64,000 nucleotides of DNA, from assembly GCF_003202205.1 (NCBI RefSeq), contig NZ_PDOG01000001.1, forward strand, positions 342,507-406,506. The letters are read 5' to 3'. The DNA comes from Halomonas sp. LBP4. GTDB taxonomy: Bacteria > Pseudomonadota > Gammaproteobacteria > Pseudomonadales > Halomonadaceae. The notes under the pieces were generated by a model. It was not told the DNA's origin. It was given only the letters and a program-made list of their open reading frames with translations, and ran no database searches. Positions 1 through 64,000 of the stretch are shown here, piece after piece (positions within the stretch are counted from its first letter, which is position 1; every line of letters starts with the position of its first letter). A program made the translations under genes and the position numbers.

Positions 1-512
1 GCGATCACCACCTGCCCCGGGGCATTGTAGTTGACCGCCGAGACCACATCACCCTGGGCGGCGTCGGCACAGGCCTGCTCCACCACGGCATCGTCGAGGC
101 CGAGGATCGCCGCCATGGCACCCTCTCCCACCGGCACTGCCTGCTGCATCGCCTCGCCGCGCAGCTTGACCAGGCGCACCCCCTGGGCGAAGGGCAAGGC
201 GCCGGCACAGACCATGGCGCTGTACTCGCCCAGGCTGTGGCCGGCCATGGCGCCGGGGCGCGGCCCCTCCAGCTCCTGCCAGACCCGCCAGATCGCCACG
301 CTGGCGCTGAGCAACGCCGGCTGGGTGCAGGCGGTGGCATTGAGAGCCTCCTCCGGCCCCTCCTGAACCACCTGCCAGAGGTCGTAACCCAGGGCGTCAG
401 CGGCTTCTTCGAAGGTGGTCCGCACCACGCTGTAGCGTTCCGCCAGCTCCTGCAGCATGCCGATCTGCTGGGAACCCTGCCCGGGGAACACGAGGGCAAG
501 GGGTTGAGTCAT
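1..512 (-). CDS. fabD: Malonyl-CoA:ACP transacylase, 3' part cut by window edge
   Basis: Transfers malonyl from CoA to acyl carrier protein to feed fatty acid elongation in the cytoplasm. About 170 N-terminal residues of a usual ~310 are visible; the rest lies beyond the left edge. The protein opens MTQPLALVFPGQGSQ, the family start, and carries the nucleophile motif GHSLGEYSA near residue 92. The ATG follows the plsX stop by 5 nt, with an AGGTG ribosome site inside the plsX end, so it is translated from the yceD-rpmF-plsX-fabD transcript. fabH does not intervene, as in Pseudomonas. Confidence 0.95.
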   Translation of the reverse strand, partial: MTQPLALVFPGQGSQQIGMLQELAERYSVVRTTFEEAADALGYDLWQVVQEGPEEALNATACTQPALLSASVAIWRVWQELEGPRPGAMAGHSLGEYSAMVCAGALPFAQGVRLVKLRGEAMQQAVPVGEGAMAAILGLDDAVVEQACADAAQGDVVSAVNYNAPGQVVI

Positions 513-517
513 GTCTT

Positions 518-1642
518 TCACCTTTGCTCTTGTTGGCTTTCATCGCCACCGGCCGAGCCCGGCTCGTCCGGTGCGAAGGTCATGGATCGACTGTCGGCTC
601 GACCGGCACCGCCGATCGACGCGAAAGCAGACCGTCGCTGGCCGAGCTCGGCCGCGAGTCGAGTGGGCAGGTCGCGATTCACCTCCTGCACCGCCCTGGC
701 CACCGCATAGTGGAAGCCGGCGGCATCGACACTGCCGTGGCTCTTGACCACGATGCCGGCCAGGCCGAGCAGGCTGGCGCCGTTGTAGCGTACCGGGTCC
801 AGCTCGTTCTTCAGGCGCCGGAGCGTCGGTCGCGCCAGGGCACCCACCAGGCGACTGCTCCAGTGGGCGTCGAAGGCGACCTGCACCCGCTCGACCAGCA
901 TCCGCGCCAGCCCCTCGCTGGCCTTGAGCACCGCATTGCCGACGAAGCCGTCGCACACTACCACATCGGCGCCACCGCTGAAGACGCCGTCGCCCTCCAC
1001 GAAACCGCAGTAGGCGATGGCCGGCATCCGCCGCAGCCGGGCGTCGGCCTCGCGCACGCTGGCGGTGCCCTTGGTGCCCTCGACCCCGACGTTGAGCAGT
1101 GCCACCCGGGGGGCAACCACGCCATCCACGTGGCGCGACATCACCTCACCCATCAGGGCGAAATCCACCAACCGCTCGGCGGAGGCCTCGACATTGGCCC
1201 CCAGGTCGAGCAGGTAGCAACGCCCCTCGTCACGGGTGGGGATGGCGGTACTGATGGCCGGCCGCGGGATTCCCGCCACCGTGCCCAGGGCGCGCCGGGC
1301 CAGGGCCATCAGCGCCCCGGTATTGCCGGCGCTGACCCCGGCCAAGGCCTCGCCGCTGGCGACGCAGTCGAGCATCCTCGCCATGCTGGTATCGCGACCA
1401 TGGCGCAGGGCATCGGATGGCCGCTGGGCCTGGCCGATGACCGAGTCGGCATCTGCGACGTCCAGACGCGAACCCGCCGCGGCGAGCTGCCGCGGCAGGC
1501 GAGAGATCTCGTCTTGCAACTGCCGGCGGGGGCCGAACAGCCGGATCTCGAGGCGAGGGTCCTGGATGGCAGCACTGGCCGCCCCCTGCACGGTGGCACG
1601 GGGACCGAGGTCACCGCCCATCGCGTCGATGGCAATCAGCAC
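518..1642 (-). CDS. plsX: Phosphate acyltransferase PlsX
   Basis: Makes acyl-phosphate from acyl-ACP, the donor used by PlsY for the first acylation of glycerol-3-phosphate, so it links fatty acid and phospholipid synthesis. 374 residues, slightly longer than the usual 330-350 because of a polar C-terminal tail. The N-terminus AIDAMGGD (residues 4-11) and the [10 protein letters not shown] segment are family hallmarks. It lies 38 nt after rpmF and 5 nt before fabD in the conserved yceD-rpmF-plsX-fab order. The ATG start is chosen because the conserved AIDAMGGD block begins almost at once. Confidence 0.95.
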
Positions 1643-1680
1643 GTCAGCGGCCAGCTGTCACCGAGGGAGTCGTCGTCGCC

Positions 1681-1851
1681 TCAGGCGTCGACGACCTTGC
1701 GCCCCCGGTAGAAACCGTCCGGCGTCACGTGGTGGCGCAGGTGGGTGGTGCCGGTTTCCTTGTCCTGGGCCAGGGCCGGGGCACTGAGGGCGTCGTGGCT
1801 GCGACGCATGCCGCGCTTGGAACGGGTCTTGCGGTTCTGTTGAACTGCCAT
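1681..1851 (-). CDS. rpmF: 50S ribosomal protein L32
   Basis: A 56-residue protein of the large ribosomal subunit, read directly from the sequence. It begins [20 protein letters not shown] and ends [10 protein letters not shown], matching L32 along its full length (E. coli: 57 residues). The zinc-binding cysteines found in some L32 proteins are absent, so this is the C-minus form. It sits 33 nt after yceD and 38 nt before plsX, the standard position linking ribosome and lipid synthesis genes in one operon. Confidence 0.95.
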
Positions 1852-1884
1852 GGGATGTCACTCCAGAGTGCAATCGATGATGAA

Positions 1885-2412
1885 TCAGTGTTTGCCCTTG
1901 AGGCGCTTGAGCACCTCGAACGGACTCGCAGCGGGCTCGCGTGCCGCCTCGGCATCCGCCCCGCTGGTCAGCTGGTCGCGAGAGACCTCACAGTCGGCCT
2001 CGTCGTGGTAAACCACCTGAGGCAGGCTGAGGATCAGTTCATCCTCGACCACCGTCAGCAGGTTCAGCTGTTCGTTTTCCACCAGCACCGGCTCGTGGGT
2101 GCTCGGCAGCTCGGCCGCCAGGGCGTCGCTTGTGACCATGCCCAGCAGGAACTCGCTCTCGACGCGCTGCGCCAGGGGCGAGAGGCAGCGTCGGCACGGC
2201 AACCGCAGCTCGGCCTCGAGGCGACCACGGATCACCCGCCGCCCCTGGGCGTCGATGCCGAAGTCGAGCCAGACGCGGCAGTCGCCGGCCTGGGCCCCGA
2301 CCTCGTCGGTGAGGCGTGCGAAGCCATCGAGGGCCATCAGCCCCTCGAGGTGCTCGGCGCGGGCGGCGAGCTTGTAGGGCTCGACCCTGCTGGGAAGTCG
2401 TGTGGTCAACAT
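1885..2412 (-). CDS. yceD: YceD/DUF177 family protein
   Basis: A 175-residue protein of the DUF177 family, which almost always precedes rpmF; a role linked to 23S rRNA/large-subunit assembly has been proposed, with no defined activity. The central LPCRRCLSPL segment holds the two conserved cysteines of the family, and the tail ends SPFEVLKRLKGKH. The frame stays open upstream to 2469, but homology and the promoter place the start at the ATG at 2412. There is no Shine-Dalgarno sequence before this ATG and the predicted transcription start falls on or next to it, suggesting leaderless translation. Confidence 0.9.
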   Translation of the reverse strand: MLTTRLPSRVEPYKLAARAEHLEGLMALDGFARLTDEVGAQAGDCRVWLDFGIDAQGRRVIRGRLEAELRLPCRRCLSPLAQRVESEFLLGMVTSDALAAELPSTHEPVLVENEQLNLLTVVEDELILSLPQVVYHDEADCEVSRDQLTSGADAEAAREPAASPFEVLKRLKGKH

Positions 2413-2421
2413 AGGCGCGCA

Positions 2422-2450
2422 ATGATAGGCACTCGCCCAGCCCCTGTCAA
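2422..2450 (-). promoter_or_regulatory. Sigma70 promoter of yceD-rpmF-plsX-fabD
   Basis: On the minus strand a perfect -35 box TTGACA (2450-2445) is followed after exactly 17 bp by TATCAT (2427-2422). The yceD ATG begins only 9 nt after the -10 box, so transcription would start within 0-4 nt of the start codon. The same 100 bp gap must also serve the divergent maf gene, for which a weaker TACAAT box (2470-2475) is visible on the plus strand. Confidence 0.7.
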
Positions 2451-2513
2451 AGCTACCGTCACCAGGCATTACAATGGGTCACCATCATTCCTCCACTGCC
2501 CGGGAGTACGGCC

Positions 2514-3095
2514 ATGCCCCGCCTCGTTCTCGCCTCAGGTTCCCGCTGGCGTCGCCAGCTGCTCGACCGCCTGGAAATCCCCTACGCCTGGGCCAGCCCC
2601 GACATCGACGAGACCCCACAGCCGGGCGAGTCGCCCGAGGCACTGGTGCACCGGCTGGCCCTGGCCAAGGCCAGCCGCCTGGCCGACGACTGGCCGGACC
2701 ACCTGATCATCGGCTCCGACCAGGTGGCGGTCTTCGAGGGCGAGATCCTCGGCAAGCCGGGCGACGAGGCCACGGCTCGGGCCAACCTGACGCGCTTCTC
2801 GGGCAAGCGGGTACGCTTTGTCACCGGCCTGGCGCTGGTCGATACCGGCCGTGGCCGGCACCGGGTCTGCCACGAGCGCTACGAGGTGGTGTTCCGCGCA
2901 CTGAGCGAGGGCGAGATCGCCCGCTATGTGGAGCGGGAACGCCCCCTGGACAGCGCCGGCAGCTTCCGCATGGAGGGGCTGGGCATCGCCCTCTTCGAGA
3001 AGCTCGAGGGGGACGACCCCAACACCCTGATCGGCCTGCCGCTGATCCGCCTCTGCGCCCTGCTGCGCGAGGCGGGGCTGGATCCGCTGAGGTAG
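2514..3095 (+). CDS. maf: Maf-type nucleoside triphosphate pyrophosphatase, YceF subgroup
   Basis: Hydrolyses non-canonical nucleoside triphosphates; the YceF subgroup acts on 7-methyl-GTP (family knowledge). 193 residues, typical length. The start MPRLVLASGSRWRRQLLDRL contains the Maf ASxSxxR phosphate-binding motif. The IIGSDQVA block carries the catalytic-region aspartate, and SGKRVRFVTGLA and EGLGIALFEKLEGDD match YceF rather than the dTTPase YhdE. It is divergent from yceD, the usual arrangement. A copy of the dispersed structured repeat begins 17 bp after its stop. Confidence 0.92.
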   Translation: MPRLVLASGSRWRRQLLDRLEIPYAWASPDIDETPQPGESPEALVHRLALAKASRLADDWPDHLIIGSDQVAVFEGEILGKPGDEATARANLTRFSGKRVRFVTGLALVDTGRGRHRVCHERYEVVFRALSEGEIARYVERERPLDSAGSFRMEGLGIALFEKLEGDDPNTLIGLPLIRLCALLREAGLDPLR

Positions 3096-3111
3096 TGCCA
3101 ACCAAGTGAGC

Positions 3112-3210
3112 GGCGCCGGGGACAGGCCGAAGCGGAGGTCCTTTTCCAGGGATGGGAAAGGTAGTGCCCAGGGAGGGGTTCACAGCGCCTCCGCGCAGGC
3201 CTGTCGCCGG
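3112..3210 (+). repeat. Dispersed structured repeat, copy 1
   Basis: First of three related ~100 bp elements, in the convergent gap between maf and sppA. Predicted fold: outer stem 3122-3128 with 3198-3204; symmetric 3x3 internal loop; inner stem 3132-3138 with 3188-3194; hairpin 3140-3147/3154-3161 with loop AGGGAT; a 4 bp hairpin with loop AGGGAG; then the invariant single strand TCACAGCG. Stem bases differ from copies 2 and 3 but pairing is kept. The element reads on in sense from maf. Confidence 0.8.
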
Positions 3211-3246
3211 GAAAGCCGCGACTCCAGGCCCCAGGCGCTCGGTGCT

Positions 3247-4326
3247 TCAGGGCAGCTGATAGCGCAGCGGCGACTGGCCAGTGGGCTCGCCCAGCCATTC
3301 CATGGCGACCCGGCCGAACCGCCGCGAGATACGCTCGAAGGGGTCCAGGCGCGGCGTGTAGTCGCGGACCCGCGGCTCGGGCAGTCGCTCCCGGGCCAGG
3401 CCGTCGAGGCTGCCGATGGTATCGACCAACCCCAGTTCGAGGGCCTGCTCGCCACTCCATATCAGGCCGCTGAAGAGCCGCTCGTCATCGGCCAGGCGGT
3501 CGCCGCGCCCCTGGCGCACGTCGTCGATGAACTGGCGATGGGTGGTCTCCAGCACCGACTGCCAGAAGGCACGCTGCTCCGGCGCCACCGACGAGAAGGG
3601 GTCGAGGAAGGCCTTGTTCTCCCCGGCGGCATAGACCCGGCGCTCGATGCCCAGCCGCTCGATGGCCTCCTCGAAGCCGAAACTGGCGGAGATCACGCCG
3701 ATCGAGCCGACCAGGCTGGCGGGCGCGGCGATCACCTCGTCCGCCGCCGCGGCGATGTAATAGGCGCCGCTGGCCCCGATATCCTCGATCACCGCGACGA
3801 TCGGCTTGTCGCCCTCGTCGCGCAGACGCATCACCTCATCGAAGATGCGCTGGGACTGCACCGGGCTACCGCCGGGACTGTCGATGTGCAGCACCACGAC
3901 GGCGGCACCTTTGGCATCCCAGGCACGGTTCAGCCCCTCGATGATGCGCTCGGCACTGGCCGGTGACTCGCTGTCGATCGCCCCCTTCACCTTGACCACG
4001 CCGAGGTGCGGCCCCGCCGGCGCCCCGGGGCTCGGGGCCCCGAAGATCCCGTAGAGGGTGGCGGCCAGCGATGCCAGGATCAGCAGCGCGAAGAAGAAGC
4101 GGAAGAACAGCTTCCAGCGCCGGGAGCGGCGCTGCTCCACCAGCACCCCGCCGATCCAGCGGTCCATCATCTCCAACTGGGCCAGGCGCTGGCGCTCGCG
4201 CAGCGTCTCGGCATCCTCGGCCGGCGGCGCAGGCGGCGCCTCGCGCTGCTGTCGCACCTCTCGGGCCTCGTCTGGATTCAGCTCGGGCCCATGGGTCCAG
4301 CGGTCGTTTCGCTTGTCGTCGCTCAT
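3247..4326 (-). CDS. sppA: S49 family signal peptide peptidase-like serine protease
   Basis: Inner-membrane protease expected to degrade cleaved signal peptides from the periplasmic side. 359 residues: a charged cytoplasmic N-terminus (1-72), one membrane segment (about 74-95), then a single S49 domain, like the short SppA/SohB-type enzymes rather than the double-domain E. coli SppA. The Ser-Lys dyad is visible as S187 in DIGASGAYY and K238 in GENKAF, with the IDSPGG motif at 149-153. ATG 4326 is preferred to an upstream GTG because AGGACAGG lies about 7 nt before it. The HAD gene and rluC lie upstream in the same direction. Confidence 0.9.
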   Translation of the reverse strand: MSDDKRNDRWTHGPELNPDEAREVRQQREAPPAPPAEDAETLRERQRLAQLEMMDRWIGGVLVEQRRSRRWKLFFRFFFALLILASLAATLYGIFGAPSPGAPAGPHLGVVKVKGAIDSESPASAERIIEGLNRAWDAKGAAVVVLHIDSPGGSPVQSQRIFDEVMRLRDEGDKPIVAVIEDIGASGAYYIAAAADEVIAAPASLVGSIGVISASFGFEEAIERLGIERRVYAAGENKAFLDPFSSVAPEQRAFWQSVLETTHRQFIDDVRQGRGDRLADDERLFSGLIWSGEQALELGLVDTIGSLDGLARERLPEPRVRDYTPRLDPFERISRRFGRVAMEWLGEPTGQSPLRYQLP

Positions 4327-4356
4327 GATCACCCTGTCCTTGAAGTGCTGGAAACG

Positions 4357-5007
4357 CTAGCCGAGAAGCCAGTCGAAGAGCTCGGGAGCCGCCTCGGCGG
4401 TAAACACCGGGCGGCTGGCGGCCAAGCGCGCCGGGGAATGGACGCCATAGGTCACCGCCACCCGGTCCATGCCCAGGGTCCGGGCCATCTCCAGATCGTA
4501 CTCGGTATCGCCGATCATCACCGCCTCGCCGACATCGACGCCGAGCTCGGCGAGGAGTTCCTCGAGCATCCGCGGATGGGGCTTGGAGCGCGTCTCGTCG
4601 GCGGTACGACTGGCATGGAACCAGCGCCCGCTACCGCTCTCGCGGAACACCCGGTCGAGCCCCCGGCGGCTCTTGCCGGTGGCCACCGCCAGGCGCTGAC
4701 CGGTGGTGCCGTACAGCCGGGCCAGCCCCGCCTCCACGCCGGGAAAGAAGCGCATGGGCGTGGTGTCGCCCTCGACGAAATGGAAGGCGTAGCGGCTCCG
4801 CAGCAGCTCGGCGCGCCCGGCATCGATGCCGGGGCAGAGGGTGGCGATCGCCTCGGGCAGCCCCAGGCCAATGATGTTGCGAACGCTCTCGGGACTCAGC
4901 TCGCCCCAGCCGGCATCCCGGGCCGCCGCCTGCATGCAGGAGACGATACGGGCGGCGGAATCCATCAGGGTGCCGTCCCAGTCGAAGATCGCCAGTCGAT
5001 AACGCAT
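4357..5007 (-). CDS. HAD-IA family phosphatase, Gph-like
   Basis: 216-residue haloacid dehalogenase hydrolase. Motif I is FDWDGTLMDSA (nucleophile D9, acid D11), motif II lies in AVATGKSRRG, the lysine is in RSKPHPRM, and the metal aspartates are in MIGDTEYDLEMA. The helical cap between motifs I and II places it with phosphoglycolate phosphatases, but the natural substrate cannot be read from sequence. It lies 12 nt downstream of rluC and is probably translated from the same message; this rluC-HAD-sppA order is common in gammaproteobacteria. Confidence 0.88.
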   Translation of the reverse strand: MRYRLAIFDWDGTLMDSAARIVSCMQAAARDAGWGELSPESVRNIIGLGLPEAIATLCPGIDAGRAELLRSRYAFHFVEGDTTPMRFFPGVEAGLARLYGTTGQRLAVATGKSRRGLDRVFRESGSGRWFHASRTADETRSKPHPRMLEELLAELGVDVGEAVMIGDTEYDLEMARTLGMDRVAVTYGVHSPARLAASRPVFTAEAAPELFDWLLG

Positions 5008-5019
5008 GAGGTCTCCCGG

Positions 5020-5967
5020 TCAGGACGCTCGGCGGGCCCGGGCGAGCACCGCCTCGAGCTCGTCGGGCAAGGGGGCCCTGATCTGCACCGGACGCCCACT
5101 GGTGGGCTCGGGGAAGGTCAGGGTGGCGGCATGCAGGAACAGCCGTGACAGGCCGAGGCCGGCGGCGTGCCGCTCGCCCTCGCGCGAGCCGTACTTGTCG
5201 TCACCCAGCAGCGGGTGGCCGGCGTGGGCGGCATGCACACGAATCTGGTGGGTCCGCCCGGTGACCGGCTCGGCCTCGACCAGAGTGGCCTTCTCGAAGG
5301 CCTCGCGCACCGCGAAGCGGGTGCGGGCCACCTTGCCGGCGGGATCGACACGCACCCGGCGCTCGCCGTTGCCCAGTTCGAAACGCTCCAGGCGGGCCGC
5401 GACGAAGTCACGCCGTGCCGGCCAGCGGCCGGCCACCAGCGCGAGGTACTGCTTGTCCATCCGGTGCTGCTTGAGCGACTCGTTGAGGGCGAGCAGCGCC
5501 GGGCGCGACTTGGCCAGCAACAGGCAGCCCGAGGTGTCGCGATCCAGGCGGTGGACCAGCTCGAGGAAGTCGAGGTCCTCGCGCACCTGGCGCAGTGCCT
5601 CGATCAGGCCGATCTTCACCCCGCTGCCGCCGTGCACGGCGAGCCCCGCCGGCTTGTTGATCACCAGCCAGTCGCGCCCCTCCACCAGGACGCTGCCGGC
5701 GAGCAGGTTGCGCAGGTTGTCGCTGACCTCGCGCACCGCCTCGCGCGGGGTCAGCTTGAGCGGCGGAATGCGCACCATGTCGCCCGGCGCCAGGCGGGTG
5801 TCGGCCTTGACGCGTTTCTTGTTCACCCGCACCTCGCCCTTGCGGACGATGCGATAGATGAGCGCCCGTGGCACGCCCTTGATGCGCGTCATCAGGAAAT
5901 TGTCGACCCGCTGGCCCGCCTGGCCCTCGGTCACTTCCACCCACTGCACGTCGCGCCCTTCGGCCAT
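5020..5967 (-). CDS. rluC: 23S rRNA pseudouridine synthase RluC
   Basis: Converts uridines 955, 2504 and 2580 of 23S rRNA (E. coli numbering) to pseudouridine. 315 residues: N-terminal S4 RNA-binding domain (about 15-75, beginning QRVDNFLMTRIKGVPRALIY) followed by an RluA-type catalytic domain with HRLDRDTSG, whose second aspartate is catalytic. GRTHQIRVH and HPLLGDDKYG are further family motifs. It is adjacent to and divergent from rne, the gammaproteobacterial arrangement that distinguishes RluC from RluD and RluA. Confidence 0.93.
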   Translation of the reverse strand: MAEGRDVQWVEVTEGQAGQRVDNFLMTRIKGVPRALIYRIVRKGEVRVNKKRVKADTRLAPGDMVRIPPLKLTPREAVREVSDNLRNLLAGSVLVEGRDWLVINKPAGLAVHGGSGVKIGLIEALRQVREDLDFLELVHRLDRDTSGCLLLAKSRPALLALNESLKQHRMDKQYLALVAGRWPARRDFVAARLERFELGNGERRVRVDPAGKVARTRFAVREAFEKATLVEAEPVTGRTHQIRVHAAHAGHPLLGDDKYGSREGERHAAGLGLSRLFLHAATLTFPEPTSGRPVQIRAPLPDELEAVLARARRAS

Positions 5968-6035
5968 GCCGAGTCTCCACTGCCAACCTGCCGGAAAAGC
6001 CGCATTCTATCGCACCGGGCGTCGTCCTGCGCCAA

Positions 6036-6065
6036 TTGCCGCTCCCTCCCCTTTACTGTTATATT
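6036..6065 (+). promoter_or_regulatory. Candidate rne promoter and long 5' leader
   Basis: TTGCCG (6036-6041), an 18 bp spacer and TATATT (6060-6065) form a plausible sigma70 promoter in the 589 bp gap between rluC and rne. It would give a 5' leader of about 485 nt. A long structured leader fits established knowledge that rne controls its own mRNA through its 5' UTR. I see no convincing gene in the gap; the open frames there lack ribosome sites and family resemblance. Confidence 0.45.
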
Positions 6066-6556
6066 GCTGGCTCGCCTCAATGGGTCCAATCGGCCCGATT
6101 GTGCGCCTGCACGACAGACACGCAGGCCGGAGCGAAAAGATCAGGCCGCGACGACGCCCGCTACCATGACGTCCCGCCGCCGAGCAGCGAAAGCAAGAAA
6201 CGAGAAAGCGATACTCACGCCACGCCCGAATCCCCGTTTGCCCCGCTGTCATGGGGCGGACGCAGGCCACGGGAAACGTTCAACATCGTGCCGGAGGCCG
6301 GCGTTGGCGAATCGATGAATGCCAGGTGTTGGCGGTGACCGCAGGGCCGGATGGGTGATTCCCCACCGAGACATGTCCTGCCTCCGCCCCGTACTCAACA
6401 TGGTCATGCCGTGCTGGAAGCGTTGAACACGCCTCGTTCCGACACGGCCGGGCGCTACTGCGCATCCGCGACATGCGCTGAGCACAAGCACGCAGCACCC
6501 AGAGGTTCGCCTACGTCGACGACCGCCATCCGGCGCGCCAAGACTAGCGAGACACT

Positions 6557-9496
6557 ATGAAACGGATGCTCATCAATGCGACCCAGCCCGAAGAGCTGCG
6601 CGTCGCACTGGTCGATGGTCAGCGCCTCTACGACCTGGACATCGAGTCCGGTGCCCGGGAACAGAAGAAAGCCAACATCTATCGCGGCAAGATTACCCGC
6701 GTCGAACCCTCCCTCGAAGCCGCCTTCGTCGACTTCGGTGCCGACCGCCATGGCTTCCTGCCGCTGAAGGAGATCTCCCGCGAGTACTTCGTCAAGGAGC
6801 CTGCCGGCCGCCCCAGCATCAAGGAGGTCCTCAAGGAGGGCCAGGAAGTCATCGTCCAGGTCGACAAGGAGGAGCGCGGCAACAAGGGGGCGGCACTCAC
6901 CACCTTCATCAGCCTGGCCGGCCGCTTCCTGGTACTGATGCCCAACAATCCCAAGGCCGGCGGCATCTCCCGGCGCATCGAGGGCGAAGAGCGCAGCCAG
7001 CTCAAGGACGCCATGGGCCAGCTCACGGTGCCCGACAAGATGGGCCTGATCGTGCGTACCGCCGGCATCGGCCGCTCCCCCGAGGAGCTGCAGTGGGACC
7101 TGGACTACCTGGTACAGGTTTGGGAATCGATCACCGCCGAGGCCGGCAAGCGCCCTGCCCCCTTCCTGATCTACCGCGAGTCCAACGTCATCATCCGCGC
7201 CATGCGCGACTACCTGCGCCAGGACATCGGCGAGGTGCTGATCGACAGCGAGCAGATCCATCAGGATGCCCTGGCCTTCATCCGCCAGGTGATGCCCTCC
7301 TACCAGCAGAAGATCAAGCTCTACGTCGACGAGGTGCCGCTGTTCTCGCGCTTCCAGATCGAGTCGCAGATCGAAACCGCCTACGAGCGCGAGGTCAAGC
7401 TCCCCTCCGGCGGCTCCATCGTCATCGACCACACCGAGGCGCTGGTCTCCATCGACATCAACTCGGCCCGGGCCACTCGCGGCAGCGACATCGAGGAGAC
7501 CGCCCTGCAGACCAACCTGGAGGCGGCCGACGAGATCGCGCGCCAGCTGCGCCTGCGCGACATCGGCGGCCTGGTGGTGATCGACTTCATCGACATGAGT
7601 CCGGCGCGCAACCAGCGCGAGGTCGAGAACCGCATGCGCGACGCGCTCAAGCTCGACCGCGCCCGGGTGCAGATCGGCCGCATCTCCCGCTTCGGGCTGA
7701 TGGAGATGTCCCGCCAGCGCCTGCGCCCCTCGCTGGGCGAGACCAGCGGCGTGGTCTGCCCGCGCTGCGTCGGCCAGGGCACCATCCGCGACGTGCGCTC
7801 CCTGGCCCTCTCGATCATGCGCCTGATCGAGGAAGAGGCGATGAAGGAGCGCAGCGCCCAGATCCGCGCCATCCTGCCGGTGCCGGTGGCCACCTACCTG
7901 CTCAACGAGAAGCGTAACGTGCTGGCCGACATCGAGCGTCGCCAGGGCGTCCGCGTGGTGCTGCTGCCCAGCCCCGAGATGGACACGCCACACTATGACG
8001 TCCAGCGCCTGCGTGACGACCATGTGGACGAGGAGGGTACCGCCACCCTGTCCAGCTTCGAGCTCTCCACCGACACCGAGGTGGGCAAGGAGCCGGACGC
8101 CGCCTTCGGCAAGCCGGTGCAGCGTGCCGAGGCCGCGGTCAAGACCGTGATCCACCACGAGCCGGCACCCGCCTCCCTGCAGCAGGAAGAGGTACCGGCC
8201 ACCGCCCCGGCTCCTACCCCCAAGGCGGCTCCTACCGCCAAGGCGGCTCCTCCCGCCGCCCCCGAGCCCCAGGCCGGTGTGCTGGGTCGCCTGGTCAAGG
8301 GGCTGGCCAAGCTGCTCGGCAGCGAGGAAGCACCTGGCGGCGAGGCCGCGAAATCGCCGGCACGCGACAGCGACGAGAAGCGAGCCGGCCAGGGTACCCG
8401 CAAGCCCGCCCCGCGCGACGAGGAGCGCAGCGATCGCGGAGGCCGCGGCGGTCGACAGCGCCGCCCGCGCAGCGACGAACGCCGCAGCGACGAGCGCCGC
8501 TCCCCCCGCCAGGAGAGTGAGCGTGTCGAGGGCAAGGCCGAGACCACCGAGGGCCGTGGCGGACGCGGCGGCCGTGGACGCGGCCGCCAGGACAGCGACC
8601 GCCAGGGTCGGGGGCCGCAGCAGGAGGCCGCCAAGCCTCGCGAGGAGGCTCCCCGGCGCCAGAAGGGTGGCGACAAGCCCGCCGAAAAACCGGCCGAGAA
8701 GCCCGTCGAAAAGAGCGCCGAGAAGCCGTCGGAGCCCATGGACGACGGCAAGCCCAAGCGCACCCGCAACAATCCACGCAACCGGAGTCGCCAGCACGCC
8801 ATCAACCCCAAGGCCGAAGCCGAGCAGAAGCGCCTGCAGGCCGAGGCCGCCGAAGCGCCGGCAGCGACCGACGCGGATGGCGCCCAGCCCCCTCGAGGCG
8901 AGGTAAAGGCGGAAGCTGCCAAGGCCGAGACGCCGAAGCCGCAGGCCAAGCCGACCGAGAAGGCCGGGGCCCCGAAGCCCGAGGCCAAGCCGACCGAGAA
9001 GGCCGAGGCACCCAAGCAGCCGGAGGCCAAGCCGACCGAGAAGGCCGAGGCACCCAAGCAGCCGGAGGCCAAGCAGCCAGAGGCCGAGCAGGCCGGGGCC
9101 CCGAAGCCCGAGGCCAAGCCGACCGAGAAGGCCGAGGCCCCGAAGCCCGAGGCCAAGCCGACCGCGAAGGCCGAGGCCAAGCCGGCCGAGGCCCCGAAGC
9201 CCGAGGCCAAGCCGACCGAGCGGGCCGAGGCGCCCAAGCAGCCGCAGGCCAAGCCGGCCGAGGCGCCGAAGCCCGAAGCCAGGCCGACCGCGAAGGCCGA
9301 GGCGCCCAAGCAGCCGCAGGCCAAGCCGACCGAGCAGGCCGAGGCGCCCAAGCCCGAAGCCAAGCCGGCCGAGAAGGCCGCCGAGGCGGAGGCATCGCAG
9401 CCCTCCAGCCGCCGTCGCCGTCGCGCTCACAACGACCCGCGGGAGATCCGCCGTCGTGAGCAGGAGGCCAAGGCCAGGGAAAGCAAGCAGGGCTGA
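6557..9496 (+). CDS. rne: Ribonuclease E
   Basis: Essential endoribonuclease and degradosome scaffold, acting on mRNA decay and on rRNA/tRNA processing at the inner membrane. 979 residues. The catalytic N-terminal half (1 to about 520) contains the S1 domain and DNase I-like domain with metal aspartates D300 (SIDINSARA) and D343 (VVIDFIDM), and the zinc-link cysteines C401 and C404 (CPRCVGQG). All four sit 3 residues earlier than in E. coli. The C-terminal half is disordered: Arg-rich stretches (about 620-690, 730-760), then Ala/Lys/Pro/Glu repeats, ending [19 protein letters not shown]. That NDPREIRRR tail resembles the end of Pseudomonas RNase E and may be a partner-binding motif. Confidence 0.97.
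8926..9387 (+). repeat. In-frame imperfect tandem repeats in rne
   Basis: The DNA repeats units of about 33-42 bp encoding variants of [14 protein letters not shown] and [14 protein letters not shown], roughly a dozen times. Unit length changes in multiples of three, so the frame is kept. This is the low-complexity tail of the RNase E scaffold domain, a type of sequence prone to slippage and copy-number variation between strains. Confidence 0.85.
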
Positions 9497-9510
9497 ACCG
9501 TGCCCGCCCC

Positions 9511-9550
9511 CAACGACGACGCCCGCGCATCTGCGCGGGCGTCGTCGTTC
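9511..9550. terminator. Bidirectional terminator between rne and murB
   Basis: AACGACGACGCCCGCGCA and its complement GCGCGGGCGTCGTCGTT form a near-perfect long GC-rich stem with a small loop in the 75 bp gap between the convergent rne and murB. TT follows on the plus strand and AA precedes it, so both directions have only a short U-run. Confidence 0.8.
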
Positions 9551-9571
9551 TGGCGTCCTGCGGGACGAGGC

Positions 9572-10600
9572 TCAGGCGGTCGCCCTGCTCTCCCCCGCCA
9601 GGCGTGGTTCCCGTTCCAGGGCGACCCCGAACCGCTCCTCGACCCGATCGGCCACGGCATCGGCGAAGGCCAGCAGTTCGGCCGCGCTGCCGCCCCCGAA
9701 GTGCACCAGCACCAGCGCCTGGCGCCGATGGACGCCGAAGTGCCCTCGGCACCAGCCCTTGAGCCCGCAGCGGTCGATCAGCCAGCCGGCCGCCAGCTTC
9801 ACCCGACCATCGGGCTGGGGAAAGTGCGGCAGCCCAGGGTGGTCGGCCAGTAATCGCCGGGCCGTCCCGGCATCCACCAGCGGATTCTTGAAGAAGCTGC
9901 CGGCATTGCCCAGCGTCAGGGGATCGGGCAGCTTCTCGCGGCGTATCGCACAGACCGCCTCGGCCACCGCCAGCGGCGTCGGCTCGGGGCCGACCCGTGC
10001 CGCCAGATCACCGTAGCCGAGCCGGGGACGCGGGGTACGCGACAACCGCAACACCAGCCGGGTGATCGCCACTCGGCCATCCAGGGTGCCCTTGAAGATG
10101 CTGTCGCGATAGCCGAAGGCGCAGTCCGCGGCCGTGAACACCGCCTCGCGGCCGTCGTCGAGGTGGACGAGATGCACGGCCTCGAGCACCTCGCAAAGCT
10201 CCGCGCCGTAGGCACCGATGTTCTGGATCGGCGCGGCACCGCAATGACCGGGGATCAGCGCCAGGTTCTCGGTACCCCAGAGGCCTCGCTCGGCCAGGGC
10301 CATTACCAGTTCATGCCAGACCACGCCGGCCTCGGCATGCACCAGGACCTCGTCCCCCTGCTCCTCCAGCCACCAGGCGGCCATCGCCGGCTGCACCACC
10401 AGCCCCGGGAGCCGCTCGGGCAGGATCAGGTTGCTGCCGCCGCCCAGCAGCGTCAACGGCCAGCCCTCCCGCTCGGCCAGCGCCAGGGTGGCGCGCAACT
10501 CCACCGGGTCCCGGGGAGCGGCGAAGCGCTCGGCCACACAGGGAAGGCCCAGGGTATTGGCCCGGCCGAGGTCGTGCGCGACGAACGGTCTCGGGCTCAA
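9572..10600 (-). CDS. murB: UDP-N-acetylenolpyruvoylglucosamine reductase
   Basis: Reduces the enolpyruvyl group to lactyl with NADPH and FAD, producing UDP-MurNAc in the cytoplasm. 342 residues, the same as E. coli type I MurB. FAD-binding LLGGGSNLIL (51-60), GAAPIQNIGAYG (121-132) and the catalytic serine S235 in GNAGSFFKNP are visible. The frame is open far upstream through the phosphatase gene, so the start is a judgement: TTG at 10600 is preceded by GGAG at 8 nt and overlaps the stop of the phosphatase gene (TTGA). Last gene of the exbB-to-murB envelope cluster. Confidence 0.93.
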   Translation of the reverse strand: MSPRPFVAHDLGRANTLGLPCVAERFAAPRDPVELRATLALAEREGWPLTLLGGGSNLILPERLPGLVVQPAMAAWWLEEQGDEVLVHAEAGVVWHELVMALAERGLWGTENLALIPGHCGAAPIQNIGAYGAELCEVLEAVHLVHLDDGREAVFTAADCAFGYRDSIFKGTLDGRVAITRLVLRLSRTPRPRLGYGDLAARVGPEPTPLAVAEAVCAIRREKLPDPLTLGNAGSFFKNPLVDAGTARRLLADHPGLPHFPQPDGRVKLAAGWLIDRCGLKGWCRGHFGVHRRQALVLVHFGGGSAAELLAFADAVADRVEERFGVALEREPRLAGESRATA

Positions 10601-11073
10601 GGCGAACGCTCCAGACGGGACTCGAGCTCCTCGAGCAGGCCGCGGGAGGCCGCCTCGATCAGGTCCAGCACCTCCTCGAAGCCACCCTCGCCGCCGAAGT
10701 AGGGGTCCGGCACCGCCCGATCGTGATGCCCGGCGAACGCCAGGAAGAGCCCGACTTGGGCCTCGCAGTCGGCGGGGCGCCGGGCTTCGATGGCCGCCAG
10801 GTTGTCGTGATCCATGGCCAGCAGGTAGTCGAAGCGGGCGAAGTCCTCGTCGGCGAGCTGGCGAGCCCGCAGCGCCGAGAGGTCGATGCCGCGCCGCGCC
10901 GCCGCCTCCCGGGCCCGCGGGTCCGGCGCCTTGCCCACATGCCAGGGGCCGATGCCGCAGGAGTCCACCTCCACCCGGCCGGCCAGTCCACGCTCCTCGA
11001 GCAGGCGGCGGAACACCCCCTCGGCGGTGGGCGATCGGCAGATGTTGCCCAGACAGACGAACAGCACCCGCAT
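10597..11073 (-). CDS. Low molecular weight protein-tyrosine-phosphatase
   Basis: 158-residue cytoplasmic phosphatase. The P-loop CLGNICRSP has nucleophile C7 and R13, and the general acid is in DPYFG (123-127). Relatives include Wzb and YfkJ, which dephosphorylate tyrosine kinases or other substrates; the target here is unknown. No tyrosine kinase gene lies in the window. ATG at 11073 overlaps the kdsB stop (TGATG) and follows a strong GGAGGAGAGGAG ribosome site. Its place between kdsB and murB is shared with Pseudomonas and suggests a link to envelope synthesis. Confidence 0.9.
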   Translation of the reverse strand: MRVLFVCLGNICRSPTAEGVFRRLLEERGLAGRVEVDSCGIGPWHVGKAPDPRAREAAARRGIDLSALRARQLADEDFARFDYLLAMDHDNLAAIEARRPADCEAQVGLFLAFAGHHDRAVPDPYFGGEGGFEEVLDLIEAASRGLLEELESRLERSP

Positions 11074-11855
11074 CACTCCTCTCCTCCGCTCTCGTTACCG
11101 GCACTCATCAGCGCGCGAACCCGCGTCAGGTCCGCCTCGGTATCCACCCCGGCAGGATGGGGCACCCGCGCCAGTGCCACCTGGATGGCGTGGCCGTGGT
11201 GCAGGGCACGCAACTGCTCGAGCTGTTCGAGCCGCTCGAGCGATGACGGTGGCCAGTCACGGTAGTCGGCGAGAAAGCCCGCCCGGTAGGCGTAGATCCC
11301 GATATGGCGCAGCCAGGCATCTGTCTCGAGCAGCTCGGGACGCGTGGCGAAGGCCTCGCGGTCCCAGGGGATGGGCGCCCGGGAGAAGTAGAGGGCACGA
11401 CCGGAGAGCGCGCGCACCACCTTCACCACATTGGGATTGAACAGCGTCTCGACCTCCGCGATCGGCTCGGCCAGGGTGGCGATGGTGGCCCCGGGATCGT
11501 CGAACAGCCGGGCGGCCACCTGGTCGATCAACGCCGGCGGAATCAGCGGCTCGTCGCCCTGGACATTGACCAGCACCGCGTCGTCGGCCAGGCCCAGGCG
11601 CTCGGCCACCTCGGCCAGGCGATCGGTGCCCGAGGGATGGTCGGCACGCGTCAGCAGCACCTCGGCATCGAACGGTGCCAGGGCCGCGCGGATGCGCTCG
11701 TCGTCGGTGGCCACCACGACCCGGCCGGCGGCGCTCTCGCAGGCACGCTGCCAGACATGGGCCACCATGGGCATGCCGTTGATCTCCGCCAGCGGCTTGC
11801 CCGGCAGCCGCGACGAGGCATGCCGCGCCGGGATCACCGCGATGAACTCCTTCAT
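11073..11855 (-). CDS. kdsB: 3-deoxy-manno-octulosonate cytidylyltransferase
   Basis: Activates Kdo to CMP-Kdo for the lipopolysaccharide inner core. 260 residues (E. coli 248). Family motifs are clear: [19 protein letters not shown] at the N-terminus, [19 protein letters not shown] and [14 protein letters not shown] 11855 is chosen because [11 protein letters not shown] begins the conserved block and GGGAA lies 5 nt before it; an in-frame ATG at 11867 is possible. It starts 11 nt after the Trm112-like gene and overlaps the phosphatase gene downstream. Confidence 0.95.
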
Positions 11856-11866
11856 GCCGATTCCCA

Positions 11867-12076
11867 TCACGCCTCACCCTTGCGTCCGGGTGACTCATGG
11901 AGCTTCTCGTCGACGTCCAGGGCCCGCGCCTCCTCGGGCAGCATCACGGGGATACCGTCACGCACCGGGTAGGCCAGGCCGTCGAAGAGGCAATGCAGCT
12001 CCTCGGCCTCCCGGCGATACTTGAGCTTGCCCTTGCACAGCGGGCAGACCAGCATGGCCAGCAGTTCCTTGTCCAT
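11867..12076 (-). CDS. Trm112-like small zinc-binding protein (YcaR family)
   Basis: 69 residues beginning [18 protein letters not shown], the Trm112/YcaR signature. Only the N-terminal CPLCKG pair plus one cysteine (LHCLFDG) are kept, so full four-cysteine zinc binding is doubtful. In bacteria this family lies between lpxK and kdsB, as here, but its function is unsettled. The start at 12076 has GGGAGG 8 nt upstream; an upstream GTG at 12085 would overlap that ribosome site. Confidence 0.88.
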
Positions 12077-12124
12077 CTCTCGCACCTCCCACTTGGATTG
12101 CCCCGGGTCGTGTGACTCCCGGGA

Positions 12125-13156
12125 TCAATAGCCTGCTTCGCCCCGGGATACCGTCCGGGGCGATCGAAACGTCTCCAGCCGCGCCTCGAGCCAGGCCACG
12201 AAGCCGGCATCGGGGCGCGCCTCCACCTCCAGCACCCAGCTGCCGGGGGGCGCCAGGTCTCGACACTTGGTCGCATCCTTGGCGGTCATCACCACCGGGA
12301 GACCGTCGTCGAACACCAGGTCCTCGACACGGAACTCATGGTGATCGGCGAAGGGATGGAGCATCGCCTCGACTCCAAGCCCTTCCAGGGTGGCGAGGAA
12401 GCGGCCCGGATTACCGATCCCGGCGACGGCGTGCACCGGCCCGGCGAAGGGCAAGGGCACCACCGGGCGGTGCTCGCCATCCGCCAGGGACCGCCAGCCG
12501 GCCGGCACCAACGCCATGCCATGGGCGCCCTCGGGCGGCACGAAGGCGGGGTCTCCGTTGATCACCACCCCATCGACGCCCTGGAGGCGCGACAGGGGCT
12601 CGCGCAGCGGTCCCGCCGGCAGGCAGCGGCCATTGCCGAACCCCCGGCGGCCGTCGACCACTACCAGCTCCAGGTCGCGCCCCAGTGCCAGGTGCTGCAG
12701 GCCATCGTCACTGATCAGGATATCGCATCCCGCCTCGAGCAGCCGCCCGGCCCCCCGTGGCCGGTTCGGGTCCACCACCAGCGGCAGCCCCGTCTGGTCG
12801 AACAGCATGCGCGGCTCGTCGCCGCTCTCGGCCACCGGAGTCGTGTCTCCCACCCGTAGCGGGTAGCCGGCCACCTTGCCGCCATAGCCCCGGGAGACGA
12901 TGCCGGGACGCCAGCCGCGCTCGACGAGGAAGTGCGCCAGCCAGGCGACCAGCGGCGACTTGCCGGTGCCGCCCAGGGTGATGTTGCCGACCACGATCAC
13001 CGGCACCGGCGCTCGCCATACGGGCTTGCCGCCGGTGGCGTAGGCCGCGGCACGGCGAGCGACCACCCGGCGGTAGAGCGCCTCCAGCGGGCGCAGGGCA
13101 CAGAGCCAGGCATCGCCCCGGTAGGCCGCCTCGAGCCAGCGTTCGCCCAGGCTCAT
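12125..13156 (-). CDS. lpxK: Tetraacyldisaccharide 4'-kinase
   Basis: Phosphorylates the 4' position of the lipid A disaccharide precursor at the inner face of the inner membrane. 343 residues (E. coli 328). The Walker A motif GGTGKSP is at 62-68, followed by the family blocks IVSRGYGG and SGDEPRML, and ILISDDGLQHLAL holds the catalytic-region aspartates. It starts 2 nt after the msbA stop, so the kinase and the lipid A exporter are translationally linked, the classic msbA-lpxK pair. Confidence 0.95.
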   Translation of the reverse strand: MSLGERWLEAAYRGDAWLCALRPLEALYRRVVARRAAAYATGGKPVWRAPVPVIVVGNITLGGTGKSPLVAWLAHFLVERGWRPGIVSRGYGGKVAGYPLRVGDTTPVAESGDEPRMLFDQTGLPLVVDPNRPRGAGRLLEAGCDILISDDGLQHLALGRDLELVVVDGRRGFGNGRCLPAGPLREPLSRLQGVDGVVINGDPAFVPPEGAHGMALVPAGWRSLADGEHRPVVPLPFAGPVHAVAGIGNPGRFLATLEGLGVEAMLHPFADHHEFRVEDLVFDDGLPVVMTAKDATKCRDLAPPGSWVLEVEARPDAGFVAWLEARLETFRSPRTVSRGEAGY

Positions 13157-13158
13157 CG

Positions 13159-14910
13159 CTACAGGGCCTCCTGGAACTGCAACCGGTGCAGGGCCGCATA
13201 GGCCCCCTCCCGGGTCAGCAGCTCGGCATGGCTACCCTGCTCGATGATCTCGCCCTGTTCCATCACCAGGATGCGGTCGGCCCGTTCGATGGTCGACAGA
13301 CGGTGCGCGATGACGAAGGTGGTGCGCCCGCGGCACACTTCCTCCAGCGCCGCCTGGATATGGCGCTCGGACTCGGTATCCAGCGCCGAGGTGGCCTCGT
13401 CGAGGATCAGCAGGGGCGCATCCTTGAAGATCGCCCGGGCGATGGCCAGGCGCTGACGCTGACCGCCGGAGAGCATCACGCCGTTGTCGCCCACCACGGT
13501 GGCGTAGCCCTCGGGCAAGCGCTCGATGAACTCGTGGGCGTGGGCGGCCCGGGCGGCGGCCTCGATGGCCGCGGGGTCGGCGTCGGGCACCCCGTAGGCG
13601 ATGTTATCGGCGATGCTGGTGTTGAACAGGGTCACCTGCTGCGAGACCAGGGCGATCTGGCGACGCAGCGGCGTCAGCCGGTAGTCGTCGAGGGGGATGC
13701 CGTCGATCACCACCCGCCCGGCGGTCGGCCAGTAGAAACGCGGCAGCAGGCCGACCAGCGTCGACTTGCCGCTGCCGGAGCGGCCGACGATGGCCACCAT
13801 CTCGCCCGGCGCCACCTCGAGATCGATCCCCTTGAGGACCTCGGGCTGGCCCTCCCCGTAGGCGAAACGCACGCCCTCGAAGGCCACGTGCCCCGCGAGG
13901 CGGCCGGGGTCGTGCTCGCCCTCGTCCCGCTCGGGCGGCTCCTCGAGCAGGCCGAACAGCTCGCTGGCGGCGGCGATGCCCTTCTGGATCTCGCTGTTGA
14001 TCTCGGTGAGCTGGCGCACCGGCTTGGCCATCAATGAAGCCGCGGTGACGAAGGCGACGAACTCGCCGGGGGTCATGTCGGCCATCAGGCCCGGGGCCAG
14101 GGCCAGCCACACCAGCACCGCCAGCGACAGGGCCACCAGCAGCTGGATCACGGGGGTGCTGATCGCCTTGGTCAGCGCCTCCTTCATGCTCTGCTGGCGG
14201 TTGTATTCGCTGGCCGCGGCGAAGCGCGCCTTCTCGAAGGCTTCGGCGCCGTGGGTGCGGACCACCCGATAACCCGAGAGCGCTTCGGAGGCGACATGGG
14301 TGACATCACCCATGGACGCCTGGATACGGCTCGAGATGCGCCGGAAGCGCTTGCTGGCGTAGCTGACCACCCCGCCGATCAGCGGCGTCACCGCCAGGAA
14401 CAGCAGGGTCAGCATCCAGTTGGTCCACAGCAGGTAGCCGATCAGCCCGAGGACGAAGAGCCCTTCGCGCAGCAGGATGGTGATCGCCTTGGTGGCCGCC
14501 CCGGTGACCTGCTCGACATGGTAGGTGACCCGGGAGATCAGGTGGCCGCTTGAGTGGGTGTCGAAGAAACGCCCGGGGAGGTGCAGCATGTGGTTGAAGA
14601 CGTTGCAGCGCAGCGCATGCACGATATTGCGCGCCACGTTGCTCATGAAATAGGTGCCGAGGAAGGTGCCGAGGCCCCGGGCGGCGAACATGCCCACCAC
14701 GAACAACGGCAGGAACAGCCGGAAGGCGGCATCCGGGTCCTGGATGCCGTCGATCAGCCGCTTCATCATCTCCGCCAGGGCGGTACTGGAGGCGGCATAG
14801 ATGACATAGCCGACGATCGCCAGAAGGAAGGAGCGCCAGTGCGGCCTGACGTAGCCCAGCAGCTGCTTGTAGAGGGTCCAGCCCGAATGTTGGGTCCCGT
14901 AGAGAATCAC
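13159..14910 (-). CDS. msbA: Lipid A export ABC transporter MsbA
   Basis: Flips core-lipid A from the inner to the outer leaflet of the inner membrane using ATP. 583 residues: six-helix membrane domain (about 20-310) fused to an ATPase domain (about 340-583). Walker A GRSGSGKST is at 376-384, the signature LSGGQ at 480-484, Walker B LLILDE at 500-505, and the switch histidine lies in FVIAHRLST. A GTG start at 14910 overlaps the exbD stop by 3 nt. The msbA-lpxK neighbourhood separates it from general multidrug half-transporters. Confidence 0.95.
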   Translation of the reverse strand: MILYGTQHSGWTLYKQLLGYVRPHWRSFLLAIVGYVIYAASSTALAEMMKRLIDGIQDPDAAFRLFLPLFVVGMFAARGLGTFLGTYFMSNVARNIVHALRCNVFNHMLHLPGRFFDTHSSGHLISRVTYHVEQVTGAATKAITILLREGLFVLGLIGYLLWTNWMLTLLFLAVTPLIGGVVSYASKRFRRISSRIQASMGDVTHVASEALSGYRVVRTHGAEAFEKARFAAASEYNRQQSMKEALTKAISTPVIQLLVALSLAVLVWLALAPGLMADMTPGEFVAFVTAASLMAKPVRQLTEINSEIQKGIAAASELFGLLEEPPERDEGEHDPGRLAGHVAFEGVRFAYGEGQPEVLKGIDLEVAPGEMVAIVGRSGSGKSTLVGLLPRFYWPTAGRVVIDGIPLDDYRLTPLRRQIALVSQQVTLFNTSIADNIAYGVPDADPAAIEAAARAAHAHEFIERLPEGYATVVGDNGVMLSGGQRQRLAIARAIFKDAPLLILDEATSALDTESERHIQAALEEVCRGRTTFVIAHRLSTIERADRILVMEQGEIIEQGSHAELLTREGAYAALHRLQFQEAL

Positions 14911-15329
14911 GGTGTCTCCGCTTGTGTGGATGAAGCCTCGGTGGTGGCGATGCGCACCTGGCGGATACCGAGGGCACCGGCCTGGTCCAGGGCCCGGACC
15001 ACGGCGGAGTGGCTGGCCCGGCCATCGGCCTCCAGCACCAGGCCGTGGCGGCGGGCCTGCTCGGCCTCGGCGGCCAGCGCCTCGCCCAGCCCGGAGGCGG
15101 CAAGCTCCCGATCGCCGAGGCGATAGCTGCCCGCCGCCGTGACCACCAGGGTTACCGGCGAAACCTCGGCCGCCACGCCGCTGACGCTCTCGGGCAGTTC
15201 CAGCTCGAGCGCCTGGCGCGTCTCGAAGGTCGTCGAGACCATGAAGAAGATCAGCAGCAGGAAGACCACGTCGATCAGCGGCGTGAGATTCACCTCCACC
15301 GGATCGCGCCGGGTGCGCGGAAACCTCAC
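14907..15329 (-). CDS. exbD: ExbD/TolR family biopolymer transport protein
   Basis: 140 residues with one N-terminal membrane helix (about 16-36) and a periplasmic domain. The proton-pathway aspartate conserved in ExbD/TolR is D20 in TPLIDVVFLLL. With ExbB it forms a motor that couples the proton gradient to an outer-membrane process. No tonB or tol genes follow, so the partner cannot be named; this exbBD-msbA-lpxK order is common in Pseudomonas and relatives. It overlaps exbB upstream and msbA downstream. Confidence 0.9.
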   Translation of the reverse strand: MRFPRTRRDPVEVNLTPLIDVVFLLLIFFMVSTTFETRQALELELPESVSGVAAEVSPVTLVVTAAGSYRLGDRELAASGLGEALAAEAEQARRHGLVLEADGRASHSAVVRALDQAGALGIRQVRIATTEASSTQAETP

Positions 15330-16024
15330 GACGGCTTCACCCTCGGGGCGATGCGCCCGTCGGCTTCCAGGCGTTCGCCATCCCGCTCGCCCTCATGGCG
15401 TTCGGCCAGGGTCAGTTCGCCGGGGTAATGGGCGAGGAACTCCACCACCTGGCCGGCCTGCTCCTCCATGCGCACGGTGATGTCCTCGACCCGGCGCTGG
15501 AAGTAGCGGTGAAACATCAGCGCCGGAATCGCCACCGTGAGGCCCGCCGCCGTGGTGACCAGGGCCCGGGAGATGCCACCGGCCAGGTCGGCGGTGCGGC
15601 TGGCGCCATCGCCGGCGACGATCACCGAGAACACTTCGATCATGCCCACCACGGTACCCAGCAGGCCGATCAGCGGGGTAATGGCGGCGATGGTGCCGAG
15701 CGGGCTCAGGAAGCGCTCCATGTCATGGATCACCGCGGTGGCGGCCTCCTGCAACCTCGACCGCACCTGCTCGTGACCGAGGCGCGCGTTGCGCAGCCCC
15801 GCGGCCAGGACCCCGCCCAGCGGCGAGTGACTCTCCAGCCAGTAGAGGTTGACCTGGCCCCGGGCCACCAGCGAGCAGACCTCCTGCCCCAGCCCCAGCG
15901 GCGCGATGCGACTCGCCCGCAGCGTCCACAACCGCTCGATGATGATCACCGTGGCCAGCAGGGAGCAGCCGAGCAACGGCAGCATCAGCCAGCCCCCGGC
16001 GATCAGGGCCTCCATCATGTCCAT
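15326..16024 (-). CDS. exbB: ExbB/TolQ/MotA family proton channel protein
   Basis: 232 residues with three membrane segments (about 10-30, 110-140 and 150-175). The ExbB signature is visible: LGTIAAITPLIGLLGTVVGMI, then the last helix with GISRALVTTAAGLTVAIPA. It forms the pentameric proton channel around ExbD. It is the first gene of a tightly spaced cluster reaching murB. GAGGGGG lies 6 nt before the ATG. A TAGAAT box at 16077-16072, inside the end of comEC, could be its -10 element, but no good -35 is seen. Confidence 0.92.
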   Translation of the reverse strand: MDMMEALIAGGWLMLPLLGCSLLATVIIIERLWTLRASRIAPLGLGQEVCSLVARGQVNLYWLESHSPLGGVLAAGLRNARLGHEQVRSRLQEAATAVIHDMERFLSPLGTIAAITPLIGLLGTVVGMIEVFSVIVAGDGASRTADLAGGISRALVTTAAGLTVAIPALMFHRYFQRRVEDITVRMEEQAGQVVEFLAHYPGELTLAERHEGERDGERLEADGRIAPRVKPS

Positions 16025-16060
16025 GCCGTCCCCCTCAAGAGCCCTGGAATCACACGCTTT

Positions 16061-18352
16061 TCATTCGAGCGATTCTAACGCAAGGCAGTCGCCTCCGACA
16101 CCGCTGCGCCGCCAGGCCGTGGGGCGCTCGCTCACCACGTCGCCGAAGGCGGCCTCGCCCAGCCAGAGGGTCACGGCGCCGTCGTGGGCGGTGCTCCACA
16201 GGCAGCTACCGGTGCGGCGAAAGCGCCGGACCACCGCGTCATCGGGATGACCGAAGGGGTTGTCACGCCCGGCGCTGAAGATGACGTGGCGCGGCGACAG
16301 GGTCTGCACCAGCTGGGGGCCGGAGCTGGTGCGGCTGCCGTGGTGGCCGGCGACCAGCACCGTCACCGGCCTGCGGGCCTCGAGCAGCCAGGCCCGCTCC
16401 ACCTCGCGCCCCACGTCACCGGTGATCAACAGGCGATGATCGCCGGCCGTGGCCTCGAGCACGCAGGAGCGGTCGTTGCTGGAGAGCTCGCCGGTCTCGG
16501 CCGGCGGCCAGAGGAAACGGAAGCGCACCCCGTCACGCTCCCAGGCCTCGCCCGCGCGGCAGGGGACGGCGGGCACGCCGACCGCCTCCCCGGCCGGGGC
16601 CAGGAAGCGAGACACCTCATGCTCGGCGGCCAGCAGCGGCACGCCACCGGCGTGGTCGAGATCGGCGTGGCTGACGATGACGTCATCGAAACGCTGGCCC
16701 GGCGGCCACAGCGAGGCCAACGGGGCAAAGCCCGAGGCGAAGCGCGGCCCGGCATCGTAGAGCAGCCGATAGTTGGCGGTACTCAGCTCGACGAGCTGGC
16801 CCTGCCCCACATCGTGCACCCTGGCCCGCAGCTGGCCTGGCGCCGACGACTCCGACGCCAGGGTCAGCGGCACCAGGGCCAGCAACAGGCTGGCCACCAG
16901 GCGCAGCGACCGGGCCAGACCGGGGAGCGCCCAGAGCAGCGCCACCATGCCCGATGCCAGGCCCAACGGCGTCACCAGTGCCGGGTCGGGCAGCCATAGC
17001 GGCAGCCAGGTCACCGCCAGGTCGAGCAGCCAGGCGAGCCCCTCCGCCAGTTCGCCGAACAGCCACCAGCAGAGGCGCGAGAGCGGCGGCAGCCAGGCCA
17101 GCAGCCAGCCGAGCAGCCCCAGGGGCACCAGCAGGCTGCTGACCAGCGGCACGGCGACCAGGTTGACCAGTGGTGCGGCCGGAGCCAGGCGGGCGAAGGC
17201 CAGCAACACGGCGGCCGCCATCAGCGGCGCCAGCAACAGCTGGGAGCGCACCAGCGCCCAGAGCCAGCCACGCACGCCCCGGGGCCTGGGTCGCCCCTGC
17301 CAGATCAGGATGAGCAGCGCCACGGCGGCGAACGACAGCCACAGCCCCGGGCGCCAGGCGGAGCGGGGATCGAGCAGCAGCACCAGTCCCAGCGCCAGCC
17401 ACCAGGCCTGCCAGGGGCCGGGCGCATGGCGGCCACTGGCCACCCAGAGCCCCACCAGGGTCATCACCATGGCCCGCAGGGCCGGCGGCTCGAGACCGGC
17501 CAGCCAGGCATAGCCCACCGCCGCGGCCCCGGCCAGCCACCAGGGCCAGACGGCCAGGCGCCAGTTCCCCGGCGCAACCAGGCGAGCCGTACCGCGGGCC
17601 ATCCCCAGGACGAAGGCCGCCACCAGGCCGACATGCAGGCCCGAGATCACCATCAGGTGAGTGGTGCCGCTGGCATTGAGCAGCTCCCAGTCGGCCTGCT
17701 GCAGTCGCTCGCTGGCCCCCAGGGTCAGGGCCGCCAGCCAGCGCGACGCCCGGGGCTCCAGCGCCCGGGCGTCGAGAAACTCCAGCGCCCGGCGACGCGG
17801 CGCGGGTCCTGCCGCCTCGAGCCGCCGCGCAGCGGGCTCGCGGCGCACATAGCCGGTGGCCTGGATACCCTCGCGCCACAGCCAGGCACGGTAGTCGAAA
17901 GTATGGGGATTGGCGAAGCCCGTCGGCGGTCGCAGGCGTACCGTGACGGCCCAGCGCTCGCCGGGCTGTATCGCCGGGGCGTCGAAGGCGCTGAGTCGCA
18001 GACGGCGCAGGTCGTCGCAGGGCAGCCGGTTGGTGGCGAGAGGTGCACAGGAGTCGACGGCGACCACCAGCCGCGTCAACCGCTCCTCCCGGGCCACCGA
18101 CAGCACCCGGGCGTCCACGGCGAGGTCCTCACGGGTCAGGCCGGCCGGCAGCTCGGCGCCCCGCGCCAGCAGCAGGGCGATGGCGACACCGGTCATCGCC
18201 ACCACCGGCAGCAGCTCTGCCAGGCGGCGACGGGCCATGGCCAGCAGCAGCGCCAGCCCCAGCGCCTCCGCCAGGCCCGCCGGTGCCTGGTGCCCCAACA
18301 GCACGCCACCGAGGGCGGCGAGCGCCAGGGGGATGGCCAGTCCGAAAGGCAT
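16061..18352 (-). CDS. comEC: DNA internalization competence protein ComEC/Rec2
   Basis: Inner-membrane channel that carries single-stranded DNA into the cytoplasm during natural transformation. 763 residues: N-terminal soluble DUF4131 region, a multi-helix Competence domain with many Leu/Ala/Trp-rich membrane segments, and a C-terminal metallo-beta-lactamase-like domain with VSHADLDHAGG and VAGHHGSRTSSGP. The frame is open for 47 more codons upstream, but ATG 18352 follows AGGAGCAAGGGA and begins the conserved hydrophobic N-terminus. Divergent from the DUF2062 gene. Other transformation genes are not in the window, so competence is not shown. Confidence 0.92.
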   Translation of the reverse strand: MPFGLAIPLALAALGGVLLGHQAPAGLAEALGLALLLAMARRRLAELLPVVAMTGVAIALLLARGAELPAGLTREDLAVDARVLSVAREERLTRLVVAVDSCAPLATNRLPCDDLRRLRLSAFDAPAIQPGERWAVTVRLRPPTGFANPHTFDYRAWLWREGIQATGYVRREPAARRLEAAGPAPRRRALEFLDARALEPRASRWLAALTLGASERLQQADWELLNASGTTHLMVISGLHVGLVAAFVLGMARGTARLVAPGNWRLAVWPWWLAGAAAVGYAWLAGLEPPALRAMVMTLVGLWVASGRHAPGPWQAWWLALGLVLLLDPRSAWRPGLWLSFAAVALLILIWQGRPRPRGVRGWLWALVRSQLLLAPLMAAAVLLAFARLAPAAPLVNLVAVPLVSSLLVPLGLLGWLLAWLPPLSRLCWWLFGELAEGLAWLLDLAVTWLPLWLPDPALVTPLGLASGMVALLWALPGLARSLRLVASLLLALVPLTLASESSAPGQLRARVHDVGQGQLVELSTANYRLLYDAGPRFASGFAPLASLWPPGQRFDDVIVSHADLDHAGGVPLLAAEHEVSRFLAPAGEAVGVPAVPCRAGEAWERDGVRFRFLWPPAETGELSSNDRSCVLEATAGDHRLLITGDVGREVERAWLLEARRPVTVLVAGHHGSRTSSGPQLVQTLSPRHVIFSAGRDNPFGHPDDAVVRRFRRTGSCLWSTAHDGAVTLWLGEAAFGDVVSERPTAWRRSGVGGDCLALESLE

Positions 18353-18491
18353 TCCCTTGCTCCTGCATCGACTGCCGCCGGAGAGCGGATGACGGCAGCG
18401 CCCTGCCAGGCAAGCGTTGGGTGACTGGCATGGCGAGACTCGTGGCTTGTATGGATAATAGCTCGGGTCCCGAAGCAGCGAGTCCGACGAC

Positions 18492-19034
18492 ATGCCGCGC
18501 CGATTCCTGCAGCGCTACATGCCCCACCCCGACACCCTCAGGCGCCAGCGCTCGCTGCGCTTCATGGGCCACCTGATCGGTAATCCCTCCCTCTGGGTGC
18601 TGTCGCGTCGCAGCGTGGCCAACGCCTTCTCCGTGGGACTGTTCAGCGCCATGCTGCCGATCCCCTTCCAGATGATGGTGGCCGCCTTCGGTGCCTGGCT
18701 GGTGCGCTGCAACCTGCCGCTGGCGGTGGGGCTGGTGTGGATCACCAATCCGCTGACCATGCCGCTGATCTTCTACGGCAACTACCGGCTCGGCGCCTGG
18801 CTGATGGACGCCCCGGCCCGGCAGGCGCCGAGCCGCCTGTCGACACGCTGGGTTGCCGAGCAGATGGCCGACATCCTGCCGGCCCTGGCGGTGGGCTCGG
18901 TGGCCTCGGCGCTCGTCATCGCGATCCTCGGCAATGTGGCGATTCGCCTCATCTGGCGCTGGCAGGTCTCACGCAGTTGGAAGCAGCGCGCCCGGCGCCG
19001 GCGCAAGCGCCGGCGCCAGGAACAGGCCCCCTGA
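18492..19034 (+). CDS. DUF2062 domain membrane protein
   Basis: 180 residues. The family block ANAFSVGLFSAMLPIPFQMM and the ITNPLTMPLIFYGNYRLG segment identify DUF2062. There are about three membrane segments (residues 40-90 and 120-150) and a very basic C-terminus (RARRRRKRRRQ). No biochemical function is known to me. Its position beside comEC and the lol genes, and its topology, match the Pseudomonas and Halomonas homologues. It converges on lolD across a strong inverted repeat. Confidence 0.85.
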   Translation: MPRRFLQRYMPHPDTLRRQRSLRFMGHLIGNPSLWVLSRRSVANAFSVGLFSAMLPIPFQMMVAAFGAWLVRCNLPLAVGLVWITNPLTMPLIFYGNYRLGAWLMDAPARQAPSRLSTRWVAEQMADILPALAVGSVASALVIAILGNVAIRLIWRWQVSRSWKQRARRRRKRRRQEQAP

Positions 19035-19112
19035 CCCGCCAGGTGTCCGGGCCCGCCGCCGAAACCGCGGCGACCGGCGCCAGGGCGCCGGTCGCCGTGT
19101 GTCTGGCGGGTC
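19033..19112. terminator. Nested inverted repeat between DUF2062 gene and lolD
   Basis: An outer 10 bp stem GACCCGCCAG (19033-19042) pairs with CTGGCGGGTC (19103-19112) and encloses an 11 bp stem GGCGACCGGCG (19069-19079) with CGCCGGTCGCC (19086-19096). It fills the 90 bp gap between convergent genes and its outer arm overlaps the stop codon of the DUF2062 gene. No U-run follows, so it may act as a strong bidirectional stem rather than a classical intrinsic terminator. Confidence 0.6.
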
Positions 19113-19124
19113 GCGATACGCGAC

Positions 19125-19838
19125 TCAGGCCCGGGGCTGCTCGGCGAGGCGCCCGCCATCGAGCTTGAGCACGCGATCCTGGTGGGCCGCCAGTGCCGGG
19201 TCATGGGTCACCACCACGAAGGCGCAGGCGGTGGTGCGCGCCAGCTCATCCATCAGTGCCAGGATGCTCGCCGCCGTAGTCTGATCCAGGTTGCCGGTGG
19301 GCTCGTCCATCAGCACCAGGCTCGGGTCGGTGACCAGGGCCCGGGCGATGGCGACCCGCTGGCGTTCGCCGCCGGAAAGCTCACCCGGCTTGTGGTCGGC
19401 ACGCTCCGCCATGCCCACCCTGGCGAGGATCTCCAGCGCCCGGGCCTCGGCGGCCTTCTTGCGCTGCCCCCGCACGATCAGCGGCAGGGCGGCGTTCTCC
19501 AGCGCCGTGAATTCCGCCAGCAGGTGGTGGAACTGGTAGACGAAGCCGATGAGCCGGTTGCGAAAGCGCCCCAGGGCGGCGTCGCCGAGGTTGCGCAGCG
19601 ACTCGCCGGCGATATGCACCTCGCCCCGGCTGGGGCTATCGAGCCCGCCCAGCAGGTTGAGCAGCGTGGTCTTGCCGGAGCCGGAGCTGCCGACGATAGC
19701 CACTCGCTCCCCGGCGTGGACCCGCAGCTCCAGGCCGTCGAGCACGGTGAGGTCCTGGGGACCCTCGCGGTAGATCCGGGTCAGGTCGTGGCACACCAGC
19801 ATCGGCTGGGCGGCAGCAGCGCTTGGCGCAGCGGACAT
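19125..19838 (-). CDS. lolD: Lipoprotein-releasing system ATPase LolD
   Basis: ATPase of the Lol transporter that extracts outer-membrane lipoproteins from the inner membrane and hands them to LolA. 237 residues. Walker A GSSGSGKTT is at 50-58, the ABC signature LSGGE at 154-158 and Walker B VLMDEPTGNLD at 175-185; GFVYQFHHLLAEFTALEN is typical of LolD. ATG 19838 is chosen for the AAGGAGA ribosome site 6 nt upstream; it lies 49 nt after the lolC stop. Confidence 0.94.
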   Translation of the reverse strand: MSAAPSAAAAQPMLVCHDLTRIYREGPQDLTVLDGLELRVHAGERVAIVGSSGSGKTTLLNLLGGLDSPSRGEVHIAGESLRNLGDAALGRFRNRLIGFVYQFHHLLAEFTALENAALPLIVRGQRKKAAEARALEILARVGMAERADHKPGELSGGERQRVAIARALVTDPSLVLMDEPTGNLDQTTAASILALMDELARTTACAFVVVTHDPALAAHQDRVLKLDGGRLAEQPRA

Positions 19839-19887
19839 CGGCGTCTCCTTGTGCGGATCCTGATGGGTACGCGGGTGGAGGCTCGAC

Positions 19888-21129
19888 TCATTCATAACGC
19901 AGCACCTCGGCCGGCTGGACCCGCGCCGCGCGCCAGGCGGGATAGAGGGTCGACAGGAAGGTCAGGACCAGGGCGGCGGCGACGATGTCGCGCACGTCGG
20001 CCCAGTGGAGTCGGGACGGCAGGTCGCTGATGAAGTAGACCCCGGCATCGAGGAACTGGAAGCCCAGCGTCGACTCGACCCACCCGATGAGATCCGCAAT
20101 GGTCAGCGCCAGCAGCACGCCGAGTCCCACCCCGACGAGAATCCCGATCGTGCCGATGGCCAGCCCCTGGACGATGAAGATGCCCATGATCGAGCGCGGC
20201 GTGGCGCCGATGGTGCGCAGGATAGCGATGTCGGCATGCTTGTCGGTGACCACCATCACCAGGGTCGAGACGATGTTGAAGGCCGCCACGGCGATGATCA
20301 CCGTGAGCAGCAGCGCGATCATGCGCTTCTCCATCTGGATCGCCTGAAAGAGGTTGCCGTGGGAGAAGGTCCAGTCGAGGCCGCGGTAGCCCGCGCCGAG
20401 TTCGTCGATGATGGCCCGGGTCTCGCTGCCGGCCAGGAAGAGATCACTCAGTTCGAGGCGCAGCCCACCCACCGCATCGCCCATCCGGGCCAGGGTCTGC
20501 ATGTCCTCGATATTGGCGTAGGCCAGGCCGGCATCGAGATCGGCGCCGACGCTGAAGATGCCGCTCACGTTGAAGCGCTTGAGCCGCGGGAAGACCCCGG
20601 CCGGGGTGATCGAGGCCTCGGGCACCAGCAGGGTGACCCGATCGCCTACCCCCACGCCCAGGCGCCGGGCCAGGATCGAGCCGAGCACGATGTTCCACTC
20701 GCCGGGCTCGAGATCCTCGAGGCTGCCCCGGCTCATGTGCTCGTCGACGATCGACACCCGGCTCTCCCACTCGGGATCGATGCCGTTGACCAGGGCGCCC
20801 TCGTTGCGACCGCCCACCGAGAACATGCCCTGCTGCTCCACATAGGGCGCGGCGCCGATCACCCGCTCGCGTTCCATCAGCCGCTCGGCCAGCGACCGCC
20901 ATTCGGTGACCCCCCCGGGCGACTCGATCTTGGTGTGCGGCACCATGCCGAGGATCCGGGTGCGCAGCTCGTGGTCGAAGCCGTTCATCACGGAAAGCAC
21001 CAGGATCAGCACCGCCACGCCCAGCATCAGCCCCAGCATGGAGGTCAGCGAGATGAAGGAGATGAAATGGTTGCGGCGCTTGGCGCGCACATAGCGCAAC
21101 CCGATCAGGAAAGGCAGGCGGTCGAGCAT
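19888..21129 (-). CDS. lolC: Lipoprotein-releasing system permease, LolC/LolE family
   Basis: 413 residues with the MacB/FtsX-type layout: membrane helix 1 (about 24-46, after RAKRRNHFISFIS), a large periplasmic domain (47-270), then three helices (about 273-297, 318-350 and 378-400), ending PAWRAARVQPAEVLRYE. It supplies the membrane part of the LolCDE-type lipoprotein extractor. Only one such permease gene is present here; lolD is followed directly by an unrelated convergent gene. It may therefore be a LolF-type single permease working as a homodimer, unless a lolE lies elsewhere. Confidence 0.9.
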   Translation of the reverse strand: MLDRLPFLIGLRYVRAKRRNHFISFISLTSMLGLMLGVAVLILVLSVMNGFDHELRTRILGMVPHTKIESPGGVTEWRSLAERLMERERVIGAAPYVEQQGMFSVGGRNEGALVNGIDPEWESRVSIVDEHMSRGSLEDLEPGEWNIVLGSILARRLGVGVGDRVTLLVPEASITPAGVFPRLKRFNVSGIFSVGADLDAGLAYANIEDMQTLARMGDAVGGLRLELSDLFLAGSETRAIIDELGAGYRGLDWTFSHGNLFQAIQMEKRMIALLLTVIIAVAAFNIVSTLVMVVTDKHADIAILRTIGATPRSIMGIFIVQGLAIGTIGILVGVGLGVLLALTIADLIGWVESTLGFQFLDAGVYFISDLPSRLHWADVRDIVAAALVLTFLSTLYPAWRAARVQPAEVLRYE

Positions 21130-21212
21130 GGTGTCGTTCCTTGTCAGCGGGGGGTCATGGTACGGTTTTTTGCACGATACTGCATCGGTCGACGAAGCGG
21201 ATTCCCCGATGC

Positions 21213-21241
21213 TTGCAACATTGCCGTGCTGGCCCTACATT
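21213..21241 (+). promoter_or_regulatory. Weak candidate promoter for aguA
   Basis: TTGCAA (21213-21218), a 17 bp spacer and TACATT (21236-21241) lie 40 bp before the aguA ATG in the 150 bp divergent gap with lolC. Each hexamer matches 4 of 6 consensus bases, so this is only suggestive. Confidence 0.3.
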
Positions 21242-21280
21242 TCGCCGGCCACGATGATCCACTCGACGAGATTCAGCCCC

Positions 21281-22336
21281 ATGGCCGATCGCCTGCTTCC
21301 CGAATGGCACCCCCAGGATGCCGTGCAACTGACATGGCCCGGTCCCGACAGCGACTGGGCCCCGCTGCTCGAGCGCATCGAGGCCACCCTTGAGGCCATG
21401 GTGGTCGCCATCGCCCGCTACCAGGCCGTGCTGGTCGGCGTACCCGACGCCGCCACCCGGACCCATCTCGAGCGGCGCTTCGCCCGGCTGGGCGTGGATG
21501 CCTCCCGCCTGCACCTGCTGGTGGCCGCCGCCGACGACACCTGGGCCCGGGACCATGGCCCGATCGCCGTGGAGCGCCACGGGGCACCGCTGCTGCTCGA
21601 CTACGTCTTCACCGGCTGGGGAGGCAAATACGCGGCCGAGCGCGACAACACCCTGACGAGGCGCCTGGCCGAGGCCGGCGTCTTCGCCTGTCCGGTGGTC
21701 AGTCACGACCTGGTGCTCGAGGGCGGAGCCCTCGACACCGACGGCCAGGGCACCCTGCTGACCACCGAGGCCTGTCTGCTCAACCCCAACCGCAACCCGG
21801 GCCTCGACCGCGCGGCGATGGAAGCCCGACTGCAGGCCGACCTCGGCATCACGCGGGTGCTGTGGCTGGCCAACGGCCACCTCGAGGGCGACGATACCGA
21901 CAGCCATGTGGACACCCTGGTGCGCTTCTGTGACCCCGGCACCATCGCCTATGTGCGCTGCGACGACGAGAGCGACCCCCACTACCCGGCGCTGGCCGCC
22001 ATGGAGGCCGAGCTCCGCGCCCTGCGCCGCCTCGACGGCGAGCCCTATCGACTGGTCCCGCTGCCCTGGCCGCGCCCCTGCTTCGACCCGGTGGACGGCC
22101 ACCGGCTGCCGGCAACCTATGCCAACTTCCTGATCATCAACGGTGCCGTGCTGGTGCCGGTCTACGGCGACGCCGCCGACACCCGGGCGTTGACCGCCCT
22201 GGCCGGCGCCTTCCCCGATCGCGACATCGTGCCCATCGACTGCCTGAGCGTGATCCGCCAGCACGGCAGCCTGCACTGCCTGACCATGCAGCTGCCCCGG
22301 GGCAGCCTGGCCGTTGAGGATACGGCGGTTACCTGA
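21281..22336 (+). CDS. aguA: Agmatine deiminase
   Basis: Converts agmatine to N-carbamoylputrescine and ammonia, the second step from arginine to putrescine. 351 residues, typical length. Conserved segments are LPEWHPQDAVQLTWPGPDSDW at the start, DDTWARDHGPI, FTGWGGKY, LEGGALDTDGQGTLL and SHVDTLVRF, and the nucleophile C333 in GSLHCLTMQ near the end. The frame is open upstream, but ATG 21281 begins the conserved block; an ATG at 21254 is an alternative. aguB follows on the same strand with a structured repeat between them. Confidence 0.93.
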   Translation: MADRLLPEWHPQDAVQLTWPGPDSDWAPLLERIEATLEAMVVAIARYQAVLVGVPDAATRTHLERRFARLGVDASRLHLLVAAADDTWARDHGPIAVERHGAPLLLDYVFTGWGGKYAAERDNTLTRRLAEAGVFACPVVSHDLVLEGGALDTDGQGTLLTTEACLLNPNRNPGLDRAAMEARLQADLGITRVLWLANGHLEGDDTDSHVDTLVRFCDPGTIAYVRCDDESDPHYPALAAMEAELRALRRLDGEPYRLVPLPWPRPCFDPVDGHRLPATYANFLIINGAVLVPVYGDAADTRALTALAGAFPDRDIVPIDCLSVIRQHGSLHCLTMQLPRGSLAVEDTAVT

Positions 22337-22343
22337 AGCGAGA

Positions 22344-22442
22344 GGCGCCGGGGGCAGGTCAGAGCGGGGGTCCTTTTCCAGGGAAGGAAAAGGTAGCGTA
22401 CAGGGAAGTATTCACAGCGCCCCCGCGGAGACCTGTCGCCGG
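22344..22442 (+). repeat. Dispersed structured repeat, copy 2
   Basis: Second copy, in the 142 bp gap between aguA and aguB and so very likely transcribed within that operon. Stems: 22354-22360 with 22430-22436; 22364-22370 with 22420-22426 (7 bp, perfect); hairpin 22372-22379 with 22386-22393 (8 bp, perfect) and loop AGGGAA; then GTAC-AGGGAA-GTAT, a 4 bp hairpin replacing GCCC/GGGT of the other copies. Linkers TAGC and TCACAGCG are conserved. Confidence 0.85.
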
Positions 22443-22478
22443 ATCAGCCTCGAGAATAGACCTACGAGGAGAGTCAAC

Positions 22479-23381
22479 ATGCCCCGTCATCTGAAGGTCG
22501 GCCTGGTCCAGCAGCCCGCCTGGCCCGACAAGGCGCGCAGCCTGGCCGAGAGCGAGGCCGGCGTGCGCGAGCTGGCCACCGCCGGCGCCGAGCTGGTGAT
22601 GCTGCAGGAACTCCACGCCACCCACTACTTCTGCCAGTACGAGGACGCCGAGCTCTTCGACCTGGCCGAGCCGCTGGACGGCCCCAGCGGCCAGCGGCTG
22701 GCCGCGCTGGCCGCCGAGCTCGATATCGTGCTGGTGGGCTCGCTGTTCGAACGCCGCGCCCCGGGGCTCTACCACAACACCGCCGTGGTCTACGACCGCA
22801 AGCTCGGCCGGGTGGGTCACTACCGCAAGATGCACATCCCGGACGATCCCGGCTTCTACGAGAAGTTCTACTTCACCCCCGGCGACGTCGACGAGGCCCG
22901 GGGCCAGGGCTTCTCGCCCATCGACACCTCGGTGGGCCGGCTTGGCCTGCTGGTGTGCTGGGACCAGTGGTACCCGGAGGGGGCCCGCCTGATGGCACTC
23001 GCCGGCGCGGAGCTGCTGCTCTACCCCACCGCCATCGGCTGGCATCCCCCCGACGACGACGCCGAGAAGCACCGCCAGAAGGATGCCTGGACGCTGATCC
23101 AGCGCAGCCACGGCGTGGCCAACGGGCTCCCGGTGGTCGTCGCCAACCGGGTCGGCCACGAGCCCGACCACTCGGGCGTGAGCCCCGGCATCGACTTCTG
23201 GGGGGGCAGCTTCATCTGCGGCCCCCAGGGCGAACTGCTGGCCCACGCCGGCGTGCAGGCCGAGCGGCTGCTGGTGACCCTGGACATGACCCGTTGCGAG
23301 GAGGTACGACGCATGTGGCCGTACCTCCGCGATCGCCGGATCGATGCCTATGGCGACCTGACGCGGCGCTACCGGGACTGA
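22479..23381 (+). CDS. aguB: N-carbamoylputrescine amidase
   Basis: Hydrolyses N-carbamoylputrescine to putrescine, CO2 and ammonia, completing the pathway begun by aguA. 300 residues of the nitrilase superfamily with the catalytic triad E44 (MLQELH), K117 (HYRKMHIPDDPGFYEKFYF region) and C160 (LLVCWDQWYPE). The FYEKFYFTPGD segment is typical of AguB. ATG 22479 follows GAGGAGA by 7 nt; the frame is open upstream through the repeat but that part is not homologous. A U-rich terminator follows. Confidence 0.94.
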   Translation: MPRHLKVGLVQQPAWPDKARSLAESEAGVRELATAGAELVMLQELHATHYFCQYEDAELFDLAEPLDGPSGQRLAALAAELDIVLVGSLFERRAPGLYHNTAVVYDRKLGRVGHYRKMHIPDDPGFYEKFYFTPGDVDEARGQGFSPIDTSVGRLGLLVCWDQWYPEGARLMALAGAELLLYPTAIGWHPPDDDAEKHRQKDAWTLIQRSHGVANGLPVVVANRVGHEPDHSGVSPGIDFWGGSFICGPQGELLAHAGVQAERLLVTLDMTRCEEVRRMWPYLRDRRIDAYGDLTRRYRD

Positions 23382-23449
23382 GCGGTCGGGCCCCACGAGT
23401 AGTAGCTCGACAGTGGCGGCACGTTCGCCGATAAAGACGCCGAGGCCGC

Positions 23450-23541
23450 CCCTATGGGGTCAGACCCCGGCCGAGTTACCTGGCCTGTCATAGTGCACCT
23501 TGCGAGCGGATTCGACGCCGCCGGGGTCTGACCCCATAGGG
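23450..23541. repeat. 22 bp perfect inverted repeat, REP/MITE-like
   Basis: CCTATGGGGTCAGACCCCGG begins the left arm (23450-23471), and its exact complement forms the right arm (23520-23541), with 48 bp between. Each arm also contains the near-palindrome GGGGTCAGACCCC, a core seen in REP-type repeats of many proteobacteria. It lies in the 294 bp gap after aguB. No transposase is nearby, so it would be a non-autonomous or REP-like element. Confidence 0.7.
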
Positions 23542-23607
23542 CCTCCCAGCACTGGCTGCCCGCCACGTAGTCGACCCAATCAGCTGATTTCTCATCAATG
23601 CTTGTGA

Positions 23608-23646
23608 AGACACCCCCGCCGGCTCGGCCGACGGGGGTGTTTTTTC
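23608..23646 (+). terminator. Intrinsic terminator after aguB
   Basis: ACACCCCCG and CGGGGGTGT flank a GC-rich loop (23610-23640) and are followed by six T, the classic Rho-independent form on the plus strand. It ends the aguA-aguB transcript. A second small inverted repeat, CTTCAAGC with GCTTGAAG (23646-23673), follows directly and reaches the stop of the convergent Nudix gene. Confidence 0.85.
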
Positions 23647-23675
23647 TTCAAGCTTCCAGCTTACGGCTTGAAGCT

Positions 23676-24632
23676 CTATTTCCAGAAATCCCTGATCGAG
23701 GCGATGCCCTGGGCGCCCACCGCACGGGCATGGTTGGCGTCGAAGCGGGTCATGCCGCCCAGCGCAAAGACCGGCATGGCGGCGCGCTCGACCAGCTGCT
23801 GGAAGTCGTGCCAGCCCATGGGCGCCACCTCCGGATGCGACGGCGTGGTGCGCAGCGGCGAGAGGGTCACGAAATCGCAGCCGAGGCGGCCGGCCTGGAC
23901 CAGCTGTGCACGGTCGTGGGTGGAGGCGGAGAGCCACTTGCCCTCGGCGATGGGCCGGCGCTCCAGCGACATCAGTCGTTCGCTGGTCAGATGGATGCCG
24001 TCGGCATCGACCTTCTCCAGCAGGCCCGGCTCGCCATTGAGCAGCAGCCGAGCCTCGAAGCGGCGACACAGCGCCAGCGCCTGCTCGGCGCGGGCCAGGT
24101 AGGCCGGCTCGTCCAGCGACTTGTCGCGCAGCTGCACCAGCCGCACGCCGTCCTCGACCAGCGCCCGCTCCAGACGCTCGAGGAAGAGCGCCTCGTCCTC
24201 CTCCTCGGCGGTGATCAGGTACTCGGTGGGCAGCATCACCGCCCGCAGGATCGGCAGGTTGGCCGCCGGAAACGGGTAGTTGACCAGCTCCGCCATGGGC
24301 ACCCAGCGTACCGCCTGCCCCTCCCGGCCGAAGGGCTCGCCGGAGAACTCATGGACCTGCCACACATCCAGCAGGATGTGCTTGTCGGCGTATTCGTGGT
24401 GGATGCGAATCAGCGGCTGGGCCCGCTGGATCTCCACCCCCAGCTCCTCATGCAGTTCGCGCTTGAGCCCCTCGAGCCCGGTCTCGTAGGGTGCCAGCTT
24501 GCCGCCCGGAAACTCCCACAGGCCACCGTGATCGACGTTGGACGGCCGACGGGCGAGCAGCACCGCCCGGCCGTCGGCACTGATGATGGCGGCGGCCGCC
24601 ACGTGCACCCTTCTCTTCACCATTGCGTTCAT
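23676..24632 (-). CDS. Nudix hydrolase fused to thiamine phosphate synthase-like domain
   Basis: 318 residues. Residues 1-135 form a MutT-type Nudix domain with a complete Nudix box (G43 to G65, containing RELHEELG), expected to cleave oxidised nucleotides such as 8-oxo-dGTP. Residues 140-318 resemble ThiE/TenI (LVQLRDKS, LLNGE, GIHLTSERL, PVFALGGMT). In this fused family the ThiE part is usually not a proven TMP synthase, and a thiamine role is uncertain. The same fusion lies beside argJ and secA in Pseudomonas, which supports orthology. argJ is 77 nt upstream. Confidence 0.9.
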   Translation of the reverse strand: MNAMVKRRVHVAAAAIISADGRAVLLARRPSNVDHGGLWEFPGGKLAPYETGLEGLKRELHEELGVEIQRAQPLIRIHHEYADKHILLDVWQVHEFSGEPFGREGQAVRWVPMAELVNYPFPAANLPILRAVMLPTEYLITAEEEDEALFLERLERALVEDGVRLVQLRDKSLDEPAYLARAEQALALCRRFEARLLLNGEPGLLEKVDADGIHLTSERLMSLERRPIAEGKWLSASTHDRAQLVQAGRLGCDFVTLSPLRTTPSHPEVAPMGWHDFQQLVERAAMPVFALGGMTRFDANHARAVGAQGIASIRDFWK

Positions 24633-24709
24633 TCACTCTTCCAACTTGTCCGCGCGGGCCAGGGCACGGCGCGGGATCTCTGTCTGGCTGTTGGCCACTA
24701 TCGTGCCGG

Positions 24710-25939
24710 TCAGCTGCGGTAGTCGGCGTTGATGGTCACATACTCGTGGGAGAGGTCCGAGGTCCAGACCGTGGCGGTCTCCGCGCCGCGCCCCAGGTCG
24801 ATGCGGATGGCGATCTCCTCCCGGGCCATCACGGCGCTGCCCGCCTCCTCGGTATAGCCGGCGGCACGGCCACCGTTCTCCACCAGCCGCACCTCGCCCA
24901 GGTCGATGGTCACCCGCGCCACGTCGAAGTCCTTCACCGGCGCACGCCCCACCGCGGCCAGGATCCGCCCCCAGTTGGCATCCGAGGCGTAGAGGGCGGT
25001 CTTGACCAGCGGCGAATGGGCCACGGTGAAGGCCACGTCCAGGGCCTCCCGCCGGCTCGCCGCCGAGTCGACCTGGAGGGTGACGAACTTGGTCGCTCCC
25101 TCGCCGTCGCGGATGACCGCCTGGGCCAGCTCGGTCATCACCCGCTGCAGGCCGTTGCGGAACACCGCGACCTGCTCCTCGCTGGCCACGCTGGCCCCCC
25201 GGCCGGTGGCGATCAACATGCAGGCATCGTTGGTGGAGGTATCACTGTCCACCGTGATGCAGTTGAAGGAGCGATCCACCGTCTCGCGCAGCAACGCCTC
25301 GAGCAGTGACTGCTCGATGGCGGCATCGGTGGCCACGAAGGCCAGCATGGTGGCCATGTCGGGACGGATCATGCCCGAGCCCTTGCTGATGCCGTTGATG
25401 GTCACGCGGCTGTCGCCCAGCTCCAGGGTCACGCTGGCCCCCTTGGCGCGGGTATCGGTGGTGAGGATGCCCTCGCCCGCCTCGCGCCAGGCCGCGCTCC
25501 CCGCGTCGAGTGCCTCGAGCGCCCCGGGCAGGCCGCCGAGCAACCGCTCCATCGGCAGCGGTTCGCCGATCACCCCGGTGGAGAACGGCAAGACGCGCTC
25601 CTCGGCCACGCCGCCCAGTCGCGCCAGTTCGGCGCAAGCGATGCAGGCATCGCGCAGGCCGGCCTCGCCGGTACCGGCATTGGCGTTGCCGGTGTTGATC
25701 ACCAGGTAGCGCGGCCCCTCGCCACGGGCGACACAGGCCGCCAGGTGCTCCCTGGCCACGCTCACCGGCGCGGCGCAGAAAGCGTTGCGGGTGAAGGTGC
25801 CCGCGACCCAGGCCCCCTCGGGCATCTCGATCACCACCAGATCACGACGGCCGGGCTTCTTGATGCCCGCCATGGTCGTCCCCAAGCGCAGGCCCTCGAT
25901 CACCGGCATCTCCGGAAAGCGTGCTTCACCCACTGCCAT
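24710..25939 (-). CDS. argJ: Bifunctional ornithine acetyltransferase/N-acetylglutamate synthase
   Basis: Transfers acetyl between N-acetylornithine and glutamate in the cyclic arginine pathway. 409 residues made as one chain that cleaves itself before the nucleophile T197 in DMATMLAFVATDA. The substrate loops INTGNANAGTGE and FSTGVIGEPLPM are present. ATG 25939 is supported by an AGGAGAGAAG ribosome site; the frame is open 15 codons further. It follows secA and a heptanucleotide array on the same strand. Confidence 0.95.
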   Translation of the reverse strand: MAVGEARFPEMPVIEGLRLGTTMAGIKKPGRRDLVVIEMPEGAWVAGTFTRNAFCAAPVSVAREHLAACVARGEGPRYLVINTGNANAGTGEAGLRDACIACAELARLGGVAEERVLPFSTGVIGEPLPMERLLGGLPGALEALDAGSAAWREAGEGILTTDTRAKGASVTLELGDSRVTINGISKGSGMIRPDMATMLAFVATDAAIEQSLLEALLRETVDRSFNCITVDSDTSTNDACMLIATGRGASVASEEQVAVFRNGLQRVMTELAQAVIRDGEGATKFVTLQVDSAASRREALDVAFTVAHSPLVKTALYASDANWGRILAAVGRAPVKDFDVARVTIDLGEVRLVENGGRAAGYTEEAGSAVMAREEIAIRIDLGRGAETATVWTSDLSHEYVTINADYRS

Positions 25940-26016
25940 GGTCTTCTCTCCTGTCTGGAATCCGCTCCGAGCTTCGAGCAACATGGTGTCCTCTGACTCG
26001 AGGCCCGCAACACTTG

Positions 26017-26056
26017 GCCCGCAGCCCGCAGCCCGTAGCCCGCAGCCCGCAGCCCG

Positions 26057-26058
<2 letters not shown>
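26017..26058 (-). repeat. GCCCGCA heptanucleotide array at the secA stop
   Basis: Six tandem heptamers (GCCCGCA with GCCCGTA and GCCCGTC variants) run up to and into the secA stop codon at 26057-26059. The same heptamer on the other strand occurs at 58052-58079 near the zapE end. The 117 bp secA-argJ gap contains little else. Confidence 0.75.
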
Positions 26059-28798
<2,740 letters not shown>

Positions 28799-28812
28799 GA
28801 AGGGTCCAATAT

Positions 28813-28882
28813 CTGCGTGTGGCATCGTGCCGGCCCCGGAGTGGCCGGCCGTTCGAGCGGTTCTATCAGCTTGCCCACGCAG
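28813..28882 (-). promoter_or_regulatory. Predicted RNA stem linking small ORF end to secA start
   Basis: In the minus-strand RNA, CTGCGTGGGCA (28882-28872, the last sense codons of the small ORF) pairs with TGCCACACGCAG (28824-28813), giving 11 bp with one bulged A. It encloses a second 7 bp hairpin GCCGGCC/GGCCGGC (28849-28843 with 28835-28829). The 3' arm ends 14 nt before the secA ATG, next to its weak ribosome site. A ribosome halted near the end of the small ORF would cover the 5' arm and open the stem. Confidence 0.6.
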
Positions 28883-29240
28883 CGGGCGGGCCTCGACGTG
28901 TCAGGACATCATGGGCGGCGGTGAGGCGCCGCCGGAGTGGCGACAGGCGGCGCCGGCTCCACCGAGGCGCCGGCGGGGTGCGGCCGGTGCCCGCGGGCCA
29001 CCGCGTGAGCGCGCGACGGCGGGCCTGGAACCGCGAGCTGGCACGGATCAGGGCCGGGGCCAGGATGCAGATCTGGGCGATCCGCTCGGCGTGGCGCAGG
29101 CTCTCGACCTGCCCCAGCCCGGCCGGCAGCAGGCAGCCCACCAGCAGGCCGGCCAGCCACCAGCGCGCCGGGCGGCGCACCACCGCGGGGCGATGGCCGC
29201 GGGGGGCGGCGTGGCGGGTGGAGGACTGGACGGTCGGCAT
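28866..29240 (-). CDS. Candidate SecM-like arrest peptide upstream of secA
   Basis: 124 residues, no family recognised by overall similarity. A basic N-region of 28 residues is followed by a hydrophobic stretch [17 protein letters not shown], like a signal peptide with an unusually long n-region. The rest is strongly basic. It ends [13 protein letters not shown], placing an R-x-G-P motif six residues before the stop; E. coli SecM ends with R-A-G-P five residues before its stop. Nearly all codons in the first two thirds end in G or C, supporting real coding. It lies 67 nt before secA on the same strand, with a stem joining its last codons to the secA leader. Function is inferred from position and motif. 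Its ribosome site (GGGAG, 12 nt before ATG) is mediocre. Confidence 0.6.
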
Positions 29241-29347
29241 GCTGTCGACGAACTCCCGAGCGTGCTAGGCTCTCGCTGTTGGCCGGTTGCCGGCCCCATG
29301 ACGTGGCCGGATGCGGAGATCAGGGGAAGGCCCCGAGAAACAAGCCC

Positions 29348-29806
29348 ATGAGTATAAAGGTTAAGCGTCCCAGAGCACAGCCCATGTCCCGGCTGCTGGA
29401 AGGCAGTGGCGAGCTCGGCTCGCTGATGCGCACGGCACGCCTGATCGAGCGAGCCCAGCAGCATCTGCGCGACCACCTCCCCGAGGAGGTCCGCGAGCAC
29501 CTCCATGTGGGCGGCTATCGCGAGGGACGCCTCACCCTGATCACCGACCGCGCCGTCTGGCTGACCTGGCTCCGCTACGAGCAGCGCCGCCTGCTGTCGC
29601 TGCTGCACCAGCTGCCCGGCTTCGAGGCCGTGACCGGCTTCCAGTTCAAGGTGCGCCCGGTGCGGCCCGCGACCGTGCCGCCTCGCCAGGTCCGCCAGCT
29701 TCCCGCCGGGGCCGCCGACGAACTCTCCAGCTGTGCCGCCGACGTGGAGGATCCCCGCCTCAGGCGCGCCCTTGAACGCCTGGCCTCCCACGCCGAGAAG
29801 CCCTGA
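29348..29806 (+). CDS. dciA: DciA/DUF721 replicative helicase loader
   Basis: 152 residues with the DUF721 domain (about 10-110), including LPEEVREHLHVGGYREGRL and the conserved aromatic WLTWLRYEQ. DciA helps load DnaB helicase in bacteria that lack DnaC. The basic N-terminus MSIKVKRPRAQPMSRLL fits DNA or helicase contact. ATG 29348 is chosen because the preceding open part is non-coding in character. Divergent from the secA leader ORF; a GGCCGG-TTG-CCGGCC hairpin (29282-29296) lies in the 107 bp gap. Confidence 0.88.
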   Translation: MSIKVKRPRAQPMSRLLEGSGELGSLMRTARLIERAQQHLRDHLPEEVREHLHVGGYREGRLTLITDRAVWLTWLRYEQRRLLSLLHQLPGFEAVTGFQFKVRPVRPATVPPRQVRQLPAGAADELSSCAADVEDPRLRRALERLASHAEKP

Positions 29807-29856
29807 CGCAGCGCCGACTCGCCGGACAGGCTGCCAAGGGCATCGACCGCTCGCCC

Positions 29857-30075
29857 TCAGGGACTGCGCTTGCGCGCGCGACGCCGCTGCGCCGGGGAAC
29901 CCCTGCGACCGGGCTCCCCGCCGACGGCGCCCAGGCAACCCAACAAGGCACCCGCCCAACAGCACCAGAGCTGGCCGACGACCGGCCACCAGACAAGCGG
30001 CGCTAGCATCGGCTGACGCGTTGCAGCGGCACCACGCCGAACCCGCTCGATGGGGAAGCGAAGAATCTTGGCCAT
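29857..30075 (-). CDS. Small hydrophobic protein of unknown function
   Basis: 72 residues: MAKILRFPIERVRRG, then a hydrophobic segment (about 23-51, PMLAPLVWWPVVGQLWCCWAG and on), then a very basic tail RRGSPAQRRRARKRSP. This looks like a single membrane helix with positive charge on both sides. AGGAGG lies 8 nt before the ATG, a strong ribosome site that decides the start although the frame is open to 30285. It lies after lpxC but is separated by a stem-loop, so it may have its own promoter. I do not recognise the family. Confidence 0.65.
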   Translation of the reverse strand: MAKILRFPIERVRRGAAATRQPMLAPLVWWPVVGQLWCCWAGALLGCLGAVGGEPGRRGSPAQRRRARKRSP

Positions 30076-30271
30076 GATGTCATCCTCCTTGCTATTCAAG
30101 CCGAACCGCCGGCCATCGGATGAGCCAGCGGGAGGGACACTTAACGCCATGCAAGGGGCGCGCCATATGTCATGACAAGGCCACCCGGCAGAGGCCGATG
30201 CTCCTGCCCCGCGGGCGTCGAATGGGCGTTTCTCCCGGGATAGGCGCTCCGCAAGGAGGGAGGCCGGTCGG

Positions 30272-30316
30272 CAAGACGCCGCCACCCGATCGGGTGGCGG
30301 CGTCTTGCCTTGCCTG
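30272..30316 (-). terminator. Stem-loop after lpxC
   Basis: GGCAAGACGCCGCCACCC and GGGTGGCGGCGTCTTGCC form an 18 bp perfect stem around a 4-base loop, 24 bp after the lpxC stop. There is no U-run on the minus strand. It is the likely end of the lpxC transcript and separates it from the small hydrophobic protein gene. Confidence 0.75.
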
Positions 30317-30339
30317 ACTGCCGGAGAGGGGAGCGCGGA

Positions 30340-31251
30340 TCAGGCCATGGCCGGCGCCGCGTAGGAGATCGGGGCGATCTCGGCCTCGTCCTCGAAGGTC
30401 ACCAGCTCATACGCCTCGGGTTGCGCCATCAGCGCCCGGCAGAGCTGGTTGTTGAGGGCGTGGCCCGACTTCACGCCGCGGAACTCGCCGATCAGGCTAT
30501 GGCCGAGCTGGTAGAGGTCACCGATGGCATCGAGCACCTTGTGCTTGACGAACTCGTCGTCGTAGCGCAGCCCGCCCTCGTTCACGATACGGTAGTCATC
30601 GACCACGATGGCGTTGTCGAGGCTGCCACCCAGCGCCAGGTTGTTGGAACGCAGGTGCTCGAGGTCGCGCATGAAGCCGAAGGTGCGCGCCCGGGAAACC
30701 TCCTTGACGAAGGAGGTGGTGGAGAAGTCGACCATGGCGGTCTGCTTCTGGTCCTCGAAGACCGGGTGGTCGAAGTCGATGGAGAAGGAGACCTTGAACC
30801 CCTGATGGGGCAGGAAGATCGCCTCCTTGTCATCCTCGCGCACCACGATCTCGCGCTTGATGCGGATGAACTTCTTGGCCGCCCCCTGCTCGGCGATGCC
30901 CGCCGACTGGATCAGGAACACGAAGGGACCGGCACTCCCGTCCATGATCGGCACCTCGGGGGCGCTGACATCGACGTAGGCGTTGTCGATGCCCAGGCCG
31001 GCGAGTGCCGACATCAGGTGCTCGACGGTGGCGACCCTGGCCCCTCCCGCGGAGAGGGCGGTACACAGGGTGGTGTCGGTGACGTTCTCGGCACGGGCCG
31101 GAATCCGCACCTCGGGATTCAGGTCGGTGCGCACGAAGACGATGCCGGTATCGACCGGTGCCGGCCGCAGGGTCAGGTAGACCTTCTTGCCGGAATGCAG
31201 GCCGACGCCGGTGGCGCGGATGACGTTCTTTAGAGTACGTTGTCTGATCAT
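30340..31251 (-). CDS. lpxC: UDP-3-O-acyl-N-acetylglucosamine deacetylase
   Basis: Zinc enzyme for the committed step of lipid A synthesis. 303 residues (E. coli 305). Zinc ligands H78 ([10 protein letters not shown]), H237 and D241 ([13 protein letters not shown]) and the catalytic histidine H264 (SGHALNN) are all present. The usual ftsZ-lpxC order is kept, and a promoter lies in the 111 bp between them. The C-terminus is short ([11 protein letters not shown]); in E. coli the C-terminal end is read by the FtsH protease, but I cannot judge that here. Confidence 0.96.
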
Positions 31252-31291
31252 GGGCAGTGGCCAGGCAGTTGTTGATTATCAAACACCGTTC

Positions 31292-31320
31292 ACTATAACA
31301 CCGAACGAGTGTTTCAACAA
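31292..31320 (-). promoter_or_regulatory. lpxC promoter
   Basis: On the minus strand TTGTTG (31320-31315), a 17 bp spacer and TATAGT (31297-31292) lie 40 bp before the lpxC ATG in an AT-rich pocket that contrasts with the GC-rich surroundings. This would allow lpxC to be expressed apart from ftsZ, as in other gammaproteobacteria. A seven-A run on the plus strand just upstream gives a T-run that could help end ftsZ transcripts. Confidence 0.6.
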
Positions 31321-31362
31321 AAAAACATCACCCAACCCTGCCCATGCAGCCGAAAGCGCACC

Positions 31363-32538
31363 TCAATCGGCCTGACGGCGCAGGAAGGCCGGGATGTCGA
31401 GGTAATCATCGAGCTCCTGGGACTTGCGCTTCTCCGGACGGGGCTTGGCGGCCTCCTCGGGCTCGGCCGCCCTGGCGGTGGCCTGCTGGCGCATCACCGC
31501 GGGCTGCTGTTGCATCCTGCGGTAGTCACCGGCCTCGCTGCGCTTGGCGGTCTCGCGGGCGGCCGGCTTCTGCTGCTGCCGGCCATCGAGCCCCGCGGCC
31601 ACCACGGTGACCCGCAGCTCGTCGGTCATCTCCATGTCGATGGAGGTACCGACCACGATGGTGGCGTCCTGGGAGGCGAACTCCTGGACGGTGGCACCGA
31701 CATCGTTGAACTCGCCGATGGAGAGGTCCGGGCCGGCGGTGATGTTGACCAGGATACCGCGGGCACCGTGCAGATCGATATCCTCGAGCAGCGGGCTGCG
31801 GATCGCCTTCTCGGCGGCCTCGCGGGCACGATTCTCGCCGGTGGCGCCACCGGTCCCCATCATCGCCATGCCCATCTCGGACATCACCGTGCGCACGTCG
31901 GCGAAGTCGACGTTGATGATGCCGGGGCTGGTGATCAGCTCGGCGATGCCCTGCACGGCGCCGAGCAGCACGTCATTGGCGGCGCTGAAGGCGGTCAGCA
32001 GGCTGGCGCTCTTGCCCAGCACCGAGAGCAGCTTCTCGTTGGGGATGGTGATCAGGGAGTCGACATGCTCGGAGAGCTCCCTCATGCCCTCCTCGGCGGC
32101 ACGCATGCGCTTGGGGCCCTCGAAGGGGAAGGGGCGGGTCACCACGGCAACGGTCAGGATGCCCAGCTCCTTGGCCACCTGAGCCACCACCGGAGCCCCC
32201 CCGGTGCCGGTGCCGCCACCCATCCCGGCGGTGATGAACACCATGTCGGCACCACCGAGCAGCTCGGCGATGCGTTCGCGGTCCTCCATGGCGGCCTGGC
32301 GACCGACATCGGGGTTGGCCCCGGCACCGAGCCCCTTGGTGATCTCGCTGCCGAGCTGGAGTACGGTCTTGGCCGCGACCCGTTTCAGGGCCTGGGCGTC
32401 GGTGTTGGCGCAGATGAACTCCACGCCCTCGATGTTGCTCTCGACCATGTGATTCACGGCATTGCCGCCACCACCGCCGACACCGATCACCTTGATGACC
32501 GCACTGCTTGAGGGTGCGCTATCTACCAGTTCGAACAT
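31363..32538 (-). CDS. ftsZ: Cell division GTPase FtsZ
   Basis: Tubulin-like GTPase that forms the division ring. 391 residues. The tubulin signature GGGTGTG is at 107-113 and the T7 catalytic loop NVDFADV at 209-215. A Gln/Ala-rich linker (about 320-375) leads to the C-terminal peptide [14 protein letters not shown], which binds FtsA, ZipA and other partners. It is the last division gene of the dcw cluster, 34 nt after ftsA. Confidence 0.98.
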
Positions 32539-32572
32539 ATGCCCCGTCTCCTGGACCGCATCGGCGGCCCTG

Positions 32573-33862
32573 TCAGAAATTTCCTTTCAACCAGCCCTTC
32601 AGCCTGTCCAGCGCCGGAATCCCTTCCCTCAATCCCCGTCGGGAGGCGTCTTCGCGCCTCGGCTGCACCGGGATCACGCCACCTTGTGCCTGTCGACTCA
32701 GCCCCTGACGGGCCTCTCGCAAGGCGTAATGTAGCAAACCGACCCCGGTCGAATAAATCGGATTGCGCACCACGTCGGCGAGCCCCCGCACGTTCTGCGG
32801 GCAGGCAATGCGCACCGGCATGTGGAAGATCTCCTCCGCCAGCTCCACCACGCCCTCCATGCGCGATGTGCCACCGGTAAGCACCACGCCGGCCGCCACC
32901 AGGTCCTCGTAGCCGCTGCGCCGGAGCTCGTCGCGAATCAGGGTGAAGAGCTCCTCGTAGCGCGGCTCGACCACCTCGGCCAGGGACTGGCGGGAGAGGT
33001 CCCGGGCCGGCCGGTCGCCGACGCTCGGCACCTTGATCATCTCGTCGCTGGCCGCCAGTTGGGTCAGGGCGCAGGCATACTTGACCTTGATTTCCTCGGC
33101 ATACTGGGTCGGCGTACGCAGCGCCATGGCAATGTCGTTGGTGACCTGATCGCCGGCGATGGGAATTACCGCCGTGTGGCGGATGGCCCCCTCGGTAAAT
33201 ACCGCGATATCCGTGGTACCGCCACCGATATCGACCATGCAGACGCCCAGTTCACGCTCGTCCTCGGTGAGCACCGCATGGCTCGAGGCCAGCTGCTCGA
33301 GGATGATGGCGTCGACCTCGAGGCCGCAGCGCCGCACGCACTTCTCGATGTTCTGCACCGCATTGAGCGCCGCCGTGACCAGGTGAACCCTGGCCTCCAG
33401 GCGTACGCCGGACATGCCGAGTGGCTCGCGGATGCCGCCCTGGGTGTCGATGGCGAACTCCTGGGGCAGCACATGCAGCACCCGCTGCCCTTCGGAAATC
33501 GCCCGGGCACGGGCCGAATCGATGACGCGGTCGATGTCGGAGGGCGTCACCTCGCGCTCCTTGATCGCCACCACCCCGTCGGAGTTCATCGAACTGATGT
33601 GGCTACCGGCCACCCCGACATAGACGGAGTGGATATCGCAGCCGGCCATCAGCTCGGCCTCCTCCACGGCGCGCTGAATCGATTGCACCGTGGACTCGAT
33701 GTTGATCACCACACCCTTCTTCATGCCCCGGGAGGGGTGTGAGCCGATACCGGCGATCTCGATCCCGCCATCGTCGTTGGGCTGCCCCACGATCGCCACG
33801 ACCTTGGACGTTCCGATATCCAGCCCGACTACCATATTCGACGCATTGGATGGACCTGCCAT
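32573..33862 (-). CDS. ftsA: Cell division protein FtsA
   Basis: Actin-like ATPase that ties FtsZ to the membrane and recruits later division proteins. 429 residues (E. coli 420). The phosphate loop [16 protein letters not shown] is at the N-terminus, [10 protein letters not shown] and [11 protein letters not shown] follow, and the C-terminal amphipathic helix [12 protein letters not shown] is the membrane anchor. ATG 33862 has AGGAG about 12 nt upstream; the frame is open a little further. Unlike the overlapping genes upstream, it is separated from ftsQ by 198 bp holding a TATAAT box. Confidence 0.96.
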
Positions 33863-33934
33863 GAGTCGGGAAATCTCCTCGAACCTGGCCCACAAATAAG
33901 GGGGCGTTTAATCCTGAAAAACAAGCCTGGAGCA

Positions 33935-33940
33935 ATTATA
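33935..33940 (-). promoter_or_regulatory. -10 box of a candidate ftsA-ftsZ promoter
   Basis: A perfect TATAAT on the minus strand in the AT-rich 198 bp gap between ftsQ and ftsA, about 73 bp before the ftsA ATG. No strong -35 hexamer is present at 16-18 bp, so activation or another sigma determinant may be needed. Position fits known internal ftsA/ftsZ promoters of other dcw clusters. Confidence 0.4.
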
Positions 33941-34060
33941 GGAACAACTACGGTTGATCCACCAGCCCATTACGAAAATCAAACTTCACGATACGGCGAT
34001 TTTGCTGCAAAAGAAACATCTCGATCCCCTGCAGCGCGCGCGTCTTCGGCAAAAAAGAGC

Positions 34061-37121
<3,061 letters not shown>

Positions 37122-37179
37122 TCCCAGGCCCCGGCCATGGCGGGGGGGGACGCAGGGGCCGGGTACCGGCCCGGGTGTG

Positions 37180-38268
37180 CTATCGCTCAAAACCTGTCTC
37201 CATGCAGCCGGCCACCAGGCGCTCGACGGCGTCGAGGTGTGCACAGGCGCGTGCCTGCGCCGCCATGGTGGCGAGAGTATCGGGGTCCAGCAGCGTCGTC
37301 AGCCCCTCGGCCAGCGACGCCGCTCTCATCTCCTGTTCGGGCACCAGGCGGGCCGCCCCCCGCTCGACCAGGGCCCGGGCGTTGGCGGTCTGGTGATCGT
37401 CCACCGCATAGGGGAAGGGCACGAAGAGCGCCGGCTTGGCCGCCGCCGCCAGCTCGGCCACGGTGAGCGCGCCGGCCCGGCAGACCACCAGGTCGGCCCA
37501 GTCGTAGGCCCCGGCCATATCGTCGATAAAGGCGGTGACCTCGGCCGTGACGCCCTGCCCACGGTAGGCCTCGCGGGTCGCCGTGTCCTTGTCGCGACCG
37601 GCCTGGTGGCGCACCTCGGGGCGACGGCCCTCGGGCAACGCGGCCAGCGCCCCGGGCAGGGTGTCGTTGAGGGCCCGGGCCCCCAGGGAGCCCCCCACCA
37701 CCAGCAGGCGCAGGGGCCGTCCCGCCATGTCGCCGGCCCGCCTCGGCCGCTCGCCCAGCCTGGCGATCTCGGGCCGCACCGGGTTGCCGATCACCTCGCC
37801 GCGGCCGGGAAAGGCTTGGGGAAAGGCGGCATAGACCCGCCGGGCCAGCCGCGCCAGGGCCCTGTTGGTCAGGCCGGCCACCGCGTTCTGTTCATGGATC
37901 ACCAGCGGTCGACCCGACAGCCAGGCGGCAAGTCCGCCGGGCCCGCTGGCGAAACCGCCCAGGCCCACCACCAGCCGGGGATCATAGGCGCGGATGATGC
38001 GCCAGGCCTGCCATACCGCCCGGGTGAGGTTGAGTGGCGCCAGCAGCCAACCGACGGCGCCGTTGCCGCGCAGCCCCGCCACCGAGATGCGGTGCAGGGG
38101 GATGCCGGCCTCGGGCACCAGGCGGTTCTCGATGCCCCGCGGGCTGCCCAGCCACTCGACCTCGACCCCCTCGGCTGCCAAGCCGCGGGCCAGCGACAGG
38201 GCCGGAATCACATGACCACCGGTGCCCCCGGCCATGATCAGGGCGCGACGCCCCGTGTGCTTGCTCAC
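37180..38268 (-). CDS. murG: Lipid II synthase glycosyltransferase MurG
   Basis: Transfers GlcNAc to lipid I on the cytoplasmic face of the inner membrane. 362 residues (E. coli 355). The N-terminal [16 protein letters not shown] and a second GGSLGA-type motif bind the substrates, and [12 protein letters not shown] is a family block. The frame is open far upstream through ftsW, so the start is inferred: GTG 38268, whose last base overlaps the ftsW stop, gives [15 protein letters not shown], close to E. coli. Confidence 0.95.
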
Positions 38269-39491
38269 TAGGCGACTCCTTGCTGGCCGAGACGGGATTC
38301 GCGGGACCGGCCCGGGCCCTGCCGCGAGGCGGTCGGACTGGCCCGGCGCACCGCCTGGCGGGTCTCGATGTCGGCCCTCAACAGCAGCGCCATCATCACG
38401 GCGCTGACCAGCAGACTCGAGCCGCCGTAGCTGAGCAGCGGCAGGGTCAGCCCCTTGGTGGGCAGCATGCCGGTGCTCACCGCGATGTTGATGAAGGCCT
38501 GGGCACCGACCACCAGGGCGATGCCGTAGCTCAGGTAGGCGGCGAAGGGCAGCCTGGCCAGCTCGGCGCGACGCCCCACCGCCAGGGCCCGCCAGATCAA
38601 CAGCGCGAAGAGGCCCACCACCCCGATGGCGCCGAACAGGCCGAGTTCCTCGGCCAATACCGCGAAGACGAAGTCGGTATGGGCCTCGGGCAGGTAGAAG
38701 AGCTTCTGCACGCTGTTGCCGAGCCCCATGCCGAGCCAACTGCCCCGGCCGAAGGCGATCAGCGCCTGGGTCAGCTGGTAGCCGCTGGCGAACTGGTCCG
38801 CCCAGGGGTCGGCGAAGCTGGCCAGGCGCGCCAGGCGATAGGGTTCGGCGATCGCCACGTAGAAACCCGCCAGCCCCACCAGGCCCAGCAACAGCACGAA
38901 ACGCCCCCAGGGGGCGCCGGCCAGCAGTAACATGCCCATCACGCAGCTGGTCATCACCACCACGGCCCCGTAGTCGGGCTCGAGGATCAACAGCAGGGCG
39001 ATCACTGCCATCACCATCAGGGGGCGCAGGAAGGCGCCCCACTGCCGCCTCACCTGGGGCAGGAAGCGCTCCAGGTACCCGGCCAGGTAGGCGATCAGGC
39101 AGAGCTTGACGACTTCCGAGGCCTGGAGGTTGAAGGGCACGCCGGGGATCGAGAGCCAGCGCTTGCTGCCGTTGACCTCGCGCCCCACCAGCAGCACCAG
39201 CAGCAGCAGGGCGATGCCCACCAGCAGCAGGAGTGGCCCGTTGGCCTTCCACCACATCAGCGGCACCCGCAGCATCGGCGCCGCGACCAGCAGCGCCAGC
39301 AGCAGGAAGGCGCCGTGGCGGATACTGAAGTACCAGGTGTTGCCGGTGAGGCTCGAGGCCACCTCGGTGGACGCCGAGGTGACCATCACCCAGCCGATCA
39401 GCATCAGCGACAGGGCCGCCAGCAGCAGCCAGCCGTCGAAGGGCTGATCCCGGGTGGAGAGGCGCTCGCGCCAGCGGGCCAGACGTTTCAT
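38268..39491 (-). CDS. ftsW: Peptidoglycan glycosyltransferase FtsW
   Basis: SEDS-family polymerase acting with FtsI at the septum. 407 residues with ten predicted membrane segments. The SEDS motifs WLSIPGVPFNLQASEV, ILEPDYGAVVV, LPEAHTDFVFAVLAEELG and LLSYGGSSLL are visible; the aspartate in EPDYG is the catalytic-site candidate. ATG 39491 follows GGGGAGGG and overlaps the murD stop by 4 nt, although the frame is open further. Confidence 0.96.
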   Translation of the reverse strand: MKRLARWRERLSTRDQPFDGWLLLAALSLMLIGWVMVTSASTEVASSLTGNTWYFSIRHGAFLLLALLVAAPMLRVPLMWWKANGPLLLLVGIALLLLVLLVGREVNGSKRWLSIPGVPFNLQASEVVKLCLIAYLAGYLERFLPQVRRQWGAFLRPLMVMAVIALLLILEPDYGAVVVMTSCVMGMLLLAGAPWGRFVLLLGLVGLAGFYVAIAEPYRLARLASFADPWADQFASGYQLTQALIAFGRGSWLGMGLGNSVQKLFYLPEAHTDFVFAVLAEELGLFGAIGVVGLFALLIWRALAVGRRAELARLPFAAYLSYGIALVVGAQAFINIAVSTGMLPTKGLTLPLLSYGGSSLLVSAVMMALLLRADIETRQAVRRASPTASRQGPGRSRESRLGQQGVA

Positions 39492-40864
39492 CGTGCCCTC
39501 CCCACCAGCCGGTGCGCCCAACGACGGAACGCCTCGCCCCGCTCCTGGTAGTTGGCGAACTGGTCGAGGCTGGCGCAGGCCGGCGAGAGCAGCACGCAGT
39601 CGCCCGGCTCGGCGATCTCGACGGCCCGGGCCATGGCGGCCTCCAGGTCCGGCACCCGGGTCAGCGGCAACCGCCCCCGTAGCGCCTGCTCCAGGCGCTC
39701 GGCATCCAGGCCGAAGAGGATCGCCTCGCGGCCGTAGCGGGCCAGGGGCTCGGCCAGCGGCCGGAAGTCGGCGCCCTTGCCCACCCCGCCGGCGAGCAGG
39801 ACCAGCCGCCCCTCGAGGGTCGGGCCGAGGCCGGCGATGGCGGCCAGGGTCGCCCCCACGTTGGTGCCCTTGGAGTCGTTGATCCAGCGCACGCCCTCGA
39901 CCTCGGCCACCAGCTCGCCGCGATGCACCAAGCCGGCGAAGCGCTCGAGCACGGCGCGCATGGCGGCCGGCGGCAGCCCGAGGCGGTGGCCCACGGCCAG
40001 CGCCGCCAGGGCATTGGCCTGGTTGTGGCGCCCGGGCAGGCGCACCTCGTCGGCGGGCATCAGCGGCTCGTCGCCGTGCATCAGCCAGTCGCGCCCCTCG
40101 CGGCGCCCGATGCCCCACTCGCCGGCCGCCGGGGGGTGGGTGGTGAAGCGGTCCTGGGCCGGCAGGGGGGCCGCGGGCCAGGTCATGGGATCATCGGCGT
40201 TGACCACGGCATGGCGGGCGCCACGGAAGATGCCGAGCTTGGCGGCCCGGTAGCCGGCCATGTCGCCGTGGCGATCCAGGTGGTCCTCCGAGAGGTTGAG
40301 GAAGACGGCGACCTCGGCGCCCAGCCGCGGCGTGGCCTCCAGCTGGAAGCTCGAGAGCTCCAGCACGTACAGCTCGGCCCCGGGGGCCTCGGCCAGCAGG
40401 TCCAGGGCCGGGGTCCCCAGGTTGCCGCCCACCGCGACACGACGCCCGGCCTCGCGGGCCATCTCGCCGATCAGGGTGGTGACGGTGGACTTGGCGTTGG
40501 AGCCGGTCACGGCGACGATGGGGGCGCGACAGGCGCGCACGAAGAGCGCGATCTCGCCCACCCGCAGCGGCTCGTCGCTGCCCGGCCGGGGGCGGCCGGC
40601 GAGCTCGGCCAGTCCCGGGGTCCGAGGGTCGATTCCCGGGCTGACCACCACCTCCTCGACCTCGGAGAGGTCCAGGTCAGTCAACGGTCCGCAGTGGACC
40701 TCGATCCCCGGATGGGCGGCATGGAAGTCATCCACGCCGGGCGGCACCGCCCGGGTATCGGCGACCATGAAGGGCGTGCCCTGCCGCGTCAGGTGACGGC
40801 AGATGGCGCGACCCGATATCCCGAGCCCGACCACCAGCGTGACTCCCTTCGGCACCTTGACCAT
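39488..40864 (-). CDS. murD: UDP-N-acetylmuramoyl-L-alanine--D-glutamate ligase
   Basis: Adds D-glutamate to the stem peptide. 458 residues (E. coli 438). The P-loop is GSNAKSTV (121-128), a variant of the usual GTNGKST that I recall from Pseudomonas MurD as well. LNLSEDHLDRHGDM and WINDSKGTNVGAT are family motifs. ATG 40864 starts at the conserved VTLVVGLGISGRA block. It lies 56 nt after mraY. Confidence 0.95.
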   Translation of the reverse strand: MVKVPKGVTLVVGLGISGRAICRHLTRQGTPFMVADTRAVPPGVDDFHAAHPGIEVHCGPLTDLDLSEVEEVVVSPGIDPRTPGLAELAGRPRPGSDEPLRVGEIALFVRACRAPIVAVTGSNAKSTVTTLIGEMAREAGRRVAVGGNLGTPALDLLAEAPGAELYVLELSSFQLEATPRLGAEVAVFLNLSEDHLDRHGDMAGYRAAKLGIFRGARHAVVNADDPMTWPAAPLPAQDRFTTHPPAAGEWGIGRREGRDWLMHGDEPLMPADEVRLPGRHNQANALAALAVGHRLGLPPAAMRAVLERFAGLVHRGELVAEVEGVRWINDSKGTNVGATLAAIAGLGPTLEGRLVLLAGGVGKGADFRPLAEPLARYGREAILFGLDAERLEQALRGRLPLTRVPDLEAAMARAVEIAEPGDCVLLSPACASLDQFANYQERGEAFRRWAHRLVGRAR

Positions 40865-40920
40865 GGTTGGCTCCTGGCGTAAGGCGTTGACGATCTCCCC
40901 GCGGGGCTCAGCGAATCCGT

Positions 40921-42003
40921 TCAGCGAACCTTCAGCGTGGCCAGGCCGATCAGCACCAGGACCACGGTGATGATCCAGAAGCGCACGATGACCCGCGGCT
41001 CCGGCCAGCCCTTGAGCTCGTAATGGTGATGCAGCGGCGCCATGCGGAAGATGCGCCGTCCGGTGAGCTTGTAGGAGCCCACCTGGAGGATCACCGAGAC
41101 GGTCTCCATGACGAAGATGCCGCCCATGATGAACAGCACGATCTCCTGACGCACGATCACCGCCACCACGCCCAGCGCCGCGCCCAGGGCCAGGGCCCCC
41201 ACGTCGCCCATGAACACCTGGGCGGGATAGGTGTTGAACCACAAAAAGCCCAGGCCGGCCCCGGCGATGGTGGCGCAGAACACCGCCAGCTCGCCGGCCC
41301 CGGCGATGTTGGGAATCTGCAGGTAGTCGGCGAACACGGCGTTGCCGCTGGCATAGGCGAACACCGCCAGCCCCATGGCCACCAGCACGGTGGGCATGAT
41401 CGCCAGGCCGTCGAGGCCATCGGTGAGGTTCACCGCATTGGAACTGCCGACGATCACCAGGTAGGTGAGCACGAGATAGAATACCCCCAGCGGCAGCACG
41501 ATGTCCTTGAACAGCGGCACGATCAGGCTGGTCTCCGCCGGCTCGACGGCGGTGGCGTAGAGCACGGCCGCCGCCGCCACGCCGATCACCGACTGCCAGA
41601 AGTACTTCCAGCGGGCCGGCAGGCCGCGCGGGTTCTTCTCCACCACCTTGCGGTAGTCATCGACCCAGCCGATGGCACCGAAGCCCAGGGTCACCGCCAG
41701 CACGATCCAGACATAGTGATTGGTGAGGTCCCCCCACAGCAGGGTGCTGACGGCAATGGCCATCAGGATCATGGCGCCGCCCATGGTCGGGGTGCCGGCC
41801 TTGGAGAGGTGTGACTGGGGGCCGTCGTCGCGCACCGCCTGGCCGATCTGGCGCTCCACCAGGCGGCGGATCATCACCGGTCCCAGCCACAGGCAGAGCA
41901 CCAGGGCGGTGATGGTCCCCAGGATCATGCGCAGGGTCAGGTAGTTGAAGACATTGAAGGCGCTGAAGAATTGCGCCAGTAGATTAGCCAGATAAAGCAG
42001 CAT
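40921..42003 (-). CDS. mraY: Phospho-N-acetylmuramoyl-pentapeptide transferase
   Basis: Inner-membrane enzyme that makes lipid I from UDP-MurNAc-pentapeptide and undecaprenyl phosphate. 360 residues, the same as E. coli, with ten membrane helices. Signature segments: [13 protein letters not shown], the aspartate pair in [37 protein letters not shown] and [14 protein letters not shown]. It starts 9 nt after murF. Confidence 0.97.
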
Positions 42004-42012
42004 GTATCGCGT

Positions 42013-43392
42013 TCACCTTGATGCATCCGAGCGCAGTGCGGCGACCACCCTTTCCATGCCGGCACTGCGCGACCCCTTGACCAGCACGCTGGCCCCTGGC
42101 GGCAGATGGTGGAGGACGTGGCGCGTCAGCGCCTCCCGATCGTCGAAGTGGCACCCGCCCTCGCCGAAGGCGTGGCTCGCCGGCCGCGCCGGGTCGCCGA
42201 AGGTGCCGAGGAAGTCGATCCCCAGTTCCCGCGCGTGGCGCCCGATCTCGGCATGCAGCCGGTCGGACGCCTCCCCCAGTTCGCCCATGGCACCCAGCAG
42301 GCACCAGTGCGGTCCGGGCAGCGTCACCAGCAGGTCGAGCGCTGCCTTCACCGCGCCGGGGTTGGCATTATACGTATCATCCAGCAGTCGTGTGGCGTTA
42401 ATCCCCTCCACCACGGAGAGCCGCCCGGGCATCGGGGCCACCGCGGCGAGTCCGGCGAGCACGTCCGCCTCGTCGAGGCCCATGGCCAGGGCCGCCGCGG
42501 CCGCGGCCAGGGCATTGGCGACGTTGTGGCGCCCCAGCAGGGCAAGCTGCACGCGACCGAGGGCACGCCCGTCCACGACAAGCGTGAAAGCATAGCGCCC
42601 GAGGGCGTCACAGGCCAGCGCAGCGGCCGTGACCCGGGCCCCCGGCGTCAGGCCGAAGTCGAGCACCTCCCCGGGCGCGGCCAGCCGCGCCCAGGTGGCG
42701 AAATAGGCATCATCGCGATTGAGCACCGCCACGCCGCCGGCGGCGAGCCCGGCGAGGATCTCCGCCTTGGCCTGGGCGATGCGCCCCGTGCCGCCGAATT
42801 CGCCCACATGGGCGCCGGTGACATTGGTGATCACCGCCACCCGCGGCTCGGCCAGCAGGGTGGTCCAGGCGATCTCGCCGAGGTGGTTGGCGCCGAGTTC
42901 CACCACCGCCTGACGATGACGGGAGTCGAGCTCGAGCAGGGTCAGGGGGACGCCGATGTCGTTGTTGAGATTGCCGCGGGTCGAAAGCGTCGGCCCGCGA
43001 CGGGACAGCAGCGCCGCCAGCAGCTCCTTCACCGTGGTCTTGCCGCTGTTGCCGGTCACCGCCACCAGCGGACCACCCCAGGCGCGACGCCGCGCCCGGC
43101 CGAGCAGCCCCAGGGCCAGCCGGGTGTCGGCCACCACCAGCTGCGGCAGGGGGTCGCCCACCGGTGGCTCCACCTCTCTCTCCACCACGGCCGCCACGGC
43201 CCCGCCCTCCCGGGCCTGGCCGAGGAAGTCGTGGGCATCGAAGCGCTCGCCCTTGAGCGCCACGAACAGGCAGCCGGGCACGAGCCGGCGGGTATCGGTG
43301 ACGATGGCGGTGATCGCGAGGTCCCCGGCCGGTGCCGGCAGCCCCAGGGCGTCCGCTACCGCGGCCAGGGTCGCGAGGCCTGCCTGGCTCAT
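42013..43392 (-). CDS. murF: UDP-MurNAc-tripeptide--D-Ala-D-Ala ligase
   Basis: Completes the UDP-MurNAc-pentapeptide. 459 residues (E. coli 452). P-loop TGNSGKTT (113-120), NLNNDIGVPLTLLEL, ELGANHLGEI and LLDDTYNANPGAVKAAL are diagnostic. The ATG overlaps the murE stop as ATGA; the frame is open upstream inside murE but without homology. Confidence 0.96.
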   Translation of the reverse strand: MSQAGLATLAAVADALGLPAPAGDLAITAIVTDTRRLVPGCLFVALKGERFDAHDFLGQAREGGAVAAVVEREVEPPVGDPLPQLVVADTRLALGLLGRARRRAWGGPLVAVTGNSGKTTVKELLAALLSRRGPTLSTRGNLNNDIGVPLTLLELDSRHRQAVVELGANHLGEIAWTTLLAEPRVAVITNVTGAHVGEFGGTGRIAQAKAEILAGLAAGGVAVLNRDDAYFATWARLAAPGEVLDFGLTPGARVTAAALACDALGRYAFTLVVDGRALGRVQLALLGRHNVANALAAAAAALAMGLDEADVLAGLAAVAPMPGRLSVVEGINATRLLDDTYNANPGAVKAALDLLVTLPGPHWCLLGAMGELGEASDRLHAEIGRHARELGIDFLGTFGDPARPASHAFGEGGCHFDDREALTRHVLHHLPPGASVLVKGSRSAGMERVVAALRSDASR

Positions 43393-44906
43393 GGCACGCC
43401 CGCCCCGGCCCGGGCCGCCAGGGCCCGCTCGGCCGTGTCGAGATCCGAGAAGGCGTGGCGAACGCCGGCCACTTCCTGGTAGGCCTCGTGGCCCTTGCCG
43501 GCGATCAGCACCACGTCGTCGGGTGCCGCCTCGGCCAGCACGCGGGCGATCGCCTCGGCGCGCCCGCCCAGGTTCCAGGCCCGGGCGCGCGACTCGTCCG
43601 ACAGGCCGGCGAGCACCTGCTCGCGGATCGTCGCGGGCTCCTCGCCGCGCGGGTTGTCGTCGGTGACGACCAGCCGGTCGGTGTGCCGCTCGGCGGCGGC
43701 CGCCATCAGCGGGCGCTTGCCGGCATCGCGATCGCCGCCGCAGCCGAACAGGCACCACAGCCGGCCGCTGCCCGGCAGGTGCGCCTCGAGCGCCGTGAGC
43801 GCGCTCTCCAGGGCATCCGGCGTATGGGCATAGTCGATCACCACCCTGGGGGCGCCCGGGCGTGCGAGTGCCTGCATGCGCCCCGGCACCGGCGTCAGCG
43901 TCCCGGCGGCGGCAAACAGCGCCTCCAGCCCATGACCGAGCCCGTAGAGGGTCGCGATGGCCAGCAGGGCATTGTCGAGGTTGAAGCGGCCCAACAGGGG
44001 CAGCTCGAGCACCCGCTCCCCGTCCGGGGTGGCGACCAGTGCTCGCTGACCGGCGTCGTGGGGCTGCCAGTCCACGACCCTCAGGGTCACCGCCTCATCC
44101 TCGCCGGTGGCCAGCACTCGCACGCCCGGCCGTATGCCGGCGAGCATCAGGCGGGCCAGGGGGTCGTCGGCATTGACCACGGCGAGCTCGAGTTCCGGTT
44201 GGCGGAAGAGCCGTGCCTTGGCCGCGGCATAGGCGGCCATGCTGCCATGGTAGTCGAGGTGGTCGCGGGTCAGGTTGGTGAACAGCGCGGCGGTGATCCG
44301 GCAACCCTCCAGGCGCCCCTGCTCCAGGGCGTGGGAGGAGACTTCCATGGCCACGCGCCGGACCCCGCTCGCGGCGAGTTCACCGAGTGACGCCTGCAGC
44401 GCCAGCGGCCCGGGCGTGGTCAGCCCCCCCTCGACCAGGGCACCGGGGCGGCCATGGCCCAGGGTACCCACCAGGCCGGCATCGACCCCTAGTGCCTGGC
44501 TGAGCTCGGCCAGGTAGTGGGCCACCGAGCTCTTGCCGTTGGTACCGGTCACGCCGACCAGCTCCAGGTCGTCGGGCACGGCGAAGAGCTCGCGGCCGAG
44601 CTCGCCGAGGCGACCGCGCAGCCCCTCGAGTGGCACCACCCGCGGGTCGGCCGGCCCGGCCGGCGGCTCGCCGGCCTCCCGATGGGCGAGCACCAGAGAA
44701 GCGCCGGCCTCAAGGGCCGCGGCGGCGAAGTCGCGGCCATCGCTTGCCACGCCCGGCACGGCGACGAAGACGTCCCCCGCCGCCAGGCGACGGCTGTCGA
44801 GCACCAGCCGGACGCAGTCCGGCAGGGAGACGGCCGCCAGGGCACGGCGGCAGTCAGGCCAGAGCCCGGCCAGGCCTGTCTCGAGTCGCTCGGCTGTCAG
44901 CTGCAT
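43389..44906 (-). CDS. murE: UDP-MurNAc-tripeptide synthetase, diaminopimelate-adding
   Basis: Adds meso-diaminopimelate to the stem peptide. 505 residues. P-loop GTNGKSS (121-127), TRDHLDYHGSMAAY, YAHTPDALE and the specificity motif DNPRGEEP, which indicates meso-DAP rather than lysine. ATG 44906 follows GGAGAGGAAA and gives the usual N-terminus; the frame is open upstream. It lies 25 nt after ftsI. Confidence 0.96.
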   Translation of the reverse strand: MQLTAERLETGLAGLWPDCRRALAAVSLPDCVRLVLDSRRLAAGDVFVAVPGVASDGRDFAAAALEAGASLVLAHREAGEPPAGPADPRVVPLEGLRGRLGELGRELFAVPDDLELVGVTGTNGKSSVAHYLAELSQALGVDAGLVGTLGHGRPGALVEGGLTTPGPLALQASLGELAASGVRRVAMEVSSHALEQGRLEGCRITAALFTNLTRDHLDYHGSMAAYAAAKARLFRQPELELAVVNADDPLARLMLAGIRPGVRVLATGEDEAVTLRVVDWQPHDAGQRALVATPDGERVLELPLLGRFNLDNALLAIATLYGLGHGLEALFAAAGTLTPVPGRMQALARPGAPRVVIDYAHTPDALESALTALEAHLPGSGRLWCLFGCGGDRDAGKRPLMAAAAERHTDRLVVTDDNPRGEEPATIREQVLAGLSDESRARAWNLGGRAEAIARVLAEAAPDDVVLIAGKGHEAYQEVAGVRHAFSDLDTAERALAARAGAGVP

Positions 44907-44931
44907 CGCGTTTCCTCTCCAGGGCTTGCGC

Positions 44932-46647
44932 TCATGATTCCGGGTCCCGGGCATCCGGTGGCACGTCCAGCAGGCGCAGGGCATTGCCGGCCACCCGCGA
45001 GAAGACCGGGGCCGCCACGGCGCCGCCGTAGTACTCCTCGCCACGGGGGTGATCGATCATCACCACGGTAACGATGCGCGGATCCGAGACGGGGGCGATA
45101 CCGACGAACAGGCTGCGGTAGGCCTTCTCCTGATACCCGCCGGCATCGGTCTTGCGCACGGTCCCCGTCTTGCCGGCGACCCGATAGCCCGGCACCAGCG
45201 CCTGACGGGCGCCGGTGCCGGGCTCGACGACCTGATCCATCATCCCCAGTATCTGCCGGGCCACGCCCGGGTCGATGACCGGCTCGCCGGCCGGCGACTG
45301 GCCGAGCTTGAGCAGCGAGGGCGGCAGGCGTCGACCGTCGTTGGCAATGGCCGTGAAGGCACTGGCCAGCTGCAGTGCCGAGACCGACAGGCCGTAGCCA
45401 TAGGAGAGGGCCGCCCACTGGCTGCTCGACCAGCGCACCGGGGCCGGGATGCTGCCGGTGGCCTCGCCGGGAAAACCAGTGCCGGGGCTCTGTCCTAGCC
45501 CGAGGGCTCGATAGGTGGCCGGCACCACGGGGTCCTCCAGGCGCAGCACAAGCTTGGACATGCCGATATTGGAGGACTTCTCGAGAATGCCGGACAGGGT
45601 CAGCTTGCCGTAATTGCGGATGTCCTTGATGGTGAAGCGGTCGATGACCATCCAGCCCGGCGAGGTATCGACCACCGTATCCAGCGGCACGTCACCGGTC
45701 TGGAGCATGGCGGCCATCGCCAGCGGCTTCATGACCGACCCCGGCTCGTAGACATCGACGATGGCCTGGTTGCGCAGCCCCCGAGGGTCGAGACCGGCAC
45801 GGTTGTTGGGGTTGTAGGAGGGCTGGTTGGCCATGGCCAGCACCTCGCCGGTGCGAGCATCCATCATCACCACCACGCCGCCATCTGCCTCGTGCTCGGC
45901 CACCACGGCCTTGAGCTCACGGTAGGCCATGTACTGCAGCCGCTGGTCGATCGAGAGCGTGAGGTCGCCGCCGGGCCGCGCCTCGCGCAGCAGTTGCAGG
46001 TCACGCACCAGGCGGCCGCGACGATCCTTGAGCACCCGCCGCTGACCGGGCGTGCCGGCGAGGTGGGGCTGGTAGGCGAGCTCCAGCCCCTCCTGGCCGG
46101 CATCGTCGACATTGGTCACCCCCAGCAGCTGGGCGGTGACTTCGCCGGCCGGGTAGTAGCGCTTGTACTCGTCCTGGGCATAGACACCGGGAATCCGCAG
46201 CCCCAGCACCCGCTGGGCCGCCTCCGGCGTCATCTGCCGCCGCAGGTACATGAACTCGCGTTCGCTGTAGCGCCCGATGCGCTCGTTGAGGGCATCGAGT
46301 TCCATCCCCAGCGCCCGCGCCAGCATCAGTCGCTGGATGTCATCGGCGGGCAGGTCCTGGGGGTTGGCCCAGAGCGTCACCACTGGCGTGGAGATCGCCA
46401 GCGGCTCGCCGTTGCGGTCGGTGATCATCCCCCGGTGGGCGGGAATGGTGTCGGTACGCAGGGTGCGGGCATCGCCCTGCCCCTGCAGGAAGGGGCGATC
46501 GACCACGTGCAGGATGACGATGCGGCCGGCCAGCAGGCCGAGACCGATCACCACCAGCAGCAGAATCAGGCCGTAGCGCACTCCCCCCAGGGGCGCCATG
46601 GGGGGCGGTCGACGCGGCGTCACGCCGCTGCGCACCTCGGTGCTCAT
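44932..46647 (-). CDS. ftsI: Septal peptidoglycan transpeptidase FtsI (PBP3)
   Basis: Class B penicillin-binding protein that cross-links septal peptidoglycan. 571 residues (E. coli 588). One membrane helix (about 25-48), pedestal domain, then a transpeptidase domain with S304-V-M-K307 (EPGSVMKPLA), SSN at 358-360 and KTGT at 493-496. ATG 46647 overlaps the ftsL stop; an in-frame extension upstream is not homologous. Confidence 0.97.
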   Translation of the reverse strand: MSTEVRSGVTPRRPPPMAPLGGVRYGLILLLVVIGLGLLAGRIVILHVVDRPFLQGQGDARTLRTDTIPAHRGMITDRNGEPLAISTPVVTLWANPQDLPADDIQRLMLARALGMELDALNERIGRYSEREFMYLRRQMTPEAAQRVLGLRIPGVYAQDEYKRYYPAGEVTAQLLGVTNVDDAGQEGLELAYQPHLAGTPGQRRVLKDRRGRLVRDLQLLREARPGGDLTLSIDQRLQYMAYRELKAVVAEHEADGGVVVMMDARTGEVLAMANQPSYNPNNRAGLDPRGLRNQAIVDVYEPGSVMKPLAMAAMLQTGDVPLDTVVDTSPGWMVIDRFTIKDIRNYGKLTLSGILEKSSNIGMSKLVLRLEDPVVPATYRALGLGQSPGTGFPGEATGSIPAPVRWSSSQWAALSYGYGLSVSALQLASAFTAIANDGRRLPPSLLKLGQSPAGEPVIDPGVARQILGMMDQVVEPGTGARQALVPGYRVAGKTGTVRKTDAGGYQEKAYRSLFVGIAPVSDPRIVTVVMIDHPRGEEYYGGAVAAPVFSRVAGNALRLLDVPPDARDPES

Positions 46648-46964
46648 GGCCGGATCACCTCGACCTCGTCGACGGCGGGCAGACGCATCTCCAGACGCTC
46701 CACGGCGAGGCGCTCGATACGGGCCGGCGACGACCAGGCACTCTCCTCGAGCAGTAGCTGTCCCCACTCGGTCTGCAGCTGCTGCTGCTCACGCTCGAGC
46801 TGCTGCAGGCGGCCATACTGCTCGCGGGTCAGGTGGCTGGCGGCGATCACCGCCAGGGCACTGGCCAGACAGGCCACCACCAGCAGGGTGGTGACCAGCA
46901 GCAGACTCGACCTGGCCTTCAGCCAGCCGAAAGCGGATGCCGTCGCGGGTCGTCCCTGGACCAT
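46644..46964 (-). CDS. ftsL: Cell division protein FtsL
   Basis: 106-residue bitopic protein that forms a coiled coil with FtsB and activates FtsWI. A membrane helix (about 19-43, SLLLVTTLLVVACLASALAV) is followed by a heptad-rich region (REQYGRLQQLEREQQQLQ) and a short C-terminal part, MRLPAVDEVEVIRP. It is recognised mainly by position between rsmH and ftsI and by topology, since the sequence diverges quickly. Confidence 0.93.
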   Translation of the reverse strand: MVQGRPATASAFGWLKARSSLLLVTTLLVVACLASALAVIAASHLTREQYGRLQQLEREQQQLQTEWGQLLLEESAWSSPARIERLAVERLEMRLPAVDEVEVIRP

Positions 46965-46973
46965 GACGCCTCC

Positions 46974-47930
46974 TCAGTGCCGCTTGCGTGCCACGCGCAT
47001 CACCGCACTGCGGGCACGGGGGTTGTCCTCGACCTCGGCGGCCGTCGGGCGCTGCGCCTTGCCCAGGGCCTCCAGGCGGCGCTCGAGCTGGTCGTCGCGG
47101 ACCGGCACGCCGCGCGGCAAATGGGTATCGCCACGCACATGCCGGCGAATGAAGCGCTTGACCCGCCGATCCTCCAGCGAGTGGAAACTGATCACCACCA
47201 GGTGGCCGCCCGGGGCCAGTGCCTCCAGCGCCGCCTCCAGGGCGGCATCCAGTTGCTCGAGCTCGCCGTTGACCTGGATGCGCAGCGCCTGGAAGACGCG
47301 GGTCGCCGGGTGCCGCCCCTTCTCCCAGGCGGGGTGGGCGGCCTTGACCACCTCGGCGAGGTCGGTCGTGCGCGTGAAGGGCCGCTCGGTGCGACGCGCG
47401 ACGATGGCCCTGGCCAGACGCCGGGCGAAGCGCTCCTCGCCGTAGGCCTTGAAGACCCGGGCGAGCTCGGCCTCCTTGGCCCGGGCCAGCCAGCCGGCGG
47501 CACTCTCGCCGCGGGTCGGATCCATGCGCATGTCCAACGGACCGTCGCGCAGGAAGCTGAAGCCGCGTTCGGGATCGTCGAGCTGGGGCGAGGAGACGCC
47601 GACGTCGAGCAGGATGCCGGCCAGCCGGCCGTGCAGGCCATGGCGATCGGCGATCTCGTCGAGACGGGCGAACTCGCCCTGCTCGATGGTGAAGCGTGGA
47701 TCGTCGATGGCGGACGCTGCGGCGATCGCCTGGGGGTCGCGATCGATGGCCAACAGGCGCCCTTCCGGGGCCAACCGGGCCAGAATGGCCCGGGAGTGGC
47801 CGCCGCGCCCGAAGGTGCCGTCCAGGTAGATGCCGCGCGGTTCATGGACCAGGGCAGCGACGGCGCCATCGAGCAGCACGCTGGCATGGCGAAAACCGCG
47901 GGAGGCGTGTTCAGGAGCGGGTGACGGCAT
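46974..47930 (-). CDS. rsmH: 16S rRNA m4C1402 methyltransferase RsmH
   Basis: Methylates N4 of C1402 in 16S rRNA. 318 residues (E. coli 313). The SAM motif is [13 protein letters not shown], with [20 protein letters not shown] and [13 protein letters not shown] as family blocks. ATG 47930 has GAGAAG 5 nt upstream and is preferred over a TTG at 47948 that lacks a ribosome site. It is the first gene of the dcw cluster here; mraZ, normally in front, is absent, and only 55 bp separate it from rnpB. Confidence 0.95.
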
Positions 47931-47985
47931 GCGCTTCTCGATCGGCAAGCTGGAGGGGGACGGACGCGACGACAGGATTCGCGAG

Positions 47986-48350
<365 letters not shown>

Positions 48351-48431
48351 CGGCAAGCATACCAGCGCCTCGCCACCCCCTCAACAACCCCGGTGCAATG
48401 GAAGCGTTGCCACTGCTGGTTGGACGCGAGA

Positions 48432-48530
48432 GGCGACGGGGGCAGGTCGTAGAGGGGGGCCTATGCCAGGGATGGCATCGGTAGCGCCCAGGGAAGGGTT
48501 CACAGCGCCCCCTCGTAGACCTGCCGCCGG
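48432..48530 (+). repeat. Dispersed structured repeat, copy 3
   Basis: Third copy, in the gap between rnpB and rsmI (both minus), with the element in plus orientation, so it is antisense to its neighbours. Stems: 48442-48448 with 48518-48524 (7 bp, perfect); 48452-48458 with 48508-48514 (7 bp, perfect); hairpin 48460-48467 with 48474-48481 (one mismatch) and loop AGGGAT; GCCC-AGGGAA-GGGT hairpin; TCACAGCG. The hairpin stem sequence differs from copies 1-2 yet still pairs. Confidence 0.85.
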
Positions 48531-48544
48531 AAAGCCTTGATCAG

Positions 48545-49408
48545 TTACGGCTGGCTTCTCTCTTTTAATACCAGGGCGCGGGCATACCAGGTCTTCTTGG
48601 CGCCCCCCAGCACCCGGGACGCCACCGCCGCGACCTGCTTGACCCCCACCCCCTCGGCCAGCATCGCCCCGAGCAGGGCGTCGGCGTCCACCGCGGCGGT
48701 GTCGCCGTCGTCGCGGGGCGCGGCACCGGCCACCATGATCACGAACTCGCCGCGGGCCTGGTCCGGGTCGGTCGCCAGGCGCTCGAGCAGCTCGGCCGCC
48801 GTACCGTCGAGGAAGGTCTCGAAGGTCTTGGTCAGTTCCCGGGCCAACACCAGCCGGCGATCGCCCAGGCAAGTGCCGAGGTCGGCCAGGGTGTCGCGGA
48901 TGCGATGGGGCGACTCGTAGAAGACCAGGGTCTCCTCATGGCCCGCCAGGGCCTCCAGCCGGCCGCGACGCCCGCCGCCCTTCGCCGGCAGGAAGCCCTG
49001 GAACAGGAAGCGGTCGGTGGGCAACCCCGCCGCAGAGAGCGCCGCCACCAGGGCACAGGGCCCCGGCACCGGCACGATGCGTCGTCCGCGGGCACGCAAC
49101 TCGCGAACCAGCACGAAGCCCGGATCGCTGATCAATGGCGTACCGGCATCGCTGATCAGGGCGATCGAGTCACCGCCGGCAAGCCGCGCATCGAGCTGGG
49201 CGACCCGGGCCGACTCGTTGTGCTCATGCAGCGAGAGCATCGGCACCGAGAGCCCGAGGTATCGCAACAGCCGGCCACTGTGCCGGGTGTCCTCGGCGGC
49301 GATCAGTGCCACCTCACCCAGCACCCTGGCGGCACGAGGACTCAGATCCTCCAGATTCCCAATCGGCGTGGCGACCACGTACAATGTGCCCATACTCGAG
49401 TCAGACAT
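48545..49408 (-). CDS. rsmI: 16S rRNA 2'-O-ribose C1402 methyltransferase RsmI
   Basis: Adds the 2'-O-methyl at C1402, the same nucleotide modified by RsmH. 287 residues. Tetrapyrrole-methylase fold with LYVVATPIGNLEDLSPRA, AAEDTRHSGRLL, SDAGTPLISDPGF and VFYESPHRI. It could start at 49408 or at the ATG 15 nt later; the first gives a length like E. coli (286). Divergent from lpoA with only 38 bp between starts, as in Pseudomonas and E. coli. Confidence 0.94.
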   Translation of the reverse strand: MSDSSMGTLYVVATPIGNLEDLSPRAARVLGEVALIAAEDTRHSGRLLRYLGLSVPMLSLHEHNESARVAQLDARLAGGDSIALISDAGTPLISDPGFVLVRELRARGRRIVPVPGPCALVAALSAAGLPTDRFLFQGFLPAKGGGRRGRLEALAGHEETLVFYESPHRIRDTLADLGTCLGDRRLVLARELTKTFETFLDGTAAELLERLATDPDQARGEFVIMVAGAAPRDDGDTAAVDADALLGAMLAEGVGVKQVAAVASRVLGGAKKTWYARALVLKERSQP

Positions 49409-49446
49409 CTCGGCTCCCCTGGCGCTTTCAGGACAAGGATGAATTC

Positions 49447-51246
49447 ATGCGGAAAATGCCCCGCGGCCCCCTGGCCGCCGCGCTCCTGGCACTGTTCCTG
49501 GCCGGCTGTGCCTACCGGCCCGGCATCGTCGAGCGCATGCCCGACGACGATCCCGGGCGCCTGCTCGCACAGGCCCAGCAGCAGGCCCCGGAACAGGCCG
49601 CCCTCACCCGGCTCGAAGCGGCCGACATCCTAGCACGCCAGGGCGATCGCCCCCAGGCACTCGAGATCGCCGGCGACATCGACGATGGCCTGCTACCCGG
49701 CCGGGCCAGGGTGCGCTGGGCACTGCTGCTGTCACGGCTCGGCGAGGAACTCGACGACCCCTGGGCGGTGATCCGGGCCGGACAGGACCTCGACGCCCTC
49801 GACCTCTCACGCGACCAGGCCGACACCCTGCGCCGGCGCATGGGCCTGGCCCTGCTCGAGGTCGACGAACCCGGCGCTGCCGCCGAGGCGCTGCTGCGCG
49901 CCCAGGCCGACACCGGCCGGGAGGCACTCAACGACCCGATCTGGAAGGCCCTCTCGCGTCTCGATGGACGCGAGCTCTCGGCTCTGCGCGACGGCGCCGA
50001 CGATCTCACCCTGGGCTGGCTGGCCCTGGCCGAGCTGGCCCGCAGCAGTGCCGGCGACCTGGAGCGCCTGTTCGGCCGCCTCGACGACTGGCGTGCGGGC
50101 CACCCCCGGCATCCCGCCGCACGGCGGCTGCCCGCCGACCTGCTGGCCCTGCGCGAGCTGCGCGGGATGGAGGTCGACCACATCGCCGTCTTCCTGCCCG
50201 AATCGGGCCCGCTGTCCGGCGTCGCCGGCGCCATTCGCGAGGGCATGCGCACCCACCACCTCAACGCCGCCGACGGCGGCAGCAGCGCCCGTCTGAGCTT
50301 CATCGACGCCAGCAACAGTGACCTTGCGGCCCTCTATCGCGAGGCCGAGAATCGCGGCGCCCAAGTGGTGATCGGTCCGCTCGACAAGGACCAGGTCACC
50401 GAGCTCGAGAACCTCGACAGCGTGCCGCTGCCGACCCTGGCCCTCAACTATGGTCATGGCGAGCGCAACCGGGCCCGGGGGCTCTTCCAGTACGGCCTCT
50501 CCGCCGAGGACGAGGCACGCCAGTCGGCGCGCCGCGCCTGGCAGGACGGCCACCGCCAGGCGGTGCTGATGGTGCCGGACAACGACTGGGGCCGCCGGGT
50601 CGGCGAAGCCTTCTGGAACGAGTGGCGCGAGCGCGGCGGCGAGGTCACCAATGCCGTGCGCTACGACCCGGAGAGCAGCGTCGCCAATGCGGTGCGCCCG
50701 GCACTGCGCGTGAGCGGCGAGCACGCGCGGCTGGGTGACATCGACATGCTGTTCCTGCTCGCCCTGCCCGAGTTCGCGCGCCAGGTCCCCCCGACCCTGG
50801 ACTACTACTACGCCGGCGAGCTGCCGATCTACGCCACCTCGCATCTCTTCGAGGGACGCCTGCAGCCGCGGCTGGACCACGACCTCGACGATGTCCAGTT
50901 CATCGACATCCCCTGGCAGATTCCCGATGCCGCGGTGGGCGGCGAGGACGCCCTGCCCTTCACGACCAGCTACCGCCAGCTGCGCGAGGAGTCCGACCCG
51001 GCCCTGTTCCGACTGATGGCCATGGGGGTCGATGCCTATGAGCTTGCGCGCCGCCTGCCGCAGTTCCAGGCCCTACCGGACAGCGAGCTGTTCGGCGCCA
51101 CCGGCACCCTGCGCCTGCGGGACGATGGCCGCATCCAGCGCCAGCTGCCCTGGGCACGCTTCACGAATGGCGTGCCACAGCCCATCCTGATCCCGGGGCT
51201 CTTCGATCTCGGCTCGAATGGCGATGGTGATGGCGAGTCCCCGTGA
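49447..51246 (+). CDS. lpoA: Penicillin-binding protein activator LpoA
   Basis: Outer-membrane lipoprotein that activates PBP1A from outside. 599 residues. Signal peptide with lipobox LFLAGC (C21 would be lipidated), an N-terminal TPR-like helical region (about 30-240), then a periplasmic-binding-protein-like domain (HIAVFLPESGPLSGVAGAIREG to the end). ATG 49447 follows AAGGAT by 8 nt. First gene of lpoA-yraN-gmhA-dolP, the same order as yraM-yraN-diaA-yraP in E. coli. Confidence 0.92.
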   Translation: MRKMPRGPLAAALLALFLAGCAYRPGIVERMPDDDPGRLLAQAQQQAPEQAALTRLEAADILARQGDRPQALEIAGDIDDGLLPGRARVRWALLLSRLGEELDDPWAVIRAGQDLDALDLSRDQADTLRRRMGLALLEVDEPGAAAEALLRAQADTGREALNDPIWKALSRLDGRELSALRDGADDLTLGWLALAELARSSAGDLERLFGRLDDWRAGHPRHPAARRLPADLLALRELRGMEVDHIAVFLPESGPLSGVAGAIREGMRTHHLNAADGGSSARLSFIDASNSDLAALYREAENRGAQVVIGPLDKDQVTELENLDSVPLPTLALNYGHGERNRARGLFQYGLSAEDEARQSARRAWQDGHRQAVLMVPDNDWGRRVGEAFWNEWRERGGEVTNAVRYDPESSVANAVRPALRVSGEHARLGDIDMLFLLALPEFARQVPPTLDYYYAGELPIYATSHLFEGRLQPRLDHDLDDVQFIDIPWQIPDAAVGGEDALPFTTSYRQLREESDPALFRLMAMGVDAYELARRLPQFQALPDSELFGATGTLRLRDDGRIQRQLPWARFTNGVPQPILIPGLFDLGSNGDGDGESP

Positions 51247-51598
51247 TGCCCGGGCCCGCGGCGGCGCCGTCGAGCGCCTCGCCGCGGCCTGGCTGGTCGA
51301 CCAGGGGCTCGACCTCGAGGCGAGCAACCAGCACGCCAAGGGCGGCGAGATCGACCTGGTGATGCGCGACGGCGAGGTGCTGGTGTTCGTCGAGGTTCGT
51401 CACCGCGCCGACACCCGTCACGGCCACCCGCTCGAGACCGTCACCGCCGCCAAGCAGCGCCGCCTGATCCGGGCGGCGCGTTTTTATCTCCAGCGCAACG
51501 GGCTATCATGTCCCTGCCGCTTCGACGTGCTGGCCGTGACCGGCCAGGCCCCGGCCCTCGACTTCCTGTGGGTACAGGGTGCCTTCGACGCGTTCTGA
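51218..51598 (+). CDS. yraN: YraN/UPF0102 family nuclease-like protein
   Basis: 126 residues with the restriction-endonuclease-like core of UPF0102: RGGAVERLAAAWL, then GGEIDLVMRDGEVLVFVEVRHR with the D-(E)xK-like acidic cluster (the usual lysine or arginine follows as VRHR). Function is unproven. It overlaps the lpoA end by 29 nt; ATGs at 51224 and 51230 are equally open and no ribosome site decides among them. Confidence 0.88.
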   Translation: MAMVMASPRDARARGGAVERLAAAWLVDQGLDLEASNQHAKGGEIDLVMRDGEVLVFVEVRHRADTRHGHPLETVTAAKQRRLIRAARFYLQRNGLSCPCRFDVLAVTGQAPALDFLWVQGAFDAF

Positions 51599-51619
51599 CC
51601 GGCCACGCCAAACTGCTAA

Positions 51620-52231
<612 letters not shown>

Positions 52232-52236
52232 CTCCC

Positions 52237-52815
52237 ATGACCAAGAAGTCCCTGTTCACCCCCCTTCTGCTGACCCTGGCGCTCGGGCTCGCCGGCTGCA
52301 CCGCCGTCACCGGTGTCACCCACCCCGGCACCATCGACGAGAACTACCGCGAGCGCACCCTCGGCACCAAGGTCGAGGACGAAAGCATCGAGACCAAGAT
52401 CAGTCACAACCTGCGGCGCACCGATGCCCGTCTGGGCGACGCCCGCATCAATGTCGATGCCTACAACGGCGTGGTGCTGCTGACCGGCCAGGCACCCAGC
52501 GAAGAGCTCAGGCAGATGGCAACCGACATCGCCGGCGAGGTACGCAACGTGCGTGAAGTGCACAACGAGCTGACCGTGGCCGCCAACCTGCCGGCCAGCC
52601 AGCGCCTCTCCGACACCTGGGTGAACACTCGCATCCGCACCAACCTGGCCAGCAACGAGTCGATCGACTCGGGGCGCATCCGGGTGATCACCGAGAACGC
52701 CAGCGTCTACCTGATGGGCATCGTCAGCCGTGCCGAGGCCGATCGCATCGTCGAGGCGGTGTCCCGAATCGGTGGCGTGCAACGCATCGTCAAGGTGTTC
52801 GACTACATCGATTGA
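52237..52815 (+). CDS. dolP: BON-domain outer-membrane lipoprotein DolP
   Basis: 192 residues (E. coli DolP 191). Lipobox LGLAGC with C21, then two BON domains (about 48-115 and 125-192): first with ARINVDAYNGVVLLTGQAPS, second with IRVITENASVYLMGIVSRAEAD. DolP supports outer-membrane integrity and the BAM complex at division sites. It starts 5 nt after gmhA and is followed by an 18 bp perfect stem-loop. Confidence 0.93.
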   Translation: MTKKSLFTPLLLTLALGLAGCTAVTGVTHPGTIDENYRERTLGTKVEDESIETKISHNLRRTDARLGDARINVDAYNGVVLLTGQAPSEELRQMATDIAGEVRNVREVHNELTVAANLPASQRLSDTWVNTRIRTNLASNESIDSGRIRVITENASVYLMGIVSRAEADRIVEAVSRIGGVQRIVKVFDYID

Positions 52816-52830
52816 GTCTTACCCTACCGG

Positions 52831-52868
52831 AACGAGAAACGGCAGGCCCCGGCCTGCCGTTTCTCGTT
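52831..52868. terminator. 18 bp perfect stem-loop between dolP and sspB
   Basis: AACGAGAAACGGCAGGCC (52831-52848) and its exact complement (52851-52868) with only CC between. A T-rich right arm reads TTTCTCGTTTG. It serves both convergent genes as a bidirectional terminator. Confidence 0.85.
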
Positions 52869-52887
52869 TGCCTCCCGCGTCGCCGGA

Positions 52888-53370
52888 TCACTTGATGACC
52901 CGCAGCGAGGGACGCCCCTTGCGAGGTGGGGTCTCGCCGTCGGCACCCTCCTTCGACCGCGACTTCCCCGCCTCCGGATCGTCACCCGGTTCCTCGGCAT
53001 CGACACCGGAAAGCGCCGGCTCCTCGACCCCGGCCGGCTCCGGCGCCATCGGCATGACGGGCTCGTGGCCGAACACCATGCCCACGCCGTTCTCGCGTGC
53101 ATAGATCGCCACCAGCGCCGAGATCGGCACCATGATGCGCATCGGCTGGCCGCCGAAACGGGCGCTGAACCCCAGCGCCTCGTTCTCCATGAAGAGATCC
53201 CGCACCGCGGTGGGCGCCATGTTGAGCACGATCTGGCCGTTCTGCACGAATTGACGCGGCACCTCGACGCCCGGCTGCTCGGCATCGACGACGATGTAGG
53301 GGGTGAGCTCGTTATCCAGCAACCACTGATACAGGGCCCTGGCGAGATAGGGGCGACTCGATTGCATCAT
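52888..53370 (-). CDS. sspB: ClpXP protease specificity-enhancing factor SspB
   Basis: Adaptor that delivers ssrA-tagged proteins to ClpXP. 160 residues: a folded SspB domain (about 1-110, RPYLARALYQWLLDNELTPYI and FSARFGGQPMRIMVP), a flexible acidic linker, and the ClpX-binding tail RPSLRVIK at the very end. Downstream of sspA as usual, 50 nt apart. Confidence 0.94.
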   Translation of the reverse strand: MMQSSRPYLARALYQWLLDNELTPYIVVDAEQPGVEVPRQFVQNGQIVLNMAPTAVRDLFMENEALGFSARFGGQPMRIMVPISALVAIYARENGVGMVFGHEPVMPMAPEPAGVEEPALSGVDAEEPGDDPEAGKSRSKEGADGETPPRKGRPSLRVIK

Positions 53371-53420
53371 CTTTGCCCTCCTGCATTGGGGAACCCCGGC
53401 CCGCGGGCCAAGGTTCGTGT

Positions 53421-54047
53421 TCAGGGACGCATCTCACGCTCGCTTTCGCTCAGCGCGGCCTTGAAGCCCTCGCGGCCGAACACCCGCTCCATGTAGCTGG
53501 CCAGCGGCTTGATCTGCATCTCCGGCAACTCGATGCCCAGCACGGGCAGGCGCCAGAGAATGGGAGCCAGGCAGCAGTCGACCAGGGTGAACTCCTCGCT
53601 CATGAAGAACGGCATGTCCTCGAAGATCGGCGAGATGCCGATCAGGCTCTCGCGCAGCTCCTTGCGCGCCTTCTCGGCCTCCTTCCTGGGCGCGCCGAGG
53701 ATCTGGTCGACCAGCGGGCACCACTCACGCTCGATGCGATGCATCCACAGCCGGCTCTGTGCCCGGGCCACCGGATAGACCGGCAGCAGCGGCGGATGCG
53801 GGAAGCGTTCGTCCAGGTACTCCATCATCACCTTGGATTCGTAGAGCACCAGGTCCCGGTCCAGCAGCGTGGGGACGCTGTTGTAGGGGTTGAGGTCGGC
53901 GAGCTCCGCGGGGTGTTGCTCGTCGGTGACCTCGACGATATCCACCGCCACGCCCTTCTCGGCGAGCACGATGCGTACGCGATGACTGAAGTGGTCATCG
54001 CCCCCGGAGTAGAAGATCATCGACGACCGCTTGGCCACTACACCCAT
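53421..54047 (-). CDS. sspA: Stringent starvation protein A
   Basis: 208 residues with a glutathione S-transferase fold that lacks enzyme activity in known members; it binds RNA polymerase and is important in stationary phase and acid stress. N-terminal thioredoxin-like part with [22 protein letters not shown] and [19 protein letters not shown], then a helical domain with [16 protein letters not shown]. The petABC-sspA-sspB order is conserved. Confidence 0.94.
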
Positions 54048-54175
54048 GAAACAATCCTCGCATCAGTTCGAACCGGAATGATAACACGACAACCCCCACC
54101 TTGAGGGGCCATCGGGCGCCCGCTCCCCGGGGGATCGGACACACCACCTTACGCAAACCACCTTTTGCAAACCAA

Positions 54176-54208
54176 AGGGGCGCATGGCCCTCGGCCACGC
54201 GCCCCGGT
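54176..54208 (-). terminator. Stem-loop after petC
   Basis: GGGGCGC-(A)TGGCC and GGCCA-CGCGCCCC pair around CTC in the 180 bp gap between petC and sspA. On the minus strand a T-rich CCCCTTTGGTTTGC follows, so it probably ends the petABC message. Confidence 0.65.
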
Positions 54209-54227
54209 CATCTCCGCCGGCGACGGA

Positions 54228-54995
54228 TCAGTGGATGTCGCGCCAGTACTCGCGCTTGAGCAGGTAGGCAATGACACCGAAGATGAAGATGAAGATCAGC
54301 ACCTTGGGCGCCAGGGCCTGGGCCTGCAGCTTGGACGGCTCGCCGACGTAGGCCAGGAAGTTGGTCAGGTCATAGACCGCCTCCTCGAACTCGTCGGGCT
54401 CCATCGCGCCGGGCTGGGTCACCTGCAGGACCTCGCAGGATTGGTACTTGCCGGTCAGGGGGTCGAGTTCGGCACCGTCGATGGGATGGTCGCTCTCGGC
54501 GCACACCTTCTCCTGCACGCCCTGCAACGGCTCGAGCACATTGGGCATCGCCACCAGATCGAAGACGGCATTGTTGACGCCGGTGCCGGTGCTGGGGTCC
54601 TTGTAGAAGCTCAGCAGGTAGGAGTAGATCCAGTCGGTGCCACGCAGACGCGCCTCGAGGGTCAGGTCCGGGGGCGGTGCCCCGAACCAGCTCTCGGCAT
54701 CGCCGCGGTCCATGGCGATGTGCATCTGATCGTTGAAGGCCAGCGCCGGGGAGAAGATCAGGTTCTCCTCGACCAGGTCCTGGGGCATCCCCAGGTCCTC
54801 GGCGGCACGGGCGAAACGCTGGTGCTCCAGGGAGTGACAGCCCATGCAGTAGTTGACGTAGAGCTTCATGCCGTTCTGCAGTGACGCCTGGTCCTTGAGG
54901 TCGGGCGTCATCGAGTACGGCACGCTCGCGCCTCCCGCGGCCATGGCCGTGAAGGGCACCAGCGCGAAGAGCAGTGCGAACAGTTGCTTTTTCAT
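54228..54995 (-). CDS. petC: Cytochrome c1 of the bc1 complex
   Basis: 255 residues. A cleavable signal peptide (about 1-19, ending AMA-A), heme c site C50-M-G-C53-H54, a methionine ligand candidate in LVAMPNVLEPL, and a C-terminal membrane anchor (about 232-250, VLIFIFIFGVIAYLL). Passes electrons from the Rieske protein to periplasmic cytochrome c. ATG 54995 overlaps the petB stop (TAATG); the frame is open upstream across petB but is not coding there. Confidence 0.95.
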   Translation of the reverse strand: MKKQLFALLFALVPFTAMAAGGASVPYSMTPDLKDQASLQNGMKLYVNYCMGCHSLEHQRFARAAEDLGMPQDLVEENLIFSPALAFNDQMHIAMDRGDAESWFGAPPPDLTLEARLRGTDWIYSYLLSFYKDPSTGTGVNNAVFDLVAMPNVLEPLQGVQEKVCAESDHPIDGAELDPLTGKYQSCEVLQVTQPGAMEPDEFEEAVYDLTNFLAYVGEPSKLQAQALAPKVLIFIFIFGVIAYLLKREYWRDIH

Positions 54996-56254
54996 TAGCC
55001 AGTCACCCTCTCCGGAACGGGTTTGGTCTTCTCCAGCCGGGTATAGAACGGCATCAGCAGGAAGAAGGCGAAATAGATGACGGTACACACCTGGGACAGC
55101 AGGGTGCGCCCCTCGGTGACCGGCAACACCCCGAGCACGCCGAGGATCACGAAACTGATCGCGAACAGGGCCAGCATCACCTTGGACATCCAGCCCTTGT
55201 AGCGCATCGATCGCACCGGGCTGCGGTCGAGCCAGGGCAGCACGAAGAGCACCGCAATGGCCGCGCCCATGCACACCACGCCGAGGAACTTGGCGTCGAG
55301 CCCGAATAGCGAGAAGGTGATGGCGCGCAGGATCGCGTAGAAGGGCGTGAAGTACCACACCGGTGCAATGTGGTCGGGGGTCTTCAACGGGTTGGCAGGC
55401 TCGAAGTTCGGCTTCTCGATGAAGTAGCCGCCACCCTCCGGGAAGTAGAAGATCACCACCGCGAAGACGAACAGGAACACGGCCACCCCGACCAGGTCCT
55501 TGACCGAGTAGTAGGGATGGAAGGGGATGCCGTCGAGCGGCTTGCCGGTCTCGTCCTTCTTGGCCTTGATGTCGATGCCGTCCGGGTTGTTGGAGCCGAC
55601 TTCGTGCAGGGCGATGATATGCAGCACCACCAGCGCCAGGATCACGATGGGCAGTGCCACCACGTGCAGGGCGAAGAAGCGGGTCAGGGTGATGCCCGAG
55701 ATCAGGAAGTCGCCGCGCACCCACTGCGCCAGGTCCGGACCGATGGCCGGAATCGCCGAGAACAGCGAGATGATGACCTGGGCCCCCCAGTAGGACATCT
55801 GCCCCCAGGGCAGCAGATAGCCCATGAAGGCCTCGGCCATCAGCGCCAGGTAGATCGCCATGCCGAAGATCCATACCAGCTCGCGGGGCGCCTTGTAGGA
55901 GCCGTAGAGCAGGCCGCGGAACATGTGCAGATAGACGACCACGAAGAACGCCGAGGCCCCGGTGGAGTGCATGTAGCGGATCAGCCATCCCCACTCCACG
56001 TCGCGCATGATGTACTCGACCGAAGCGAAGGCCCCCTCGGCGGAGGGGTTGAAGCTCATGGTCAACCACACGCCGGTGAGGATCTGGTTGACCAGCACCA
56101 GCAGCGCCAGGGAGCCGAAGAAGTACCAGAAGTTGAAGTTCTTCGGGGCATAGTACTTGGACAGATGCTCCTGCCACATCTGGGTGGCGGGAAAGCGGTC
56201 ATCGACCCAGCGCATGAACCCGCGCTCCGCCTTGGCTTTGTTCGGGTTACCCAT
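54995..56254 (-). CDS. petB: Cytochrome b of the bc1 complex
   Basis: 419 residues, eight membrane helices. Heme ligands H96/H110 and H197/H212; the second pair is separated by 14 residues rather than the 13 seen in mitochondrial cytochrome b. The Qo-site motif reads PVWY (298-301), not PEWY. Both features are what I recall from gamma- and betaproteobacteria, so the protein should be active. It lies immediately after petA and overlaps petC by 1 nt. Confidence 0.96.
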   Translation of the reverse strand: MGNPNKAKAERGFMRWVDDRFPATQMWQEHLSKYYAPKNFNFWYFFGSLALLVLVNQILTGVWLTMSFNPSAEGAFASVEYIMRDVEWGWLIRYMHSTGASAFFVVVYLHMFRGLLYGSYKAPRELVWIFGMAIYLALMAEAFMGYLLPWGQMSYWGAQVIISLFSAIPAIGPDLAQWVRGDFLISGITLTRFFALHVVALPIVILALVVLHIIALHEVGSNNPDGIDIKAKKDETGKPLDGIPFHPYYSVKDLVGVAVFLFVFAVVIFYFPEGGGYFIEKPNFEPANPLKTPDHIAPVWYFTPFYAILRAITFSLFGLDAKFLGVVCMGAAIAVLFVLPWLDRSPVRSMRYKGWMSKVMLALFAISFVILGVLGVLPVTEGRTLLSQVCTVIYFAFFLLMPFYTRLEKTKPVPERVTG

Positions 56255-56853
56255 CAGGCAGTCTCCTCATCTTCGCCGACGACGATGATCTCGTCACTCT
56301 CGAAGCGATACGGCGGCACCTCGAGGTTGGTCGGGGCCGGCACGTTGCGAAACACCCGCCCTGCCAGGTCGAAGCGGGAACCATGGCAAGGACAGAAGAA
56401 ACCGCCCGGCCAATCATCGACACCGACTCCCTCGGCATCGGGCTCGGGGCGAAAGAGCGGAGAGCAGCCCAGGTGGGTGCAGATACCGATGATCACGCCG
56501 ATCTCGGGCTTGATGGAGCGCAACGCGCCGGTAACATAACCGGGCTGCTGCGGGACGTCGGAATCCGGATCAGCCAGTCGCGAGGCATCCAGCCCCTCGG
56601 TCAGCTCGATCATCTCCGGCGTGCGATTGATGACCCATACCGGCTTGCCCCGCCACTCCACGGTCATGCGCTGACCCGGTTCGAGCTTGGAGATATCGGC
56701 TCGTACCGGCGCACCCGCCGCCCTTGCCCTGGCACTGGGCTGCCAGGAAGCCACAAAGGGGACCGCTACCCCGACGGCACCCACCGCACCCACAACGGTG
56801 GTGGCACCCACGAGGAAACGGCGCCGACCCTTGTTCACGCCGTTGTCTGCCAT
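56254..56853 (-). CDS. petA: Rieske iron-sulfur protein of the bc1 complex
   Basis: 199 residues. Twin-arginine signal/anchor GRRRFLVGATTVVGAVGAVG (10-29), then the Rieske domain with CTHLGC (C125, H127, C130) and CPCHGS (C154, C156, H157) binding the 2Fe-2S cluster. First gene of petABC. GGGAGAAAC lies about 6 nt before the ATG. Confidence 0.96.
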   Translation of the reverse strand: MADNGVNKGRRRFLVGATTVVGAVGAVGVAVPFVASWQPSARARAAGAPVRADISKLEPGQRMTVEWRGKPVWVINRTPEMIELTEGLDASRLADPDSDVPQQPGYVTGALRSIKPEIGVIIGICTHLGCSPLFRPEPDAEGVGVDDWPGGFFCPCHGSRFDLAGRVFRNVPAPTNLEVPPYRFESDEIIVVGEDEETA

Positions 56854-56935
56854 TTCAGGTTTCTCCCATCAGCTTACCCGTTGTTCCATCACGGGCAGTA
56901 GAGCGTCCCGCGACCACGGATATCAAATGCGCACT

Positions 56936-56964
56936 ATGTTAAGAAATCGTATCGCCCCGCACAA
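56936..56964 (-). promoter_or_regulatory. Candidate petABC promoter
   Basis: TTGTGC (56964-56959), 17 bp, TAACAT (56941-56936) on the minus strand, about 83 bp before petA, in a locally AT-rich segment between petA and the rpsI terminator. Both hexamers are imperfect. Confidence 0.4.
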
Positions 56965-57016
56965 GGACAAGCCCCTTGACCAAGGTGGAAAAACGGCGAC
57001 AATTTATTGATCAGGA

Positions 57017-57055
57017 ACAAAAAAACGCCCAGGTCATGGGACCCGGGCGTTTTTC
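57017..57055 (-). terminator. Intrinsic terminator of rplM-rpsI
   Basis: ACGCCC-AGGTC and GACC-CGGGCGT pair around CATGG (57025-57051), with AAAAAAA on one side and TTTTT on the other. On the minus strand it ends in a T-run 17 nt after the rpsI stop, a textbook Rho-independent terminator. Confidence 0.88.
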
Positions 57056-57071
57056 TCGCAGCAGCGACCGC

Positions 57072-57461
57072 TTAACGCTTGGAGAACTGCGGACGGCGAC
57101 GTGCCTTGCGCAGACCCACCTTCTTGCGCTCGACCTGGCGGGCGTCACGGGTGACGTAGCCCGCTTCACGCAGTTGGCCGCGGAAGTCCTCGTTGTACAC
57201 CATCAGGGCGCGAGTGATGCCGTGACGGATGGCACCGGCCTGGGACGAACCACCACCCCCCTTGACGGTGACGAAGACATCGAACTGGTTCAGGGTGTCG
57301 GTCAGCTCCAGCGGCTGGCGGACCACCATGCGACCGGTGACACGACCGAAGTACTGGTCCAGCTCGTGGTTGTTGACGGTGATCTTGCCGGTGCCCGGCT
57401 TCATGAAGACGCGGGCGGTAGAGGTCTTGCGGCGCCCGGTTCCGTAATACTGCTGTGTCAT
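57072..57461 (-). CDS. rpsI: 30S ribosomal protein S9
   Basis: 129 residues (E. coli 130). Begins [19 protein letters not shown] and ends [10 protein letters not shown], whose terminal lysine-arginine tail reaches the P-site tRNA. Forms an operon with rplM, 13 nt apart. Confidence 0.97.
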
Positions 57462-57474
57462 GGCGAAGACTCCC

Positions 57475-57903
57475 TCAGATGTTCAGTTCTTGCGGCTGCT
57501 GGGCAGCATGCGGATGCTCGGTGCCGGCATAGACCTTGAGCTTGGAATACATGGCACGACCCAGGGGACCCTTCGGCAGCATGCCCTTGACGGCGGACTC
57601 GATGATGCGCTCCGGCGCGTGCTCGACCAGCTTGTCGAAGGTCATGGAGCGCAGGCCTCCGGGATAACCGGTGTGGCGATAATAGGTCTTGGCCCTGGCC
57701 TTGTTGCCGGTGACCTTCACCTTCTCGGCATTGATCACGACGATGTAGTCGCCGGTGTCGACATGCGGGGTGAATTCCGGCTTGTGCTTGCCGCGCAGGC
57801 GACGAGCGATTTCGGTGGCCAGACGGCCGAGCGTCTTGTCCGTGGCGTCGACGACGTACCAGTCGCGCTGGACGGACTGCGGTTTGGCAGTGAACGTCTT
57901 CAT
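57475..57903 (-). CDS. rplM: 50S ribosomal protein L13
   Basis: 142 residues, the same as E. coli. Begins [31 protein letters not shown] and the HPHAAQQPQ end are conserved. The message probably starts near a TAGAAT box at 58027-58022, giving a leader of about 110 nt; in E. coli L13 represses its own operon through the leader, and a similar control is possible here. Confidence 0.97.
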
Positions 57904-58051
57904 GGATGAATCACCAGATCGATGTATTGGGTCCTGCCGCCGGAGCGCCCGGCATGGGACCATCCCTATTCTTCTTGGTTGCCCGCCTCGCAGAGACGGC
58001 GCAACGGTCGAGCGAGCGCGCATTCTACACGACACGCGGCGGGCAAGGGAA

Positions 58052-58147
58052 GAGCTGCGGGCTGCGGGCTGCGGGCTGGCTGCCAACTGCTTGAAGCTCG
58101 AAGCTCGAAGCTCGAAGCTCGAAGCTCGAAGCTCGAAGCTCGAAGCC
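58052..58147. repeat. Two heptanucleotide arrays between rplM and zapE
   Basis: About four GCTGCGG units (58052-58079; same heptamer, opposite strand, as the array at secA) are followed by seven perfect GAAGCTC units plus a partial one (58093-58147). A further segment, 58178-58208, repeats the AGCTTCCAGCTTA-GGCTT motif also found beside the Nudix gene (23648-23672). The CCCGGC-GAA-GCCGGG hairpin at 58213-58227 touches the zapE stop and may be its terminator. The 324 bp gap holds no gene I can support. Confidence 0.75.
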
Positions 58148-58227
58148 AGACTCTTGCCTCCGGCATCTGAATCAAGATTTTTCTTCCAGCTTCCAGCTTA
58201 AGGCTTACAGCTCCCGGCGAAGCCGGG

Positions 58228-59394
58228 TCAGGGCTTGTGGGGTAGCGCCAGGTACTCGTGGGACTGCATCTCCTGGAGCCGTGAAAGGGTACGCTGGAAC
58301 TCGAACTCGAGGCGGCCATCGACATAGAGCTGCTCGGCCGGCACCTCGGCGGACATCAGCAGCTTGACACCGCGATCATAGAACTCATCGACCATGTTGA
58401 TGAAACGCCGCGCCTGGTCGTCGGTGGCGCCGCTCATGCGGGTCACGTTGGAGACCAGCACCGTGTGGTATTCGCGGGCCAGCTCGATGTAGTCGTTCTG
58501 GCTACGCGGCCCGTCGCACAGCTCGCGGAACTCGAACCACACCACGTCGTCATGGAGGCGCCGGGTGTGCAGCACCCGATGGTTGATCTCGATGGGCACG
58601 CCCCCCTCCCCCTCGTGGCCGGCGATCTCGCGGAAGCTGCGGGCGAGTTCCCGCTCGGCGGTGGTATCGAGCGGGGCATGGAATATCTCGGCCCGCTCCA
58701 GGGCCCGCAGGCGATAGTCGATGCCGGAATCGACGTTGACCACCTCGCAGTGGCGCTTGAGCAGGTCGATCGCCGGCAGGAAGCGGGCCCGCTGCAGGCC
58801 GTCCCTGTAGAGGTCGTCGGGCACGATGTTGGAGGTCGCCACCAGCACCACGCCGTGCTCGAAGAGCGCCTCGAGCAGGTTGGCCAGGATCATGGCATCG
58901 GTGATGTCCTTGACGAAGAACTCGTCGAAGCAGATCACCCGGGTCTCGGCGGCGAACTTGGCGGCAATCAGCTTGAGGGGGTTCTTCTCGCCCTTGTAGT
59001 GCTCGAGCTCGTTGTGCACCCGCTGCATGAAGCGATGGAAGTGGGTACGCATCTTGTCGGGAAAGGGCAGGGTCTCGTGGAAGGTATCGACCAGGTAGGT
59101 CTTGCCACGCCCCACGCCCCCCCAGAAGTAGAGGCCGGCGACCTCGGGCAACGCCGGCTCCGGCGTCTCCTCCCGACGCCCGAACAGCCCCGCCACGCGC
59201 GACTTCAGCCCCTTGCCGCCGAGCACCGCGCGCGGCCGGGTGCGGGGCCTGGCCACCAGTTCATCAAAGAGCCGCTGCAGATGCTCGACGGCCCGTTCCT
59301 GGGCCGGATCATACTGGAAGTCGTCACGTTCGAGGTCGGCGCGGTAGCGTGCCACCGGCGTGGCGGGACGGCTCGCGTCACGGGATGCTGACAT
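58228..59394 (-). CDS. zapE: Cell division ATPase ZapE
   Basis: AFG1-type ATPase that associates with the division ring. 388 residues. Walker A GGVGRGKT (92-99), Walker B ICFDEFFVKDI, and SNIVPDDLYRDGLQRARFLPAI are diagnostic. GTG/ATG choice follows homology (MSASRDASRPATPVARYRAD). It has its own TATAAT box on the minus strand at 59458-59453. Divergent from zapG; rplM-rpsI lie downstream. Confidence 0.93.
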   Translation of the reverse strand: MSASRDASRPATPVARYRADLERDDFQYDPAQERAVEHLQRLFDELVARPRTRPRAVLGGKGLKSRVAGLFGRREETPEPALPEVAGLYFWGGVGRGKTYLVDTFHETLPFPDKMRTHFHRFMQRVHNELEHYKGEKNPLKLIAAKFAAETRVICFDEFFVKDITDAMILANLLEALFEHGVVLVATSNIVPDDLYRDGLQRARFLPAIDLLKRHCEVVNVDSGIDYRLRALERAEIFHAPLDTTAERELARSFREIAGHEGEGGVPIEINHRVLHTRRLHDDVVWFEFRELCDGPRSQNDYIELAREYHTVLVSNVTRMSGATDDQARRFINMVDEFYDRGVKLLMSAEVPAEQLYVDGRLEFEFQRTLSRLQEMQSHEYLALPHKP

Positions 59395-59494
59395 GGTTGG
59401 CGATGCGCTCCTGGAAAGTCTGCGGCCTGCTCACGGCTTCGATGAGGAACGCATTATACGCGCCTGGCCGGCGCTTCGCATCGCCGGCTCCGCG

Positions 59495-59525
59495 TTGACC
59501 CGGCGCGCGGCCTCGGCCCTATAAT
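59495..59525 (+). promoter_or_regulatory. Candidate zapG promoter
   Basis: TTGACC (59495-59500) and a perfect TATAAT (59520-59525) separated by 19 bp, about 79 bp before the zapG start. The spacer is long but both boxes are strong. The -10 sits in the palindrome GGCCCTATAATGGGCC. Confidence 0.5.
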
Positions 59526-59603
59526 GGGCCACCGGGCAACCCCGCCCTCGACACCGGCTCCGCCTCGCGCACCGGATCGTCCGACAGCTGCAGGGAGACA
59601 CAC

Positions 59604-60047
59604 GTGGACGAAAGCAACATCAACTGGGTACTGGCCATCGCCAGCCTGCTGGCCGGCACCGGTATCGGCGCATTGGGTTATCACCTGCTCAACGCCGGCG
59701 CCGCCCACCTGCAGAAGCTGCGCCAGCGCCTCGCGGAGCGCGACCGCGAACTGGCTGCCCTCAAGGATGGCGTCGACGACCATTTCGCTACCATCAACGG
59801 CCTGGTCGAGAGCCTCCAGCGCGACAGCGACACCCTGGCCAGGCGTCTCGAGGAAGACGCCGCCACCCTTGCCGGCCATGACCGTGCACGACGCAGCCTG
59901 GAAGTCACGTTCGCGGCCGAGGAGCAGGCGGCCAACGAGGAGTATGCCGCCCCCCGCGACTATGCCGACGGCACCGGCGGAACCCTTTCCGAGGATTTCG
60001 GGCTGAAGAGCGGCGAGACCGGCGCCCCGCAGCCTCCCCGCTACTGA
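59604..60047 (+). CDS. zapG: ZapG/YhcB (DUF1043) inner-membrane protein
   Basis: 147 residues. One N-terminal membrane helix (about 7-30, WVLAIASLLAGTGIGALGYHLL) followed by a long coiled coil (about 36-95, LQKLRQRLAERDRELAALKD onward) and a disordered tail. DUF1043 proteins link cell division and envelope growth. The start is a GTG (59604) after CAGGGAGACAC. Pairing with zapE matches other gammaproteobacteria. Confidence 0.85.
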   Translation: MDESNINWVLAIASLLAGTGIGALGYHLLNAGAAHLQKLRQRLAERDRELAALKDGVDDHFATINGLVESLQRDSDTLARRLEEDAATLAGHDRARRSLEVTFAAEEQAANEEYAAPRDYADGTGGTLSEDFGLKSGETGAPQPPRY

Positions 60048-60090
60048 CCGACACCGCCTCACGCCCGAGGCGACGCGTGATACGGCGCCT

Positions 60091-60849
60091 TCAGGCCGGG
60101 TTGTCGATATCGACGAAACGATGCTCGAGGCGGTGCTCGCGGGCCAGCCACTCCCCCAGCGCCTGGACGCCGTAGCGCTCGGTGGCATGATGCCCCGCCG
60201 CCAGGTAGTGGATGCCCAGCTCCCGGGCCAGGTGGGTCGTGCGTTCGGAGATCTCCCCCGAGATGAAGGCGTCGGCCCCGGCCTCCCGGGCGGCGGTGAT
60301 CAAGTCCTGGGCGCCCCCGGTGCACCAGGCGACGCGACCGATCTCGCCGCCGCCCGGCGCCTCGATCAGCAGCGGCTCGCGCGCCAGTCGCTCGCCCACA
60401 TGACGGGCGAGCCCCCGGGCATCCAGGCCCGGGGGCGGCGCCCCCAGCCACAGCAGCCCCTCGCCCAGCTCGCCGTCGGCACAGCCCTCGACGCGAAAGT
60501 CCAGGCGCCTGGCCAGCTCGGCGTTGTTGCCCAGCTCCGGGTGGGCATCCAGCGGCAGGTGGTAGGCCAGCAGGCTGATGTCGTTGAGCAGCAGGGTGCG
60601 GATGCGGCGCTGCTTCATGCCGGTGATGGCCACCGGCTCGTTCTTCCAGAAGTAACCATGGTGGACCAGCACGAGGTCGGCACGCCAGGCCACCGCCTCG
60701 TCGAGAAGTGCCTGGCAGGCGGTAACGCCGGTCATCACCCGAACCACCCGATCACGCCCGGCCACCTGCAGGCCGTTGACGGTGTAGTCCCTGAAGCGGC
60801 CGGCATCGAGCAGGTGGTCGCAGGCGGCGACCAGGTCGTCACGGTTCAT
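60091..60849 (-). CDS. Nif3-like dinuclear metal centre hydrolase
   Basis: 252 residues of the NIF3/YbgI family. VNGLQVAGRD, the metal-binding LVLVHHGYFWKN, LPLDAHPELGNNAELAR, ISGEISERTTH and AGHHATERYG are conserved, giving the histidine/glutamate ligands of the dinuclear site. Reported GTP cyclohydrolase-like activity in some members is not enough to name a reaction. Divergent from the AlgW-type gene, as in Pseudomonas. Confidence 0.9.
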   Translation of the reverse strand: MNRDDLVAACDHLLDAGRFRDYTVNGLQVAGRDRVVRVMTGVTACQALLDEAVAWRADLVLVHHGYFWKNEPVAITGMKQRRIRTLLLNDISLLAYHLPLDAHPELGNNAELARRLDFRVEGCADGELGEGLLWLGAPPPGLDARGLARHVGERLAREPLLIEAPGGGEIGRVAWCTGGAQDLITAAREAGADAFISGEISERTTHLARELGIHYLAAGHHATERYGVQALGEWLAREHRLEHRFVDIDNPA

Positions 60850-60951
60850 TCACACCTCCGGGCATCGGTGAATCGGCAATGTTACACTGTCGCCATTGTA
60901 TCGACCGCGGCCCCGGGTCGCGACAAGCACCGCGAGAAGGAAACACCCCGC

Positions 60952-62184
60952 ATGCGACGCAACCTGCTGCCGTACGTCTGGCCCGCCCTCATCGGCGTAC
61001 TGCTGGCCATCGTGCTGCTCAATGCCTTCCCGCAGCTCCTGGGGCGCCCCGAGTCGCCGGTGACCGCGCCGCAACCCCCCACGGCGCCCGTCTCGCCGAC
61101 CCCGGTGGACGCGCCTGCCGAGGAGGCGTCACGCCCCTCCCCCGAGCTGCGCCAGTCGGCCCCCATGGCACGCCAGCAGGGTCCGGTCACCTACTCCGAG
61201 GCGGTGGACCGTGCCGCACCGGCAGTGGTCAACATCTACTCCTCGCGGGTGGTCGAGCGCGAGCAGCACCCGCTGATGTCGGACCCCTTCTTCCGCCAGT
61301 TCTTCGGCGACGACCTGCCCAGCCGCCAGCGCATGCTCTCGAGCCTGGGCTCCGGGGTCATCGTCAGCGGCGATGGCTATGTCCTCACCAACCACCATGT
61401 CATCGGCGGCGCCGACCAGATCCGGGTCGCCCTGCGCGACGGCCGCGAGACCCTCGCCGAGGTGGTCGGCACCGACCCGGAGAGCGACCTGGCGGTGCTG
61501 CGTATCGGCCTGGACAGCCTGCCGGTGATCGAACTGGCGGACTCCGGCGACGTGGCGGTGGGCGACGTCTCGCTGGCCATCGGCAACCCCTTCGGAGTGG
61601 GCCAGACCGTGACCATGGGCATCATCAGCGCCACCGGTCGCGGCCATCTGGGCCTCAACGCCTACGAGGACTTCATCCAGACCGACGCGGCGATCAACCC
61701 GGGCAACTCCGGCGGCGCCCTGATCAACGCCGAGGGCGCCCTGGTGGGCATCAACACCGCCATCTTCTCGCGCTCCGGCGGCTCCCAGGGCATCGGCTTC
61801 GCGATCCCCGCCAATCTCGCCCGCAACATCCTCGAGGAACTGGTCACCCAGGGCCGGGTGATCCGCGGCTGGCTGGGCATCGAGGCCCAGGAGCTGAACC
61901 AGGAGCTGGCCGCCTCCTTCGGTCTCCAGGCACCCCGCGGCGTGGTGATCGCCGCGGTGGTCCCCGGCGGCCCCGCCGCCCAGGCCGGCCTGCAGCCGGG
62001 CGACGTCCTGCTCGCGGTGGACGGACGCCCGATCCTCGACGCCCGGGTAGCGATGAGCGACATCGCCGCCATCGAGCCCGGGGCCGAGCTGCCGCTGACG
62101 GTGCTCCGTGGCGGCGAAGCGCTGGAAGTCACCCTGGAGGTGGGCGAACGTCCGCCACCGGAGCTGCGCCGCCCGGAGCCGTGA
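60952..62184 (+). CDS. algW: DegS/AlgW-type periplasmic serine protease
   Basis: Site-1 protease of the envelope stress pathway that cuts an anti-sigma factor of the RseA/MucA type. 410 residues: N-terminal membrane anchor (about 9-27), a Pro-rich linker (30-65), trypsin-like domain with triad H149 (LTNHHVIGG), D179 (ESDLAVLRI) and S253 (NPGNSGGALIN), and a single PDZ domain (about 305-395). One PDZ domain plus an anchor favours DegS/AlgW over DegP/DegQ, and its place beside nif3 and hisD matches algW of Pseudomonas. ATG 60952 follows AGAAGGA. The frame is open far upstream without homology. Confidence 0.9.
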   Translation: MRRNLLPYVWPALIGVLLAIVLLNAFPQLLGRPESPVTAPQPPTAPVSPTPVDAPAEEASRPSPELRQSAPMARQQGPVTYSEAVDRAAPAVVNIYSSRVVEREQHPLMSDPFFRQFFGDDLPSRQRMLSSLGSGVIVSGDGYVLTNHHVIGGADQIRVALRDGRETLAEVVGTDPESDLAVLRIGLDSLPVIELADSGDVAVGDVSLAIGNPFGVGQTVTMGIISATGRGHLGLNAYEDFIQTDAAINPGNSGGALINAEGALVGINTAIFSRSGGSQGIGFAIPANLARNILEELVTQGRVIRGWLGIEAQELNQELAASFGLQAPRGVVIAAVVPGGPAAQAGLQPGDVLLAVDGRPILDARVAMSDIAAIEPGAELPLTVLRGGEALEVTLEVGERPPPELRRPEP

Positions 62185-62196
62185 CCCCGCCCCCTC

Positions 62197-62236
62197 GACG
62201 ACGAAGGCCCCGTCGCTGACGGGGCCTTCGTCGTTG
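62197..62236. terminator. Bidirectional terminator between algW and hisD
   Basis: CGACGAAGGCCCCGTC (62199-62214) and GACGGGGCCTTCGTCG (62218-62233) form a perfect 16 bp stem with a 3-base loop in the 67 bp gap between convergent genes. Confidence 0.85.
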
Positions 62237-62251
62237 CAGAGGACCATCCCC

Positions 62252-63589
62252 CTACGTCCGGATTCGATCCTGTTCCTTGAGACGATATTCGGCCGACCGG
62301 GCATGGGCGGTCAGCGACTCGCCTCGCGCCAGCACCGAGGCGATCCCGCCGAGCGCCGAGGCCCCCTGCGACGAGCAGTGGATGATCGAGGAACGCTTCT
62401 GGAAGTCGTAGACCCCCAGCGGCGAGGAGAAGCGTGCCGTGCCCGAGGTAGGCAGCACATGGTTGGGACCGGCGCAGTAGTCACCCAGCGCCTCGGCGGT
62501 GTAGCGCCCCATGAAGATGGCACCGGCATGCCGCACCTCGGGCAGCCAGCTCTCCGGGTCGGCCACCGACAGCTCCAGGTGCTCGGGGGCGATGCGATTG
62601 ATCAGCTCGGCCGCCTCGGCGCGGTCGCGGCAGTGGATCAGCGCACCCCGCCCGGCCAGGGACTCGCGCACGATCGCCTCCCGTTCCAGGGTCGGCAACA
62701 GGCGCTCGATGGCCGCCTCCACCGCCTCGAGATGGGCCCTGTCCCAGCTCACCAGGATCGCCTGGGCATCCTCGTCGTGCTCGGCCTGGGAGAACAGGTC
62801 CATGGCCAGCCAGTCGGCAGGGGTACCGGCGTCGGAGATCACCAGGATCTCCGAGGGACCGGCGATCATGTCGATACCCACCCGGCCGAACACCGCCCGC
62901 TTGGCGGTGGCCACGTAGATGTTGCCGGGCCCGACGATCTTGTCGACCCGCGGTACCGTCTCGGTACCATGGGCCAGCGCCGCCACCGCCTGGGCCCCGC
63001 CGATGGTGAAGACATGGTCGACGCCGGCCAGATGGGCCGCCGCCAGCACCAGCTCGTTGAGCACGCCGTCCGGCGTCGGCACCACCATGACGATCTCGCG
63101 GACGCCGGCCACATGGGCGGGAATCGCGTTCATCAGCACCGAGGAGGGGTAGGCCGCCTTGCCGCCGGGCACATAGATCCCGGCACGATCCAGCGGCACG
63201 ACCTGCTGGCCGAGCACGGTCCCGTCGGCCTCGGTGTAGTGCCAGGATTCGGGCTTCTGGCGCTCGTGGTAGAGGCGAATGCGCTCGGCGGCGGCGGCCA
63301 GGGCGTCACGCTGTTCGACGGGCAACCCCCGGTAGGCCTGTTCGAGACGCGCCGGCCCCAGGGTCAGCTCGGCCATGGAGGCGACCGCCAACCGGTCGAA
63401 GCGGTTGCTGTACTCGACCAGCGCCGCGTCGCCACGGACCTTCACGGCGGCGATGATCTCGTCGACGCGCCGCTGGATGTCGGCATCGGAAACGCCTTCC
63501 CAGGCCAGCAGGGCGTCCAGGCGGTCGTCGAAGTCGGCATCGGCGGTGGCGAGACGGGCGATGCCGGTGGAAGCGAGGGTCTTGGTCAT
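62252..63589 (-). CDS. hisD: Histidinol dehydrogenase
   Basis: Oxidises histidinol to histidine in two NAD steps, the last reactions of histidine synthesis. 445 residues (E. coli 434). [59 protein letters not shown] and the zinc-site region [16 protein letters not shown] and [13 protein letters not shown] are present. ATG 63589 begins the homologous part. It follows hisG by 76 nt, the Pseudomonas order hisG-hisD. Confidence 0.95.
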
Positions 63590-63665
63590 GGGCGCGCAGC
63601 TCCCGTGGCTGTCGGGTCTTGTCTGAGCCTGATGCCAGGGCCGGGCCATGGCAAGGCATCAGTCG

Positions 63666-64000
63666 CTATCGGGTTGAGGTGGCACGACTCTCGCGACGGG
63701 CGGCCACGGCATTGCCGAGGCGCTCGATCAGCGGCTTGAGCCGGGCATGCTTCATGGTCATGGCCGCCTTGTTGACCACCAGCCGGGTGCTGATCGGGGC
63801 GATCAGCTCACGGGGGGCCATGCCGTTGGCACGCAGGGTGTTGCCGGTGTCGACGATGTCGACGATCTCGTCGGCCAGGTTCATCAGCGGCGCCAGCTCC
63901 ATGGCGCCGTAGAGCTTGATCACCTCGGCCTGGATGCCCTGTTCGGCATAGTAGCGGCGGGCGACGTTGACGAACTTGGTGGCCACCCGGCGCCGGGCCC
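63666..64000 (-). CDS. hisG: ATP phosphoribosyltransferase catalytic subunit, 5' part cut by window edge
   Basis: First enzyme of histidine synthesis. About 110 C-terminal residues are visible: [20 protein letters not shown], the PRPP-binding [15 protein letters not shown], and [16 protein letters not shown]. The protein stops soon after, with no C-terminal regulatory domain, so it is the short form that needs HisZ as partner. The true start lies beyond the right edge. Confidence 0.92.

Follow-up and report, generated by a model that had tools for sequence, protein, structure and literature searches.

A dispersed Halomonadaceae repeat with a covarying fold and two predicted CsrA-type sites, an apparent branch of a wider gammaproteobacterial repeat family

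Introduction

A folded element of about 100 bp occurs three times within 64,000 nt of DNA from Halomonas sp. LBP4 (the whole stretch that was analysed, hereafter the window), which raises the question of what such a repeat is, whether it works as DNA or as RNA, and which partner might recognize it. A first-pass annotation, made from the letters alone, had bounded the copies at 99 bp, had listed compensatory changes among them and had argued that the fold is either selected or copied as a fold; it knew no described name for the element. Here, the element is followed through its own genome, the family Halomonadaceae and the class Gammaproteobacteria. Statements attributed to cited papers refer to excerpts of these papers.

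Copies of the Element in the Window and in the Genome

Alignment of the three window copies revealed one element in the same orientation and with identical spacing, and all of the compensations listed earlier are visible in it. A covariance model (R1), built from 30 copies of the own genome (G000, 4.76 Mb), matches the window at three places:

3103–3223, + strand: copy 1, whole modelled element (R1 match, 141.5 bits)
22335–22455, + strand: copy 2, whole modelled element, flanked by two co-directional genes (R1 match, 135.4 bits)
48423–48542, + strand: copy 3, whole modelled element, situated 5' of the RNase P RNA gene (R1 match, 125.4 bits)

Covariation is also seen in an additional outer stem of 5 bp, which brings the modelled element to 121 nt. 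The copies delimited at 99 bp are thus real, but their fold runs past the former bounds.

In the own genome, the R1 scan gave 80 matches at E ≤ 1 among the best 150 of 6283 candidates. Fifty-two full-length copies, occurring in both orientations and all scoring at least 109.6 bits, were identified among these candidates, in line with the earlier expectation that a genome scan should give more than three. They are separated by a score gap from the next match at 81.7 bits, where partial and altered copies begin, and at least three of the weakest matches are reverse-strand shadows of strong copies. A BLAST search with a single copy as query found at least 40 places at E ≤ 1 (best 40 of 83 candidates). 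The gene-context and loop counts given below refer to the 52 copies, the nine weaker ones (<109 bits) of 61 having been left out. Some copies (L005, L006, L007, L008, L014, and L018) carry further arms, roughly CAGGGCWATCGC ... GCGATAGCCCTG, giving a longer palindrome, and the downstream flanks of L003 and L010 have a common stretch near GCGATCCCGGGAACGAAACCCTGGCACTTCGCTT, perhaps another repeat.

The + strand of each window copy folds better than 200 of 200 dinucleotide shuffles (z = -4.61, -5.19, and -5.04). Good folds were likewise obtained for the minus strands (z = -4.0 to -5.2), which a palindrome would lead one to expect. In the comparison of the window with Rfam, the sole match at the gathering score was the RNase P RNA (RF00010, 323.6 bits; 47984–48348, minus strand) that adjoins copy 3, so a riboswitch or another Rfam family was rejected as the identity of the element. 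Many low-score Rfam matches of the copies concern microRNA or lncRNA models. A T run on the 3' side of the outer stem, the sign of a terminator, was not seen by eye in the copies read.

Fold and Covariation

In copy 2, the fold is composed of the following parts:

22342–22346, + strand: additional outer stem, 5' arm, pairing with 22447–22451 (columns 8–12 with 113–117)
22348–22360, + strand: main outer stem, 5' arm, pairing with 22430–22442 (columns 14–26 with 96–108)
22364–22370, + strand: inner stem, 5' arm, pairing with 22420–22426 (columns 30–36 with 86–92)
22372–22393, + strand: hairpin 1, 8 bp with a hexaloop (columns 38–59)
22396–22418, + strand: hairpin 2 and its 3' side, GCG-TAC-AGGGAA-GTA-TTCAC-AGC (from pair counts in the copies)
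22420–22426, + strand: inner stem, 3' arm (columns 86–92)
22430–22442, + strand: main outer stem, 3' arm (columns 96–108)
22447–22451, + strand: additional outer stem, 3' arm (columns 113–117)

Across the 30 own copies, 97.5% of the 1080 pair cells hold standard pairs and 17 of the 36 pairs have changed on both sides, including five of 12 in the main outer stem and six of eight in hairpin 1. None of 500 shuffles reached the observed pairing or number of double changes, and sliding the partner by 1–3 columns lowered the pairing to 36.6–50.2%. The additional outer stem is paired in 95.3% of its cells in these copies, and one of its pairs occurs as C-G, A-U, and G-C. The earlier claim that covariation should hold with many copies was upheld, as both-side changes were found in all copy sets tested: at 28 of 36 pairs in 79 copies of named species (A5; 95.5% paired), at 33 of 36 in 20 divergent copies from outside the Halomonadaceae (A6; 95.5% paired), and again at 33 of 36 in 23 further copies from outside the family (A8; 93.0% paired). 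A5, A6, and A8 are alignments fitted to a model, with a leaning towards the fold; in each of the four sets (30, 79, 20, and 23 copies), the covariation score was unreached by 500 shuffles. When nine cores were aligned freely with MAFFT (A9), both hairpins were recovered, and 13 of the 19 pairs showed changes on both sides.

Hairpin 2 is built from a G-C and a C-G pair at its base, a G.A, three base pairs, the hexaloop, and a 5-nt bulge. Part of the sequence TCACAGCG, previously described as invariant, is engaged in pairing. Across the 5-nt bulge, the base following AGC covaries with the one preceding GCG in relatives outside the family. Among 43 such copies, this position is C-G in 16, G-C in five, U-A in one, A-U in one, G.A in 18, G-G in one, and without a match in one. 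In the own genome, it is G.A in 48 of 52 copies, and the other four miss the pattern. The 3x3 internal loop is rich in the same two bases (G27 in 67, A29 in 71, G93 in 67, and A95 in 64 of the 79 copies), and we infer that these G and A bases form GA pairs.

Paired changes might also result from mutation without selection, if template switching corrects inverted repeats by changing both arms at once. Half-changed pairs are indeed few, and in three other genomes (G359, G378, and G412; L411–L430) the copies have near-perfect outer stems of 22–39 bp that differ from copy to copy, while the core is 52 nt long in 17 of the 19 readable copies (one of the 20 loci, without a readable core, was left out). 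Template switching may have kept these long arms perfect. Conserved loops, linkers, and the bulge would, however, be left unexplained, one pair of hairpin 1 is unpaired in 25 of the 79 copies right beside compensated pairs, and G.U has been retained over A.C (see below). Template switching alone is already insufficient and, as the source of the paired changes, very improbable, though it may have a share in shaping the outer stems.

Distribution and Insertion

Within the Halomonadaceae, R1 found the element in 76 of 121 genomes and 15 of 24 genera, and genomes of the same genus differ from 0 to at least 29 copies. In an exact-pattern scan of named genomes, each of the 80 matches listed carries the name of a Halomonadaceae genus.

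Four relatives possess a compact element at the locus of copy 2. Compared with the own copy, five to nine pairs have changed on both sides, zero to two on one side only, and one to five are broken; other relatives have expanded, decayed, or absent copies at this locus. Together with the covariation and the genome scan, the copy 2 locus bears out the earlier statement that the fold is selected or the element copied as a fold.

A second site (G000:C1:660500-660620; L262:14395-14515) carries a copy inside an ORF of the other strand, presumably a phosphoglycolate phosphatase gene, which stays open through the element for 317 codons from stop to stop. Of 16 relatives, 11 are empty at this site, with 33 nt in nine, 34 in one, and 36 in one. 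Three are filled, namely G126, G142, and G173 (L339), the copy of the latter being inverted and 96% identical to the own copy, and two (G149 and G163) contain remnants. The occurrence of filled and empty sites indicates that copies arise by insertion. A target duplication was not readable at this site, the empty counterparts being too diverged.

The first-pass annotation had pointed to the co-occurrence of a RAYT-type transposase as a lead, which did not hold up. A Y1 transposase is absent from 13 of 25 element-rich genomes of the family, its presence in the other 12 compares with five of 20 element-free genomes (p = 0.135), and none of the 23 RAYT loci examined with R1 has the element (23 of 30 loci were scanned and seven left out). 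Mobilization by RAYT is not supported by these genomes and loci. The sole Y1 transposase gene (RAYT) of the own genome, L031, is located between GGGGTCAGACCCC repeats. The element resembles REP/BIME sequences associated with RAYT in being a small dispersed palindrome near gene ends, with GTAG preceding hairpin 2, but differs from them in the missing RAYT link among the loci examined and in the loss of GTAG from divergent copies. Because GTAG is not kept in these copies, the REP reading was rejected.

Strand and Gene Context

In 124 copies, 96 pair cells contain G.U and 25 contain A.C; the count left out seven of the 52 own copies that are not 121 nt long, as well as one invariant G.U pair. RNA of the + strand is therefore favoured. 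The own copies are located between tandem genes in sense (22) or antisense (8), between convergent (16) or divergent genes (5), and in one case inside a gene. For the copies of named species, the corresponding numbers are 42, 12, 13, 4, and 1; seven of the 79 copies, lacking a gene on one side, were unplaced, and the copy inside a predicted gene stands outside the 42:12 count. Pooled, 64 copies are sense and 20 antisense to their tandem genes (p = 1.6e-6, with genes from a home-made finder and copies treated as independent). An insertion preference biased in orientation could be an alternative source of this excess.

A DNA-level MITE would offer a different account of the repeat, in which a transposase reads the hairpins as single-stranded or cruciform DNA, the loops are its recognition sites, and the likeness to CsrA sites described below is coincidental. 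Such an account agrees with the dispersal in both orientations, with filled and empty sites including one inverted copy, and with the folding of both strands, and the Yersinia repeat YPAL has been characterized as a mobile, MITE-like sequence showing target duplications of 3–26 bp (PMC2229807). The G.U/A.C asymmetry and the sense bias, however, point to RNA, and variation within the loops falls exactly on the N bases of the CsrA site. The sole Y1 transposase gene of the own genome sits among other repeats, and the transposase survey, which covers the Y1/RAYT family, found element-rich genomes without Y1 and RAYT loci without the element. We consider the DNA-level account unlikely.

Where a sense gene lies upstream (38 own copies), the element lies at a median distance of 36.5 nt behind the stop codon. 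This location and the sense bias would also suit a 3'-UTR hairpin that shields the mRNA from RNases or exposes it to them, as proposed for YPAL and ERIC and unrelated to CsrA. YPAL is reported to accompany upstream genes, whose stability it perhaps affects (PMC2229807). A plain shield would, however, need no set loop sequence, whereas the loops and linkers of the element are kept across families, which makes this explanation improbable, more so than the DNA-level one.

CsrA-Type Loops

Both hairpins of the element end in a hexaloop closed by a C-G pair. According to a review (PMC7652899), RsmE recognizes an ANGGAN hexaloop, RUACARGGAUGU is the SELEX consensus of CsrA, and two CsrA sites at least 10 and at most 63 nt apart can be bridged. 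Each window copy contains two candidate sites:

3147–3154, + strand: copy 1, CsrA-type site 1, CAGGGATG (from the sequence)
3169–3176, + strand: copy 1, CsrA-type site 2, CAGGGAGG (from the sequence)
22379–22386, + strand: copy 2, CsrA-type site 1, CAGGGAAG (pattern CANGGANG; 49 of 52 own copies fit)
22401–22408, + strand: copy 2, CsrA-type site 2, CAGGGAAG (51 of 52 own copies fit)
48467–48474, + strand: copy 3, CsrA-type site 1, CAGGGATG (from the sequence)
48489–48496, + strand: copy 3, CsrA-type site 2, CAGGGAAG (from the sequence)

The GGA-to-GGA distance between the two sites of one copy is 22 nt, and the element thus combines paired C-G-closed ANGGAN hexaloops within bridging distance, a feature of CsrA-binding RNA. 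C[ANGGAN]G is present in 49 of the 52 own copies in hairpin 1 and in 51 in hairpin 2, as compared with only 22 of 5374 other C-G-closed hexaloop hairpins (p < 1e-90); these control hairpins of at least 4 bp were taken from 53 stretches of the own genome with the element copies masked. The loop bases that vary are exactly the two N positions of the CsrA site.

The same loops are retained in the other copy sets. Among the 79 copies of named species, whose loops were read from model columns, loop 1, which lies outside the search pattern, fits in 71; the eight misses comprise seven alignment gaps and one changed base. A column-free hairpin finder picks shifted loops in A5 (54/71 and 70/71) and A6 (16/20 and 12/20), and its figures were set aside. 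In the 20 divergent copies, the sole pairs that never vary (two of 36) are the C-G pairs closing both loops. In the 23 further copies, whose stems are widely different, the pattern CANGGANG persists in 23 and 22, its N bases varying; these copies were not used to build the model but were found with a model that already favoured the loops. The exact SELEX 12-mer occurs in four of the 20 and nine of the 23, making 13 among the 43 copies from outside the family, and 25 of its 29 exact matches in all fetched sequence fall in element cores.

Given this match to a known site, the loops are best read as pointing to CsrA as a putative partner, and we infer binding from the match. The dispersed element is probably a MITE-like, non-coding repeat that works as RNA and that, placed in the 3' regions of mRNAs, would offer CsrA two predicted sites. 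Several observations nevertheless stand against this reading. The exact 12-mer is found in none of the 52 own copies, most of which match eight or nine of the 12 positions. A minority of 20 of the 84 copies between tandem genes is antisense, copy 3 is antisense to its flanking genes, and the element of one relative (G173) is inverted at the same site. Two divergent own copies (G000:C1:85851 and C33:464115) have CCATCCATGG in hairpin 1, as if flipped, with the CsrA-type site on the other strand. In addition, two element-bearing genomes, G242 (88% complete) and G181 (75% complete), show no csrA. G000 itself has one csrA gene. Within the class, csrA was found in 44 of 45 element-bearing genomes and 29 of 35 others (p = 0.039); once five genomes positive for a second model (R2, see below) had been moved, the numbers were 48 of 50 with the element, all of these outside the Halomonadaceae, and 25 of 30 without it (p = 0.096). 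This difference is not significant, and the csrA distribution therefore lends no support to the CsrA reading by itself.

Relatives Beyond the Halomonadaceae

Outside the Halomonadaceae, R1 matched 27 genomes among 369 of the class, belonging to 25 families. The second model, R2, was built from 20 divergent copies outside the family and without any Halomonadaceae copies. It matched 75 of 369 genomes (about a fifth) and 68 of 272 genera of gammaproteobacteria, with per-genome counts taken among the best nine candidates. Five of its 26 new loci (L396, L398, L401, L403, and L404) were left out of the further set, as their genomes or copies were already in A6.

Named relatives, which could not be known from the letters alone, do exist. 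The first is TwoAYGGAY (RF01731, clan CL00106), which was listed as probably an RNA, from the human gut, gammaproteobacteria, and Clostridiales (Weinberg and others, PMC2864571), and was proposed to bind CsrA (Gardner and Eldai, PMC4333381). Like the Halomonas element, it is multi-copy and has two adjacent A-N-GGA-N-loop hairpins on one closing stem, a GA-rich internal loop, and, in several loci, a GAGC linker. Its tandem GA in a stem (PMC4333381) is matched by the bases of the 3x3 loop. In contrast, loop position 2 of the Halomonas element is mostly G instead of Y, and its second hairpin is shorter and carries a conserved UUYAC bulge. Only 14 of the 52 own copies have Y at position 2 of loop 1, whereas ANGGAN is present in 49 and 51 of 52.

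R2 bridges the two kinds, scoring 99–103 bits with the window copies and 59–71 bits with the RF01731 loci L321, L324, L330, and L325. Of 20 RF01731 loci, R1 matched two at the same place and R2 six (E ≤ 0.001), and one genome, G359, has both the element and the RF01731 kind. The RF01731 model itself has matches in 19 of 338 genomes, with up to at least eight per genome; it gave no match to G000 at E ≤ 0.001, and nothing was listed for a window copy at E ≤ 10. The best bridging copy, L315, reaches 36.8 of 43 bits and stays below the gathering score, and this hit is weak alone because an unrelated microRNA model scores about equally. Taken strictly, the element does not belong to TwoAYGGAY as defined by Rfam.

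The second relative is YPAL/RU-2, a palindromic repeat of Yersinia some 168 bp long (PMC2759123, Table 1b; PMC2229807). It is likewise dispersed and intergenic, and its core contains CAAGGATG and CATGGATG hairpins, a GAGC linker, and TTTACGGCG, to which two CANGGANG hairpins, an AGC linker, and A-GCG correspond in the element. Comparison with the RU-2 core (sequence in PMC2759123) gave 19 invariant columns in nine sequences, and 13 of the 19 pairs in their consensus fold are doubly changed. YPAL/RU-2 differs in being longer, in its other outer arms, and in being known from Yersinia and Erwinia. The available excerpts of PMC2759123 and PMC2229807 do not mention CsrA in connection with it.

The third relative is Ysr224 (RF02770). 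Transcripts of this name are reported to be multi-copy in Y. ruckeri (PMC12112432), and one paper names both CsrA and Ysr224 (PMC9029176). The Ysr224 model matches the opposite strand of seven of 18 divergent loci, the best being L300 with 33.6 bits, and its reverse complement is, by eye, nearly the RU-2 core. Ysr224 is, however, annotated on the other strand, and every match is far under the 70-bit cut-off.

The shared core and the bridging model suggest, with good support from sequence comparison, that the element is a member of one wide family with YPAL and TwoAYGGAY. The best reading is that it represents the Halomonadaceae branch of a family that includes YPAL/RU-2, TwoAYGGAY and, on the other strand, Ysr224. 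In a literature search that left most subscription journals outside its scope, no paper was found to join YPAL with TwoAYGGAY, CsrA, or Ysr224, or TwoAYGGAY with Ysr224. A search on the sequence words of the element gave nothing related, by title, among the matches listed, and one on CsrA together with miniature inverted or dispersed intergenic repeats gave no paper on the subject, by title and abstract.

Discussion

The known pieces of the family thus appear to have been previously unconnected, with the Halomonas element as one branch of a gammaproteobacteria-wide repeat family. Three separate records are joined here: the mobile repeat of Yersinia, an RNA listed in Rfam without a known role, and a large repeat of the Halomonadaceae. 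The question of what intergenic repeats do also receives a direct test, that of CsrA binding.

In the proposed model, the element would be transcribed, usually in sense, within the 3' region of its upstream gene, as its position and orientation suggest. The long imperfect stem presents two C-G-closed ANGGAN hairpins, and one CsrA (RsmA/E) dimer is predicted to clamp both hairpins of a copy. The transcribed copies among the 52 would together constitute an mRNA-borne CsrA reservoir or sponge and may affect the stability of their host mRNAs. New copies come by insertion. The sponge role is put forward as a proposal. A tentative extension, which we hold to be possible though doubtful, is that a mobile repeat family spreads CsrA docking sites, so that the copies act as a distributed sponge sized by host-gene transcription and each insertion wires a gene into the CsrA network. 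If true, CsrA would in some genomes face not just a few sponge RNAs but docking sites dispersed at tens of places, and CLIP or CsrA titration data of such species would need re-reading.

The sponge RNAs CsrB and RsmZ, which are single sRNA genes, similarly offer several GGA hairpins to CsrA; the element differs from them in being a dispersed repeat, and its compact form has two sites. Expanded copies of the element gain GGA motifs in hairpin 1: at L287, L288, and L289, and at L208, L211, and L222, this hairpin is replaced by a multi-hairpin arm with extra GGA motifs.
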